Of a stretch of DNA of 35,271 nt, positions 1 to 35,271 are shown piece after piece. Numbering within the stretch: position 1 is the first letter of the stretch; each line of letters starts with the position of its first letter. The translations under genes were made by a program, and so were the position numbers. This DNA is from a virus. The stretch spans positions 1-35,271 of IMG/VR virus record IMGVR_UViG_3300027467_000630; one strand, 5' to 3'. The notes under the pieces were generated by a model, which was given only the letters and a program-made list of their open reading frames with translations, had not been told where the DNA came from and ran no database searches.

Positions 1-295
1 ATCTTTCCTTTATTTTTTCATCAAATGTTTTAATTTTTCTAGCATCAATAAAAAGGCTGCAAATCTGAGATACTGGTTCTCTGATACCAGAGACTATGTA
101 TGTTGATTGATCTATAGCTGGATGCCAGCCAAAATGTGTATATCCAAAATCGTCATTTGCAATTTTTCTGTTAATTATTGACATTTTTTTATTTAACCTT
201 AAATGTGTATATAGGTTGTCATAAAGAAATGTTTCTGCAAACCATCTTCCTCCAGTTTTACAAACATGAAGGTGATAGTAAGACTCATATGTCAT
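1..295 (-). CDS. Sulfotransferase-like protein, 3' part cut off by the window
   Basis: Only the first 98 residues are visible; the gene runs off the left edge. The start ATG at 295 overlaps the stop of the upstream oxygenase gene in an ATGA, so the two are translationally coupled. Near the N-terminus HLHVCKTGGRWFA (K13-T14-G15-G16) resembles the 5'-phosphosulfate loop of sulfotransferases. YIVSGIREPVSQICSLF (R72 and S80) resembles the 3'-phosphate loop that binds the cofactor PAPS. By family knowledge it would move a sulfate group to a hydroxyl or amine; the substrate is unknown. Its neighbours are a 2OG oxygenase and, upstream, a methyltransferase, so a modification role fits. An internal ATG at 184 would remove the first loop and is not favoured. 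Confidence 0.6.
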   Translation of the reverse strand, partial: MTYESYYHLHVCKTGGRWFAETFLYDNLYTHLRLNKKMSIINRKIANDDFGYTHFGWHPAIDQSTYIVSGIREPVSQICSLFIDARKIKTFDEKIKER

Positions 296-1110
296 TCTTT
301 AGGTTTTTCAAAAGCTGGGTAAGCTTTAGAGTAAAGTTCAAGTTTTTCGTCTATAAGTTCTTTGAATTGTGGATTTAACCTAAGCGGTTGATTCCAGTTT
401 GTAAGATCCTGTTCAGATTCAGAACCAATCTGTTTCTCCCATTCTGGGGTTTTGTAGTTATAAAATGTTCCAGGATTGTCTTCTGCTAACAATGAAAAAC
501 AAGAAAATGCATATCTTGTTCCAGACTCAGTAGCTCTTGTACCATGGTGGTATGGTGAGCATGCTCCATGAAGTATAAGGTCCCCTTCTTCTGGCTGTAG
601 CTCAAGGCAAGGTTCTTCTAATCTAGATTTTGTTATGTCAGTACCATTCTTTTTTATCGTTCCGTCTGGATTTATATTAGGATAAAAAACTTTACCGCCA
701 GTAAATTCTCCAAGATATGCTACATATCCAAATTCAAGCTCACAGCATGTAGACCATTGATCAATTTCCATTAATAGGCTGCAATTGCCTTTGCCAGGAC
801 TGTCTGTGTGAACAAACATTCCTTCATCTTGATTATTTGTAATCATTATATTTCTAACTGGATGAATTACAAGCTCTGGGTATATTAATTCTGACATAAA
901 TTTCCACAATGGGAAAGTAGACATTAGAGGAGGACTCATTTTGTCTTCGTACCAATCACGAACACTCCATAAATTTTTTAAAGAACCCTTTTCATAAGTT
1001 GCAAGTTCTTCTTTTATGGGGTCAAGAATTTCTTTAGGTATTACGTTTTTAAAAATGTATATCTTTTCAGAAACTTGCTGACATCTAGGGTCTTGGGTAA
1101 ATTTAAACAT
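292..1110 (-). CDS. 2OG-Fe(II) oxygenase (prolyl hydroxylase superfamily)
   Basis: This 272-residue protein has the jelly-roll oxygenase signature. The iron ligands are H101 and D103 (VHTDS) and a distal H189 in the run SPYHHGTR, followed by R199 (GTRYAFS) as the likely 2-oxoglutarate salt-bridge residue. The strand before the distal His reads PEEGDLILHGA, the usual position of PxxGDxxxF. It would use 2-oxoglutarate, O2 and Fe(II) to hydroxylate a protein or small molecule. It is more distant from the six oxygenases at 19206-25015: its central motif is YLGEFTGGKVFYP rather than YLNDDYEGGE. A ribosome site AGGAAG lies before the ATG. The gene is coupled to the downstream sulfotransferase-like gene. 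The substrate cannot be inferred from sequence. Confidence 0.85.
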   Translation of the reverse strand: MFKFTQDPRCQQVSEKIYIFKNVIPKEILDPIKEELATYEKGSLKNLWSVRDWYEDKMSPPLMSTFPLWKFMSELIYPELVIHPVRNIMITNNQDEGMFVHTDSPGKGNCSLLMEIDQWSTCCELEFGYVAYLGEFTGGKVFYPNINPDGTIKKNGTDITKSRLEEPCLELQPEEGDLILHGACSPYHHGTRATESGTRYAFSCFSLLAEDNPGTFYNYKTPEWEKQIGSESEQDLTNWNQPLRLNPQFKELIDEKLELYSKAYPAFEKPKE

Positions 1111-1252
1111 TTTTCTTCCTCATTATTTTATTTTTAATTTTTAATAAAAAGTTTTCGATTTTAATTTCTGTTTGCCCAGACTTTGACTTCCTGTAGTTTT
1201 CTGACTGAAAATACGGGCTTGACATTACTTTAGAAAAGTGATCTCTAGGCAT
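1103..1252 (-). CDS. Small hypothetical protein, 49 aa, probably leaderless
   Basis: An open frame from ATG at 1252 to TAA at 1105-1103 encodes 49 residues beginning MPRDHFSKVMSS and ending in the basic stretch IKNKIMRKKNV. It is rich in Lys and Ser and has no recognised domain. The ATG lies 7 bases after a TGG-TATAAT box, about where transcription should begin, so the mRNA would be leaderless. Its stop overlaps the start region of the 2OG oxygenase at 1110 by a few bases, suggesting coupling. It is not certain that it is translated: the stretch could instead be a long 5' leader of the oxygenase gene. Confidence 0.45.
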   Translation of the reverse strand: MPRDHFSKVMSSPYFQSENYRKSKSGQTEIKIENFLLKIKNKIMRKKNV

Positions 1253-1258
1253 AACATA

Positions 1259-1267
1259 ATTATACCA
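1259..1267 (-). promoter_or_regulatory. Extended -10 promoter TGGTATAAT
   Basis: Read on the minus strand this is TGG-TATAAT, a perfect -10 with the extended TGn element. No good -35 is visible: the position 17 bases upstream falls inside the terminator hairpin and reads CTGGGT. It would drive the 49-aa ORF, the oxygenase and the sulfotransferase-like gene as a unit separate from the lysin operon. Confidence 0.5.
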
Positions 1268-1281
1268 CTAATAAAGTAGAA

Positions 1282-1309
1282 ACCCAGATAGAGGCGGATC
1301 TATCTGGGT
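1282..1309 (-). terminator. Hairpin terminator of the minus-strand lysin-methyltransferase operon
   Basis: A perfect 10-bp inverted repeat (1282-1291 with 1300-1309, arm ACCCAGATAG) has an 8-base loop. On the minus strand it is followed by a T-rich stretch (TTTCTACTTTATT). It lies about 80 bases after the methyltransferase stop, and a new promoter follows it. A second small hairpin (GTGC-tttc-GCAC, about 1314-1325) sits just upstream of it on the minus strand. Confidence 0.6.
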
Positions 1310-1392
1310 CTACGTGCTTTCGCACAATACAGGGAACAAAAAGCTCGACCTGTAAATCTAATTGTATTATTAAGTTTTAATAAAGTCAATAC

Positions 1393-2016
1393 TTACTTAT
1401 AGGCTATTGCTTGTCCAGTAGGAAGCTCCAATATTGAGTCTTTCCCAAAAAAATCTTGAAATGCTTTTCTAGCACCAATAGTTTTATATGAACCATAGTC
1501 ATCGCATATCATTACTCCGCCACTAGCCATTTTAGGATAGAAGTAATCAATAGAATCTCGTGTTGGCTCGTATAAATCAACATCTATATGTACAAATGAA
1601 TATTGAGCATCTTCCAGTTGAGAGAATACTTCTGGAATCCATCCTTTATATAGTTTAACATTTTTAAAATCGGATAGGTTATGGGTTGCGGGCTCTATGG
1701 GTATAGATAATTTTATTGTTTTAAAATAATCAGTGTCATGTTCCATAGGTTCTGATACGCCCTCAAATGAGTCTATTCCTATAAACTCTAAAGGACATAA
1801 ATCTGCAACAAAAAACATTGACATTCCAGCAAATGTACCGCACTCAGCCCATTTAGCGCCTATTCTTTTTTTATTTTTTGCAAGTTGTCTTAAAATATAG
1901 AGTCTACCATAAAGAGCGTTGTCAAAAGTATTTGACATGCCAGTAATAGAATTAAACCGACGACATAGAGTCATAAACTCTTCATCGTCGGTCCAACGTG
2001 TAAGGAACCCTTCCAC
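1393..2016 (-). CDS. TylF/MycF-like SAM-dependent O-methyltransferase
   Basis: This 207-residue class I methyltransferase has AECGTFAGMS (about 58-67) as the SAM-binding glycine-rich loop and FIGIDSFEG (about 83-91) as the acidic end of strand 2. The motif VHIDVDLYEPTRDSIDYF, followed by GGVMICDDYGSY, is characteristic of the TylF/macrocin O-methyltransferase family, whose aspartates bind a divalent metal. Family members methylate sugar hydroxyls, so a glycan substrate is plausible. The start is GTG at 2016, in a TAGTG overlap with the preceding gene's stop. It is last in the minus-strand operon, just before the hairpin at 1282-1309. The acceptor is unknown. Confidence 0.85.
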   Translation of the reverse strand: MEGFLTRWTDDEEFMTLCRRFNSITGMSNTFDNALYGRLYILRQLAKNKKRIGAKWAECGTFAGMSMFFVADLCPLEFIGIDSFEGVSEPMEHDTDYFKTIKLSIPIEPATHNLSDFKNVKLYKGWIPEVFSQLEDAQYSFVHIDVDLYEPTRDSIDYFYPKMASGGVMICDDYGSYKTIGARKAFQDFFGKDSILELPTGQAIAYK

Positions 2017-2222
2017 TAATCTTCTTTTCTAACCAATTCCCAGCTAGGAAGGTGACTGATCATAATTCTAATTTGTTCGCATTCAGAATCACTATCAGCT
2101 GTTACGTGAAGCTCTGCTGTTAATCCGTTAGGGAATTCTTCTCTTCTATCAAGTCCATTGCTCATCTCTGTATAAAGAGAGTGAACAACATCATCAATAG
2201 GCTTAAAGACATATTTAGCCAT
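2016..2222 (-). CDS. Hypothetical protein, 68 aa
   Basis: No family is recognised. It is an acidic, soluble protein with no membrane segment. It begins MAKYVFKPIDDVVHSLYTEM, and its C-terminal half (TAELHVTADSDSECEQIRIM) looks like alternating strands. Its start overlaps the stop of the upstream gene by 8 bases (ATGGCTAA) and its stop shares one base with the methyltransferase start, so it is inside a tightly coupled operon. That packing is the main support for it being real. Confidence 0.7.
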   Translation of the reverse strand: MAKYVFKPIDDVVHSLYTEMSNGLDRREEFPNGLTAELHVTADSDSECEQIRIMISHLPSWELVRKED

Positions 2223-2403
2223 TTATTACTCCTTTTTCTATAAGTCTTGTTAAGGTATTAGTACAAATCAATTGAAAAGATTGTGTACCCTGATCTAAAT
2301 GAGCCTGAATATCTTTTTCCTCAAGCCCCGCATTTTTATACAAAAATGTCATATCTTCAACTATACCATCATATAGCAGTTGAAGAATTTCATCTCTAGT
2401 CAT
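2215..2403 (-). CDS. Hypothetical helical protein, 62 aa
   Basis: No family is recognised. It begins MTRDEILQLLYDGIVEDMTF and appears wholly helical. The frame is open up to 2457, but ATG at 2403 is chosen because AGGAG lies 8 bases before it and because the resulting 8-base overlap with the upstream gene matches the spacing elsewhere in this operon. The longer form would add an arginine-rich leader unlike the rest of the protein. Confidence 0.7.
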   Translation of the reverse strand: MTRDEILQLLYDGIVEDMTFLYKNAGLEEKDIQAHLDQGTQSFQLICTNTLTRLIEKGVING

Positions 2404-2602
2404 TGTTTTCTCCTGGAGTGTAAGAAGGCGCAGGACCCAATAAGTACCCCGCCTCATGATATTGTATCATTTTTTCTATATCTTCACTAGGGGCAACATG
2501 CTTAGCCATTAGGGCTAAAATATCATATATTCTGTGCAACATGATATATGTGACCATAGGTAAATTATCTTCTAGATTAGAAGTTTTTTCTTCTTCAGTC
2601 AT
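2396..2602 (-). CDS. Hypothetical protein, 68 aa
   Basis: No family is recognised. It is acidic at the N-terminus (MTEEEKTSNLEDN), has a helical middle (YIMLHRIYDILALMAKHV) and a Pro/Gly-rich tail (GPAPSYTPGENND). It has no signal peptide or catalytic motif. The start overlaps the upstream gene's stop by 8 bases (ATGACTGA). It sits in the operon between the CPVD...CLSC protein and the 62-aa protein. Confidence 0.7.
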   Translation of the reverse strand: MTEEEKTSNLEDNLPMVTYIMLHRIYDILALMAKHVAPSEDIEKMIQYHEAGYLLGPAPSYTPGENND

Positions 2603-2903
2603 CTTGCCTTCCTAAATCTTCCCAAAATTTTTCTCTCCCCATAGAATCGGTTACTGGCATGGGTTTAGATTCGTTTTCAATATTATCCATGCTGTTAATC
2701 CACCAATCAACTTTTGATTTTATTTGATTATATTTTGATACGCCCATTGTTACTTTGTATGAACATGACAAGCAATATAAAAATATTTCATCGTCTAATC
2801 CTAAATTGGGCATAAGAGAAGCCTGATCTACTGGGCATAAAAGCTTTTCAACCAGGCCTTTCTCAGACATGGATATATATGTTGATACGTACTGTATCTC
2901 CAT
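2595..2903 (-). CDS. Small CPVD...CLSC protein resembling a degenerate zinc ribbon
   Basis: This 102-residue protein has CPVD at about 23-26 and CLSC at about 44-47. The spacing suggests a rubredoxin/zinc-ribbon knuckle pair, but the first knuckle has Asp where Cys is usual. Between them lies PNLGLDDEIFLYCLSC. Small proteins of similar layout are, from memory, common in actinobacteriophages, where their function is not known. The C-terminal half is acidic and probably disordered. It is second in the lysin operon, with an ATG 11 bases after the lysin stop. A DNA- or protein-binding role would be a guess. Confidence 0.65.
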   Translation of the reverse strand: MEIQYVSTYISMSEKGLVEKLLCPVDQASLMPNLGLDDEIFLYCLSCSYKVTMGVSKYNQIKSKVDWWINSMDNIENESKPMPVTDSMGREKFWEDLGRQDD

Positions 2904-2914
2904 TTACATCCTTT

Positions 2915-3469
2915 CTACTTCGTTGGGAATTTTAAATAAAATTCCTTTGCTGGGGCGTTTAACCCCTTCCATGACGACCAGTCGGTTCCGCCTTGCGTCA
3001 TGTAATACGTTATCTCTGCGTTAATTACTGGGTCAAACAAAAGTATGTTTGACTTTAAGTCGAATTTCTCTTTACGATCAATGCCGAGATTTCCCAACAT
3101 GTTAATCTGAAAAATTCCATAGGAACTGTCTCCAGTTTTCCTGTTACCATTGTAAGCCATTGGGCGTCCATTGGATTCCCGCTTAGCAATAGCCCAAGCC
3201 GTTTTAAGGGCTTTTCCTTCAAAGCCGACAGCTTCGAGTAATTCTTTTAACTCTAAGTCTGAAAGCATCTCAGAAGGCTTGTATACAGTATTGCTGTACT
3301 TCTCTAGGGTTTCTTTCTTAAGTTGTGCTTCTGATTTAGTCTCTACCTGTACTTGAGGTGCAGATAAAGCCAAAGCAGCTGGCTGTTGTCCAAATAGAAA
3401 TAGTGTTCCTACTACTATATAAGACCAGTTATGTACTACATCACTCAGCCTGTTTTTTATTTTCTCCAT
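2915..3469 (-). CDS. Endolysin: exported or membrane-tethered lysozyme/transglycosylase (SLT-like)
   Basis: This 184-residue cell-wall hydrolase has a basic N-terminus followed by a hydrophobic segment (about 15-35, SYIVVGTLFLFG) ending in AALALSA. That is a signal peptide or a signal-anchor, so it may be exported by the host Sec system. The catalytic domain covers about 75-180: AKRESNG (E98 is the probable acid) and SSYGIFQIN (about 116-123) are hallmark lytic transglycosylase/goose-lysozyme motifs. The frame is open to 3532, but ATG 3469 is chosen because AAAGGAGG lies 8 bases upstream and because 3503-3532 is occupied by the promoter. It is first in the minus operon. The likely holin is on the other strand beyond the reductase gene. 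Confidence 0.8.
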   Translation of the reverse strand: MEKIKNRLSDVVHNWSYIVVGTLFLFGQQPAALALSAPQVQVETKSEAQLKKETLEKYSNTVYKPSEMLSDLELKELLEAVGFEGKALKTAWAIAKRESNGRPMAYNGNRKTGDSSYGIFQINMLGNLGIDRKEKFDLKSNILLFDPVINAEITYYMTQGGTDWSSWKGLNAPAKEFYLKFPTK

Positions 3470-3502
3470 TGGCATTTCCTCCTTTAGAGATAACGAACTA
3501 CT

Positions 3503-3532
3503 ATAATAACATTGGTTTAAGGTTACTGTCAA
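3503..3532 (-). promoter_or_regulatory. Consensus promoter TTGACA-18-TATTAT for the lysin operon
   Basis: On the minus strand TTGACA (3532-3527) is followed after 18 bases by TATTAT (3508-3503), itself preceded by TGT. Transcription would begin near 3496, giving a short leader that contains AAAGGAGG before ATG 3469. This is the best match to the housekeeping sigma consensus in the window. Confidence 0.75.
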
Positions 3533-3668
3533 GTCAGTTGACTAAAATTTTAGTTGATTGATAATTAAATAATTAAAACTTGTTTTTTTTATTCTTGCTC
3601 TAGACCTACAATAAAATTTTTGATACACTTAGTATCTTATTATTTTTAAAGGAAAGAGGCGTGAATTA

Positions 3669-5600
3669 ATGTCAAAAACTATTGATAATCCGTATGAAAA
3701 TTTCATAGCATTATCTCGATATGCAAGATGGATCCCAGAAGAAAATCGTCGTGAAACATGGGGTGAAACTGTAGATCGATACTTTGATTTTATGAAAGAA
3801 CATTTAGCCGAAATTGGTTATGTTCCAGATACAAAGTTAGTTGATGAGTTAAAGAACGCTGTTTATAACAGAAGCGTTATGCCGTCCATGAGGTCTGTAA
3901 TGACAGCTGGCGCAGCATTAGAACGTGATCATGTTGCAGGATACAATTGCTCCTTTGTTCCAGTAGATTCTCCAAGATCATTTGATGAGACTATGTATAT
4001 CCTTATGTGCGGTACGGGCGTTGGATTTTCAGTAGAGTATAAATATATTAATAAACTTCCTTCCGTTCCAGAAACTTTTGAAAAATCTACAACTACAATT
4101 GTAGTAGAAGATTCAAAGCAGGGTTGGGCAAAATCATTCCGTGAGCTATTAGCACTTCTTTGGTCTGGACAAATCCCATCTATTGATGTTTCAAAACTTC
4201 GTCCAGCAGGTGCTCGTTTAAAAACTATGGGTGGTCGCTCTTCTGGCCCACAACCACTTATTAACCTTTTTGATTTTACAATTGCTAAATTTAAAAATGC
4301 AGCGGGTCGTCAGTTTAAGCCGATTGAAGCACATGACATCATGTGCAAAATTGGTGAGATTGTAGTTGTTGGCGGTGTACGTAGATCAGCTATGATTTCT
4401 CTTTCAAATATTAATGATATTGAGATGGCTCAAGCAAAATCTGGAAATTGGTGGGAAAACAATTCACAACGTGCATTGTCAAATAACTCTGTTGCGTATT
4501 CTCGCAAACCAGAGATGGAGCAGTTTATTGCAGAATGGAAATCTTTGTATGACTCAAAGTCTGGGGAACGTGGAATCTATAATGTTGCAGCAGCGCAGGC
4601 TCAAGCGGCGAAATATGGTCGTAGAGACCCTGAAATCCATTATGGAACGAACCCATGTTCAGAAATTATTTTACGTCCTTATCAGTTTTGTAATCTTTCA
4701 GAAGTCGTATTACGTGAAAACGATACAAAGGAAGATATCCAACGCAAGGTTGAACTTGCAACGATACTTGGCACATGGCAATCAACGCTAACTGACTTTA
4801 AGTATCTTCGTAAAATTTGGAAGGATAATACCGAAGAAGAAAGACTATTAGGTGTTTCTTTAACTGGACAATTTGGCCATAAATTTATGTCTGGTAAACA
4901 AGATATAGTTGCACTTGAAGCATTTTTAATGTCATTACGTGAGCATGCAAGAGAAGTAAATAAAAAAGAAGCAGCAAAAATTGGCATTAATGAATCTGCT
5001 GCCATCACATGTGTGAAACCCTCTGGCACAGTGTCACAACTTGTGGGAGTTTCTTCAGGAATGCATGCATGGCATTCTCCATATTATATTCGCACAGTAC
5101 GTGGGGATAAAAAAGATCCACTTTCAACATTCTTAAAGGAAGTTGGAATTCCAGTGGAAGATGATTTTATGAAACCAAATGACACTTATGTATTTTCTTT
5201 CCCAGTAAAGGCTCCAGAAGGAGCAATTACAAGAAATGATCTTACAGCAATTGAACATTTGAATACTTGGCTTGTTTATCAACGTGCTTGGTGTGAACAT
5301 AAGCCATCAATTACAGTTTCTGTTAAAGAAGACGAATGGATGGAAGTAGGTGCTTGGGTTTACAAGCACTTTGATGAAGTATCTGGTATCTCGTTCCTGC
5401 CTCATTCAGATCACTCCTATAAGCAAGCTCCTTATCAGGAAGTTACTGAAGCAGAGTACTTAGAACTTCTTGCCAAGATGCCTTCGGAAATACGTTGGGC
5501 TGATTTATCGTTTTATGAAACAGAGGACGGTACTAGCGGAACTCAAACTTTAGCATGTACATCAGACGGAAATTGTGAGATTGTAGATATTTCTGCTTAA
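3669..5600 (+). CDS. nrdJ: Adenosylcobalamin-dependent ribonucleoside-triphosphate reductase, monomeric class II
   Basis: This 643-residue enzyme reduces ribonucleotides to deoxyribonucleotides for phage DNA synthesis, using vitamin B12 and no oxygen. Key sites are visible: C94 (AGYNCSF) and C341 (YQFCNL) as the redox pair, TNPCSE with N328, C330 (thiyl radical) and E332, and a C-terminal shuttle pair C630/C636 (ACTSDGNCEI). MCGTGVGFS (about 113-121) and VGGVRRSAM are also family motifs. The length is somewhat shorter than the roughly 740 residues of the Lactobacillus enzyme. AAAGGAAAGAGG lies upstream of the ATG. It is divergent from the lysin operon across about 200 AT-rich bases; there a TACAAT at 3607-3612 is a weak promoter candidate. 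Arg codons are mostly CGT, unlike the fibre genes. Confidence 0.95.
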   Translation: MSKTIDNPYENFIALSRYARWIPEENRRETWGETVDRYFDFMKEHLAEIGYVPDTKLVDELKNAVYNRSVMPSMRSVMTAGAALERDHVAGYNCSFVPVDSPRSFDETMYILMCGTGVGFSVEYKYINKLPSVPETFEKSTTTIVVEDSKQGWAKSFRELLALLWSGQIPSIDVSKLRPAGARLKTMGGRSSGPQPLINLFDFTIAKFKNAAGRQFKPIEAHDIMCKIGEIVVVGGVRRSAMISLSNINDIEMAQAKSGNWWENNSQRALSNNSVAYSRKPEMEQFIAEWKSLYDSKSGERGIYNVAAAQAQAAKYGRRDPEIHYGTNPCSEIILRPYQFCNLSEVVLRENDTKEDIQRKVELATILGTWQSTLTDFKYLRKIWKDNTEEERLLGVSLTGQFGHKFMSGKQDIVALEAFLMSLREHAREVNKKEAAKIGINESAAITCVKPSGTVSQLVGVSSGMHAWHSPYYIRTVRGDKKDPLSTFLKEVGIPVEDDFMKPNDTYVFSFPVKAPEGAITRNDLTAIEHLNTWLVYQRAWCEHKPSITVSVKEDEWMEVGAWVYKHFDEVSGISFLPHSDHSYKQAPYQEVTEAEYLELLAKMPSEIRWADLSFYETEDGTSGTQTLACTSDGNCEIVDISA

Positions 5601-5609
5601 TGGTAGAAT
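5581..5609 (+). promoter_or_regulatory. Promoter TTGTAG-17-TAGAAT (extended -10)
   Basis: TTGTAG (5581-5586), a 17-base spacer ending in TGG, and TAGAAT (5604-5609) lie over the 3' end of the reductase gene. The start site would be near 5616, leaving a roughly 50-base leader before the holin-like gene. The same AATGGTAGAATA string recurs at 28034. Confidence 0.6.
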
Positions 5610-5664
5610 ATATACATGAGGTAAAACTCAAAACCCATGGGATGGTCCCAGAGGAGATGGTAAA

Positions 5665-5910
5665 ATGGCAAAAAAGTACGATAAAGCCGATTTAAATAAG
5701 GATGGAAAGGTAACAATGCAAGAAAAGATTCTAGCAGCATTAGCAAGTTACGGACGTCATTTCCTAGGTGCAGCAATTGCCCTATACATGACTGGTAATA
5801 CAAATCCAGGCGATTTGGTAAAGGGTGGAATTGCAGCAATTCTCCCAGTTATTCTAAAGGCGCTTAACACAAACGAGCCAGCTTTCGGATTTACAAAAGA
5901 AAGCAAGTAA
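5665..5910 (+). CDS. Holin-like small membrane protein with an N-terminal EF-hand loop
   Basis: This 81-residue protein has a charged N-terminus and two hydrophobic stretches (about 33-45, HFLGAAIALYMTG, and about 52-68, LVKGGIAAILPVILKAL) separated by a short NTNPGD turn, then a charged tail (FTKESK). Size and layout match small two-segment phage holins, which perforate the inner membrane to let the endolysin act. Residues 9-20 (DLNKDGKVTMQE) form a textbook 12-residue EF-hand calcium loop: D9, N11, D13, G14, V16, T17, E20. GAGGAG lies 8 bases upstream of the ATG. A hairpin follows the gene. The holin call is by architecture only; another membrane role is possible. Confidence 0.6.
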   Translation: MAKKYDKADLNKDGKVTMQEKILAALASYGRHFLGAAIALYMTGNTNPGDLVKGGIAAILPVILKALNTNEPAFGFTKESK

Positions 5911-5923
5911 TTAGTCAATTAGA

Positions 5924-5957
5924 AATACTCCTGTGCTAAAATTAGTACAGGAGTATT
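5924..5957 (+). terminator. Hairpin after the holin-like gene
   Basis: An 11-bp perfect stem (5924-5934 with 5947-5957, arm AATACTCCTGT) can be extended inward by a G-T pair and CTA/TAG, leaving a 4-base loop. It lies 14 bases after the stop. No long T-run follows (TCCTATT), so it may be a weak terminator or an RNA-stabilising hairpin before the fibre genes. Confidence 0.5.
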
Positions 5958-5978
5958 CCTATTAGGAGACTATAGCAA

Positions 5979-6329
5979 ATGGCAGTACAAAAAAATTGGG
6001 AAGTAGATCATAACGCAACTTTTACTTTTCAAGTTCAGTATACAGAAGACGACGAGGTAACACCTATCGATCTTACTGGTGCATCTGCAAAGATGCAGGT
6101 TAGAGATACAAAAGGTGGAAGTAAATTAGCTTTTACACTTACATCACCTTCAGGTGGAATTACAATAGATGGACCTACTGGTACATTGGATGTAAAAATG
6201 ACACCAACTCAAACAGGAAAAATGTTTTTTCCTAAATCTGCATACGACATTATGGTTATCGATTCAAATGGGAATAAAATTAAACTCCTTGAGGGTTTTA
6301 TGACACTCAGTAGATCGGTAACAATATAA
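5979..6329 (+). CDS. Baseplate/tail-associated beta-sandwich protein (BppU N-terminal-like)
   Basis: This 116-residue, strand-rich protein has the pattern ...ATFTFQVQY..., PIDLTGASAKMQVRD (about 29-43), GGITIDGPTGTLDVKMTP and ...YDIMVIDSNGNKIKLLEGFMTL. The layout resembles the N-terminal domain of phage baseplate protein BppU and related Ig-like tail proteins that hold receptor-binding proteins. This is a fold-level guess. It is first in the fibre region, and its stop overlaps the next start (TAATG). AGGAG lies about 11 bases before the ATG. Confidence 0.5.
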   Translation: MAVQKNWEVDHNATFTFQVQYTEDDEVTPIDLTGASAKMQVRDTKGGSKLAFTLTSPSGGITIDGPTGTLDVKMTPTQTGKMFFPKSAYDIMVIDSNGNKIKLLEGFMTLSRSVTI

Positions 6330-6769
6330 TGGCCGAAAAAGTTATAGTTAAAGAACAAGTAAGAAATGTAAAAGTATCAACACCAGGACCTCAGGGCCCA
6401 CGTGGTAGAACTATTCTTAATGGACACGGCAATCCTTCTAACAATTTTGGTTTAGAAGGAGATTATTATTATGATGTTGATCAGTTTTGGTTCTGGGGAC
6501 CAAAACCAAGCAATACAACATGGCAAGATGCAGTTAAAATAAAACTAACAAATGCAACAGGTATATATTCCTGGGAATTGTCACAGCTTGATGGACCTAC
6601 TGATGGAATTTACTCAATAACAATTAATCATTATTTAGGATATCATCCAAATATAACTGTAAAAGATAGCGCAGGAGATATTTGGGAAACTGGTATTGAA
6701 TGGAATAATGAAAATACAATAACACTGACGATGGCACAACCCTTTTCGGGAACAGCGTATCTGTCATAA
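6329..6769 (+). CDS. Short fibre protein with a collagen-like motif
   Basis: This 146-residue protein has a short N-terminal region (MAEKVIVKEQVRNVKV), one collagen-like stretch PGPQGPRG (about 19-26), an aromatic-rich middle (GDYYYDVDQFWFWGPKP), and a C-terminal beta domain (HYLGYHPNITVKDSAGD, then NTITLTMAQPFSGTAYLS). The C-terminal layout, a short beta domain describing a value followed by ITVKD and a final sandwich strand, is seen in fibre-tip proteins. No enzyme motif is present. It is coupled to the upstream gene, and the next gene begins 12 bases later after AGGAG. Confidence 0.6.
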   Translation: MAEKVIVKEQVRNVKVSTPGPQGPRGRTILNGHGNPSNNFGLEGDYYYDVDQFWFWGPKPSNTTWQDAVKIKLTNATGIYSWELSQLDGPTDGIYSITINHYLGYHPNITVKDSAGDIWETGIEWNNENTITLTMAQPFSGTAYLS

Positions 6770-6781
6770 GGAGAATAGATA

Positions 6782-7936
6782 ATGGCAAGAAAATTTACAG
6801 TTAGCTTAGATCTCAACAAGAATGAGTTGCTAAATGCTAGATTACAAAATCTGTCTGCCGACCCATCTTTGCCAGTCGCAGGACAGTTATACTACAATAC
6901 AACATATAAAGAAACAAGATTTTATGATGGTACGCAGTGGATTGCGGGCGGAGCAACAAAATACGGTTTATTGTCAGAAAGACCAGCACCATCTAAAGGT
7001 GGAATCCTTTATGTAGCTACAGATAATCAAACTCTGTATTTAGATAACGGTACAGCCTGGGTACAGATATCAGTAAACCCACAAGATTTAGCAGATGCAG
7101 TACAAAGCTTGACAGATGCTTTAGATGCACACAATAATTCTATAACTGGAGTACACGGAGTATCTGGAGACGTAGTCGGAACTTCTGATTCACAAACCTT
7201 AACAAATAAGGTAATTGGGTCAGGATCAAGACTAGGTGCAGATTTTGATGCAGACGGATACAAGATTAATTGGGTCGGAGATCCAGTAGATAACAAGGAT
7301 GCAGCAAACAAAGAATACGTTGATACACAAATTGCAGCATCTGAAGCATCAACAGCATTAACATTTTTTGATGTTGAAAACGAAACTACAGTTGAAAGAG
7401 ATGGAAACAATGTAACAATTGGTTTGCCAGATAACGTAGTTCTTGCTGGTGAAATAACAGCAGCTTCAGGTCACATCATCGGTAACTTGCAAGTTGATGG
7501 TGATGTTAATATTGAGGGTACATTAAATGCTATCAATAGAACTGAAGTAAATATTGATGATAATACAATTGTATTAAATACTAATTTTACAGGTTCACCT
7601 ACAACAGATGCTGGCATTACAGTAAATCGTGGAGACGAAGCTGATGTATCAATAACATGGGATGAAACAAACGACCTATGGACATTGACAAATAATGGAA
7701 CAAATTATCATTCTATTGCACGTAAATATGCAATAACAATCGGAGACGGCTCTTTAACTCAATTTACAATAATGCATAATCTTAATACAAAAGATGTTAC
7801 AGTTCAAATTTTTGAAAACAATACTTCTTATGCACAAGTTGAAGCAGACGTAGAGCATACTTCTGAAAATTTTGTCAGAATTAATTTTGCATCTGCACCA
7901 ACATCAAATGAGTATAGAGTAGTAATTGTAGGTTAA
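6782..7936 (+). CDS. Tail fibre protein, 384 aa
   Basis: A modular fibre. The N-terminal part (LDLNKNELLNARLQNLSADP, then AGQLYYNTTYKETRFYDGTQW) has the G-Q-L-Y-Y/F-Y-D-G-T-W repeat common in phage fibre bases. The middle has SQTLTNKVIGSGSRLGADFD, AANKEYVDTQIAASE and INRTEVNIDDNTIVLNTN (about 250-267), typical trimeric fibre-shaft modules. The C-terminal about 70 residues (YAITIGDGSLTQFTIMHNL...EYRVVIVG) form a separate beta domain likely at the tip. AGGAG lies 9 bases before the ATG. The receptor is unknown. Confidence 0.75.
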   Translation: MARKFTVSLDLNKNELLNARLQNLSADPSLPVAGQLYYNTTYKETRFYDGTQWIAGGATKYGLLSERPAPSKGGILYVATDNQTLYLDNGTAWVQISVNPQDLADAVQSLTDALDAHNNSITGVHGVSGDVVGTSDSQTLTNKVIGSGSRLGADFDADGYKINWVGDPVDNKDAANKEYVDTQIAASEASTALTFFDVENETTVERDGNNVTIGLPDNVVLAGEITAASGHIIGNLQVDGDVNIEGTLNAINRTEVNIDDNTIVLNTNFTGSPTTDAGITVNRGDEADVSITWDETNDLWTLTNNGTNYHSIARKYAITIGDGSLTQFTIMHNLNTKDVTVQIFENNTSYAQVEADVEHTSENFVRINFASAPTSNEYRVVIVG

Positions 7937-7937
7937 T

Positions 7938-8399
7938 ATGTCTAGAAAAATGAGAGTTCCGTTAAACCTCTATACTGCAACTTCTGATCCAGAAGTTGGA
8001 GAAGAAGGTGACATCTATATTAATACACTTACAAAAAATATAAGAGTTTATAATGGAACAGAGTGGTTTGAGTTAACACCTCCAAGTGATGACCCTACCC
8101 CATTTTACAGACATACACATGCGTTTGACGGTTCAGTGCATACAATTGATATTCATAACCCGATAACATTTTTTGATATTAATGAACAAGCAGGACCACA
8201 AGAAGAAATACCATTATGGAAAATGGACGGTGGAACACCAATGGATGATAATTCATCAGAAGATGCAGAGTTTCCAAATGCTTTTGTTGGAGGAGACCCA
8301 GGATCAATTCCAGAGCCAGAAGAAGACTATACGTTAATTGATGGCGGAAGCTCTTTAGACGTAGAAGGTGTTACACTAGATCTAGGAGGATCAAATTAA
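7938..8399 (+). CDS. Small fibre/structural protein sharing the neighbouring fibre base
   Basis: This 153-residue protein begins MSRKMRVPLNLYTATSDP and has GEEGDIYINTLTKNIRVYNG followed by TEWFEL, the same base module as the preceding fibre gene. After PFYRHTHAFDGSVHTIDIHN, the rest is acidic and Gly/Pro-rich (SIPEPEEDYTLIDGGSSLD) and probably extended. It starts one base after the preceding stop and has only a weak ribosome site, suggesting coupling. Its role as a fibre adaptor or chaperone is a guess. Confidence 0.55.
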   Translation: MSRKMRVPLNLYTATSDPEVGEEGDIYINTLTKNIRVYNGTEWFELTPPSDDPTPFYRHTHAFDGSVHTIDIHNPITFFDINEQAGPQEEIPLWKMDGGTPMDDNSSEDAEFPNAFVGGDPGSIPEPEEDYTLIDGGSSLDVEGVTLDLGGSN

Positions 8400-8401
8400 T
8401 T

Positions 8402-10258
8402 ATGGCAACAAGAATACAATTTAGAAGAGATTTAGCGGCAAACTGGATTGCAAATAATCCCATCTTGCTACCTGGAGAAATTGGAATTGAAACAGATACT
8501 CTTAAATTTAAAATTGGTAATGGTCAAAGATGGAACAATATTCAAAACTACGCACTAAAACCAGGTTTAGCTGGTGGAGTTGCTGAATTAGGTCCTACTG
8601 GTAAAATTTATGTTGGACAAATGCCAGATCAGGTTTCTATTAATTTAGAAGTAGACGAGGCGGTTGCCAGACACTGGCAAACAGTTACAACTTCAGATCT
8701 TGTTGAAGGATTAAATCTTTATTTTACAGAACAAAGAGCAATTGATGCAAATGAAGCAGCTATTGCAGCAGCAATTGTTGGTGCAAGTCAAGATGCAACA
8801 ACTAAGGCAAGCGCTGCACAGTCAGCAGCAATTTCTGCAGCAGCAACTGATGCTCAATTAAAAGCTGATCAAGCACAAACAAATGCAATTTCAGTTGCTG
8901 AAGCATATACAGATTCTGAAATTATTGATGCTAAAACTGAAATTCATGCAAATACAGAAATTCTTATTGCGGATGCAATAGGGCAAGAAGTATTCAATAG
9001 AAATGAAGCAATTGCAACTGCCGTTGCTTCTGAAGAATATGAAAGAAATGCTGCTATAAATGCTTTGACTACTTCAGATATTGAAGAAGGAACAAATAAA
9101 TATTTTACTGATGCAAGAGCTCTTGCAGCAACACAATCAGCAATAAATGCAGCAGCAAGCTTGACTGGTAAAACTACTTCTAATTTACCAGAAGGCTCAA
9201 ATTTATATTTTACAAATGCAAGAGCTATATCCGCAACAAATAATGCTAGAACACAGGTTTTGCTTGCAGCGTTAGATGCAACCGACACATTAAGATCAGA
9301 TGTTGCAAACACATACGCAACAATAGACTCACTTTCTGGATATCAAGAAATTGCTGATAGAAATCAGGCAAACGGATATCTAGGATTAGATTCTACAAAT
9401 CATATTGATCCAAGCTTTATTCCGTCATCAATTGCAACTGTTTCTTATGTTAATCAAAAAGAAACTGATGCAAATAGTTATACAGATACAGCAATAGCTA
9501 ATCTTTTAGGATCAGCTCCAGGAACTCTTGATACAATTAATGAAATTGCTGCAGCTCTAGGGGCAGACCCTAATTTTGCAACAACAATTACAACGGAGCT
9601 TGGAAATAAATTAAATATAACAGATGCAATAAGCACTTATGAAACAATTTCTAATGTTGCATTAAAAGCACCAATTGATTCTCCATCATTTACTGGAGAA
9701 GTTGATTTTAGCCTTGCTTCAGTTAGCGGATTAAACGTTAACTCTGGGCTTCCTTATCAGCCAGGAAACACAGGTAAATATTTAACAACAGACGGGTCAA
9801 GTGCTTATTGGGGTGATTTAAATCTTGATAATTATTTAACATCTCAAGTTGCTGCATTAACATATTTAACAATTACTGATGCAGAAAATAATTACGTACA
9901 GACAGACGGCCTAAATAACACTTTAGGAGATTATGTTTTAGAAGCAGATAGAAATCAGAATAACGGATTTGCAGGACTAAATTCAAGCGGTAAAATTTTA
10001 CAATCTGTAATTCCTTATGAGGAGTATTCTTCTCTTCCAACATATGAAAGCGGAAGAATTGTTTCTTTATCATCAGAGTCAACTGCATATGTTGCTACAA
10101 ATGGTAATTGGGTAAAACTTGCTACAGATGCTAATGCACAGGCATACGGATACCATAATCCAGATAATGCAACACAAGCAAATAAGATAGCTTTTGGTTC
10201 TTCGGAAAGTCCGACAATTGCTTCTCCAACAACAGGCGATATTTACATTCAGATATAA
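8402..10258 (+). CDS. Long tail fibre protein, 618 aa
   Basis: The N-terminus (RIQFRRDLAANWIANNPILL, then PGEIGIETDTLKFKIGNG) is the phage fibre attachment module also found at the start of the 828-aa fibre at 15274. It is followed by an alanine-rich, probably trimeric coiled-coil shaft and three copies of the unit xxEGxNxYFTxxRAxxA, at about 100, 230 and 260. Two later repeats read ADRNQNNGFAGLNSSGKI and related (about 320 and 518). The C-terminal end (NKIAFGSSESPTIASPTTGD, then IYIQI) would be the tip. Arginine codons appear to be all AGA, in contrast to the capsid gene. AGGAGG lies about 12 bases before the ATG. Confidence 0.8.
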   Translation: MATRIQFRRDLAANWIANNPILLPGEIGIETDTLKFKIGNGQRWNNIQNYALKPGLAGGVAELGPTGKIYVGQMPDQVSINLEVDEAVARHWQTVTTSDLVEGLNLYFTEQRAIDANEAAIAAAIVGASQDATTKASAAQSAAISAAATDAQLKADQAQTNAISVAEAYTDSEIIDAKTEIHANTEILIADAIGQEVFNRNEAIATAVASEEYERNAAINALTTSDIEEGTNKYFTDARALAATQSAINAAASLTGKTTSNLPEGSNLYFTNARAISATNNARTQVLLAALDATDTLRSDVANTYATIDSLSGYQEIADRNQANGYLGLDSTNHIDPSFIPSSIATVSYVNQKETDANSYTDTAIANLLGSAPGTLDTINEIAAALGADPNFATTITTELGNKLNITDAISTYETISNVALKAPIDSPSFTGEVDFSLASVSGLNVNSGLPYQPGNTGKYLTTDGSSAYWGDLNLDNYLTSQVAALTYLTITDAENNYVQTDGLNNTLGDYVLEADRNQNNGFAGLNSSGKILQSVIPYEEYSSLPTYESGRIVSLSSESTAYVATNGNWVKLATDANAQAYGYHNPDNATQANKIAFGSSESPTIASPTTGDIYIQI

Positions 10259-10268
10259 GGGAGAATAA

Positions 10269-12926
10269 GTGAGCGCAAATATTTTTAATGGTTCCAGCTG
10301 GAATCCATTTAAAAAAGTAAAGTTGTTCAACAGCGGTTCTTGGGTTGATGCTAAAAAAGCATTAATTTGGAATGGGTCTGAATGGGTAGCTTTTTATGGC
10401 GCTCCAATAAATGAAACCGCACCTACTTTTACATGGGAGTACCCAGAAGGTATCGGCGGAGGTCTAGGACAAACCGTAACTGTTTCAAACGGAACATGGA
10501 TAGGAACAGTAGATTCATACAAGTATCAATGGCAAAAAGGTCAATTTACGTCAAACGGGATAATTTGGTCCGACCTGACTGGTAAAACAACTAATTCTTT
10601 ATATCTTTCTGAAGATTTAAATATTGTAGGATATGCAATCAGATGTTCTGTAATTGCCGTTGGTGCTCAAGATAGTGAACCAGCATATGCAACTATAGAT
10701 AATACAATTGTTCCTCCTCAAAAACTTACTTATGCTTTTACTCAAGTTTTACAAAATGGCTCAATAAGAATTATTTGGAGCCCATCACTTGGATCCACTG
10801 GCTATACAATTCAATGGCAGGGACCAGGAATACCATTAACATATAAAACTGTAGATGGAAAAGTTAATAACTATTTTGATTGGGATTTTGGATCACCAGA
10901 CGTAAACGCATTGGTGGGCTTAACAACTTTAGGTGTATTAGTTAATCCTATAAATAATAATAATCCATTCCTTCAAATGTCAGGCACACCGTACATTCAG
11001 GGGTACGGAAAAAATGCAGATGTTTCTGACTTGCTTCCTAATAAGCCATCCGTAACCGCAACAGTTTCAGCAAATGTTAATGGATACGACGATAACGCTG
11101 GAAAAATTGAATGGGTAGCAAATAATATTACTCAGTCATATTATGGAGTTTATACAGACATTTTTGGTTCCGAATTTGGTCCAATTTATGAAGGAACAAC
11201 GGCAACAACTCAAAATATAGCAAATTATTCCCCAGGCACATTGTCTGGACCTTGGAGAGTTAAAGTTAATGGAACAGCAAGAGGGTTCGTAGGTCCTTGG
11301 ACATCAGGAGATGGGTATTTTACCTCAGAGCAAAGAATCCCAACAAACCCAACTGTAACGCTCACACCTACTTCAAACATTGTAGCTGGAACAACTCTTA
11401 CGGCTAATTCAGGAAGTTGGGCAAATAACCCTAGCTCTGTAACAGTTCAAATTATTTCTGCAAGCTCTCAATCTTTTGTTCCATATAATGTTGTTGCAAC
11501 GGGATCAGGTTCAACTTCAGCATCTGCAACATATACCTGCTCATCAAGCGATCAGTCAGGTCAACTATATTTTATGGCATTGACTTATGCAAGCAATACA
11601 AAAGGAACTTCAGAGGAATACTACTCTTCAATGGTTCAATGTAAATCAAATGATGTTGCCCCATCAGGTGGAGTAGTAGATATAAATGGTTCTGGTCAAG
11701 TTGGAAGTTCAATTTCTGCCTCCGTTACAACCCCGTTTAGCGGTACAAACTTATCTGTAAGTTCTACTGTTAAGAGATGGCAAAGTGGACAATTTGTTGA
11801 TGTTGGTTCACCTTACACAGTACAGCAATCTGATCTATCAGTGTCTGATGGAAAAGGAACCACAGGGCCAGCTGTATTTTATGCATTTGCAACAGCAACA
11901 AACAGTGTTGGCACCAGAACAATACAGTCTAGTAGTTATGTAACGGCTTCTCCAAATGCTACTGTAACATATTACACTGGAACATCAACATGTAATCCTT
12001 TTAACGGATATTATAGTTCAGCACCATCAGTTTCTGGACCAAGCACAGCATCATCAATGCCTTCAGATACTACAGTAACATCTGGAACTGTAACTATTAA
12101 ATATGTTTATAGAGCTACATCAGCAGAAGCTTTAGCTGCAGCTAAACAAGGTGCATGTGAATATATACCTCCTAGCTTCCCTAGTTTCCCAAGTTTTCCA
12201 ACGTTCCCTAGCTTCCCAACGTTTAAGAGCCCAAGTTTCCCAAGCTTCCCAAGCTTCCCAACGTTCCCAAGCTTCCCAACGTTTAAGAGCCCTAGCTTCC
12301 CTAGCTTCCCAAGCTTCCCAACGTTCCCAACTTTCCCAAGCTTCCCAACGTTTAAGAGCCCTAGCTTCCCTAGCTTCCCAAGCTTCCCAACGTTCCCAAC
12401 TTTCCCAAGCTTCCCAAGCTTTAGCGGCGGAGGTTGTATTGATCAAGATACCCTAATTCAGGTTGTAGGAGAAAACGATACCGTATCTTATAAATCAGCA
12501 AAGGATATTGTTGTTGGAGATATAATTTGGGCATACACATGGAATGAGCTGATAGATGAGTCCATGGGTCAATATAATGTAACGACCAGCACATTTACTT
12601 CTCCTCAAAGAGTTAAAACAGAGATAGCTGGCATATATCCAAAATCGGTTAGCTCTACAATGACAATAAATAACGATCCAGGTTTACGATTCTCTAATGA
12701 AGAGCAAATCTTTGTAAAAGATGAGACTGGATATCACTTTAAAGTTTCAGGAAATATAGTTGCGGGAGATATTGTGTTTGCTGCAAATATAGACGGCACC
12801 GTTTCTGAAATTGTAGTTGAGTCTACTGAAACTATAAATGATACAAGAACGGTTTACAGGTTTAATGCCGAACCTACAGACACAATAGTTGCTGGAAACA
12901 TTATTTGTCATAATTTCAAGTTATAA
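10269..12926 (+). CDS. Fibre/adhesin: Ig and Fn3-like domains, FPSF-repeat spacer, C-terminal Hint domain
   Basis: This 885-residue protein starts at GTG behind GGGAG. The N-terminal about 45 residues carry three W/N-G-S repeats (NGSSWNPFKKVKLFNSGSW), a fibre base. From about 50 to 630 there are Ig-like and Fn3-like beta modules (for example SYKYQWQKGQF, SLGSTGYTIQW). Residues 635-718 are almost only Phe, Pro, Ser and Thr (FPSFPSFPTF units with KSPSF breaks). A Hint domain follows at 723-882: C723 (GGGCIDQDTLIQV), KDIVVGDIIWA, NIVAGDIVFA, and a C-terminal VAGNIICHN with H881-N882, then F883-K884-L885. Hint domains break the peptide bond at their first Cys. The usual block-B TxxH reads SNEE, so activity is uncertain. 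It may be a bacterial-intein-like (BIL) domain. Confidence 0.75.
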   Translation: MSANIFNGSSWNPFKKVKLFNSGSWVDAKKALIWNGSEWVAFYGAPINETAPTFTWEYPEGIGGGLGQTVTVSNGTWIGTVDSYKYQWQKGQFTSNGIIWSDLTGKTTNSLYLSEDLNIVGYAIRCSVIAVGAQDSEPAYATIDNTIVPPQKLTYAFTQVLQNGSIRIIWSPSLGSTGYTIQWQGPGIPLTYKTVDGKVNNYFDWDFGSPDVNALVGLTTLGVLVNPINNNNPFLQMSGTPYIQGYGKNADVSDLLPNKPSVTATVSANVNGYDDNAGKIEWVANNITQSYYGVYTDIFGSEFGPIYEGTTATTQNIANYSPGTLSGPWRVKVNGTARGFVGPWTSGDGYFTSEQRIPTNPTVTLTPTSNIVAGTTLTANSGSWANNPSSVTVQIISASSQSFVPYNVVATGSGSTSASATYTCSSSDQSGQLYFMALTYASNTKGTSEEYYSSMVQCKSNDVAPSGGVVDINGSGQVGSSISASVTTPFSGTNLSVSSTVKRWQSGQFVDVGSPYTVQQSDLSVSDGKGTTGPAVFYAFATATNSVGTRTIQSSSYVTASPNATVTYYTGTSTCNPFNGYYSSAPSVSGPSTASSMPSDTTVTSGTVTIKYVYRATSAEALAAAKQGACEYIPPSFPSFPSFPTFPSFPTFKSPSFPSFPSFPTFPSFPTFKSPSFPSFPSFPTFPTFPSFPTFKSPSFPSFPSFPTFPTFPSFPSFSGGGCIDQDTLIQVVGENDTVSYKSAKDIVVGDIIWAYTWNELIDESMGQYNVTTSTFTSPQRVKTEIAGIYPKSVSSTMTINNDPGLRFSNEEQIFVKDETGYHFKVSGNIVAGDIVFAANIDGTVSEIVVESTETINDTRTVYRFNAEPTDTIVAGNIICHNFKL
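12171..12422 (+). repeat. Tandem FPSFPSFPTF coding repeat
   Basis: About 250 bases of near-identical units built from AGCTTCCC and ACGTTCCC encode alternating Phe-Pro-Ser/Thr with four longer blocks broken by TTTAAGAGCCC (Phe-Lys-Ser-Pro). Near-perfect DNA identity between blocks points to recent expansion or contraction by slippage or recombination. It is in frame and lies inside the 885-aa Hint fibre. Confidence 0.9.
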
Positions 12927-12936
12927 TATAAAAATA

Positions 12937-12956
12937 GTGTATAATTAGTTATACAC
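12937..12956 (+). promoter_or_regulatory. AT-rich inverted repeat overlapping a -10 box
   Basis: GTGTATAA-TTAG-TTATACAC is a perfect 8-bp inverted repeat. TATAAT (12940-12945) lies inside it, and a second TATAAT lies at 12922-12927. No convincing -35 is visible for either. It could be a promoter with an operator, or a weak hairpin between the Hint fibre and the next fibre gene. Confidence 0.35.
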
Positions 12957-12979
12957 AAATCTAATATGAGGTGGTGTCT

Positions 12980-13531
12980 ATGGCAACCAATTTTCCAACA
13001 GATTTAGACAATCTAACAAATCCAGTAGGAACTGACGAGCTTACTGGACATGCGGATCTGCATTCAAATGTAAATGATGCAATTGAAGCATTACAAAATA
13101 AAGTCGGTATAGACGGATCAGAAGACGTAGATTCTCTTGACTACAAAGTAGGGTCATTAGAAACACAGATTAACTCTTTATCCAACAATACAGATACAAT
13201 AACAACATTACTTGGACTTGAAGGTAATAATGACCTTACAATATCAGGTATAGAAAATAAAACAACAATAGATTCTTTTGCAGTAGGAAATTGGAAAACC
13301 ATTAAGTATGAAATACAGATAACCAGAGGAAACTCTGTTTACTCTTCTTCAATCTTAGTTCTTGCTGACGGAGCAAATGTTGGCGTTTCAGAATCAAACA
13401 TAATCTCAAATACAGATCAATCTTTAGCTAATATTACATTTGAAGAAAATTCAGGTATAATTAGTTTATGCGTTACTCCTGTAACAACTGCCGTAACGGT
13501 TAGATATTACAGAACTGCGCTAAAAGCTTAA
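12980..13531 (+). CDS. Fibre-associated protein, 183 aa
   Basis: It begins MATNFPTDLDNLTNPVGTDE and has the phage structural signature HADLHSNVNDAIEALQNKVG (about 25-44), which leads a trimeric fibre. A short coiled coil follows (LDYKVGSLETQINSLSN). The C-terminal about 85 residues form a beta domain (VGNWKTIKYEIQITRGNSVY, ending VTVRYYRTALKA) related to the C-terminus of the 418-aa fibre next door. ATG 12980 is chosen over the GTG codons at 12971 and 12974 because GAGGTGG fits its spacing and the GTGs overlap that ribosome site. Confidence 0.65.
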   Translation: MATNFPTDLDNLTNPVGTDELTGHADLHSNVNDAIEALQNKVGIDGSEDVDSLDYKVGSLETQINSLSNNTDTITTLLGLEGNNDLTISGIENKTTIDSFAVGNWKTIKYEIQITRGNSVYSSSILVLADGANVGVSESNIISNTDQSLANITFEENSGIISLCVTPVTTAVTVRYYRTALKA

Positions 13532-13547
13532 ATAGGGGGTTGCATAC

Positions 13548-14804
13548 ATGGCAACAGTAGATAAAAACTTTAGAATTAAAAATGGCCTGGTAGTAGAAGG
13601 TTCTTCAGCTACCGTAAATGGCGAAAATATACTTAGAGAAGGTTCTAGTGATAGTTATATCATTAACCTTATTGGCGGTACAGCAACTTCCGATAATACA
13701 GCCAATGCGGTAGTAAAGCGTGACGCTAATGGAAATTTTGCAGCGGGCACAATTACAGCAACTGCAGTTACATTAAACGGTAGCGATCTAGCAGGATTAA
13801 TTTCATCAGCACAATCAGCTGCTGAAGATTACGCAGATAGCCTAGCTCCTAACTATGATGCAGCAGGTTCTGCAGCAACAGCAGAGTCAAATGCAGTTGC
13901 AACTGCAGCAGCAGATGCAACATCAAAGGCAAATGCAGCACAATCTGCTGCTCAGTCTTACGCAGATGGTCTTGCTGTAAACTACGACGCAGCAGGTTCA
14001 GCAGCAACAGCTGAGTCAAATGCAAATGATTACACAGATACAGCAATTACAAATGAGGTCTCAGCACGTAATTCAGCAATTGCAACTGCTAAATCAGAAG
14101 CAATTTCAGATGCCAATGCATACACAGACCAAGAAGTTGCAGCACTCGTAGCTGGAGCACCACAGCTTCTTGATACACTCAACGAATTGGCTGCAGCAAT
14201 TGCAGATAACCCAAATTATGCAACAGACGTTGCTAACTTGGTTGCAACAAAGGCTGATACAACTTATGTAAATTCAGAGATTTCAGATCTTGATACAGCA
14301 GCACAGGGATATGCAACAACTGCAGAAAATAATGCTAAGTCATACGCAGACAGTCTAGCTCCTAACTACGACGCAGCTGGCGCTGCAGCAACTGCTGAAG
14401 CAAACGCTAACGATTATACAGACGGCGTTGCAACAGAAATACTTGATGGAACAAGAACTTTCCTTGAAGTTAATATAAACGATGTTGCTAAAGAGGTTGC
14501 AGCTACAACAGGAAATATTGCAACTGCAGCTGCTACAACAGCATATCAGTTTAACAAGAATGCTTGGAGAAGCGCTAAGTTCCTTGTTAAAATTAAAAAT
14601 GGTACACACACTGAGGTTTCAGAGGTTCTTTTAACTCTTGATACAGCAGATAACGTATATTTAACAGAATACGGAATGTCTTCAACAAGCGGATCATCTC
14701 TTGGCACTATTACAGCTGATACAGATGCAACTCATGTCAGACTTCGTGTCACACCAGCAAACAATAACTCAGAAGTTCTTGTAGCTGGAACATTAATTAA
14801 ATAA
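13548..14804 (+). CDS. Tail fibre protein with Ala-rich 22-residue repeats, 418 aa
   Basis: The N-terminal module (TVDKNFRIKNGLVVEGSSAT) is shared with the 117-aa gene at 14878. The shaft is alanine-rich and contains three copies of YADSLAPNYDAAGSAATAES-like units (from about residues 95, 138 and 266) separated by coiled-coil segments. LLDTLNELAAAIADNPNYAT (about 205-224) is also found in the 618-aa fibre as GTLDTINEIAAALGADPNFA. The C-terminal domain (NAWRSAKFLVKIKNGTHTEV...VLVAGTLIK) is a beta domain also found in cyanophage-type fibres and in the preceding gene. AGGGGG lies before the ATG. No catalytic motif is seen. Confidence 0.8.
   Translation: MATVDKNFRIKNGLVVEGSSATVNGENILREGSSDSYIINLIGGTATSDNTANAVVKRDANGNFAAGTITATAVTLNGSDLAGLISSAQSAAEDYADSLAPNYDAAGSAATAESNAVATAAADATSKANAAQSAAQSYADGLAVNYDAAGSAATAESNANDYTDTAITNEVSARNSAIATAKSEAISDANAYTDQEVAALVAGAPQLLDTLNELAAAIADNPNYATDVANLVATKADTTYVNSEISDLDTAAQGYATTAENNAKSYADSLAPNYDAAGAAATAEANANDYTDGVATEILDGTRTFLEVNINDVAKEVAATTGNIATAAATTAYQFNKNAWRSAKFLVKIKNGTHTEVSEVLLTLDTADNVYLTEYGMSSTSGSSLGTITADTDATHVRLRVTPANNNSEVLVAGTLIK
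13830..14408 (+). repeat. Three copies of a 66-bp in-frame repeat
   Basis: Copies at 13830-13895, 13959-14024 and 14343-14408 each encode YAD-G/S-LA-P/V-NYDAAG followed by an Ala/Glu/Asn run. They are highly similar but not identical at DNA level. They belong to the fibre shaft and are a plausible site for recombination between fibre genes. Confidence 0.85.
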
Positions 14805-14820
14805 TTAAATAATATGGCCT

Positions 14821-14845
14821 TGGGGGAGAGCCAGAATCTCCCCCA
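14821..14845 (+). terminator. GC-rich hairpin terminator between fibre genes
   Basis: A perfect 9-bp stem TGGGGGAGA / TCTCCCCCA (14821-14829 with 14837-14845) has a 7-base loop and lies 16 bases after the 418-aa fibre stop. Only a short T-run (CTTTTAG) follows about 10 bases later, so termination may be partial. Confidence 0.6.
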
Positions 14846-14877
14846 CCAAATCAACTTTTAGGGGATAGTGAACTTAA

Positions 14878-15231
14878 ATGGCAACAACAGATAAAGACTT
14901 CAAGGTCAAAAATGGCCTCAGCGTGGCAGGAGAAGCCACTTTTCAATCAAACGTAATTTTAGGTACAACCCCTTTAGCTTTTGATACTGAAGCAGGTAGA
15001 CTGCAGGTTCAGATCGATGGAACTTGGGTTCCAATTGCTTTTACTTCAGAGATTCCAAATCCAGCAACAGACTTAACATTTATGGATATTGGTTTGGCTA
15101 TAGACTATAACGGTCAGCCAATTTATACAGTGCAAGGCAACGGGGTTGTTACATCAGCTACAAAATTTGTAGATGGCGGCACCCCAACAACATCTTCTTT
15201 CAGCATGACATTTGATTCAAGCACAATCTAG
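14878..15231 (+). CDS. Small fibre/adaptor protein, 117 aa
   Basis: It begins MATTDKDFKVKNGLSVAGEA, the same base module as the 418-aa fibre, then QVQIDGTWVPIAF, a short beta strand with the G-T-W pattern of fibre bases. The C-terminal half (TDLTFMDIGLAIDYNGQPIY ... SFSMTFDSSTI) is strand-rich. It has no shaft, so it may be a truncated or minimal fibre. It lies between a hairpin and a promoter and so may be transcribed alone. AGGGG lies about 13 bases before the ATG. Confidence 0.6.
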   Translation: MATTDKDFKVKNGLSVAGEATFQSNVILGTTPLAFDTEAGRLQVQIDGTWVPIAFTSEIPNPATDLTFMDIGLAIDYNGQPIYTVQGNGVVTSATKFVDGGTPTTSSFSMTFDSSTI

Positions 15232-15240
15232 TGTTATAAT
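15212..15240 (+). promoter_or_regulatory. Promoter TTGATT-17-TATAAT (extended -10)
   Basis: TTGATT (15212-15217), a 17-base spacer ending in TGT, and a perfect TATAAT (15235-15240) lie just upstream of the 828-aa fibre gene. The start site would be near 15247, with AGGGGTGG in the leader before ATG 15274. Confidence 0.7.
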
Positions 15241-15273
15241 CTGAAAGATAGTTTAAATTAGGGGTGGCAAAAT

Positions 15274-17760
15274 ATGTCAACAGTAAGAATACAAGTACGA
15301 AGAGGAACAGCAGCAGATTGGACCTCCGTAAACCCAGTTTTAGCAGCTGGTGAATTGGGTGTCGAGTCAGACACAAACCTTTTCAAATTTGGTAATGGGT
15401 CCACAGCGTGGACAGCATTAGCATATGCTAATAAAAATAACGCAGAAGTTCAAGAATTAGCACAAGACGCAATTGATGCTGCCCTTTCAATGGGTGCAGG
15501 ATTAACAAAAACATACAACGACGGCACAAATACAATTACAATTGCTGTAGATAGCAATGTAATTGCATTAAAAAGCTATGTAGATAATCAACTCTCAGGT
15601 CTTTCTAATACAGTAGACAACACATACATTCCTTTAACAGATAGAGGAATTGCTGGTGGAGTTGCATCATTGGATTCAAATGGTTTAGTTCCAAATGGTC
15701 AGATAGATGACGCATATTGGGCATCAAAACTACACGTTGCTTCTGTCTCATCTGGCCTTATTGTAAAGCTTGCAGTAAAAGCTGCAACAACAGGTAATTT
15801 ATCAGTAACTAGATCAGCAGGTTCAGCAGATGCATCTGGAGGAAATGGAATTGGAGAAACCTTAACATTTTCTGTCAACGGAGCTTTAACAATTGATGGA
15901 GTTTCTCTATCAGCAGGCGATAGAGTTCTTGTAAAAGATCAAACAGATGCAAAACAAAATGGTATCTATGTTGTAACAAATGCAGGGTCTCCAAGCTCAG
16001 CGGCAGTTCTTACAAGAGCAACCGATGCCGATAACAGCGTAGACGGAGAAGTTAAAGAGGGTCTTTTCACATTTGTTGCTGAAGGAACAAATAATGCAAG
16101 AGACGGATACGTACTTCTTGCAAGCGCATCAAGAGCTGGAGAAATTTTCCAGTTAGGAACAGATTCACTAGACTTCAGCCAGTTTACTGGAGCAATACCA
16201 GTAAATATTGGAAACGGTCTTTCAAAAAATAATGATACAATTGAAGTTAATACAACTATAATTGCAAATAAATCATATGTTCAAGATGAATTAGGAGCTG
16301 TTCAATCCGCTCTTACATCAAGCATTAACACAGTATCTTCAGACCTTTCAGCACTTACAGCAGATTTAGGCACAACAGATACTAATTTGTCAAACCTTCA
16401 GACTACTGTTACTGGTGTTCAGTCTGATATTACAACAATACAGGCAGAAGTTACTCAAAATTCTACAAACATTATTTCGTTGCAAAATGATTTAAATGCT
16501 GCAGAATCAGATATTGTTGATCTTCAGAATCAAAATCTTAATACAAGATTAGCTGCTGCAGAATTAGATATTGATAACATAGAAACAGAAAACACTGCAC
16601 AAGGAAATAGACTTTCTGCTCTTGAGCAGGCAGATATAGATGCAGTTGGAATTTTTGCACCAAAAAATGATGCAACATTTACTGGAACAATAGTTCTTCC
16701 AGCAACAACTTCAATTGGCAGTGTTTCTGCAACAGAAATAGGTTATGTAAATGGAGTAACATCTGATATTCAAACACAACTTGATTCAAAGGCATCAAAC
16801 ACAGCTCTTTCAAACCATGAATCAGATACAACAAATGTTCACGGTATTGCAGACACATCAGCTTTGGCATTAACAGCAGATGTAAATTCAGCACTTGCTC
16901 TTAAGGCACCTATTGCATCTCCAACATTTACTGGTACAGTATCTGGAGTTACAAAGGCAATGGTTGGACTTGGAAACGTAGATAATACATCTGACGCCAA
17001 CAAGCCAGTTTCAACTGCTACACAAACAGCACTTAATGCAAAAGCAAATCTTTCAGGTGCAACATTTACAGGAGCAATTTCTGGAACAAGCTTAACGCTT
17101 TCAGGTAACTTAACTGTCAATGGTACGACTACAACTGTAAATACAACAAACTTTACAACTGCAGACCCAGTTATTTATCTTGGAGACGGAAATAACTCTA
17201 ACACAGTAGACCTAGGTTTTGTAGCATCTTATAATGATGGAACATATGCACACCAAGGTCTTGTTAAGGATTCTTCAGATTCAAAGTGGAAGTTGTTTAA
17301 AGGTGTTACAGACGAACCTACAACAACAGTTAATTTTGGACAAGGATCACTTGATGCACTTGCTGTTGGAGCACTTGAAGCAACAACAGTTACACCTTCA
17401 TCAGGTGTAGTTTTCTCAGATGGTACACAAACAAAGCAGGGCGTTCCATCACAAACAACAATTACATCAAAAACTGCAGATTATACATTAAGCTCTTTAT
17501 CAGAAAGAGACTCAATGATTGAAGTTAATTCTTCAAGCGCAGTTACAATTACAGTTCCAGCAAACTCTTCAGTAGCATATCCAGTCGGTACTACAATCGA
17601 CCTTCTAAGAGTTGGAAGCGGAGCAGTAACAATTGCAGCAGGTTCAGGAGTAACCTTAAACTATACTCCAGGAAATAAATTAAGAGCACAATGGTCATCA
17701 GCATCATTATTCAAGAGAGCAACAGACACTTGGGTACTTGTTGGAGACTTGTCAGCATAA
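15274..17760 (+). CDS. Large tail fibre protein, 828 aa
   Basis: The N-terminal module (VRIQVRRGTAADWTSVNPVL, then AGELGVESDTNLFKFGNG) matches that of the 618-aa fibre. Then come IAGGVASLDSNGLVPNGQID (about 130), a long beta domain with GIYVVTNAGSPSS and TRATDADNS (about 230-255), known from appendage proteins, and an extensive coiled coil (about 345-460). Later modules include APIASPTFTGTVSG, KAMVGLGNVDNTSDANKPVS (about 565-584), and LGDGNNSNTVDLGFVASY, all common in phage fibre shafts and tips. The C-terminal about 90 residues form a beta domain ending TWVLVGDLSA. It is likely a main receptor-binding fibre; the receptor is unknown. Confidence 0.85.
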   Translation: MSTVRIQVRRGTAADWTSVNPVLAAGELGVESDTNLFKFGNGSTAWTALAYANKNNAEVQELAQDAIDAALSMGAGLTKTYNDGTNTITIAVDSNVIALKSYVDNQLSGLSNTVDNTYIPLTDRGIAGGVASLDSNGLVPNGQIDDAYWASKLHVASVSSGLIVKLAVKAATTGNLSVTRSAGSADASGGNGIGETLTFSVNGALTIDGVSLSAGDRVLVKDQTDAKQNGIYVVTNAGSPSSAAVLTRATDADNSVDGEVKEGLFTFVAEGTNNARDGYVLLASASRAGEIFQLGTDSLDFSQFTGAIPVNIGNGLSKNNDTIEVNTTIIANKSYVQDELGAVQSALTSSINTVSSDLSALTADLGTTDTNLSNLQTTVTGVQSDITTIQAEVTQNSTNIISLQNDLNAAESDIVDLQNQNLNTRLAAAELDIDNIETENTAQGNRLSALEQADIDAVGIFAPKNDATFTGTIVLPATTSIGSVSATEIGYVNGVTSDIQTQLDSKASNTALSNHESDTTNVHGIADTSALALTADVNSALALKAPIASPTFTGTVSGVTKAMVGLGNVDNTSDANKPVSTATQTALNAKANLSGATFTGAISGTSLTLSGNLTVNGTTTTVNTTNFTTADPVIYLGDGNNSNTVDLGFVASYNDGTYAHQGLVKDSSDSKWKLFKGVTDEPTTTVNFGQGSLDALAVGALEATTVTPSSGVVFSDGTQTKQGVPSQTTITSKTADYTLSSLSERDSMIEVNSSSAVTITVPANSSVAYPVGTTIDLLRVGSGAVTIAAGSGVTLNYTPGNKLRAQWSSASLFKRATDTWVLVGDLSA

Positions 17761-17776
17761 GATAGGAGCATAATAA

Positions 17777-19105
17777 ATGGCAAATAAAAAGATAGGTATT
17801 AAATCATCAGCACAAGACAACTTTCTTGAGCCAAATGCAGTAACATCGCTGACAGTGACAGATGTTGGAACAAATAAGGCCTATGGGAGCGGCGAAGCGT
17901 CGCTCTCATGGTCTTTACCAGCAGCCTCTCCACCAGCGACACTCTATACAATTACAACAACACCTGCATCTACAACACAAACTACAACAAATACTAGCTA
18001 TACATTTACTGGTTTAACAGCAGGTTCGTATACATTTACTGTAGTTGCTTCAAATAATGCTGGAAATAGCCAGCCAACAACTTCTGCGTCTACAGCGATT
18101 ACTACTGTTCCGCAAGCACCATCAGCGCCTCAGGCATCTTCGCCAAACGCAAACCAGGATGTTGTTACATGGTCAGCTCCAGCTAATAATGGAGGCAAGG
18201 CTATCACTGGATACACATTAAAGTCAAGTGATGGTCCAACGTATAATTACGATGCAAACACAACATCGGCAACAATTTCAGAAACTGCAGGGACAGCACA
18301 AACTTACCAGGTTTTAGCTAAAAATGCTAACGGTAATTCTACTTATTCTGCTAGTTCAAATTCTATTACTACTACGGCGCCGTTCTTCCCACCTTACTTC
18401 CCATTCTTCCCGCCGTATTTCCCATTCTTCCCATTCTTCCCACCTTACTTCCCACCTTACTTCCCATTCTTCCCATTCTTCCCACCATACTTCCCACCGT
18501 TCTTCCCATTCTTCCCATTCTTCCCACCATACTTCCCGCCATACTTCCCTTACTTCCCATTCTTCCCACCATTCTTCCCACCTTCATTCGGTCCGTTCTT
18601 CCCACCTTCATTCGGTCCGTTCTTCCCACCAGGATTCAAGGGATACAAGTGTCTTGGATCAGATACAAAGGTACTAACCGCAACAAATGGATGGGTTCCA
18701 GCACACATGCTGTTGGTTGGAGATAAAATTCTAACCGTAAGCCCAGAATATATGAATAATGGAGAAAACTTAAAAGACTTTAAGATTTCAGACCATGTTA
18801 CATTTGTTGAGTCAGAGATTGTAAAAATTGAAAAGAGTCAAAAAACATTACTTAAGTTTAATGACCTTGAAGCTACATTCTCAGACGGGCAGCCAGTATT
18901 CGTTAAGACTGAAAACGGAATAACCTATAAAGATACTGGAGAGGTCAAAATTGGAGACGTATTAGTCATGATAAGCGAAATGTCAGAGGTCTCATATGTA
19001 GAGATTGTTAATATAACAAAGACAGAAGACCTACATGATGTATATGATGTAAGAACAACTCCAAATCCATGGTATATTGCAGGTAATTTCTTAACAATAG
19101 CCTAA
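17777..19105 (+). CDS. Fibre/adhesin: two Fn3 domains, FFPPYFP spacer, C-terminal Hint-like domain
   Basis: This 442-residue protein has two fibronectin type III modules (about 20-110, ending in TSYTFTGLTAGSYTFTVVAS, and about 113-200, with DVVTWSAPANNGGKAITGYT). Then comes a spacer at about 203-286 made almost only of Phe, Pro and Tyr (FFPPYFPFFP units), then a Hint-like domain from C292 (KGYKCLGSDTKVLTATNGWV, VGDKILTV, KIGDVLVM). The end reads VYDVRTTPNPWYIAGNFLTIA: the usual terminal His-Asn is absent and block B reads FSDGQPVF without His. The N-terminal Cys reaction could still occur, but C-terminal cleavage cannot. It looks like a paralogue of the 885-aa protein. AGGAG lies before the ATG. 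A strong terminator follows. Confidence 0.75.
   Translation: MANKKIGIKSSAQDNFLEPNAVTSLTVTDVGTNKAYGSGEASLSWSLPAASPPATLYTITTTPASTTQTTTNTSYTFTGLTAGSYTFTVVASNNAGNSQPTTSASTAITTVPQAPSAPQASSPNANQDVVTWSAPANNGGKAITGYTLKSSDGPTYNYDANTTSATISETAGTAQTYQVLAKNANGNSTYSASSNSITTTAPFFPPYFPFFPPYFPFFPFFPPYFPPYFPFFPFFPPYFPPFFPFFPFFPPYFPPYFPYFPFFPPFFPPSFGPFFPPSFGPFFPPGFKGYKCLGSDTKVLTATNGWVPAHMLLVGDKILTVSPEYMNNGENLKDFKISDHVTFVESEIVKIEKSQKTLLKFNDLEATFSDGQPVFVKTENGITYKDTGEVKIGDVLVMISEMSEVSYVEIVNITKTEDLHDVYDVRTTPNPWYIAGNFLTIA
18383..18631 (+). repeat. Tandem FFPPYFP coding repeat
   Basis: About 250 bases of TTCTTCCCACC / TACTTCCCACC units encode Phe/Tyr-Pro runs, ending with two exact copies of a Pro-Ser-Phe-Gly-Pro unit. 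It is in frame inside the 442-aa Hint fibre. The third codon bases vary (CCA, CCG, CCT), so it is older or more drifted than the FPSF repeat at 12171. Confidence 0.9.
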
Positions 19106-19114
19106 ACATATAAA

Positions 19115-19147
19115 CAATAAGGGGGCAGACAATCTGCCCCCTTATTG
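19115..19147 (+). terminator. Strong bidirectional-looking terminator at the end of the fibre region
   Basis: A perfect 15-bp stem (arm CAATAAGGGGGCAGA, 19115-19129 with 19133-19147) has a 3-base loop and lies 9 bases after the Hint fibre stop. A mixed T-rich tail (CATCTTGTTCTT) follows. It separates the fibre block from the oxygenase array. Confidence 0.85.
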
Positions 19148-19151
19148 CATC

Positions 19152-19180
19152 TTGTTCTTAATAATAAAAAATGGTATACT
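19152..19180 (+). promoter_or_regulatory. Promoter TTGTTC-17-TATACT for the oxygenase array
   Basis: TTGTTC (19152-19157), a 17-base spacer ending in TGG, and TATACT (19175-19180) lie immediately after the terminator. The start site would be near 19187, with AAGGGGA in the leader before ATG 19206. All eight array genes are then close-packed, so they are probably one transcript. Confidence 0.65.
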
Positions 19181-19205
19181 TTTAATACATAGCAAGGGGA
19201 ATAAA

Positions 19206-19949
19206 ATGAATGACTGGTTTGACAAAGATCGATCAGAGACCACAGTAAATAGAAGGCCAAATAAGTTATTTGAAGGAATAACTGTGGTAAATGAAGCACT
19301 AGGTCTTGATGTTTATAAAAATGTTTTTTCTAAAGAAGATATAAAAAGATACATAGACACACTTGAATCAAATTTAGTAAGCGGAACTCAGTATTCGTGG
19401 AGCGAAGCTAGAGTAACTAATTCTGCGACTCCAATTAAAAAAGCAAGAGATTGTGTTGATTTTAAAATGAATACAAAATCCCTTGGACCAATAAATGATA
19501 AAAATAAAGAATTGCATGAAGTTTATTCTGAAATATATGAAAAGTTAAAAAAATGTGTTAATGATTATTGTCAGTATTGGGGTATTGAAGTTAAATATTA
19601 CGAAGTATTTAACTTTGTAAAGTATGAGGGTGAGGGCAAAGAGTTTAAGATTCATGCTGATCATGGTCCAGTATATAGCGCAACAGTTTCAGCTGTTATT
19701 TATTTAAACGATGACTACGAGGGTGGCGAGATATACTTCCCTAGATTGGACAACAAAGTAATAAAACCAGAATATGGAGATATTGCAATATTCCCATCCA
19801 ACTACATTTACGAACACGCATCTTTACCAATTAAGTCAGGAACAAAATATTGTGTAGTAATCATGATGGATTTAAATGATATTGCCCATCAACCACAAGC
19901 TGCAAAACTATTTACCGAGCAACCAGGCTACGGATCATCGACATACTAA
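19206..19949 (+). CDS. 2OG-Fe(II) oxygenase, prolyl-4-hydroxylase type (array gene 1)
   Basis: This 247-residue protein has Fe ligands H150 and D152 (KIHADHG) and H204 (YEHASLP), and 2-oxoglutarate Lys K214 (SGTKY). The central motif YLNDDYEGGEIYFPR (167-180) and PEYGDIAIFPS are those of the P4H-like family, which hydroxylates prolyl or other side chains using O2 and 2-oxoglutarate. The frame is open to 19152, but that part overlaps the promoter; ATG 19206 follows AAGGGGA. It is first of six paralogues. A 23-base stretch over the central motif (19701-19723) is identical in the next gene, showing shared descent. A fibre-protein substrate is inferred from context only. Confidence 0.9.
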   Translation: MNDWFDKDRSETTVNRRPNKLFEGITVVNEALGLDVYKNVFSKEDIKRYIDTLESNLVSGTQYSWSEARVTNSATPIKKARDCVDFKMNTKSLGPINDKNKELHEVYSEIYEKLKKCVNDYCQYWGIEVKYYEVFNFVKYEGEGKEFKIHADHGPVYSATVSAVIYLNDDYEGGEIYFPRLDNKVIKPEYGDIAIFPSNYIYEHASLPIKSGTKYCVVIMMDLNDIAHQPQAAKLFTEQPGYGSSTY

Positions 19950-19958
19950 AGGATAAAA

Positions 19959-20669
19959 ATGGAAATATTAAAAACTGAAGCAGAAGTAAAACAAATGATG
20001 CGTGATAAAATGCAGGCATTTAACGCACCTACATGGACAGAAAAAATTGATTTGGGCGATGGAATATGGTGTTATAGAAATGTTTTTAAACCAGGGATCC
20101 CTGAAAGACTTGAAAATATTTTAGCTGACGAATCACATCAGTATAAGTGGTCTCCAGCGTATGTTGGATATCAAGAAAGAATGCCAGACTATAGAGACTG
20201 CATGGATATTAAATTTAAAAGAACTGATATTGTCCAAGATCCAACTGAACCTTCAATAAAGCTACAAGAAATTTGGCAAGAATGCTTTGATGCACAGGTT
20301 GCAGCTGTACAAGACTATGCAAAAATGTATAATATTTATCAGCTAAGATACTGGGAAGCGTTTAACTACATTAAATATGAGCCAGGACATCACTTCATGG
20401 AGCACCACGATAATGGATTTTCTTATAACTGTGTAGTATCATTGGTTGGTTATTTAAACGATGACTACGAGGGCGGAGAGTTGTATTTTAGACTCCAAAA
20501 GCTAGACATTAAACCGCAAGCTGGAGATCTATACATATTCCCTTCAAACTACATGTATCCTCATCAGGCAAAAAAGGTTCATAATGGAACTAAGTATTCA
20601 ATTGTAACAATGCTTGATTATAGTGAAAAATATCACACACCAGAGCTATATAGGGAGACTGGCGATTAA
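19959..20669 (+). CDS. 2OG-Fe(II) oxygenase, prolyl-4-hydroxylase type (array gene 2)
   Basis: This 236-residue protein has Fe ligands H149 and D151 (EHHDNG) and H202 (MYPHQAKK), 2-oxoglutarate Lys K212 (NGTKYSIV), and central motif YLNDDYEGGELYFR. It is the closest relative of array gene 1, sharing an N-terminal helical half with YRDCMDIKFK (about 78-87 here; RDCVDFKMN there). It starts 9 bases after the previous stop behind AAAGGA, and its stop overlaps the next ATG (TAATG). Using Lys rather than Arg to bind 2-oxoglutarate is typical of prolyl-4-hydroxylases. The substrate is not known. Confidence 0.9.
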   Translation: MEILKTEAEVKQMMRDKMQAFNAPTWTEKIDLGDGIWCYRNVFKPGIPERLENILADESHQYKWSPAYVGYQERMPDYRDCMDIKFKRTDIVQDPTEPSIKLQEIWQECFDAQVAAVQDYAKMYNIYQLRYWEAFNYIKYEPGHHFMEHHDNGFSYNCVVSLVGYLNDDYEGGELYFRLQKLDIKPQAGDLYIFPSNYMYPHQAKKVHNGTKYSIVTMLDYSEKYHTPELYRETGD

Positions 20670-21370
20670 TGGAGCCGATTTTAAAAGCTTACAGGATGGG
20701 AACAAAGTTTTTAAATCTTGATCCACTTCCAGTAAGAAGAGAATGGATGGATGCAACTCCAGATAAACATGCTTATCATTGCTATCCAGTAACAACAGCA
20801 AATACAATTGGTTGGTATTTATCCTGTCCAGAAGATATAGTTTTTACTTGGAATGGAGTTGTTGACACTACTGACTCTACTGTAAAAATATTAAAAGGAG
20901 AAGATTGGTGTTATACAGGCAGAGGACAAGCATCAATAAGTTTTAAAACTGGATTGCTATTTAGATCAAATCAAACAACAAGCCTGCTTGCTGTCAATCC
21001 ACCAAATTATTTTAATAAAAACTTTGAAGTTATAAGCTCACTTATATCTACATCTTTTTATCCAAATGAGTTGCCTCTTGCAATACAAGTACGTGTTGCA
21101 AATGAGGAGGTTTTAATTCCCGCAGGAACTCCAATTGCAGCTATTTTGCCAATATCTTTAACCGCCTTAAAAGATCAATATATTCAAGTCGAAAATTTTA
21201 TTATGACACAAGAATATGCCGATGCACAAAGAAGCTACGGTGAAGCATCTTTTGAGCATACAAAAAACGGAGAGTGGACAGACTGGTATAGAGATGCGGT
21301 AAACGAAAAAGGCGAAAAGGTTGGGGAACACGAAGTTAAAAATTTAAAGCTAGGTGTAGTGGTTAAATGA
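20669..21370 (+). CDS. DUF6065-like protein, 233 aa
   Basis: The layout RREWMDATPDKHAYHCYPVT, ANTIGWYLSCPEDI and VFTWNG (about 23-65) matches my recollection of the DUF6065 family, whose members are of unknown function. A strand-rich core follows and a conserved turn IPAGTPIAAILPIS (about 149-162). There are no obvious metal ligands. The gene overlaps both neighbours (TAATG and ATGA), so it belongs to the oxygenase operon. It is related to the next gene through the PAGTPIA turn and probably the overall fold. A binding or partner role for the oxygenases is a guess. Confidence 0.6.
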   Translation: MEPILKAYRMGTKFLNLDPLPVRREWMDATPDKHAYHCYPVTTANTIGWYLSCPEDIVFTWNGVVDTTDSTVKILKGEDWCYTGRGQASISFKTGLLFRSNQTTSLLAVNPPNYFNKNFEVISSLISTSFYPNELPLAIQVRVANEEVLIPAGTPIAAILPISLTALKDQYIQVENFIMTQEYADAQRSYGEASFEHTKNGEWTDWYRDAVNEKGEKVGEHEVKNLKLGVVVK

Positions 21371-22095
21371 CAAATATAATAAAATTTGTTACAAACAGAG
21401 ATTGGCTAACGAAAGATAGTATTTCGAAACCAGAGCCAATAATAAAAACCATACCTTCGTGGTTTCGTGAAGCAGATAGATTTGCAAAAAAACCAGATGG
21501 AGAGTATTGGATAGGCCCAGATGGAGGCAAGGTTCCTACCTGGAAGGCATGCCCAGCTATATTTGATATTATGGGTACTGGATACACATTAAAAACTCCA
21601 TGCGATATAGAATTTTATTTAGGTGATTTTAAATCAATTTCTGTAAAGGTTTCTGAAAAAAAGTATGAAGATTTTGTTACAAAACGTGATCCAATGCCTC
21701 AGTTTCAACATCCAGAAGGATATTACAGAACTCATTTTGCTTGGATGCCAGACTGGGCAGTAGAAACTCCAGAAGGTTATAGTGTTCTTTATACTCAACC
21801 TTTTAATAGATTTGAGTTGCCATTTTTAACCACAAGCGGTATCATTGATAATGATAAGGTTAATCTAATGGGTTCAATGCCATTTTTTATCAGAGAGGGA
21901 TTTTCAGGAGTTTTACCTGCTGGTACTCCAATAGCACAAATGATTCCTTTTAAAAGAGAAGACTGGCAAAGTGAAATTATAATAGAAAAGCCTTCTGCTC
22001 TATATAAAAAAAATATAGAAAATTCAAAAAAGTATAGAGTTCCCGACGGTGGAGTGTATAAGAATTTAGTATGGTCAAAAAGGACCTACTCTTAA
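21367..22095 (+). CDS. DUF6065-related protein, 242 aa
   Basis: Not confidently assigned. It shares with the preceding gene the order: N-terminal proline motif (KPEPIIKTIPSWFREADRF), a GxxxxxPCDIEFYLGD strand where the sibling has GWYLSCPEDI, and a C-terminal LPAGTPIAQMIPFKREDW. It is likely a diverged tandem paralogue. The middle (YSVLYTQPFNRFELPFLTTS, FFIREGFSG) is beta-rich. It starts in an ATGA overlap with the sibling. The position inside the oxygenase array suggests it acts with those enzymes, but no activity can be read from the sequence. Confidence 0.5.
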   Translation: MTNIIKFVTNRDWLTKDSISKPEPIIKTIPSWFREADRFAKKPDGEYWIGPDGGKVPTWKACPAIFDIMGTGYTLKTPCDIEFYLGDFKSISVKVSEKKYEDFVTKRDPMPQFQHPEGYYRTHFAWMPDWAVETPEGYSVLYTQPFNRFELPFLTTSGIIDNDKVNLMGSMPFFIREGFSGVLPAGTPIAQMIPFKREDWQSEIIIEKPSALYKKNIENSKKYRVPDGGVYKNLVWSKRTYS

Positions 22096-22106
22096 TAGGA
22101 GATATA

Positions 22107-22790
22107 ATGGATAACAACCTAGCTAACGATATGTCAAACTGGGATAACAGAAAGTCAATTACGCCTTCTGGGTTTTTTGGAAGCTCTGTCGAAATGATTC
22201 AGTCAAGAGAAAATTTTATGACCAAAGAAGAACTTGATTTTTTATTAGATGCTGCAAAGAGTATAACGACCTGGGATAGAACAGAAACACACTATAATGA
22301 AAACGGAACAATTATATACGATTCATCATATTGGGATAACAGGGTTGCTTCAAGGCCAATACTAGATAAAATAGATCCAAAGATATCTTTAGTCATTGAG
22401 GATATGGTTCAAAGGTTAAAATTAGAAGTAGATAAATTTTTTGATGTGGATGCATTGCCAACTAGTCCAGCTATTGTTAGATGGATGGAGGGGTATAGAC
22501 AAGAACCCCATGCTGACAAAGAATTACATGTAGGACCAGATGCTGGCAAGCCAAACGATTTTCCTTGGTACGACCTAGCGGGGTTGTTTTATTTAAATGA
22601 TGACTATGAGGGCGGAGAATTATATTTTCCAAATCAAGATATTAAATTTAAACCAAAGCCTGGCGCAGCGTACTTTTTCCCAGGAGATATGAACTTTATA
22701 CATGGTGTAACGGAAATTACAAGCGGAATAAGATACGTAATTCCATTTTTTTGGACAATACTTAAACACACTGGAGATAGACAGCCATGA
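22107..22790 (+). CDS. 2OG-Fe(II) oxygenase (array gene 3)
   Basis: This 227-residue protein has Fe ligands H135 and D137 (EPHADKE) and H199 (FIHGVTEI), with R209 (SGIRYVIPFFW) as the 2-oxoglutarate residue. The central motif YLNDDYEGGELYFPN is followed by KPKPGAAYFFPG. The frame is open to 22071, but ATG 22107 is chosen because AGGAG lies 6 bases upstream. Arg instead of Lys at the 2-oxoglutarate site puts it with genes 4 and 5 rather than with genes 1, 2 and 6, so substrate choice may differ. Its stop overlaps the next ATG (ATGA). Confidence 0.9.
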   Translation: MDNNLANDMSNWDNRKSITPSGFFGSSVEMIQSRENFMTKEELDFLLDAAKSITTWDRTETHYNENGTIIYDSSYWDNRVASRPILDKIDPKISLVIEDMVQRLKLEVDKFFDVDALPTSPAIVRWMEGYRQEPHADKELHVGPDAGKPNDFPWYDLAGLFYLNDDYEGGELYFPNQDIKFKPKPGAAYFFPGDMNFIHGVTEITSGIRYVIPFFWTILKHTGDRQP

Positions 22791-23599
22791 GTAAAGATAT
22801 AGAATACATAGAAATTTATCCAAAAATAATTGTATATAGAAACGTTTTTGAAGATCCAGATCTATTTTTAAAAAAATCTTTAGAGTGTGAAGGATGGGAA
22901 GAATGGTATACATTTGGAACAATGTTATCTTTACAGGAATCCCCAATATCTTTTCAAAATTTTCCAACAAAAGAAGAATATGATAATGCTCGTGCTTGGG
23001 ACCTAGGAGATAGCAATAGCGTTTTACGTGGAGAGCTATGTAAAGAGCTAGGCGATATATTTTATAATGTAACAAAGAATTACATTGAAAAATATCCAGA
23101 CGAGTCTTTGCAAAACTGGATTAAGAATTCTGCATCAGTTAATAAATATTTTGCTGATGCTTGTATATCTGAAAATTATGCAATGAACTACCATACTGAT
23201 TTTATTCAACCACTTAAAGATAATCCAGGTATAAAGTTTGGAATTACTACAACGTTCTACCTAAATGAAGACTATGAAAATGGAGAAATTTGTTTTAAGA
23301 TAAATGATGAGTATGTTTCTCATAAACCTAGAAAGGGAGACGTTATAGTTTTCCCGTCAACTCCACCATATTATCATGCTGTAAGAAAAAATACAGGAAA
23401 TGACAGATATATGATTAGGTCATTTTGGCAATTTCAATACGAAGGATCAGAAGAATGGCTAGACAATGAAAAAAAGTATGGTCCAGAAGTGTGGGAAGAA
23501 ATGGAAAAGGAAAGATACAAGTCAGAAAAATTTAATGGTCAGTTTATAGCAGAGTCGTTACACCACCATTTTGGAAAAGATAACGGTAAATATTTATGA
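22787..23599 (+). CDS. 2OG-Fe(II) oxygenase (array gene 4)
   Basis: This 270-residue protein has Fe ligands H136 and D138 (NYHTDFI) and H197 (YYHAVRK), with R207 (DRYMIRSFW). The central motif is slightly changed to YLNEDYENGEICFK. The C-terminal tail (about 215-270) is charged and helical, ending HHHFGKDNGKYL, and is not part of the oxygenase core. The N-terminal helix pattern DIEYIEIYPKIIVYRNVF is shared with gene 6 (FEKISYYKNVI). The start overlaps the previous stop in ATGA, and its own stop overlaps the CDGSH fusion gene the same way. Confidence 0.88.
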   Translation: MSKDIEYIEIYPKIIVYRNVFEDPDLFLKKSLECEGWEEWYTFGTMLSLQESPISFQNFPTKEEYDNARAWDLGDSNSVLRGELCKELGDIFYNVTKNYIEKYPDESLQNWIKNSASVNKYFADACISENYAMNYHTDFIQPLKDNPGIKFGITTTFYLNEDYENGEICFKINDEYVSHKPRKGDVIVFPSTPPYYHAVRKNTGNDRYMIRSFWQFQYEGSEEWLDNEKKYGPEVWEEMEKERYKSEKFNGQFIAESLHHHFGKDNGKYL

Positions 23600-24435
23600 G
23601 ACAGTGTACATGCGGAAGGTCAAATGCATACCCATACTGCGACGGCACACATAAAATGAAAAGGAAAAATATGAAAGACGGAATTATTGAAATACTTGAT
23701 AAAGATAAATTTGTTGTTCTTCAGGACGAAGAAGTGCCACAAGAAAAAGCAGGTAAGCTAGGAGTATATACAAATAAAATTGTTGAGATACCAAACTTTA
23801 TAGATCCAGACATTGTGCCAAAAATGATAAACTTTTTTGAAAATTGCGATGTCGAATGGGGAGATATTGCATTTTACGGTTCTTCAGGAAAAGGAATAAA
23901 AACAGATTCTGAAACAATGCAAAAATTTGGTTTACCAGATGAGTTTTTTGAAAAGTTAAAAAATAAATACAAAGAATCAGTAGAGTTGATCTTTGGAAGA
24001 GAAGTTAGGGCAAATACTTCACATGCTCAAAAATGGGACGTGGGCGGATTTGCAAGCCCACATTCAGATAATTCAGATAACGAAGGCAAGCCTAATGCTT
24101 TTGAAATAAATAAATATGTTGGAATTTTATATCTTAATAATGATTATGAAGGCGGAGAACTATATTTTTGTGATAAAGACAATGAAATGAAGCCATATTT
24201 GTCATTTAAGCCAAATGCGTACTCATACTACGTTTTCCCTGGCGGATATGAAAATATACATGGGGTTTCAGAAATAACAAAAGGTACAAGATATACAATG
24301 GTATCATTTTGGGATTTTGCAGATCTAGTTTATGATGATGAAACATTAGAAAGATGGAAAGAAGAAGAAAAGCAAGTAAGAATTGAACAGGCAAAACAAA
24401 AAGAAGAATGGTTAAAGGGTAACAAATATGCCTAA
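23596..24435 (+). CDS. CDGSH iron-sulfur motif fused to a 2OG-Fe(II) oxygenase (array gene 5)
   Basis: This 279-residue protein begins MRQCTCGRSNAYPYCDGTHK. It is an exact match to the CDGSH pattern CxCxxS/TxxxPxCDGS/A/TH, with C4, C6, C15 and H19 as the 3-Cys 1-His ligands of a [2Fe-2S] cluster. An oxygenase domain follows with H156 and D158 (SPHSDNS), H222 (NIHGVSE), R232 (KGTRYTM) and motif YLNNDYEGGELYF. A helical, charged tail follows (about 245-279). The ATG overlaps the previous stop in ATGA, supporting the full-length start. An internal ATG (M26, 23671) has AAAAGGA before it, so a form lacking the cluster could also be made. The cluster may deliver electrons to keep iron reduced; that is inference. 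Confidence 0.85.
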   Translation: MRQCTCGRSNAYPYCDGTHKMKRKNMKDGIIEILDKDKFVVLQDEEVPQEKAGKLGVYTNKIVEIPNFIDPDIVPKMINFFENCDVEWGDIAFYGSSGKGIKTDSETMQKFGLPDEFFEKLKNKYKESVELIFGREVRANTSHAQKWDVGGFASPHSDNSDNEGKPNAFEINKYVGILYLNNDYEGGELYFCDKDNEMKPYLSFKPNAYSYYVFPGGYENIHGVSEITKGTRYTMVSFWDFADLVYDDETLERWKEEEKQVRIEQAKQKEEWLKGNKYA

Positions 24436-25015
24436 TTTTTTATATGAAGATTTTGAAAAAATTTCTTATTATAAAAATGTTATTGACGACCCAAAATTTC
24501 TTATATCTTTAATAGAAAGATCTGACGAGAGCTTAGACGAAAATTCAAAAATACCCAAGTGGACAGAGTGGTCTGCAAGTGGAGATACTCCATATATTTT
24601 TGGATATCAAAAAAGATTTAAAGACAACCTTGAAAATGATTCAAATTCAGATGTAAGAAGAATTATTACGATACTAAACATGGCAATAGTTGGTGCATCT
24701 CAAGACTATGCAAATCGGCATTCTATAAATATTGGCACGTTAACTCCTCTTTCAGTAAGCAAATACTCAACTGGAAAATCAATGGGTCCCCACGTAGACG
24801 ATTACGGAAATGGTGATGACCCTAATATTTCAGTTGTTTTATATCTTAATGACGACTATGTGGGTGGAGAACTGTTTTTTAGAGAGCAAGGCGTTAAAAT
24901 AAAACCAGAAGCTGGAAGTATAGTTATATTTCCTTCGGTAGAACCATATTATCATGAGTCTTTGCCAGTCGAAAGCGGCATCAAATACATGGCCCCAGGT
25001 TTCTGGCGTAAATAA
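24428..25015 (+). CDS. 2OG-Fe(II) oxygenase, prolyl-4-hydroxylase type (array gene 6)
   Basis: This is the smallest member at 195 residues. Fe ligands are H122 and D124 (GPHVDDY) and H176 (YYHESLP), with Lys K186 (SGIKYMAPGFW) for 2-oxoglutarate and central motif YLNDDYVGGELFFRE. KPEAGSIVIFPS is the standard strand before the distal His. The start overlaps the previous stop by 8 bases. It is last in the array; its stop is 21 bases before the collagen-like fibre, which has its own promoter box. Confidence 0.9.
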   Translation: MPNFLYEDFEKISYYKNVIDDPKFLISLIERSDESLDENSKIPKWTEWSASGDTPYIFGYQKRFKDNLENDSNSDVRRIITILNMAIVGASQDYANRHSINIGTLTPLSVSKYSTGKSMGPHVDDYGNGDDPNISVVLYLNDDYVGGELFFREQGVKIKPEAGSIVIFPSVEPYYHESLPVESGIKYMAPGFWRK

Positions 25016-25019
25016 AAGG

Positions 25020-25028
25020 TGGTATAAT
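25020..25028 (+). promoter_or_regulatory. Extended -10 TGGTATAAT upstream of the collagen-like fibre
   Basis: TATAAT (25023-25028) preceded by TGG ends 8 bases before ATG 25037. Transcription would start at or next to the ATG, giving a leaderless mRNA. No good -35 is seen (TTTCTG at the right distance). The nearest ribosome-site-like string (AAGGTGG) is 14 bases from the ATG, too far to be ideal. Confidence 0.5.
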
Positions 25029-25036
25029 TTAAAGAT

Positions 25037-26173
25037 ATGGGAACAACAGGAAAAGGATTTAGATATCCACAATATTCAGACACGCCAGACGTGCCTAGAG
25101 ATCTTTCGTATTTAGCAGCAGATGTTGATGCTTACTTAGACGCTCATCCAGGCCCTCAAGGTCCTGCTGCAACAATTCAAATAGGAACAATCACTACGGT
25201 TGCATCAACGGTTCCTGCAGCAGTTACAAACGTTGGAACAGAAACAGATGCAATATTTAATTTTACATTGCCTAGAGGCGTAGATGGAATAATTGGTGGT
25301 GACGGTCCAGCAGGACCATCAAATGTACTTCAAATTGGAACAGTTCAAACAGGAGCTGCAGGTTCTTCAGCAGTCGCAACAATAACTGGTACATCTCCAT
25401 CGCAAACATTAAATTTTGTTATACCTAAAGGTGATACAGGTGCAACAGGAGCAACAGGGCCACAGGGTCCAAAGGGTGATGCAGCAGCAACAATAAATGT
25501 TGGATCAACTACAACTGGTGCTGCTGGAACCAATGCATCAGTTACAAATTCTGGAACATCAAGTGCTGTTGTATTAAACTTTACAATACCACGAGGTGCA
25601 ACAGGTGCAACAGGACCCCAAGGTCCAGCTGGAGCAGATGGTGCAGCTGCAACACTTGATCCAATTAATGGTCTTGCTTCATTTCCAGCTCCAATTCCAG
25701 GTTCATCGTACGGCGTTAACTCAAATTGGTTTCCAGTAGCAAATAATTATGTTTCTATAGGACAGCCGATTGACGCTGGATTAGGGGTAACTACCAACAA
25801 ATTTTGGAAAACAATTTATTCCAACACTGGAACAATTAACACCTCAGATTTAAGATTAAAAACAGATATACAAGATTCCACCCTCGGACTTGATTTTATA
25901 AATTCTTTACGTCCAGTAAGTTATAAATTTATAGAAGGCGGAAGAGATCAATACGGTGACATTATTCCAGGTTCTAGAACACACTGGGGGTTAATTGCAC
26001 AAGAAGTAAAATCTGTAATAGATACCACAGGCGTAGAAGATTTTGCTGGTTGGGTTCTTTTAGATAAATCTGATTCAAATTCAGAACAAGCGCTTAGATA
26101 TGAAGAATTCATTGCACCACTAATTAAAGCAGTTCAAGAGCTTACAGCAAGAGTTGAAGCTTTAGAGGCTTAA
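25037..26173 (+). CDS. Collagen-like tail fibre with C-terminal S74 self-cleaving chaperone
   Basis: This 378-residue protein has an N-terminal fibre base (FRYPQYSDTPDVPRDLSYLA). Three repeats of the unit TIxxGTxTTGAAG...LNFTIPRG follow (about 45-80, 95-130 and 150-190), linked by Gly-X-Y triplets, including two six-triplet runs (GDTGATGATGPQGPKGDA and GATGATGPQGPAGADGAA). After a tip domain comes the S74 domain from S270: SDLRLKTDI holds the Ser/Lys dyad S270 and K275, followed by LRPVSYKF, GLIAQEV and LRYEEFIAPLIKAVQEL. In known phage fibres this domain drives trimer folding and then cuts itself off just before the Ser. The collagen prolines sit at the X position of triplets. Confidence 0.9.
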   Translation: MGTTGKGFRYPQYSDTPDVPRDLSYLAADVDAYLDAHPGPQGPAATIQIGTITTVASTVPAAVTNVGTETDAIFNFTLPRGVDGIIGGDGPAGPSNVLQIGTVQTGAAGSSAVATITGTSPSQTLNFVIPKGDTGATGATGPQGPKGDAAATINVGSTTTGAAGTNASVTNSGTSSAVVLNFTIPRGATGATGPQGPAGADGAAATLDPINGLASFPAPIPGSSYGVNSNWFPVANNYVSIGQPIDAGLGVTTNKFWKTIYSNTGTINTSDLRLKTDIQDSTLGLDFINSLRPVSYKFIEGGRDQYGDIIPGSRTHWGLIAQEVKSVIDTTGVEDFAGWVLLDKSDSNSEQALRYEEFIAPLIKAVQELTARVEALEA

Positions 26174-26174
26174 A

Positions 26175-27986
26175 ATGTCTTATAAGTATAAAATACTAAA
26201 AGACAATCCTTTAGCGCTTTACATGTTGGAAGAAGTTCGTTCAGGCGACTCTTCAAATTATACAAGTATATTGTCACAATTTGCAACATATCAAGACTTA
26301 AAGGATAATGGCGTTTCTTATGCTACATTAAGCGGAATGCCCGTGTGGGATTCTTCAGGAAACGGTTTTGATGGTTTTGCTACAGACGCCTCAGACAAAG
26401 AAATATTTCCAATTATATCAGGAGCTATAAGAGGAACTGAGGTTCGTCCTATTACAATTTTACATTTTCCAGTAAAAGGAATAGCAAATAGCACATATGC
26501 TGATGATGAGTTTTCCATAGAGGTTTGGGCATCTTTACCACAAACAACAAATGGGTCAATTCCACTTATTGCAGATAGTACAAATAATATAGGCTTATTT
26601 TATGAAAATGGAACAATAACATTTTCAGTGCAAGGACAAAGCATATCTCAAACAGTTGTAACAACAGAAGCACTTTATATAGTTGCATCATTTACAGCTT
26701 CTAGCATTTATTTATATATAGATGGAGTTTTAAAGCAAAATAAATCTTTAAATAATTTTTTATTTACAAATGATGTTGTAAATTTTGCGTGTGGCCCATC
26801 TAATGAAACTTTTGTAATTGATGGATTAGCATTTTATAAAAAAACATTATCTCAGTCTCAAATATTAAATCATTACAACGCAGGCAATGTAGAAACACCA
26901 ACAACGCAAATTGTTAATCCAGACGGTGGTGTATTGTTCTCAATGAATACAAATAAAACAACAACTGTTTTTGAGTACGAATATCCCAAAGCTAAACCAT
27001 GGAATTATTTTGCAGATTCAAATGTAGAGGTATCTTTAGATCAACAGTCTATTTATATAAAGCAAACAGATATTCCTTCTACAGCAAATTTTAGTTTTAC
27101 AGATTCTATTGTTGTTCCAGATTATTTAAACATATCCTCATCTTTAATATTTTTTGATGACGATTCTTACGGCATAACTGTGGAAGCAAGCATAGATGAA
27201 ACAAATTGGATTGAGTGTGAAAATTCTATGCCACTTCCATTTTTTAATAAAAACGATAATCAAATAGAAAACGTTTTATATATTAGGGTCACTATGACAT
27301 CTTCTGATACAAGTAAATATTTTCCAACTTTGAGAAAAATTAGATTGTTATTCTTCAGCGATAAAGACTGCTATTCAGACAACTCTGGTGCAAGAGTTTT
27401 TTCAGATTATGATTATGGATTACCTCATAAAAATCATTTAAACCTATCTTATTGCAAAATGAATGGGTTAAAGATGTATGACGGACATGGGTTTAGTACA
27501 GACTATTCAGAAAATGTAAAAACTATTGAAATGATATTTACGCCAGATGGTGGCAGCAACGTACTATTTAGTACGCAAGATGCAATTTATGGATGGGACT
27601 CAAGCGGGAATATCTATTCGACAAATGTATTAAATGTACATATAAATGGAATAGATGTTACATCACACACAAATATCTCAGATCATTTTATCAGTGGGTA
27701 CCAGCATCACGTGGCTATTGTGCTTGAAGACGACTGCGGTTTAAATATAAAGTTTAATCAAAATCAAGATGATTCTCAGTACGGCGGGGCCAATGTATAT
27801 ACTAACATAGCCCTATATGATTCTGAACTGCTAGAGTCTGAGCTATATAATCATTACCTACTATATACGGATAGATATTCGACAAGAATTAATGATACCA
27901 GCCTGTCACTAGCAGAGAGTGTTGCTGGACAGGACGGAACAGCTTTTTACATTGTAGAAAGACAACCTCTAGCGACAAATATATAG
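26175..27986 (+). CDS. LamG/concanavalin A-like structural protein, 603 aa
   Basis: The N-terminus (KILKDNPLALYMLEEVRSGD) leads into DSSGNGFDG (about 57-65) and a LamG-like jelly roll (about 115-240: FSIEVWASLPQT, LYIVASFTASSIYLYIDG, IDGLAFYKKTLSQSQILNHY). This fold binds sugars in many viral and secreted proteins, so a host-surface binding role is plausible. A second, similar domain (TIEMIFTPDGGSNVLFST, YQHHVAIVLEDD, NIALYDSELLESELYNHYLL) follows a linker near 450-580. The ATG follows the preceding stop by one base. A weak hairpin follows the gene. The binding ligand is unknown. Confidence 0.75.
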   Translation: MSYKYKILKDNPLALYMLEEVRSGDSSNYTSILSQFATYQDLKDNGVSYATLSGMPVWDSSGNGFDGFATDASDKEIFPIISGAIRGTEVRPITILHFPVKGIANSTYADDEFSIEVWASLPQTTNGSIPLIADSTNNIGLFYENGTITFSVQGQSISQTVVTTEALYIVASFTASSIYLYIDGVLKQNKSLNNFLFTNDVVNFACGPSNETFVIDGLAFYKKTLSQSQILNHYNAGNVETPTTQIVNPDGGVLFSMNTNKTTTVFEYEYPKAKPWNYFADSNVEVSLDQQSIYIKQTDIPSTANFSFTDSIVVPDYLNISSSLIFFDDDSYGITVEASIDETNWIECENSMPLPFFNKNDNQIENVLYIRVTMTSSDTSKYFPTLRKIRLLFFSDKDCYSDNSGARVFSDYDYGLPHKNHLNLSYCKMNGLKMYDGHGFSTDYSENVKTIEMIFTPDGGSNVLFSTQDAIYGWDSSGNIYSTNVLNVHINGIDVTSHTNISDHFISGYQHHVAIVLEDDCGLNIKFNQNQDDSQYGGANVYTNIALYDSELLESELYNHYLLYTDRYSTRINDTSLSLAESVAGQDGTAFYIVERQPLATNI

Positions 27987-27987
27987 T

Positions 27988-28012
27988 TTTTTGTCACTTA
28001 GCCTGACAAAAA
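27988..28012 (+). terminator. AT-rich hairpin after the LamG-like gene
   Basis: TTTTTGTCA (27988-27996) pairs with TGACAAAAA (28004-28012), a 9-bp stem with a 7-base loop just after the stop. It is weak, with no T-run after it on the plus strand. The next promoter overlaps its downstream edge. It may separate fibre and head transcription. Confidence 0.4.
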
Positions 28013-28014
28013 GA

Positions 28015-28043
28015 TGGACTTTGATAGTATTTAATGGTAGAAT
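28015..28043 (+). promoter_or_regulatory. Promoter TGGACT-17-TAGAAT for the head genes
   Basis: TGGACT (28015-28020) is followed after a 17-base spacer ending in TGG by TAGAAT (28038-28043). The start site would lie about 2-4 bases before ATG 28053, giving a near-leaderless mRNA. The string AATGGTAGAATA also occurs at the holin promoter. Confidence 0.6.
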
Positions 28044-28052
28044 AGAGACAGT

Positions 28053-28391
28053 ATGGAAATATTAAATAAGAAATCTCAGTATATTGAAGAAACAACGCTA
28101 GGCATATACGTATGGGAAATGCCAGACGGACGTTGGATAGGAGACGACGATGGAAACTTCTTGTCAGTCACATCCAAAAAAGGAAACAAATCAAGAATGG
28201 ATGCTTTGGCTAGAGAGGTTCGCTCGTACGGTATATATGAGGGCAGGCCTAAATTTCTTTCTGGACGCAGAAAGATTGACGACGAAGAGTACGAATATCA
28301 AAAACAAAGACTTGAGTGGGGATTGACCCCAGATCCTTTGGATATTGGCGTATACAAAGATTCTATTTTAAGGGACGGTAAAGTACAATGA
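28053..28391 (+). CDS. Hypothetical protein preceding the portal, 112 aa
   Basis: No named family is recognised. IYVWEMPDGRWIGDDDGNFL (about 18-37) is a two-strand hairpin pattern, followed by a basic stretch (SKKGNKSRMDALAREVRSYG) and an acidic-basic helix (KIDDEEYEYQKQRLEWGLTP). It has a leaderless-type start and is coupled to the portal by an ATGA overlap, so it is likely expressed with head genes and may be structural or assembly-related. Confidence 0.65.
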   Translation: MEILNKKSQYIEETTLGIYVWEMPDGRWIGDDDGNFLSVTSKKGNKSRMDALAREVRSYGIYEGRPKFLSGRRKIDDEEYEYQKQRLEWGLTPDPLDIGVYKDSILRDGKVQ

Positions 28392-29977
28392 GAGCAGAGT
28401 TTGTAGAAGACGATTATTCTCAAGATGATAATACAATTGAGATCTCAAACACTGGAGATTGGTTTTCTTTTAAAAAAGAAAAAGAGCATGACGACCCATT
28501 TAAAATAGGCATTGAAGATGTTAAAAAACTAAGAGGACTTGGCCCCACATTTAGAAGAAAAATTAGCAGAGATTTTTCAAAAGCATTTACTGGCGTAGGC
28601 GGAGTTTCAACTCAACAAAATCTATTACAACAGGCAATCACTGGCTATGCAATGTTTGACCTCGTTGAACCAACTTACAATTTAGAATATCTTTCACAAG
28701 TTTATGAAATATCAACATATAATTATGCTGCAGTTAATGCCAAGGTTTCAAATATAGTTGGACTAGGTTATACTTTTCATGAAACATCAAAAGCAAAAGA
28801 TGCATTAGATCAAATTACAGATGATAAACAACTTGAGAGAGCTCGTGCAAAAATTAATAGAATTAAAATGGGCTTAGATAAATGGCTTGACGATTGTAAT
28901 GAGGAAGAGTCGTTTACAGAAACCCTTATAAAGGCCTACACCGACCTTGAGGCGACTGGAAACGGTTACATAGAGATCGGACGTACCACAGCTGGAGATA
29001 TAGGCTATATCGGTCATATACCAGCAAAAACAATGCGTGTACGACGTTTGCGTGATGGATTTGTTCAATTGCTTTATGGCAAGGCTGTATATTTTAGAAA
29101 TTTTGGCGACCTAGAAACACCAAATCCAATTGCTGGACAAGAAGATCGTCCAAATGAAATTATTCATTTAAAGAAATATACTCCAATGAATAATTATTAC
29201 GGTGTTCCAGATATTATTGCTGCTCAGCAAGCTCTTGCAGGAAATGAATTTGCTGGAAGATATAACCTTGATTATTTTGAAAATAAAGCCGTACCAAGAT
29301 ATATTATTACGGTAAAGGGTGCAAAACTTTCACCAGAATCAGAAAGAAAATTGCTTGAATTTTTCCAGGTAGGTCTTAAGGGCAAAAACCATAGATCACT
29401 TTATATTCCTTTGCCTGCAGATAGCCCTGATTCAAAAGTTGAATTTAAGATGGAGCCTATTGAGGCGGGAGAGCAAGAGTCTTCATTTAACATTTATCGT
29501 AAGACAAATAGAGATGAAATACTATTAGCACATCGTGTTCCAATAAATAAAATTGGTTTACCTGAAGGCGCTTCATTAGCAAATGCTCGTGATGCGGATA
29601 AAACATTTAAAGAGCAAGTTTGCAGACCTGCACAGGATAGACTTGAGAAAAAGCTTAATTATTTAATTGCTGAAAAGACAGACGTTGTTGAATTAAAATT
29701 CAATGAATTAAGTTTGACAGACGAAGAGACACAAAGCCGCATTGATGAAATTTATTTGAGAATGAAGGTAGTTGTTCCAAATGAAATTCGTATCAGAAAA
29801 GGAATGGTTCCAATTGAAGGTGGAGACGAGCCAGTAGAATTAAAGCCACAGCAGGTGGCAGATCAGCAAGCTAAGTCCACTGGAAATAGAGCTCGTGACA
29901 GAGCTCGTGCAAATAATGCCCCAGACAAATCTGGCGAAGGAAGAAATGCCAAGGGGGACGGACCTAAAGTCAAATAG
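28388..29977 (+). CDS. Portal protein (PBSX/HK97-like)
   Basis: This 529-residue protein forms the dodecameric ring through which DNA enters and leaves the head. Family features are YEISTYNYAAVNAKVSNIVG (about 108-127), the helical stretch then DLEATGNGYIEIGR (about 187-200), GYIGHIPAKTMRVRR, NEIIHLKKYTPMNNYYGVPD (about 257-276), FENKAVPRYIITVKG, and AHRVPINKIG. The C-terminal about 50 residues are basic and disordered (NRARDRARANNAPDKSGEGR). The order of small protein, portal, protease and capsid is classic. The start is an ATGA overlap with the preceding gene. Confidence 0.9.
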   Translation: MRAEFVEDDYSQDDNTIEISNTGDWFSFKKEKEHDDPFKIGIEDVKKLRGLGPTFRRKISRDFSKAFTGVGGVSTQQNLLQQAITGYAMFDLVEPTYNLEYLSQVYEISTYNYAAVNAKVSNIVGLGYTFHETSKAKDALDQITDDKQLERARAKINRIKMGLDKWLDDCNEEESFTETLIKAYTDLEATGNGYIEIGRTTAGDIGYIGHIPAKTMRVRRLRDGFVQLLYGKAVYFRNFGDLETPNPIAGQEDRPNEIIHLKKYTPMNNYYGVPDIIAAQQALAGNEFAGRYNLDYFENKAVPRYIITVKGAKLSPESERKLLEFFQVGLKGKNHRSLYIPLPADSPDSKVEFKMEPIEAGEQESSFNIYRKTNRDEILLAHRVPINKIGLPEGASLANARDADKTFKEQVCRPAQDRLEKKLNYLIAEKTDVVELKFNELSLTDEETQSRIDEIYLRMKVVVPNEIRIRKGMVPIEGGDEPVELKPQQVADQQAKSTGNRARDRARANNAPDKSGEGRNAKGDGPKVK

Positions 29978-30015
29978 GTTTACTCAACTGCTATTTGCGT
30001 TATAGTAAATAACCG

Positions 30016-30021
30016 TATAAA
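30016..30021 (+). promoter_or_regulatory. Possible -10 (TATAAA) before the protease gene
   Basis: TATAAA ends 9 bases before ATG 30031, a spacing like that at 25037 and 28053. The protease gene has no ribosome site upstream of its ATG, which fits a leaderless start. The TGn element and a good -35 are both missing. An alternative -10, TATAGT, lies at 30001-30006. Confidence 0.3.
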
Positions 30022-30030
30022 ATTAAGCAT

Positions 30031-31401
30031 ATGAATATTGAAAAGGCCCATTGGTCTAGCAATGGCGACAATGTATATTTGTCGGTTCCGTTTGCTAAGG
30101 TCAATAAAGAAAAAAGAACCGTATCTGGATTTGCAACATTAGACAATGTTGACCAGACAGGTGACGTTGTACTTGCTGAAGCAAGCATAAAAGCTTTTGA
30201 AAATTTCAGAGGCAATATTCGTGAGATGCACAGCGCAACAGCTGTCGGTAAGATGGTTTCATTCAGACCAGAAACTTACTATGATCAAGACACAAAAGAG
30301 TTTTATAACGGAGTATACGTAGACGTATACGTTTCAAAGGGTGCACAAGATACTTGGGAAAAAGTTCTTGATGGCACTCTTTCTGGTTTTTCAATTGGCG
30401 GAAAGATTCTAGAAGCAGATAACGAAATGAACAAGTCAACAGGAGAGCAAGTTAGATTTATCAAGAACTATGAACTAATTGAATTGTCAATTGTTGACTC
30501 TCCAGCAAACCAGCTTTGCAATGTTCTTTCAATTTCTAAATCAAATGGACAACTTGTTTTTAAAGGAATGGCTGCAGAAGTTGTTACAGAAAATATTTTT
30601 TATTGTGAAGATAGCGATTCAATCTTCATGTCAACAGAAAAAACTTTTAACTCACCAATCAGCGGTAAGCCTGCAACATTAATTGGTTGGGTAGAAAGTT
30701 CAGATATAAATAAAGCGAAAGAAATAGATAAGATTCTTGCTTCATTTCAGAAGTCAAGATTACCGTTGCCTGAAGTACAAATAGCAAAACAGGCAAACGT
30801 AGAAGGAGGTAATGAGATGGAAAAGCTTAATGTTAACAAAGAAGCTGAAGCTGTAGTAGAAGCTCCAGCTGTAGTAGAAGAAGCTCTACCAGTATCAGAG
30901 GCGCCAGTTGCAGAGGCAACTGATGCAGATTCAACTCCTGCGGATGCAGTAGCAGAAGCAGATCTTGAAAAATCTGATATCGTTTCAGAAGAAACAACTC
31001 CTGCCGACTCCGTTGAAAAAGCAGCCGAAACAACAGAAGAGGTTGAACAACCTGATTTTGCAAAAATGCTAGGCGACCTAAAGGGCTTTTTCTCAGAGAC
31101 AGTGACAAAAGCAACAGAAGCTAATGCTGCTCAGGTTTCAGAAATCAAAGAAACTGTTGAGGCATTCAGCAAGAGTGTAAATGCTCAAATCACAGAGTTA
31201 GCAGAAAAGCACACTGCACTTAGTGCAGCTGTGACAGAAATCAAGGGCACCATCGAAGGTGTTCAAAAGCGTGTGGATGCTGTAGAAGGCGAAACCGCAA
31301 TTAAGAAGTCCTCAGATCTTGGCCGATCAGAGGTAGTAACAAAGTCAAATTCAAAATGGCACGGTGCTTTCCTCGGTTCCGTAAATGAAATCTTCAACTA
31401 A
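30031..31401 (+). CDS. Prohead protease (S78-type) fused to a scaffold domain
   Basis: This 456-residue protein has a protease at about 1-170: VSGFATLDNVDQTGDVV (31-47), REMHSATAVGK with the probable catalytic H67, and DGTLSGFSIGGK with the probable S121, then ELSIVDSPANQ. These match the assemblin-fold prohead proteases (S78 family, XkdF-like) that trim the scaffold and capsid proteins. A linker with a small beta segment (about 180-240) follows. Residues 263-456 are acidic, Ala/Glu-rich and coiled-coil-forming, as in scaffolds. A strong ribosome site inside the gene suggests the scaffold is also made alone. The ATG at 30031 has no clear ribosome site. Confidence 0.85.
   Translation: MNIEKAHWSSNGDNVYLSVPFAKVNKEKRTVSGFATLDNVDQTGDVVLAEASIKAFENFRGNIREMHSATAVGKMVSFRPETYYDQDTKEFYNGVYVDVYVSKGAQDTWEKVLDGTLSGFSIGGKILEADNEMNKSTGEQVRFIKNYELIELSIVDSPANQLCNVLSISKSNGQLVFKGMAAEVVTENIFYCEDSDSIFMSTEKTFNSPISGKPATLIGWVESSDINKAKEIDKILASFQKSRLPLPEVQIAKQANVEGGNEMEKLNVNKEAEAVVEAPAVVEEALPVSEAPVAEATDADSTPADAVAEADLEKSDIVSEETTPADSVEKAAETTEEVEQPDFAKMLGDLKGFFSETVTKATEANAAQVSEIKETVEAFSKSVNAQITELAEKHTALSAAVTEIKGTIEGVQKRVDAVEGETAIKKSSDLGRSEVVTKSNSKWHGAFLGSVNEIFN
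30803..30819 (+). promoter_or_regulatory. Internal ribosome binding site and start codon for a nested scaffold
   Basis: AAGGAGG (30803-30809) lies 7 bases before an in-frame ATG (30817-30819). It is the strongest Shine-Dalgarno string in the head region, although the same bases also encode Glu-Gly-Gly inside the protease-scaffold protein. Confidence 0.7.
30817..31401 (+). CDS. Nested capsid scaffold protein, 194 aa (internal in-frame start)
   Basis: The product would be residues 263-456 of the protease gene, beginning MEKLNVNKEAEAVVEA. It is highly acidic, with runs of Ala, Glu and Val in the first 80 residues (with two related SDxxPAD units), then a long coiled coil (GDLKGFFSETVTKATEANAA onward), and a C-terminal KWHGAFLGSVNEIF that could bind the capsid. 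The arrangement, protease and scaffold from one frame with an internal start, is known from lambda C/Nu3. The evidence is the strong ribosome site and the domain boundary; expression is not proven. Confidence 0.6.
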   Translation: MEKLNVNKEAEAVVEAPAVVEEALPVSEAPVAEATDADSTPADAVAEADLEKSDIVSEETTPADSVEKAAETTEEVEQPDFAKMLGDLKGFFSETVTKATEANAAQVSEIKETVEAFSKSVNAQITELAEKHTALSAAVTEIKGTIEGVQKRVDAVEGETAIKKSSDLGRSEVVTKSNSKWHGAFLGSVNEIFN

Positions 31402-31419
31402 TAGGGTAGGTGAAAATAA

Positions 31420-32469
31420 ATGAGTAATGAATTGTTAGAAAAGGCTGCAGCAGCTGGTACAACAGTATCAACAGGCTTCGGCTCATCAACAGGTGGTTCA
31501 GGCGTTCACACAGCTTCCGAAAACGGAAATGGTGGTCTCCTTAACCCAGAACAGTCAGCTAGATTCCTAGACTATATGTTCGATGCTACCGTAATTGGTA
31601 AGGTTGCACGTACTGTCCGAATGAAAGCTGATACAACAGAGATTGATCGTATGTCAATCGGAGAGAAGCTTGTAAAGCTTGCATCTGAAGGAGAGAACAC
31701 TGCTGTAAATAGCGGAGTAACTTTCTCAAAGATCTCTCTTACAACTAAGAAGCTACGCATGGACTGGGAGCTTTCAACAGAGTCACTCGAAGACAATATT
31801 GAGGGTGCAGATCTAGAAGATCACATTGCACGTATGATGGCAACACAGGCAGGAAATGACATCGAAGATGTTATCCTTAACGGTGATGAGGATCTTACAG
31901 GCGATGCACTTTACAAGTCTTTTGATGGCGCAGTTAAGAAGGCTAAGTCTTATGGTCACGTAGTTGACGCAGAGGGTGCTAATATTTCTCGTGCTGTATT
32001 TAACAGCGCATTGAAGGCACTTCCACGTAAGTACAAGCAACGTCGTACAGACCTTCGCTTCCTTTCTGGCTCAAACTTGATCCAGGATTATCTATACAGC
32101 ACATCACAGAACATTCAGAACGTTAACCCACAGGATATTGCTTCTGGCATCATCCGTGGTGATGTTCCTGTTCTTGGTGGCCCAGCAGGATACGTTGCAC
32201 CATACGCATTCGGTATCCCAATTGTAGAAGTTCCTCTTCTACCAGAAACACAGTCTGGCGATTATTCAGGCGCAGCTGGTTCACACGGTGACATCCACTT
32301 GACATTCCCAAATAACGTAGTTATTGGTATCAAGCGTGACGTAACTGTTTACCGCTTCTTCTGGCCTCGTAAGGACTCAATCGAGTACACAATGTATACT
32401 CGTGTTGGTGTTCAGATCGAGCAGGCAGACGCTTGGGTCGTTGTAAAGAACGTCAAGGTTGCTTCTTAA
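31420..32469 (+). CDS. Major capsid protein (HK97 fold)
   Basis: This 349-residue protein follows the protease-scaffold gene, and the spacing AGGTGAAAATAA-ATG carries a ribosome site. The N-terminal about 40 residues are Gly/Ser-rich, then LLNPEQSARFLDYMFDAT (about 40-57), RMKADTTEIDRMSIGEK, SKISLTTKKLRMDWELSTES (about 104-123), IARMMATQAGNDIEDVILNG (about 135-154) and a C-terminal domain with GIPIVEVPLLPE and FFWPRKDSIEYTMYTRVGVQ. These match HK97-fold capsid proteins in phages with PBSX-like portals. Arg codons are CGT/CGC at nearly every position (one AGA), unlike neighbouring genes, suggesting selection for high expression. A strong terminator follows. Confidence 0.9.
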   Translation: MSNELLEKAAAAGTTVSTGFGSSTGGSGVHTASENGNGGLLNPEQSARFLDYMFDATVIGKVARTVRMKADTTEIDRMSIGEKLVKLASEGENTAVNSGVTFSKISLTTKKLRMDWELSTESLEDNIEGADLEDHIARMMATQAGNDIEDVILNGDEDLTGDALYKSFDGAVKKAKSYGHVVDAEGANISRAVFNSALKALPRKYKQRRTDLRFLSGSNLIQDYLYSTSQNIQNVNPQDIASGIIRGDVPVLGGPAGYVAPYAFGIPIVEVPLLPETQSGDYSGAAGSHGDIHLTFPNNVVIGIKRDVTVYRFFWPRKDSIEYTMYTRVGVQIEQADAWVVVKNVKVAS

Positions 32470-32492
32470 TTAATTTAAGATAACCATTGGAG

Positions 32493-32516
32493 GCCCCCTA
32501 AATAAAATTAGGGGGC
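32493..32516 (+). terminator. Intrinsic terminator after the major capsid gene
   Basis: GCCCCCTAA (32493-32501) pairs with TTAGGGGGC (32508-32516) around a 6-base loop and is followed immediately by TTTTCATTTTAATTT. It is a textbook terminator 23 bases after the stop, and would give extra capsid-only transcript. Confidence 0.9.
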
Positions 32517-32545
32517 TTTTCATTTTAATTTGTTAATGCTATAAT
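32517..32545 (+). promoter_or_regulatory. Promoter TTTTCA-17-TATAAT (extended -10)
   Basis: TTTTCA (32517-32522) lies in the terminator's T-tract, with a 17-base spacer ending TGC, then TATAAT (32540-32545). The start site would be near 32552, with AAGGAG in the leader before ATG 32572. It would restart transcription for the connector genes. Confidence 0.6.
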
Positions 32546-32571
32546 TAATGTACCTAGAGTAAGGAGAAAAT

Positions 32572-32967
32572 ATGTCATTTGACAAACTAAAGGTAGCAGA
32601 GCTGAAAACAATAGCAACCGAATTTGCTGTTGACACGGAAGGCCTAAAGAACAAACAAGATATAATTGCAGCGATGGCTGAAGAGGGCGTCACATGGGAC
32701 GTATATCAAGCAACAATTAAAGAGGTTGCTGAAAATACAGAGGAGATCGAGATTTTGCCTAAGTTTAATGTTAAGGATGAGGTTCCAGCAGATTCTGTAT
32801 TGGTTAGAATGACACGAGCAAACATGCGTTATGACATTATGGGTCATACTTTTACAAAGGACCATCCATTTGTTGCAATGCCTGAAGACCAAGCTCAGAA
32901 AATTTTTGATAAAGAGGGGGGCTTCCGTTTAGCAACGCCTAAAGAAGTACAGGAGTTCTACGGCTAA
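32572..32967 (+). CDS. Head-associated protein with an N-terminal SAP/HeH-like helix pair
   Basis: This 131-residue protein has an N-terminal LKVAELKTIATEFAVDTEGL followed by KNKQDIIAAMAEEGVTW (about 5-42), the helix-turn-helix pattern of SAP/HeH or Rho N-terminal domains that often precede phage head-tail joining proteins. The C-terminal half (SVLVRMTRANMRYDIMGHTF, then GGFRLATPKEVQEFYG) is a small beta domain of the kind seen just after capsid genes. Its role is likely head decoration or DNA-end contact. AAGGAG lies before the ATG. Confidence 0.6.
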   Translation: MSFDKLKVAELKTIATEFAVDTEGLKNKQDIIAAMAEEGVTWDVYQATIKEVAENTEEIEILPKFNVKDEVPADSVLVRMTRANMRYDIMGHTFTKDHPFVAMPEDQAQKIFDKEGGFRLATPKEVQEFYG

Positions 32968-32976
32968 GCATTTTAA

Positions 32977-33966
32977 ATGGCTGAGATTTATAAGGACCAA
33001 ACAGCTCCAATAAAAACAAAAATATTTTGGGGCGGAGAGATAGTTGATGCTGATAATGATGACGTTATAGCAACAATCTATGATATAACAGAGGACAATA
33101 CAATAAATCCAGCTGTTAATCCAAATACGCCCGTAACTGTATTGGAAGCAACCAAACTAGAAACAGATGCAGGAACGTATCAAATTGTTATACCTCTTGA
33201 ATATTGTTTAAGAAATAGAAAGTTTAAGATCGTATGGTCTTATTCTGTTGACGGAAACGATGCAGCTCACACATATTATACAGATGTGGTAACTCCGTAT
33301 GCAAACCTTTCAGACGTTTGGGAGGATTTAAATATTGGTACAGACCCATCTGATCCAAATTACAGAACGTATCATGAGATACAAATGGCAGAAAAGTATG
33401 CAAGAAAATTAATTGAAATTTATACAGCTCAATTTTTTTATCTATATGACGACACGCAGATAGTTTATGGTTACGGATCTGACATTTTGCCTATGCCATT
33501 TAAGGTACATGAAGTGCATGAGTTGTATGAAAATGACATACTCCTTGTTGATAAAATAAATAATGTAAACAACTGGATATATGATCCAATCATCTCAGAG
33601 TCTGGATTTGGTGTAAGGGTAAATAAACAGGATTTATACGACAATACAATTTACACCGCTAATGGATATATTCCTCCATCAATAAACGATAGAGGATTTC
33701 ACGGAGCATTTAAAAAAGATGCAAGATACACCGTTGCAGGAAGATTTGGGTGGAGTTCAGTTCCAGACAATGTTGAAGAAGCATGTATAGTTTTAATAGG
33801 TCAGTTCTTCGAAAAAGACTCGGCATGGAGAAATAAATATGTAAAATCAATAAGTACATTTGATTGGAAATTTGATTTTATGGAAGATGCTCACAGAGGA
33901 ACTGGAAATCTGTATGCAGATCAGTTGTTATCACCATATGTCCTCAATGGCATGGTGGCATTCTAA
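32977..33966 (+). CDS. Head-tail connector/adaptor protein, 329 aa
   Basis: An N-terminal beta domain (about 1-105: MAEIYKDQTAPIKTKIFWGG, TDAGTYQIVIPLEYCLRNRK) is joined to a helical adaptor-like domain (about 115-329: YRTYHEIQMAEKYARKLIEI, VPDNVEEACIVLIGQFFEKD, GTGNLYADQLLSPYVLNGMV). Position three genes after the capsid and the helical C-terminal pattern fit an adaptor that extends the portal (gp6-like). It has only a weak ribosome site. The fused N-terminal beta domain is an addition to the usual short adaptor. Confidence 0.6.
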   Translation: MAEIYKDQTAPIKTKIFWGGEIVDADNDDVIATIYDITEDNTINPAVNPNTPVTVLEATKLETDAGTYQIVIPLEYCLRNRKFKIVWSYSVDGNDAAHTYYTDVVTPYANLSDVWEDLNIGTDPSDPNYRTYHEIQMAEKYARKLIEIYTAQFFYLYDDTQIVYGYGSDILPMPFKVHEVHELYENDILLVDKINNVNNWIYDPIISESGFGVRVNKQDLYDNTIYTANGYIPPSINDRGFHGAFKKDARYTVAGRFGWSSVPDNVEEACIVLIGQFFEKDSAWRNKYVKSISTFDWKFDFMEDAHRGTGNLYADQLLSPYVLNGMVAF

Positions 33967-34392
33967 ATGGACATCATAACCTCTGTAATGCCTATGCAGT
34001 TGGACGTGTATGTTCAATCTGACACACAAGATATAAACACTGGAGCAATTAAACGTGAGTGGAATTATTCATCAACAATAGATTGCCACGTCAAATCTGT
34101 CATAGGAAATTCAACTTCTGTTAGAGGAAGCGATCAGCAGGTTATAAATAACAAATACAAAAACGAACAAACTTTACAAATTAGAACAGTGTCTAAGTTA
34201 AGTTTAAGACAAAAAATAACTAATATAAGAAATAAAAATGGTCAGTATCTTTGGACTGAATTAGACTATCCTTCAGACACACCAACTGTGTTTGAAATTG
34301 TCGGTTCTACTCCAATAATGGATCCTTTTGGAAACGTATTAGGATATAACAGCAGCGCAAAGAGATCGGAGAATCAGCAAATTGGAATCTAA
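33967..34392 (+). CDS. Head-closure/stopper-like protein, 141 aa
   Basis: It begins MDIITSVMPMQLDVYVQSDT with strands and then QDINTGAIKREWNYSSTIDC, the pattern of small beta-barrel head-closure proteins (stopper) that follow the adaptor. LRQKITNIRNKNGQYLWTEL (about 77-96) continues the barrel. It starts directly after the adaptor stop, and its stop overlaps the next gene. No motif is decisive; the assignment is mainly positional. Confidence 0.55.
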   Translation: MDIITSVMPMQLDVYVQSDTQDINTGAIKREWNYSSTIDCHVKSVIGNSTSVRGSDQQVINNKYKNEQTLQIRTVSKLSLRQKITNIRNKNGQYLWTELDYPSDTPTVFEIVGSTPIMDPFGNVLGYNSSAKRSENQQIGI

Positions 34393-35173
34393 TGTGGCTT
34401 TACTTCAAGCAGCCAGCGGTCTAGAAAGACTGATGGTTGGAGTGCCACAAAATGGTCCAATAAAAGATAGTACGGTTGCACAAGTATCTGCATTGCTTTA
34501 TTATCAAGCAAATGTTCTTGCAAAGCTTGAACAAAACAAAGGTTTTCAAAAATTATTTAAAACAACAATATTTAATCAAATTGAAAAAGAGTTTGGTGAG
34601 TATGTTGATGCAAAAGCAAGAATATCTCCAAGATCGCTCCACCACGTGTACGAATGGAATAGAACTGGAAAGCCAACTTCTCGTTTGTTTAAATTAACTT
34701 CTACAAATGCTCCAGGTCTTGCTTTTAAGGTTAATTATGAATTTAAACTATCAAGATCAAATGTTCCATCAAAAAACAAAATGCAAAGAAATAAATATAA
34801 GTTTGCAAACAAGGCTAGAGTCATGGAAACAGGAATGCCTATTGTTATTAGACCTAAATCCGCAGAACGCTTAGTATTTGAAATGAATGGACAAACTGTA
34901 TTTATGCCTAAGGGAGCTTCAGTACTCGTTAAAAGACCTGGCGGAAGCGGAGTAAAGAATCAATTTGATTTAGCTTATTCCAGATACTTCTCTGGAGAAC
35001 TTGTAAATTCAGCAATTAAAAATTCAGGATTTCAACAGATATTTAGTACAAAAATTATTAAATCTTTAAATGCACCAGCATCAATTAAAAAGGTTAGATA
35101 TTCCTTTTCCCCAAATACTATTAGAACAGAAGCTGATTCAGCTTTGATGAAAGAATTTGGAGGGGCCCTATAA
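34382..35173 (+). CDS. Tail-completion/neck-like protein, 263 aa
   Basis: Assigned by position after the stopper. The first 90 residues are helical (VAQVSALLYYQANVLAKLEQ, IEKEFGEYVDAKARISPRSL), then HHVYEWNRTGKPTSRLFKLT (about 87-106), a pattern of tail-completion proteins, then strand-rich MPIVIRPKSAERLVFEMNGQ. The start is uncertain: TTG 34382 has GGAGA 9 bases before it and overlaps the previous gene by 11 bases; GTG 34394 has a weaker site and would give 259 residues. The stop overlaps the next ATG (TAATG). Confidence 0.55.
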   Translation: MESNVALLQAASGLERLMVGVPQNGPIKDSTVAQVSALLYYQANVLAKLEQNKGFQKLFKTTIFNQIEKEFGEYVDAKARISPRSLHHVYEWNRTGKPTSRLFKLTSTNAPGLAFKVNYEFKLSRSNVPSKNKMQRNKYKFANKARVMETGMPIVIRPKSAERLVFEMNGQTVFMPKGASVLVKRPGGSGVKNQFDLAYSRYFSGELVNSAIKNSGFQQIFSTKIIKSLNAPASIKKVRYSFSPNTIRTEADSALMKEFGGAL

Positions 35174-35271
35174 TGGCAGACTATTCAATAGACGCAATGT
35201 ATGAAATCAGAAGACATCTATGGGATGAGCTTGTTTCAAATGATATTAGATCCATCAGATTACTACCTTGA
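35173..35271 (+). CDS. Start of a tail-region gene; apparent frameshift at the window edge
   Basis: ATG 35173 overlaps the previous stop (TAATG) and opens MADYSIDAMYEIRRHLWDEL, which has the look of the N-terminus of a small tail-terminator-region protein. In the original frame, TGA falls at 35269-35271, after 32 codons. One base along, from 35242 on, the frame reads LDPSDYYL, which fits a continuing protein much better than the in-frame IRSIRLLP. Either a base is missing in the sequence, the gene is broken, or a +1 shift occurs; the window ends too soon to tell. Confidence 0.5.
   Translation: MADYSIDAMYEIRRHLWDELVSNDIRSIRLLP

Follow-up and report, generated by a model that had tools for sequence, protein, structure and literature searches.

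A minimal CDGSH motif fused to a 2OG-Fe(II) oxygenase in a lake phage, and its recurrence with other oxygenase families in viral contigs

The closest described relatives of the element reported here are the CISD/NEET proteins (PF09360), whose solved members have in common the CDGSH motif, a preceding N-strand with a hydrophobic residue 1, a P-motif and a beta-sandwich (Lin 2011, PMC3174974). Position 1 is part of the sandwich core, and Lin et al. argue that a CDGSH module needs a structural frame and must exist in pairs (PMC3174974). Type 4 CISDs place a lysine at the cluster opening, type 5 is a tandem CDGSH fused to a glutamate-synthase FMN domain, and type 7 combines CDGSH with DUF1271 (PMC3174974). 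Types 5 and 7 are thus precedents for fusion of CDGSH to other domains, but both are full CISD folds with other partners, and the CDGSH–oxygenase combination described below lies outside the seven CISD types of Lin et al. (PMC3174974). The original prediction for this locus had noted that no phage fusion with this enzyme class was known to be described; in agreement, the literature searched yielded no paper on phage CDGSH proteins or on a CDGSH–oxygenase fusion.

The window analysed here is a 35 kb virus record (35,271 nucleotides) of a lake phage. Its capsid and portal proteins are 56–61% identical to their counterparts in large Streptomyces phages, and an actinobacterial host is therefore likely. 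Our reanalysis confirmed the coordinates and reading of ORF 23596–24435, whose 279-residue frame is organized as follows.

23596–24435, plus strand: CDGSH–oxygenase fusion gene (O5), 279 aa; start codon overlapping the stop of the preceding oxygenase gene (ATGA)
23605–23652, plus strand: CDGSH motif, residues 4–19 (CTCGRSNAYPYCDGTH); putative ligands C4, C6, C15 and H19; no N-strand before it
23653–23670, plus strand: variable basic linker (KMKRKN), which also holds the SD-like AAGGA of the internal start
23671–24435, plus strand: oxygenase from M26 (254 aa); prolyl-hydroxylase-type fold; H156/D158/H222/R232

The start codon M1 overlaps the stop of the previous gene and is separated from the upstream in-frame TAA by two codons only (Ile, Phe), which places the motif truly at the extreme N-terminus. 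A truncated longer CDGSH domain is ruled out, as the frame is closed two codons upstream of M1.

The N-terminus of the protein, MRQCTCGRSNAYPYCDGTHKMKRKN-MKDG, contains C4, C6, S9, P13 and C15-D16-G17-T18-H19, so that every position of the CISD motif C2, C4, (S/T)7, P11, C13, D14, G15, (S/T/A)16, H17 is present, as had been read from the first 19 residues alone. The Pfam zf-CDGSH profile matches the protein with E=1.2e-6 and 29.1 bits (curated cut-off 29.5), aligning residues 4–20 with profile positions 32–48 of 48, the C-terminal third of the domain only; array relatives reach 29.5–34.3 bits in whole-record searches, at or above the cut-off. No PHROG or NCBIfam model covering the module was found. 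Some relatives have N, E or S in place of motif G15. Ten distinct nucleotide variants of the region, which were picked from related contigs by their position without regard to the motif, retain every putative ligand, and their CDGSH codons show pS 0.56, pN 0.073 and pN/pS 0.13, as compared with a pN/pS of 0.66 for the linker ahead of M26. These ratios show strong purifying selection on the CDGSH codons; a chance motif is ruled out by this conservation and pN/pS value, the motif being intact in all ten variants.

The complete oxygenase domain predicted directly behind the motif is also borne out. The 2OG-FeII_Oxy_3 profile (PF13640) scores 39.5 bits against a cut-off of 27, and the HxD...H triad with its distal arginine (H156, D158, H222 and R232) is invariant or nearly so among 43 relatives. 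The AlphaFold model of the protein has a pLDDT of 88 overall and about 68 over residues 1–20, and the solved structures that its fold matches best are collagen prolyl 3-hydroxylase P3H1 (E=4e-11) and PHD2 (about 3e-9), in agreement with a sequence match to P3H1 (8e-8). By profile and predicted DSBH fold, the enzyme is a 2OG-Fe(II) oxygenase of the prolyl-hydroxylase type. It has the fold and the HxD...H...R active site of the collagen prolyl 3-hydroxylase and PHD-type enzymes, but is a short phage form with a CDGSH extension. A0A6J7WK87, annotated as 'procollagen-proline 3-dioxygenase' from an uncultured Caudovirales phage in BFVD, is 66% identical over 279 alignment columns, a comparison by overall identity alone.

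Comparison of the module with CISD proteins reveals both likeness and departure. The nearest solved CDGSH proteins by sequence, 3tbn and CISD3, have the pattern C-x-C-x2-S/T-x3-P-x-C-D-G-S/T/A-H in common with the window module, with all ligands and a lysine after the histidine. By comparison, the window module is about 20 residues long, lacks beta-sandwich, N-strand and P-motif, and is polar at position 1. The residues M-R-Q alone precede C4, leaving no room for an N-strand; no P-motif strand (G-P-Phi-x-Phi) is present in the sequence beside the motif, and no beta-sandwich surrounds residues 1–20 in the AlphaFold model at the confidence reached there. A polar residue (Q, K, R or D) occupies position 1 in 37 of the 37 oxygenase-fused contexts among the matches listed; distinct contexts with the fusion at the N-terminus number at least 23. 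The missing N-strand, hydrophobic position 1 and P-motif make a conventional [2Fe-2S] dimer doubtful for the oxygenase-fused modules. The window module is thus a CDGSH motif by sequence, yet lacks two defining structural features of CISD. To our knowledge it would be the smallest CDGSH unit, and it would offer a test of whether the CDGSH motif alone can hold a cluster. In most oxygenase-linked modules the residue after the ligand histidine is lysine, a feature also seen in type 4 CISDs (PMC3174974).

The fusion gene lies within an array of 2OG oxygenase genes, the other members and neighbours of which in the window are listed below.

19212–19949, plus strand: 2OG oxygenase (O1)
19959–20669, plus strand: 2OG oxygenase (O2)
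20669–22095, plus strand: DUF6065 gene and a phrog_7084 relative, neighbours inside the array
22071–22790, plus strand: 2OG oxygenase (O3); in arrays the module lies one or two genes further on
22787–23599, plus strand: preceding 2OG oxygenase (O4); the CDGSH-bearing gene in L029, L030 and L036–L047
24428–25015, plus strand: 2OG oxygenase (O6)
25037–26173, plus strand: tail-fibre-like gene with S74 chaperone and collagen-like Gly-X-Y repeats; candidate prolyl-hydroxylase substrate

Relatives have in common the order O1–O2–D1–D2–O3–variable block–O5–O6–tail genes, in which the position of the module shifts. CDGSH is fused to O5 in the window and in L010–L026, and to further oxygenases, including the Ox type, in L027, L033, L135 and L183; a stand-alone ORF of 36–39 codons precedes O5 in L031, L048, L061 and L169, and a stand-alone, often longer ORF follows O4 in most of L056–L072. 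The stand-alone array modules span 36 to about 70 codons and overlap or abut their oxygenase neighbours. The array fusions involve three oxygenase paralogue types (O5, O4 and Ox), the partner being whichever oxygenase follows. On a tree of 32 O5 proteins the module changes location at least 10 times, and the fused-Ox rows fall together with a fused-O5 row (support 100/96). These changes could also come from exchange between phages; with or without exchange, the tree indicates that the module moves independently of the enzyme joined to it.

All 12 of the module-bearing array records searched contain one CDGSH copy beside at least five oxygenase genes, which fits an action shared among the enzymes. 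Some arrays (L067, L082, L084, L086 and L077) lack the module and have no copy elsewhere in their records, meaning that the module is dispensable for the enzymes; nor did a 17-residue profile, run at maximum sensitivity, pick up a degenerate module in the module-free arrays. No CDGSH–oxygenase relative was found among isolated phage records. A cellular origin was considered and dropped, as none of 39 related oxygenase loci in bacterial genomes carries the CDGSH motif. Almost all of the complete oxygenase arrays seen include the DUF6065 gene and its relative, which suggests a shared function.

Pattern scans of viral contigs, as the original prediction had proposed for the domain pair, revealed that CDGSH and 2OG oxygenases are also fused outside the arrays; counts refer to the matches listed. 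The module precedes other 2OG-FeII_Oxy_3 proteins in L099 and L189, and in L503 by its own profile only, and precedes a JmjC_2 oxygenase with an HxD...H triad in L119, L121, L123 and L173 (29.8 bits, cut-off 22); the AlphaFold model of this last protein, made from four sequences, had a pLDDT of 39 and was left out of comparisons. In a third oxygenase type (O0), CDGSH is instead C-terminal, at residue 248, in about 24 distinct proteins among the matches listed. This type is related to the window minus-strand ORF 292–1110 and has neither a Pfam match above cut-off nor a PHROG; its assignment as a 2OG oxygenase comes from a profile without such a seed member (E=1e-5) and a visible HxD...H...R, evidence that is weaker than for the other fused types. 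By these tests, all partners longer than 140 residues among the matches listed are oxygenases. The sole non-oxygenase partner among them is the shorter WYL_2 (Sm-like SH3 barrel), with CDGSH at its C-terminus. Taken together, these sequences indicate that unrelated phages have independently joined the module to further 2OG-oxygenase families. At the sequence level, the CDGSH–2OG oxygenase fusion is confirmed as real, conserved and recurrent, and its architecture is new.

Further observations were made in the same contigs. The C-terminal-CDGSH oxygenases are 273–280 residues long and common in viral contigs (L482, L491, L463, L464 and about 20 more), with no match for L482 among isolated phage records. 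WYL_2–CDGSH members occur in L479, L468, L483, L212 and L194, two detected by scan and the rest by sequence likeness. Unrelated viral contigs (L195, L185, L262, L197, L222 and others) encode stand-alone CDGSH ORFs of about 30–60 codons with no PHROG, and some unrelated viral contigs have three CDGSH genes.

Outside the arrays, 16 of 60 CDGSH variants have a 2OG oxygenase no more than 3 kb away, as compared with 0 of 120 random viral loci, a control that was not habitat-matched. By comparison with regions 4–9 kb away on the same contigs, oxygenase density near CDGSH is only modestly higher. We therefore dropped strict local linkage outside the arrays; what we claim is that the pairing recurs through fusions and through location in the arrays, and no tight linkage in general. 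For 54 of the 133 CDGSH ORFs listed, no oxygenase was found within 3 kb.

The gene may be translated from two starts. The original prediction pointed to an internal ATG at 23671 (M26) with a ribosome site and a possible second, module-free oxygenase, and our comparison lends this support. Most unfused homologues begin at M26, which is preceded in the window by an SD-like AAGGA; such a site is found in 8 of 8 distinct fused variants (dG –5.5 to –8.4), in which the amino acids of the linker vary while the site stays. In each variant the site is stronger than the mean of synonymous recodings (–1.3 to –3.5), with individual P values of 0.007–0.12 that are not independent. In the window, dG is –5.8 at M26 as compared with –3.0 at M1; M1 has a weak ribosome site, but lies in the ATGA coupling overlap. 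Since the M26 site is kept and M1 lies in this overlap, it is plausible that both the full fusion and an oxygenase without the module are made.

Aquatic phages very commonly encode 2OG-Fe(II) oxygenases, enzymes whose substrates are mostly unknown and which lose activity once their iron is oxidised. As far as we know, bacteria are generally without ascorbate, and what restores oxidised 2OG oxygenases there is unclear; a metal module repeatedly attached to several oxygenase families would be a direct handle on how such enzymes are restored. We propose that the module is a phage-borne metal accessory supplying iron or electrons to 2OG-Fe(II) oxygenases, a reading to which we assign a probability of roughly 0.4. 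Metal, probably a [2Fe-2S] cluster, would be bound through C4, C6, C15 and H19, and the cluster could be held by a module dimer or completed by the oxygenase. In place of ascorbate, the module would deliver iron or electrons to the active site and so keep the oxygenases active, and it would act in cis when fused and in trans as a separate protein. A helper of the enzyme class is suggested because one module accompanies at least five oxygenases, occurs free or fused, and has joined several families; a separate single-copy mini-gene that is mobile and independently fused fits such a class helper better than a feature special to this enzyme. Supply is preferred because the CDGSH clusters characterised so far can hand on electrons or whole clusters (PMC5859297) and the enzymes need reduced iron. 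The more specific proposal, that a new, minimal CDGSH class evolved by phages, of about 20 residues with no sandwich of its own, binds [2Fe-2S] on or with oxygenases of at least three families as a built-in or exchangeable iron or electron supplier and ascorbate substitute, is put forward tentatively, as a possibility on the unlikely side.

The main rival to iron or electron supply sees in the module a small zinc knuckle and no redox cluster; the knuckle would serve for docking, to a tail protein, ribosome, nucleic acid or partner oxygenase. A 17-residue C-x-C-x8-C-x3-H loop could be held by one Zn ion and would require no beta-sandwich, in keeping with the absent N-strand and P-motif and the uniformly polar position 1. 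The basic linker directly after the module and the WYL_2 partner, which suggests a general docking tag, point the same way. The SEC-C zinc motif, C-x-C-x8-C-(C/H), has C-x-C-x8-C in common with the module, but the histidine of the window comes three residues later (DGT). Against zinc, the residues specific to a cluster are retained (S/T7, P11, D14, S/T16 and H17 of the motif, and the lysine after the histidine), Pfam returns CDGSH and neither SEC-C nor any other zinc family for the window protein at E<=1, and fusion mainly to oxygenases would be unexpected for a general docking tag. We regard the zinc knuckle as a serious contender, though an unlikely one.

Alternatively, the module could be a redox or iron-status switch, a redox switch being also an idea of the original prediction; oxidative stress would cost the module its cluster and so switch the oxygenase attached to it on or off. 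The redox activity of CDGSH clusters (PMC5859297) and the direct junction of module and enzyme speak for this, but where the module stands alone, or translation begins at the conserved internal start, the enzyme would escape regulation, and a single module is present for five or more oxygenases; a switch is accordingly improbable. Slightly less probable again is a part in general phage iron or Fe-S supply, serving host or other phage proteins, with the array location a hitch-hiking convenience: the CDGSH ORFs listed without an oxygenase found nearby and the single copy per record in array phages would agree with it, but the repeated fusion to several oxygenase families would not. That the main product starts at M26, the upstream codons being a separate or vestigial leader peptide, is suggested by the better ribosome site at M26 and by homologues that start there or have a split frame, but is very improbable given the strong purifying selection on the CDGSH codons, the frame open through M26 in 8 of 8 fused variants, the coupled M1, and O4, Ox, JmjC and C-terminal O0 fusions that cannot all be artefacts.

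Prolyl residues of tail proteins may be the substrate of the prolyl-hydroxylase-like enzymes. The Gly-X-Y tail fibre downstream and a Pro-rich tail protein encoded upstream in the window are candidates. Of 11 near relatives checked, 10 have the collagen-like tail-fibre gene downstream, and the more distant CDGSH arrays that were retrieved yielded no collagen repeats. Collagen-fibre hydroxylation was accordingly set aside as the purpose of the module: because the repeats were found in the nearer arrays only, fibre hydroxylation stays a guess about the substrate.

Other genes of the window were also noted. Two tail-like proteins (17777–19105 and 10269–12926) contain PPYFPFFP or FPSFPSFPTF repeats followed, by eye, by a Hint/intein-type C-terminus; Pfam Intein_splicing gives a weak match to the former (19.5 bits, cut-off 35.8) and none to the latter. 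The minus-strand ORF 292–1110, a further probable 2OG oxygenase with no Pfam match, lies near a TylF-type methyltransferase gene (1393–2016, minus strand).
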